The translations under genes were made by a program, and so were the position numbers. A stretch of DNA of 10,603 nt from contig JALGUK010000054.1 in the NCBI GenBank assembly GCA_029820875.1, positions 1-10,603 on the forward strand, written 5' to 3'. The notes under the pieces were generated by a model. The model did no database searches. It saw only the letters and a list, made by a program, of their open reading frames with translations, and was not told where the DNA came from. Shown here piece after piece: positions 1 to 10,603 of this stretch (positions are counted from its first letter, which is position 1; every line of letters begins with the position of its first letter). This DNA comes from Candidatus Zipacnadia bacterium (GTDB lineage: Bacteria > Armatimonadota > UBA5377 > JALGUK01).

Positions 1-2771
1 GTCGGATGCTTGTCGATTGGATACCCGGTACCCAGATACAGGTCGTCTTTTTCCGTCGGTTGGGAATTCAGAAGCAAAAACCGCAGCCCCAGGATGCTGG
101 CGCCCATTGTAACCTTGACGTTGGTGCCCGGAGTGGCGAAAACAACCGCTACCGGCTCGTAGTAGGAGACCCATTGCTGTGGTGGAAGCGGCATACAGTA
201 GCCGTACTCGTACGGCTCGGCGTCCGTGCGTGCGTCATAGATGTTAATCTCCTGCAGCAAAGCGAAGAAACGTTGGTCCACCATGTCATAGATTGTCATT
301 GATGTGCAGGGGAACATGACGCATGTAACCGGCTTTTCCTGGGTATCCATCGTAGTCTCAATGGCGTATGTCTTCGCACCATTGACGCCTTGATCGGGCG
401 CATAGACTACCGCGCCGGTATCCTCGTCAAGTAGATACCCTTCAATCGGGATTTTACCGGGCTTTGCCCGTACATTTGGCAACCCCTTCAACGACATCCG
501 GCCGTCCTCGCCCACGATGTCGAATATTTCATTGCGAACGCCCATCGAGGTTTTGACTCCGGTGCGTGCGACTGCGATAGCGCCCACGACGGGTTCGTTG
601 GGGAAGTAGCTGACACGCGGGTCGAACTCCACCAGCCGCCCGTCCACCTCGGTAAAGTTGTCTTCAAGATCCAGCTCATATAGGTTTTTGGGTTTGGTGA
701 TGTTTACCAGGTCTTGAAGCAGACAGGCTGTGAAGCGTGTCTGCCGATAGACATTGTTAATCTCTACGTTGTCAGGTATATCGAACGGTGTATCAACATA
801 AGGCCGGGAATCATTGATGGTAGCCAGTCCGAGGCCTGTCCTGCCCATTAGCGTGACCACCTCGTGGTCCATGGCCAACTTTCCCGGGAGGTAGACACGC
901 CAGTTCTTGCCCTGGATGGGGTTGATGCCGTCTACGAGTGCGGACTGAGGCGGGACCCCTAAAGCGGAACCTATCAGTTCGGTGTATTCGCGCGCTTTCT
1001 TGCCGATGTCGCTGAACTTCCATTGGATGTTCTCGTTAAAGTCGTACCCGTAACCTTTGTAGAAAATGCCGGTGGTCCCGAAGTGACTCGATAAATCCAA
1101 GCCGAAGAATGCGTATATGTCGTACTCGGAGAAGTCCAGTGCATCAGTGACCGCGATCAGAGCATTCTGAACCTTCTTGAGCGCCGCTTGCTGCTCTGCC
1201 ATACCTGCGTCCCTGCGGCGTAGCGGCCGGGTCTCGTCCAGAACATTCTGCAGCCTGTCGCAGGCCGCCTCCGCGGGAGGAATGGCCTGCTCCATCATCG
1301 TAATGAACTTCTTGTAGCGGATGAACTCCTTCTTGGTAATCTGCTTGTCCTCGTCTTTGCCACGGTTGAACTCCTCGACGCCCTGCTCGTCGGTCGGCGC
1401 CTCCCATGCCCTTCGGTACTCGCTTTTGGCCTTGCGAACCGTTGCGGTCATCTTGTGGAGCAGTTTACGCGTACTCTTGAGGGCCTTGTCCACCCGGCGC
1501 AGACCGACCATCTGCTCGTAAGTACGCTGCTCAGGTGTCTCCTGCTGCACCCCTTCGGTTTCGTACTCGCTCTTTTGTTCCCAGATCTTCTCCTGTGCGT
1601 CATCGAGCTTTCGTCGCGCTTGCCGGGCTAAGTCAAAAAGGTGCGTGACACGCTTCTCCGTCCGTGCGCCCCTGAATCGCTTGTAAAGGAAGTTTTTCAC
1701 GCCCGCGAGGCCCTGGAAGTGCCCCGCAGTGGCCAGGAATTCGATGGTCCTCTTGGGAGGCTGGGCCTTGAACGCCTTTGCTACTTGCAGCAGCGCGGCG
1801 ATGCCGCATGCGCTCTCGGCACCCGGGGCCAATCGGGGCACGAACGAAATCGAGTCATAGTAGGATTCGATAACGATATGCTGGCGCTTCAGGCGTGGAT
1901 CCGTGCCTTTGATGGTCCCGAGGATGTTGCGCCCTGTAACATTCTTCCACTTCATTTTGCAATCAAGGCGCACCCGTATGGTACCGTGGACATCCAACAG
2001 CGCAAGGAGCTTGTCACTGAGTTCCTTCGGCACCCAGAACCGCGGGATATCGGCCGGGATGCTGAGGAATTTCGACTCGATCTCGCCACGCAGTGTCCGT
2101 TCCGGCTCGATGAACAGAACCGCCTTGGCTCCCAGAAGCGGCGCGTTGAACCATTGTGTCCCGCAGTTGAGCTTGAGGAGGACGATTGAACCGTCAACGT
2201 CCTTGCCCGAGTACTCGGAGAGGGTGCTGTTGCCTGCATAAACAAGGGGGGCAGTGATACCTCCGGGGGGCGTTTGGCAGGTGCGGACCAGATTAGGCCA
2301 CAGGGCGAAAATCTGAAACTTGCCGAGCACCTTCCCCTCGCTCAGGATGGTAAGAGTGGAACCCTCGTCGACCGGCACCGGCACCGTAAACTCTTCGGTC
2401 GTGACGTTTTCAGGCCCGAAGATCTCGTTGAACTTGTTCAGAATGTATTCGCCGGCCTGCTCACACCCGGGGGAGCCGGTCATTCGGGATGCATAACCGG
2501 TCGCATCCACACCGCACCTGGCCATAAATGCGGTAGTTTCTTCGATCTCAGCGCGGCTCACCACAGAGGAGACAGCTTGATAATCCGTCTCGCTCTTGAA
2601 TGCGATTTCCTCTTCATCCATCCCCTGCGCCGAGCTGGGAGCAGTCACGGCGAAGAGCAACAACAATAGGAAGACACTTATCAGACCGTATCGTGGCTTA
2701 TTCAAGCCGAACCACCCACATCTTGGGTTTTGACACACCCGTAAGGCACCGGCTCGCACCCCGAGTTGCAT
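1..2771 (-). CDS. Exported M28-peptidase-like protein with degenerate metal site and coiled-coil insertion (C-terminus outside window)
   Basis: The frame is open from ATG 2771 to position 1 (923 codons plus two bases) with no stop, so the C-terminus lies outside. Residues 24-48 form a signal peptide: N-K-P-R-Y, a Leu-rich core, then PSSA before QG. Residues about 174-230 resemble a PA domain. Residues about 290-360 match the first half of an M28 aminopeptidase fold and about 545-680 the second half. Between them (about 364-543) lies a charged, Lys/Glu/Arg-rich helical insertion, probably coiled coil. The part after about 700 looks beta-rich and is not recognised. Metal positions are lost: HxD is Y304-Y-D306, the GADD-type loop is G-A-E319-S-A-C-G, the Glu-Glu pair is H351-F352, and the late His is V659 (Y-V-D-T). 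M28 catalysis is therefore unlikely. The gene follows the ABC ATPase by about 45 bases, suggesting a binding or scaffold partner of that transporter. Fold assignment is good; function is inferred. Confidence 0.85.
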   Translation of the reverse strand, partial: MQLGVRAGALRVCQNPRCGWFGLNKPRYGLISVFLLLLLFAVTAPSSAQGMDEEEIAFKSETDYQAVSSVVSRAEIEETTAFMARCGVDATGYASRMTGSPGCEQAGEYILNKFNEIFGPENVTTEEFTVPVPVDEGSTLTILSEGKVLGKFQIFALWPNLVRTCQTPPGGITAPLVYAGNSTLSEYSGKDVDGSIVLLKLNCGTQWFNAPLLGAKAVLFIEPERTLRGEIESKFLSIPADIPRFWVPKELSDKLLALLDVHGTIRVRLDCKMKWKNVTGRNILGTIKGTDPRLKRQHIVIESYYDSISFVPRLAPGAESACGIAALLQVAKAFKAQPPKRTIEFLATAGHFQGLAGVKNFLYKRFRGARTEKRVTHLFDLARQARRKLDDAQEKIWEQKSEYETEGVQQETPEQRTYEQMVGLRRVDKALKSTRKLLHKMTATVRKAKSEYRRAWEAPTDEQGVEEFNRGKDEDKQITKKEFIRYKKFITMMEQAIPPAEAACDRLQNVLDETRPLRRRDAGMAEQQAALKKVQNALIAVTDALDFSEYDIYAFFGLDLSSHFGTTGIFYKGYGYDFNENIQWKFSDIGKKAREYTELIGSALGVPPQSALVDGINPIQGKNWRVYLPGKLAMDHEVVTLMGRTGLGLATINDSRPYVDTPFDIPDNVEINNVYRQTRFTACLLQDLVNITKPKNLYELDLEDNFTEVDGRLVEFDPRVSYFPNEPVVGAIAVARTGVKTSMGVRNEIFDIVGEDGRMSLKGLPNVRAKPGKIPIEGYLLDEDTGAVVYAPDQGVNGAKTYAIETTMDTQEKPVTCVMFPCTSMTIYDMVDQRFFALLQEINIYDARTDAEPYEYGYCMPLPPQQWVSYYEPVAVVFATPGTNVKVTMGASILGLRFLLLNSQPTEKDDLYLGTGYPIDKHP

Positions 2772-2778
2772 CTTCATT

Positions 2779-2784
2779 CCCTCC
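2779..2784 (-). promoter_or_regulatory. Shine-Dalgarno site that decides the start of the M28-like gene
   Basis: The minus strand reads GGAGGG just before two in-frame ATG codons, at 2777 and 2771. The spacing is only 2 bases to the first but 8 bases to the second, so 2771 is preferred. A TTG at 2705 would give a more conventional signal peptide (start, N-K-P-R-Y) but has only a weak GGGTGG upstream. It remains an alternative. Confidence 0.55.
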
Positions 2785-2819
2785 AACTCCAGGCTTCCAC
2801 CACCGTTCACTGCGGTCGC

Positions 2820-3779
2820 TTATTCCTCTCCGTGTTCCAATGTACCGACTTCAAGCGCAATGTCCGCGCGCTTGTCAATCCTCTCAATCTTTCCGTCGCG
2901 GATGTGCACCACCCGGTCGGACACGTCAATCATCTTCAGGTCGTGGGTCGCCGAGATGATCGTCACGCCGCTCTCTTCATTCAGCCTGCGCAGAAGATCA
3001 ATTATCTCCTTGCCGGTGCGCAGGTCGAGGTTACCGGTTGGCTCGTCAGCCAGCACGATAGCGGGACTGTTGGCCAACGCTCGCGCGACCGCCACGCGCT
3101 GCTGCTGGCCGCCGGAAAGCTCCTGGGGCTTATGATGGAGGCGGTCCCCGAGTCCCACGATGTTGAGAAGCTCAACTCCCTTTTCCATCATCTCGTCGCT
3201 GGTCATACCGGCGAAAATCATGGGGAGCGTGACGTTTTCAAGTGCGGTCATGACGGGAATCAGATTGAATGTCTGGAAGATATAACCGATCTTGCGGCAG
3301 CGGAGCCAGGCCAACTCAAAGGCATCAAGCTGCGCCATGTCCACCTCGTCGATGAACACCGTGCCGGATGTGGGCTTGTCCAATCCGCCTACCATGTTAA
3401 ACAGGGTTGATTTTCCGGAGCCGGACGGGCCCATAATCGAGATGTATTCGCCCCGGCGGATATCCAGTTGGACCCCATCAATCGCGTTAAGCGCCTGGCC
3501 GCCCATCGTGTAGGTCTTTACGAGATCCTTCGTCCGAACGATGAACTCATGAGTTGTCGCCGAGGCATCCCCGAACTCCGAGAGTTTCTTTCCGTGCTTT
3601 TCGTGAAGGCGCTTCTCCACATCCTCGCTGCCAGCCACTCCTGCCACTGCCGCGGCGACTTGCTCCCCAAGAGGACCTCCGCAGTGGGGACAGGTAGTAA
3701 TCAGCCCCGCCTCAGTCACAACACCGGGCTTGGAGGGATCAATTTCCTTGTTGCAATGAGGACATCTGGGTAACGGCAT
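2820..3779 (-). CDS. ABC transporter ATPase, LolD/MacB/FtsE type, with N-terminal zinc ribbon
   Basis: This 319-residue cytoplasmic ATPase should power the FtsX-type permease encoded just upstream. All nucleotide-binding motifs are intact: Walker A GPSGSGKST (117-125), Q-loop Gln169, signature LSGGQ (221-225), Walker B IVLADE (241-246) and switch His279. The P-x-M-T-A-L-E-N segment after the Q-loop is typical of the LolD/MacB group. What is unusual is the front end. Family members are usually about 220-240 residues and begin near residue 78 here. This one adds about 77 residues with two CPxC pairs, C6/C9 and C30/C33 (each C-P-H-C), which should bind zinc, followed by an Ala/Val-rich and then charged linker. 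The start at 3779 is well supported by AGGAGG at 3788-3793, 8 bases upstream. The gene lies 150 bases after the permease stop and 40-42 bases before the pseudopeptidase. The substrate is unknown. Confidence 0.95.
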   Translation of the reverse strand: MPLPRCPHCNKEIDPSKPGVVTEAGLITTCPHCGGPLGEQVAAAVAGVAGSEDVEKRLHEKHGKKLSEFGDASATTHEFIVRTKDLVKTYTMGGQALNAIDGVQLDIRRGEYISIMGPSGSGKSTLFNMVGGLDKPTSGTVFIDEVDMAQLDAFELAWLRCRKIGYIFQTFNLIPVMTALENVTLPMIFAGMTSDEMMEKGVELLNIVGLGDRLHHKPQELSGGQQQRVAVARALANSPAIVLADEPTGNLDLRTGKEIIDLLRRLNEESGVTIISATHDLKMIDVSDRVVHIRDGKIERIDKRADIALEVGTLEHGEE

Positions 3780-3787
3780 ATATCCTA

Positions 3788-3793
3788 CCTCCT
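3788..3793 (-). promoter_or_regulatory. Strong Shine-Dalgarno site for the ABC ATPase
   Basis: The minus strand carries a full AGGAGG, 8 bases before ATG 3779. This is the best-placed consensus site in the window. It supports the start that includes the zinc ribbon, rather than a shorter one at the ABC core. Confidence 0.8.
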
Positions 3794-3854
3794 ACACCGA
3801 TGGTCCCTTCGCTTCCCCACCGGGTTACGTCCGACCAAGGTGAACATATTGATG

Positions 3855-3900
3855 GCCCGTTCGGGCGGTCCGGGGCTCGCTCGGGAACTGTCGCAAGCCC
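3855..3900 (-). other. Two adjacent hairpins between permease and ATPase genes
   Basis: Read on the minus strand, 3900-3873 can form an 8-bp stem (GGGCTTGC with GCGAGCCC, one G-U pair) around a 12-base loop. A few bases further on, 3866-3855 holds GCCCG-AA-CGGGC, able to make a short second hairpin. No T-run follows either, so neither is a classical intrinsic terminator. They occupy much of the 150-base gap and could affect mRNA processing or the relative output of permease and ATPase. The structure is seen; the role is a guess. Confidence 0.3.
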
Positions 3901-3929
3901 TTTCCGTTGCACACCAACATCCACGCAGC

Positions 3930-4547
3930 TTAAATCTCCACCCTCAATGCTGCAGCAGGCGGTAACTTCGCGGCCCGCACGGCGGGTGGAATTGCGGCAA
4001 GCAGCGAGAGCATGACACCGATGAGGATTGAATACAGCAAGTACATTCCCATATCCGCCCAGCTCATCTTGAGCGTAACGGCCCAGCCGTGTTTGATGGC
4101 CCCGACCAACAGGCTCACCAGCGCTCCTAAAACTGCGCCTGTCAACGAGCCGAGAAAACCCAAGAATACGCTTTCGATGACGAAAAGCCGCACGATGAAT
4201 TCATCCAACGCGCCAAGGCACTTCATCGTACCGATCTCGCGATAGCGCTCGGTGACGGACATGAGCATGGAGTTGGTGATACCAAGCCCGCACACCAGCA
4301 AGGCCATCACTACAAGCCAGCTCTGCCGCGCTTGCATGGCGGCGTCCAGAGTCCTTTCCTCAACGGCGCGGGTAATCACTGCCCCCGTCCACACCGACAT
4401 CAGGAATGCAATGCCCAGAACCACGCCCGCCCCTGTGATTGCGGCTCGACCAAGCCGCAGCGTCACATTGCGGAGGCTGATCTTAATAGCTTGGCTCATT
4501 GGGAGCTTGATCTGACGCTGTTTTGTCGGAACGTCGGCGATACGCAT
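3930..4547 (-). CDS. Minimal FtsX-type ABC transporter permease without extracytoplasmic domain
   Basis: This 205-residue inner-membrane protein should be the transmembrane partner of the neighbouring ATPase. Four membrane segments are visible: about 35-57, 76-96, 117-148 and 167-187. The FtsX-domain core is clear: S-V-T-E-R-Y-R-E-I-G-T-M-K-C-L-G-A at 97-113, which in this superfamily faces the ATPase, and the C-terminal P-A-V-R-A-A-K-L-P-P-A-A-A-L-R pattern. MacB, LolC and FtsX proteins usually carry a domain of roughly 100-200 residues between TM1 and TM2. Here that loop is only about 18 residues (58-75), and nothing suggests a frameshift. The start at 4547 has AAGGTGA upstream at good spacing. 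The internal ATG at residue 17 has none. It follows the aminotransferase by 69 bases. Homodimerisation, or pairing with membrane segments in the unseen end of the M28-like protein, are both possible. Confidence 0.88.
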   Translation of the reverse strand: MRIADVPTKQRQIKLPMSQAIKISLRNVTLRLGRAAITGAGVVLGIAFLMSVWTGAVITRAVEERTLDAAMQARQSWLVVMALLVCGLGITNSMLMSVTERYREIGTMKCLGALDEFIVRLFVIESVFLGFLGSLTGAVLGALVSLLVGAIKHGWAVTLKMSWADMGMYLLYSILIGVMLSLLAAIPPAVRAAKLPPAAALRVEI

Positions 4548-4616
4548 GCAGTCACCTTCCGGCTATTGTGCGTCCAAACCCGTTCGGCTGCTCACCGGCC
4601 GCACCCGTTATCCCTT

Positions 4617-5855
4617 CTACGCGAGGCGTTCTACTACATCTTCGAAGGCTGCGCAGATATACTCGTTATCCTCATCCGACATGCATGGGTGCGTGGGCGG
4701 GTTGATAAGGCGGGCGCCGAGCTCCTCCGAGCGTGGACAGGACTGGCCCTGAGTATGGCGGCGCACGAACGCATCCGTCTGATAGGTCGGCGGGTTGGCT
4801 ACGACAGTGTCCACACCATATTCATCCTTGAGCATTTTCATCATCTGGTCGCGCTTCTCACCGGCCCACTCCGGCGGCACCAGAATGTTGTATAGATAAT
4901 AGACGTGCTTGTAGCCCGCGGGTTCGGGAGGTAGGCTGAGTTGAGGTATATGCTTGAGCATTTCCGTGCGGTTTTGCGCCACCTTACGGCGGGCCTCAAT
5001 CATTTCATCAAGCCGGCGTAGTTGAACTATTCCCACCGCGGCCTGCACCCTCGTCATCTTGTAGTTGGTACCCCATCCGGCACGGGGGTCGTCAGTCGCG
5101 CGCCTGCCGGTGTGGATTGCCATATCGTCGGTGATTTCAGCGCCCCACTGCCTCAGGCCGCGAAGGCGCCGGATAAGGTTGGGGTCATCGGTGGCTATCA
5201 TCCCTCCCTCGCCGAGGGTGGTCATCATTTTCATGGTGTGCAGACTGAAGACGGTCATCCAGCCCTTCTTGCCGATCTTGGCCCCGTTATACTCGCCGCC
5301 CAGCGCACGCGCCGCATCGCCGATTACTTTCGCCGGGCCGAACTTGGGATGCGGATGCCGCTCAGCGATCTCAAGGTAGTCGTCAATCGGCGCCGACAGG
5401 CCGTTCATATGTGTGACCAGAATCGCACGAGTACGCGGGGAAATCAGCCTTTCGACATCAGCGGGGTCAAGGTTCAGAGTCTCCGGATCCGACTCTCCCA
5501 GAACAGGCTTACCGCCCTGGCCGAGAATCGCGTAAAACCCCGCCTTGAAGTTGATAGCGGGGATAATGACCTCGTCACCCGGGTCAAGGTCCAGGGCCAT
5601 CATCGCCATGTCCAGCCCGGCACCGGCCGAGGTGATGGAGATGGCGAACTCGGTCCCGCAGTACTTTGCGAATTTCTCCTCGAATTCAACAATCTCGTCA
5701 CAGAAAAAGCCGAATCCCACCGTCGGATCCATCGAGTCCTTGATGGTCTGGACAACCGCCTCGATCTCTTCGTCCGTATAATAGCCACCCAACATCGGCT
5801 CAGCCGGCCATTCACGGCTGAGACCTCCTCGCGCGAGAATCTGTTTCCTGTCCAT
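4617..5855 (-). CDS. DegT/DnrJ/EryC1/StrS-family PLP-dependent aminotransferase
   Basis: This 412-residue cytoplasmic enzyme has the normal family length. Family members transfer an amino group, usually from glutamate, to keto-sugars or related carbonyl compounds using pyridoxal phosphate. The PLP-binding lysine is K209 in S-L-H-T-M-K-M-M-T-T-L-G-E-G-G. D180 in G-D-A-A-R-A-L-G-G should contact the pyridine nitrogen. The cofactor-phosphate region is T-S-A-G-A-G-L-D-M (about 74-83), followed by the hallmark D-P-G-D-E-V-I-I-P-A, and a G-T-N-Y-K-M-T-R-V-Q-A-A segment occurs later. The Met-rich stretch beside the lysine and the SAGAG loop differ from textbook ArnB-like enzymes, so the substrate cannot be read off. 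The start at 5855 is preceded by AAGGAG about 10 bases away. No sugar-nucleotide dehydratase, epimerase or glycosyltransferase lies nearby. The gene heads the closely spaced run with the ABC genes, so a shared pathway is possible but unproven. Confidence 0.93.
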   Translation of the reverse strand: MDRKQILARGGLSREWPAEPMLGGYYTDEEIEAVVQTIKDSMDPTVGFGFFCDEIVEFEEKFAKYCGTEFAISITSAGAGLDMAMMALDLDPGDEVIIPAINFKAGFYAILGQGGKPVLGESDPETLNLDPADVERLISPRTRAILVTHMNGLSAPIDDYLEIAERHPHPKFGPAKVIGDAARALGGEYNGAKIGKKGWMTVFSLHTMKMMTTLGEGGMIATDDPNLIRRLRGLRQWGAEITDDMAIHTGRRATDDPRAGWGTNYKMTRVQAAVGIVQLRRLDEMIEARRKVAQNRTEMLKHIPQLSLPPEPAGYKHVYYLYNILVPPEWAGEKRDQMMKMLKDEYGVDTVVANPPTYQTDAFVRRHTQGQSCPRSEELGARLINPPTHPCMSDEDNEYICAAFEDVVERLA

Positions 5856-6247
5856 GGTTTCAACGCTCCTTGTGTTAAATAAGTTTACCAGGGGTCCGCA
5901 GTTGAGGCCCTAAACGGCGCCACTCTGGCAATAAATCGACGGCAGTTCAAAGATAATCAGGCATAGGGAAGGCTTCGCCTTCGAGGGGGATTTATCCTGC
6001 CCCGAATATCGGCCCACCCGGACGCAGGGCTTCCTCTTTCGCCAGACTTCCCTGACTCCATCCGAACACCGACGGGAGCACGACAACCCATCCCCACTAC
6101 GGCTCTGCATGTTAAGCAAACGCTTACCCAGCGCCTGACGATAGCACGTTTCTCCGGCAACAACCTGTTGACCTCTTTCGCAACTCCGAAGATGATGAAA
6201 AACTTTTGCAGGCATTATAACCGCCGCCGCGCCCCTGGCAGCCTCGC
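5856..6247. other. 392-base intergenic stretch between DUF6785-like gene and aminotransferase
   Basis: I find no convincing gene here. Open frames crossing it have no recognisable family pattern, and their longer parts overlap the DUF6785-like gene antisense. Visible elements are a 6-bp inverted repeat GAAGGC-TTC-GCCTTC at 5968-5982 (no T-run, so not a clear terminator) and an operator-like palindrome at 6112-6127. A TATAAT at 6214-6219 on the minus strand has no matching -35. The aminotransferase promoter probably lies in this stretch, but I cannot place it. Confidence 0.5.
6112..6127 (-). promoter_or_regulatory. Candidate LacI-family operator
   Basis: The core TAAGC-AAAC-GCTTA has perfect 5-bp arms around a CG-containing centre. 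On the minus strand GGTAAGCGTTTGCT agrees with the catabolite-response (cre) type consensus except at the two outermost bases. It lies about 260 bases upstream of the aminotransferase start. A single short match in GC-rich DNA can arise by chance, and no regulator gene is in view. Confidence 0.22.
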
Positions 6248-8194
6248 TCAAAACGAAAAGACCTCGTGCCCGCGTACTCCACCGAGGGCATCCACGATGA
6301 CCCACATCCCCGCGCTCAAAAACTCCGCCAAAACAAGCCCCATGAACCCGGGAATCAGCTTCCTGTATATCTTGGGGCCTGCCAGACGCAGTACCAGGCT
6401 CTTGAGCAACCAGCCGACCAATATCGGGAACCAGAAGTTGATCATCGGCCATGAGGCACCCATCAGATACCCGATAGGGTGCAACGGCCACCAAAGAAAG
6501 TTACGGTGCATGAAGAGAATTCCGAGCATCGTGGCCGCGCCGGCCGACATCCTCACAAACGTCATCCCCGACGCATCCTCCCCGGCCACGTTCAGGTGGT
6601 TCACCCAGGTACAGTAAAGGTTCCGAGTATAGTAGGATGTGAACCCCGGGTTCAGCGAGGTTCCTCCGTAGGTGTACATCAGCCGCAGATACGACCAGTA
6701 CGAGCAGCCGATAGCTATCAGCACGCTGACTGCAAGCGCAACCGTGAGCTTCCGCCGCGACAGCCCTCCCGCATCGGCCATTCGGAGGCTCTGCATTATC
6801 TCCGGCATAAGGGGACTGCGATTGTCAAGCATGAAAAGATGGTCAAGCAGAGCGAGAATCGTGACCGATTGTGCACCCAGACGTCGCGAGCCCGTCGCCG
6901 CGAGCATTATGTTCAGCGGCCGGAAGGGGTGCTGCACGTAGAGCATCCCTCCCTCACAAACCAGCCGCACGGCCACAATATGCACCAGGAAGTAAAGCAA
7001 AAACAGCACCAGCGTGGCCACAAGGGACGCTCCCGCGAATCCACCCCACAGCGACACTACAGCAAGGCCTCCGGCGACGCTCCAGAAAGCCACGCGGTAG
7101 GGCAGCGCCTCGCGCGAATCGTCTCCCGCCGCGTGATGGCCAACCGCCTTGGCCACAACGTCACGCACCTGGCCGCGAGCCGTCCAAAAGCCGTACATAC
7201 CGTAGGCAATGATGCCGCCAATCATCTGGTGCGCCACGAATTGGCGCACAGGGTACGCCTGCACCGAGGGCATAGGTACGCCCAGACTTCGGCCGATTAC
7301 CTGCTGGGCGAGGAAGAAGAAAAAGAAGAACCACAGACTGAAAGACAGTTCACTGGGCAACAGGTACGCGAGGCCAATTATAGTAAACAGCAAGCGGATT
7401 CGCAGGGGCGACATAGCATCCCACGGACGGGTTGTCAGGTAAGTGTCGAGGGAAATGAGGTGGACGTTGATGGATGGCACAGCGGGAAAATAGTAGTGAA
7501 GGCCGTTAAGCGTATGAATCGAGAACGGCACTATGAAAAAGCTCCACATAATCTTATCGCGCAGCCACGGGGAAAGCGGATGTTTGGACTTGCCATAGGT
7601 CGCCATGCCGACGGGGAGCTGCACGAGCGGGAAGACCAGCTTCTCCTCGTCAACCCAGCGCTTGCGCAGGATTGCGCAAAGCCCGAAGAACACCGCATAC
7701 ACGGCCAGAACCAATACCGTAAACGCCCCAAGCGGCAGCAACCAGTCACCCCAGGGGATCGCTTGCCCGTCGCGGAGGCCCTCGTAAAGCGCATCAACGG
7801 AGCGTTGACTGGCGGGATGCAACCAATCCGGCCAGTACGGCTGAATTGTCTGTGCGTAACCGTTTTCAGGAGTCGCGAAGTAGAACGGGCCGGCGATATA
7901 GGGGATCAGAAGGGCCGTCAGGCCGAATGATGGAATTCCTGCTGCGACAAGCGTCATCGAGTATATTAGCAGCAGTTCGCCGGTGTTCATTCCCCGTCCC
8001 AGCTTGCGCAGAACCGCGTTTACAAACCCAACCAGCAGAAAGAACACAAACAAACTGCTGATGGGAAAGGCGGTCAACCCCACCCATGTCCCTCGGACGA
8101 CAAGATCGCCGTATGGAATCCCGATGGCCAGGAGTACGACAAGCGTGAGGCCGATTACAACAGCGCGGGTCGTCATCACAACCCCACTGTACAC
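6248..8194 (-). CDS. DUF6785/DUF6784-type polytopic membrane protein
   Basis: This is a 648-residue integral membrane protein with about 12-14 hydrophobic segments, including 11-27, 37-60, 73-100, 151-176, 267-297, two within 368-408, 482-505, 584-604 and 614-637. It resembles the family annotated DUF6785 (N-terminal part) with DUF6784 (C-terminal part). Recalled hallmarks are the early I-P-Y-G-D-L-V, the M-N-T-G-E-L-L-L-I-Y segment, the cytoplasmic V-D-E-E-K-L-V-F-P-L-V-Q-L-P (181-194) and the late L-W-W-P-L-H-P-I-G-Y (567-576). Biochemical function is unknown to me. The second motif recalls OPT-type transporters, so a transport role is possible. A six-Phe run lies at 289-294. The GTG at 8194 has poor upstream pairing. 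The in-frame ATG at 8176 (residue 7) has GGGG 5 bases upstream and may be the true start. It has its own upstream region, and the 392-base gap after it argues against tight coupling to the aminotransferase. Confidence 0.88.
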   Translation of the reverse strand: MYSGVVMTTRAVVIGLTLVVLLAIGIPYGDLVVRGTWVGLTAFPISSLFVFFLLVGFVNAVLRKLGRGMNTGELLLIYSMTLVAAGIPSFGLTALLIPYIAGPFYFATPENGYAQTIQPYWPDWLHPASQRSVDALYEGLRDGQAIPWGDWLLPLGAFTVLVLAVYAVFFGLCAILRKRWVDEEKLVFPLVQLPVGMATYGKSKHPLSPWLRDKIMWSFFIVPFSIHTLNGLHYYFPAVPSINVHLISLDTYLTTRPWDAMSPLRIRLLFTIIGLAYLLPSELSFSLWFFFFFFLAQQVIGRSLGVPMPSVQAYPVRQFVAHQMIGGIIAYGMYGFWTARGQVRDVVAKAVGHHAAGDDSREALPYRVAFWSVAGGLAVVSLWGGFAGASLVATLVLFLLYFLVHIVAVRLVCEGGMLYVQHPFRPLNIMLAATGSRRLGAQSVTILALLDHLFMLDNRSPLMPEIMQSLRMADAGGLSRRKLTVALAVSVLIAIGCSYWSYLRLMYTYGGTSLNPGFTSYYTRNLYCTWVNHLNVAGEDASGMTFVRMSAGAATMLGILFMHRNFLWWPLHPIGYLMGASWPMINFWFPILVGWLLKSLVLRLAGPKIYRKLIPGFMGLVLAEFLSAGMWVIVDALGGVRGHEVFSF

Positions 8195-8237
8195 ATTGTT
8201 GCGTTTCCCAAGGGGTGCAAGTCTGTTTTTGAGATTC

Positions 8238-8262
8238 CATTTATGCCGTCATCATTCCTCCT
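8238..8262 (-). promoter_or_regulatory. Leader element: strong SD, four-codon mini-ORF and overlapping second start
   Basis: On the minus strand AGGAGG (8262-8257) is followed by ATG-ATG-ACG-GCA-TAA (8255-8241). The next ATG follows the stop directly (TAAATGG, ATG at 8240). This second start is not in the DUF6785-like frame and runs antisense-like through it. The frame of the DUF6785-like gene has no start codon between an upstream TGA and GTG 8194. So the best ribosome-binding site in this region stands about 60-80 bases before the gene and serves a mini-ORF instead. It may be a translational leader, or the annotated start may be affected by a sequence error. Confidence 0.35.
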
Positions 8263-8415
8263 ACGGCCCACATGTATGCTTGGTCGGTTTCTGCACGTTG
8301 AAAACCCCAGCAACTCCTGCCCCCCTTAACAAAGGGACCGGATGGGTCACTGCCCGTTCGGCCCCTTTAGCAACAATTGGGAGGACTGAGAGCCTGCGGC
8401 GAGAATGGGGCTTGT

Positions 8416-8419
8416 GAGG
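8416..8419 (+). promoter_or_regulatory. mutS2: Shine-Dalgarno site of mutS2, now matched to an out-of-frame ATG
   Basis: GAGG at 8416-8419 is 8 bases from the ATG at 8428, an ideal distance, but 22 bases from the ATG at 8442 that opens the MutS2 frame. The ATG at 8428 reads only 27 codons before TAA at 8509-8511. The mismatch is fully explained by the 14-bp duplication that lies between. Confidence 0.5.
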
Positions 8420-8423
8420 TTTT

Positions 8424-8451
8424 GCAGATGGATTCACGCAGATGGATTCAC
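8424..8451 (+). repeat. Exact 14-bp tandem duplication over the mutS2 start codon
   Basis: The unit gcagatggattcac occurs twice in direct succession (8424-8437 and 8438-8451), followed by another gca. Each copy contains an ATG. Because 14 is not a multiple of three, the two ATGs are in different frames. Only the second (8442) leads into MutS2, while the ribosome-binding site is spaced for the first. Removing one copy leaves the same MDSRTLRVLEY N-terminus directly behind the site. Confidence 0.92.
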
Positions 8452-8735
8452 GCACACTTAGGGTTCTCGAGTATGATAAAATCAAGGCACTTCTGCAGGC
8501 GCAGTGCGTAAGCAGCCTCGGGGAGGAGCTGGTGCGGCGCCTGGAGCCGGCGGTGAACCCGCAGTGGGTCGCCGAGCGTCTTGCCGAGACGACCGAAGCC
8601 TGCGCGCTCATCGGTGAGCGCGGTTCATTTCCACTCCAGGGGCTTTGTGACGTCGGCGATTTGTGCCGCAGGGCGGCGATTGGAGCCACCCTCGACGGTG
8701 AAGACCTTCTTCGCATTCGGCAGGTGACGGGATGA
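8442..8735 (+). CDS. mutS2: MutS2 N-terminal fragment
   Basis: This 97-residue fragment carries the MutS2 N-terminal region: L-E-Y-D-K-I near the start, S-S-L-G, then E-T-T-E-A, F-P-L-Q-G-L-C-D-V and R-A-A-I-G-A-T-L. It ends at TGA 8733-8735 straight after I-R-Q-V-T-G. In intact homologues the helix following this point continues for roughly 14 more residues before the part resumed in the next frame. The ATG lies in the second copy of the 14-bp duplication and is poorly spaced from its ribosome-binding site. The fragment has no catalytic motif and is unlikely to act alone. Confidence 0.75.
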   Translation: MDSRTLRVLEYDKIKALLQAQCVSSLGEELVRRLEPAVNPQWVAERLAETTEACALIGERGSFPLQGLCDVGDLCRRAAIGATLDGEDLLRIRQVTG

Positions 8736-8769
8736 GCGTTTCCCGCGGCTTTCACACCTGACCGAACGC

Positions 8770-10416
8770 TTGGGCGAGTACGAACAGCTCGAGCGGGAAC
8801 TGCTGCACTGCATTACGGACGAAGGGGCGGTCAACGAGGAGGCGTCGCCCGAACTGCGCCGGCTTAGTGCCCGCGCTCGAATCGTACACGAGCGGGTCCG
8901 CTCCAAACTGGAGCAGATTCTCCGTGCGCCAGCGTACAGGATGGTTATCCAGGACCCTATTGTCACCATCCGTTCGGGCCGCTACTGCATCCCTGTCAAG
9001 GCACAGCGACAGGCCGGGCTTAAAGGAATCGTCCACGACCGCTCCGCCAGCGGCGCGACGATATTCCTGGAGCCGGAGACGGTTGTGGAGCTGAACAACG
9101 AAGTGCGTGAGATTGAGCTTGACCGGCAGGAGGAAATTCAACGCGTCCTGCGGCGGCTGACGCAAGCCGTCGGGGAGAGGTCACCCGCGCTCCAAGCCGA
9201 TCTCGATACTCTCGGGACGATTGATTTCATCGCGGCAAGAGCGCGGCTGACCGAGATGATGGACGGTATCGAGCCGAGGCTCGCGGACGATGGGGTTGTC
9301 AACCTCAAGCGCGCGCGCCACCCGCTTCTTTCGGGCGAGGTCGTTCCAATCGACTTCTGGCTCGGCCGGGAGTTCCGGACGCTGATTATCACAGGCCCGA
9401 ACACGGGAGGCAAGACGGTTACCCTCAAGACAGTGGGACTGCTGGTGTTGATGGCTCAATCGGGCCTCCATATTCCCGCTGACGAGGGGAGTGAGATCTC
9501 CGTTTTCCGTCAGGTCTTTGCCGATATCGGCGACGAGCAGAGCATCCAGCAGAACCTTTCGACTTTTTCCTCCCACATGACCCAGATAGTCAATACGGTG
9601 AAACACATCAAGCCCAATGCCCTCGTATTGCTGGATGAGATTGGAGCCGGCACAGACCCGGAGGAGGGCGCAGCGCTGGCGCAGGCGATTCTGCAGTACC
9701 TTCACGAGCATGGCGCGCTTACGGTCGCGACGACCCACTATGGTGCTCTCAAAACGTTCGCTTACAATCAAAGTGAAATGGAGAACGCGAGCGTGGAGTT
9801 CGACCCGCAGACGCTTCGCCCTACCTTCCATCTGCGGATTGGAGTCCCCGGCGCGAGCAATGCACTGCTGATCGCCCGCCGACTCGGACTTCCCCATGAC
9901 ATAATTAGCGCCGCGCGTGAAGGCCTCAGCGAAGACCGGATTGCGGTGGAGAAGGCCATCCGTCGGATGGAAAAGAGCCGGAGGCGCCTCGAGCGCAAGC
10001 GCCGTGCAGTGGGGCGAGACCAAAGTTACCTTTATGAGCTAACCCGGGAATACGAAGATAAACTCGAGACCCTTGAACAGCAACGCCGGATTGCGATGAC
10101 TGAAGGTTTCCGAGAAGCGCGTGAGGTGGTCCACCAGGCTGAGGAGGAGGCGAATGCCATCCTGGCGGAATTGCGCAAGCAGCCGAAGGAATCCAGAATT
10201 ACCCAACAGTTGAGGCGGCGCCTCATCGAAATGGACGAACAGATACGGCAGGTGCAGGTCAAGCACGCTCAAGCCGAGTCTCCGCCCACACCGCGCCGAG
10301 TCTCCGCCCACACCGCTGGAGCCATTGACATCGGTCGAGGCAGGGGAACGCGTCCATGTGCGCAGTCTGGACAAGGACGGGGAGGTCATCTGCGTGCGTC
10401 CGGACGGACGGGTTGA
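8770..10416 (+). CDS. mutS2: MutS2 central fragment: clamp/lever region, ATPase and coiled coil
   Basis: The family match is open from 8728 (E-R-F-P-R-L-S-H-L before the TTG at 8770), so 8770 is only a nominal start. Visible motifs are I-V-H-D-R-S-A-S-G-A-T in the lever region, Walker A GPNTGGKT (9394-9417), I-G-D-E-Q-S-I and S-T-F-S-S-H-M, Walker B L-L-D-E (Asp-Glu at 9634-9639) with G-A-G-T-D-P-E-E-G-A, A-T-T-H-Y, and I-G-V-P-G-A-S-N-A, all as in MutS2. A long Arg/Glu-rich coiled coil follows. After about 10295 the reading is out of frame because of the 22-bp duplication. The last 40 or so residues (Arg/Gly-rich, ending at TGA 10414-10416) are therefore not family sequence. The ATPase core is intact, so a translated product could still dimerise and hydrolyse ATP, but it would lack Smr. 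Confidence 0.85.
   Translation: MGEYEQLERELLHCITDEGAVNEEASPELRRLSARARIVHERVRSKLEQILRAPAYRMVIQDPIVTIRSGRYCIPVKAQRQAGLKGIVHDRSASGATIFLEPETVVELNNEVREIELDRQEEIQRVLRRLTQAVGERSPALQADLDTLGTIDFIAARARLTEMMDGIEPRLADDGVVNLKRARHPLLSGEVVPIDFWLGREFRTLIITGPNTGGKTVTLKTVGLLVLMAQSGLHIPADEGSEISVFRQVFADIGDEQSIQQNLSTFSSHMTQIVNTVKHIKPNALVLLDEIGAGTDPEEGAALAQAILQYLHEHGALTVATTHYGALKTFAYNQSEMENASVEFDPQTLRPTFHLRIGVPGASNALLIARRLGLPHDIISAAREGLSEDRIAVEKAIRRMEKSRRRLERKRRAVGRDQSYLYELTREYEDKLETLEQQRRIAMTEGFREAREVVHQAEEEANAILAELRKQPKESRITQQLRRRLIEMDEQIRQVQVKHAQAESPPTPRRVSAHTAGAIDIGRGRGTRPCAQSGQGRGGHLRASGRTG
10273..10316 (+). repeat. Exact 22-bp tandem duplication in mutS2
   Basis: A 22-bp unit starting gccgagtctc and ending cacaccgc occurs twice without a gap (10273-10294 and 10295-10316). 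Twenty-two leaves remainder 1 on division by three, so the second copy shifts the frame. With one copy removed, the reading runs H-A-Q-A-E-S-P-P-T-P-L-E-P-L-T-S-V-E and continues into the C-terminal MutS2 sequence without a stop. It lies in the linker between coiled coil and KOW-like part, which is weakly constrained. Confidence 0.97.
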
Positions 10417-10603
10417 TGTGCAGGTGGGCGTTATGCAGATAACGGTTGCCCTGTCCGACCTTCAGTACCCCGAGGAGACGCCGCAGCAACCGGCTCCGTC
10501 GCGGCGTTTGGAAATCCAAAAGGCTCTCCAGTTGCCGGACGAGCTTCATGTACGGGGGATGACGGTCGAGGAGGCCAAAATCGAGGTTGATAAGTACCTC
10601 GAC
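10316..10603 (+). CDS. mutS2: MutS2 C-terminal fragment: KOW-like part and start of Smr domain (partial)
   Basis: This stretch is open for 96 codons to the window edge in the third frame. It begins L-E-P-L-T-S-V-E-A-G-E-R-V-H-V-R-S-L, a KOW-like beta region typical of MutS2, with V-D-V-Q-V-G-V-M-Q-I-T-V as the next strands. Near the end comes E-L-H-V-R-G-M-T-V-E-E-A-K-I-E-V-D-K-Y-L-D, the opening of an Smr domain (L-D-L-R-G-x-x-V-E-E-A in homologues). The Smr catalytic G-x-G-x-G-x-L region would lie beyond the edge. It has no start of its own and is readable only if the 22-bp duplication is absent or bypassed. Confidence 0.8.
   Translation, partial: MEPLTSVEAGERVHVRSLDKDGEVICVRPDGRVDVQVGVMQITVALSDLQYPEETPQQPAPSRRLEIQKALQLPDELHVRGMTVEEAKIEVDKYLD

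What the first reader, a model, noticed from the sequence alone, without database searches (positions are those of the whole stretch)
1..2771. Large exported M28-like pseudopeptidase with an internal coiled coil
The scaffold of an M28 aminopeptidase is recognisable, with PA-like segment, both halves, and G-L-A-G after the former Glu pair. Yet the zinc and catalytic positions are Y304, E319/S320, H351-F352 and V659. About 180 helical residues are inserted between the two halves. A conserved but dead peptidase fold next to a transporter points to a binding or structural role.
Basis: partly seen in the sequence, partly recalled or inferred. Interest (0 to 1): 0.7.

Follow-up and report, generated by a model that had tools for sequence, protein, structure and literature searches.

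The report
Dead peptidase head on ABC permease
The gene encodes not a free-standing exported protein but the outer part of a very large membrane transporter subunit, whose peptidase-like head has lost the usual zinc site and which is almost always inherited together with a peptide-transporter gene.

The parts
3..2771 (-). N-terminal 923 codons of the M28-like/FtsX giant permease subunit (full length about 1702 aa in P0156; the rest lies beyond the window edge)
2628..2684 (-). hydrophobic export signal or anchor, residues 30-48
   Evidence: Kyte-Doolittle scan
1674..2600 (-). first half of the M28 fold with PA-like segment, residues 58-366 (Y304, D306, E319, R341, H351, F352)
1122..1673 (-). 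helical insert, residues 367-550, clade-specific
672..1121 (-). second half of the M28 fold, residues 551-700 (D559, E637, R656, D660)
3..671 (-). beta-rich ectodomain region after the M28 fold, residues 701-923, running on beyond the window
   Evidence: secondary structure of the model
2820..3779 (-). LolD/MacB-like ABC ATPase with N-terminal CxxC...CxxC ribbon, gene directly upstream
3930..4547 (-). short FtsX-type permease, 205 aa, without a large ectodomain; presumed second half of the transporter
6248..8194 (-). DUF6785/DUF6784 polytopic protein, possibly OPT-like; relatives lie upstream of another paralogue group of the M28-FtsX gene; its part in this system is a guess

Best explanation
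The ORF is the periplasmic head of a giant type VII (MacB/LolCE/FtsX-like) ABC permease subunit. The head is an M28 aminopeptidase fold whose co-catalytic zinc site has been replaced throughout the sampled family by an invariant acidic/His pocket. Partners: a short FtsX permease, a LolD-like ATPase, and an OPT-family peptide (or metal-chelate) symporter with which it is co-inherited. Proposed working: the former active site binds a peptide N-terminus or peptide-like chelate without cutting it; ATP-driven movement of the FtsX helices opens or closes the head and passes the ligand to, or gates, the OPT transporter. Shown by computation: fold, family-wide site loss, fusion to the permease (through P0156), operon, co-occurrence with the OPT gene. 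Inferred: topology, ligand class, hand-over, direction, energy coupling, and that the short and the giant permease form the heterodimer.
Against: No biochemistry. 48 of 80 loci show no ATPase, in part because contigs end. Of 56 loci with room, 7 show neither C1 nor DUF6785 nearby, five of them of Fimbriimonadales type (L038, L045, L046, L054, L064). The invariant acid/His cluster could be catalytic. Co-inheritance does not prove physical coupling, and OPT transporters are not known to need an ABC partner (recalled). PqqD-like and pilin-like neighbours in some loci are unexplained.
Confidence: 0.45

Rival explanations
1. The site is re-wired, not dead: H351, D559, D660 and E319 hold one metal ion and the head is a mono-metal hydrolase or transferase acting on peptides, with the ABC part as a lever.
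For: The replacing residues are invariant or nearly so and put acids and a His at positions that surround the metals in M28 enzymes. A one-zinc M28-like protein, CA_C2195, is in print (PMC4000134, passages seen).
Against: Catalytic E151 and ligands H97, E152 and H256 are all replaced; Y304 is F in 12 of 290.
Confidence: 0.2
2. A mechanotransmission machine for the envelope: ATP hydrolysis moves the head to regulate a periplasmic enzyme or lipoprotein traffic, as in FtsEX, LolCDE or YbbAP-TesA; the OPT partner recycles peptides that are released.
For: The ATPase's best NCBIfam match is LolD, and the permease profile hits MacB and LolC. YbbAP-TesA shows a type VII ABC system working with a hydrolase (PMC12646458, passages seen). 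A helical insert would fit a lever or docking arm.
Against: No wall hydrolase or adaptor was recognised among the neighbour clusters that were looked at (C1 to C6 and C10); clusters 7-9 and 11 and above were not annotated. The steadiest partner is a transporter.
Confidence: 0.25
3. An ordinary M28 peptidase gone bad by isolated decay or sequencing error.
For: The window's mutS2 reads in three frames, so indel errors may occur here.
Against: The site is lost in 290 of 290 readable sequences, and H351, D559 and D660 are among the 30 most conserved of 463 positions.
Confidence: 0.02

Closest known systems
M28 aminopeptidases (Aeromonas AAP 1amp; BSAP 6hc6; 2ek8)
   Same: fold over 270-390 aligned residues, PA-like segment, PGA and G-L-x-G motif positions
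   Different: dizinc ligands and the catalytic Glu replaced; long insert; C-terminal fusion to an ABC permease
Transferrin receptor 1 and nicastrin/nicalin (TfR1 as non-catalytic: PMC4000134 passages; nicastrin and nicalin function recalled)
   Same: membrane-tethered M28-fold ectodomain; TfR1 and nicalin are hit by fold or profile
   Different: eukaryotic; not fused to an ABC permease
Type VII ABC systems MacAB, LolCDE, FtsEX, YbbAP-TesA
   Same: FtsX-type permease, MacB-like periplasmic domain in some relatives, LolD-like ATPase
   Different: additional head of about 900 residues and three extra hydrophobic segments; presumed asymmetric pairing with a short permease; co-inherited OPT transporter
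OPT/YSL transporters (HvYS1 7wsr)
   Different: most C1 sequences are not labelled OPT by Pfam (7 of 120 are); bacterial; tied to an ABC subunit
CA_C2195 (DUF4910, PMC4000134)
   Same: bacterial M28-like domain with a reduced metal site
   Different: fused to a winged helix; keeps His/Asp/His and one zinc

Membership tests
Peptidase family M28 (as a fold/homology family) | M28 fold and Pfam PF04389 above cut-off | tested here: met
Active M28 peptidase | five dizinc ligands H97, D117, E152, D179, H256 | tested here: not met
   Y304, E319 (or one off), F352, D559, D660; 0 of 290 readable sequences keep three or more
Active M28 peptidase | catalytic Glu151 | tested here: not met
   H351 in 290 of 290
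Type VII ABC permease (MacB/LolCE/FtsX) | FtsX domain PF02687 | tested here: met
   in the full-length relative P0156, 55.9 bits against 25.5, and by profile to MacB 5lil; the window itself ends before it
Type VII ABC permease (MacB/LolCE/FtsX) | MacB-like periplasmic domain between TM1 and TM2 | tested here: inconclusive
   PF12704 above cut-off in P0039, below it in P0079 and P0111, not listed for P0156
Type VII ABC permease (MacB/LolCE/FtsX) | LolD/MacB-type ATPase encoded beside it | tested here: met
   gene 2820-3779, LolD 234.3 bits, best match but under NCBI's equivalog cut-off of 307.75; ATPase in 32 of 80 loci
Type VII ABC permease (MacB/LolCE/FtsX) | ATP-driven mechanotransmission | not testable with these tools
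   needs biochemistry or cryo-EM
OPT family (partner C1, outside the window) | OPT/YSL fold | tested here: met
OPT family (partner C1, outside the window) | sequence models PF03169 / TIGR00728 above cut-off | tested here: inconclusive
   7 of 120 relatives carry a precomputed PF03169 label; of 9 scanned, 7 of them chosen for that label, 5 pass the cut-off; three loci members gave no family; P0317 has TIGR00728 at 17.1 bits against 128.35
OPT family (window gene DUF6785, 6248-8194) | homology to OPT | tested here: inconclusive
   profile-profile to C1 prob 66.1, E 5.6e-5 over 446 columns in local mode, prob 11.6 in an earlier run with other settings; controls against the permease prob 0.3 and 0.1; no OPT match in Pfam

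The most novel reading that the evidence does not exclude
A previously undescribed energised peptide or metallophore transport machine, widespread in Armatimonadota and Latescibacterota and sporadic in Planctomycetota: a type VII ABC engine carries a re-plumbed M28 pseudopeptidase as receptor and drives or gates a separate OPT symporter, so that an ABC motor and a secondary transporter act as one unit.
Probability: 0.3. Interest if true: 0.85.

Novelty: new variant of a known kind. Interest (0 to 1): 0.62.

Why it matters
Many of these proteins bear the database name 'M28 family peptidase', which misleads: they are ABC permease subunits whose peptidase site is gone. A pseudopeptidase built into a type VII ABC permease and co-inherited with an OPT symporter would link two transporter classes usually thought to work alone, and would be a bacterial counterpart of the reuse of the M28 fold in transferrin receptor and nicastrin. 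It is present in 124 of 151 sampled genomes of Armatimonadota, so it bears on the basic envelope biology of a little-studied phylum.

Tried and rejected
Stand-alone exported protein: rejected, since full-length relatives continue into the permease. Isolated decay: rejected. Conserved coiled coil across the family: rejected. V659 as the former His ligand: replaced by D660 (alone was ambiguous). Pfam gave no family for C1 at first and none relevant at E up to 10 for the L003 member; the fold and wider relatives pointed to OPT. The first C1-DUF6785 comparison, with other hhalign settings, gave prob 11.6; local mode gave 66.1 with controls of 0.3 and 0.1. Measuring distances in the pocket was not possible, as model coordinates are not passed to scripts.

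Limits of the samples. The 80 loci (best 80 of 308) were found with a pattern holding YYD, so they cannot test position 304 without bias; the searches are not tied to that pattern, but only the best 120 of 306 and the best 120 of 1553 were seen (225 different proteins), and admits no protein over 1616 aa. The 299 rows are these 225, the window and 73 ORFs of the loci; P and L rows overlap, so they are not independent, and 9 rows lack the N-terminal part of the site. The ligand score used V659; at D660 none of the rows has His either. Tree: 71 of 74 eligible rows, quick method, with warnings on long branches; two of the 20 ATPase-upstream loci (L012, L016) did not enter it. Reference M28 proteins were picked by motif (6 from 30 loci) or by length and a lax motif (19 from 30 loci); it was not checked that each of the ten genomes is represented. 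Each genome set holds the carrier used as its centre.

Literature. Among the titles listed (51, 86 and 87 list only part of their finds) none was on an M28-FtsX fusion, and one search found no paper naming DUF6785 or DUF6784. Only passages were read of PMC12646458, PMC10290634 and PMC4000134. The library lacks most subscription papers, so absence in print is not shown beyond these searches.

Full report
What the ORF is. Pfam finds Peptidase_M28 at residues 282-391 (E 5.6e-11). A search of 5.8 billion proteins returned 306 relatives (120 listed; nothing over 1616 aa is admitted); most of the listed ones longer than 1400 aa carry both M28 and FtsX, many also MacB_PCD. A second search, with the permease part of a distant relative, returned 1553 proteins; among the 120 listed is P0156, 1702 aa, identical to the window ORF at 917 of 923 positions. 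P0156 has the FtsX domain at 1427-1539 and hydrophobic segments at 30-48, 1008-1026, 1036-1054, 1068-1086, 1134-1152, 1284-1302, 1423-1441, 1449-1467 and 1512-1530, of which 1284-1302 is marginal. I read this as export signal, periplasmic head, three extra TM helices, then the four-helix FtsX permease with a periplasmic domain after its first helix. The topology is inferred from hydrophobicity.

The lost site. Profile-profile alignment to 19 stand-alone M28-family proteins from the genomes and an alignment with six canonical ones give H97->Y304, E151->H351, E152->F352, D179->D559 and, H256->D660; D117 falls on or next to E319 because this family lacks one residue there. Over 299 rows including the window, 290 of them with residues at the N-terminal part of the site: Y304 is 274 Y, 12 F, 4 H; E319 267 E, 18 D, 5 other; H351 290 of 290; D306 290 of 290; F352 246 F, the rest C, H, G or Y; D559 294 of 296; E637 293 of 295; R656 295 of 295; D660 291 of 295; no row keeps three or more of the five ligands. 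Among 463 positions ranked by entropy, D306, H351, R656, D559, E637, R341 and D660 are within the first 30, while Y304 is 51st, E319 60th, F352 110th and V659 130th. This is a conserved pocket, not decay. It holds several acids and a His, so an altered metal site or a site for a positively charged group remains open.

The insert. Residues 367-550 are mostly helical in the model, with heptad periodicity at shuffle p 0.01-0.06 per helix. In a quick tree of 71 sequences the window lies in a clade of 19 (SH-aLRT 99), all with the ATPase upstream and all with inserts of 157-184 residues. Elsewhere it is short or of other lengths (39 residues or fewer in 96 of 121 rows), with at least six changes between long (90 or more) and short on that tree. 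It is a clade trait.

Co-inheritance. Armatimonadota: giant permease in 124 of 151 genomes, C1 in 121 of 151, all 121 within the 124. Latescibacterota (phylum of G005): 55 and 54 of 60, all 54 within the 55. Planctomycetota (phylum of G006): 8 and 8 of 59, the same eight, adjacent on one contig in seven of them by reading the coordinates. Together: both in 183 of 270, giant permease alone in 4, C1 alone in 0, neither in 83. Each set includes the carrier used as centre, the cut-off was 1e-20 for the first two and 1e-60 for the third, and genomes within a phylum are related, so the Fisher p (7.7e-27) overstates the case.

Reading. The best reading is a type VII ABC machine whose pseudopeptidase head binds a ligand and works with an OPT symporter. 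OPT carriers move oligopeptides and metal chelates (recalled; HvYS1 with Fe(III)-DMA is a hit), and the M28 pocket is built to hold a peptide N-terminus (recalled), so the ligand class is a reasonable guess. Direction of transport and the coupling step are not shown. Rivals are a re-wired mono-metal enzyme and a mechanotransmission role in the envelope, for which YbbAP-TesA (PMC12646458, passages) is a precedent of a type VII system with a hydrolase.

Novelty. No paper on such a fusion was among the titles listed, and one search found none on DUF6785, in an open-access library only. The parts are known families; their combination and steady pairing are new as far as these searches reach.

Noticed in passing
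window 8442-10603 (+): mutS2 is spread over three reading frames (8442-8735, 8770-10416, 10325-10603), by assembly error or real damage; only the middle piece was matched to a family, the other two are named by eye. Described only.
   Followed up: no
window 2820-3779 (-): The ABC ATPase carries an N-terminal CxxC...CxxC ribbon; 19 of 32 related ATPase ORFs have one (some of the 32 are cut by contig ends), none of them in a locus with the ATPase downstream.
   Followed up: partly
L041, L042 (13644-14054), L048, L051, L052, L062, L063, L066: Eight loci with the downstream arrangement hold a PqqD-like small protein before the short permease (cluster; Pfam PF05402 tested on the L042 member only), often after an unassigned 300-380 aa protein; PqqD hints at peptide binding.
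   Followed up: partly
window 6248-8194 (-); L020-L026, L028, L029, L031, L047, L069, L071, L074, L076, L080: DUF6785/DUF6784 proteins sit upstream of another paralogue group of the giant permease (16 of 68 loci with 1.5 kb or more upstream) and may be cryptic OPT-fold transporters. L027 is not among them.
   Followed up: partly
genomes G180-G216: Several Latescibacterota genomes hold many matches to the giant permease, up to ten in G190 (some may be pieces of one gene), which suggests a paralogue expansion.
   Followed up: no
L016:2730-7717, L064:7989-12579: Two relatives have the giant gene broken into several ORFs.
   Followed up: no
L004:15498-16319, L013:11816-12607: Proteins that look by eye like pilins with an N-terminal methylation motif follow the OPT gene in WS1-type loci.
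   Followed up: no
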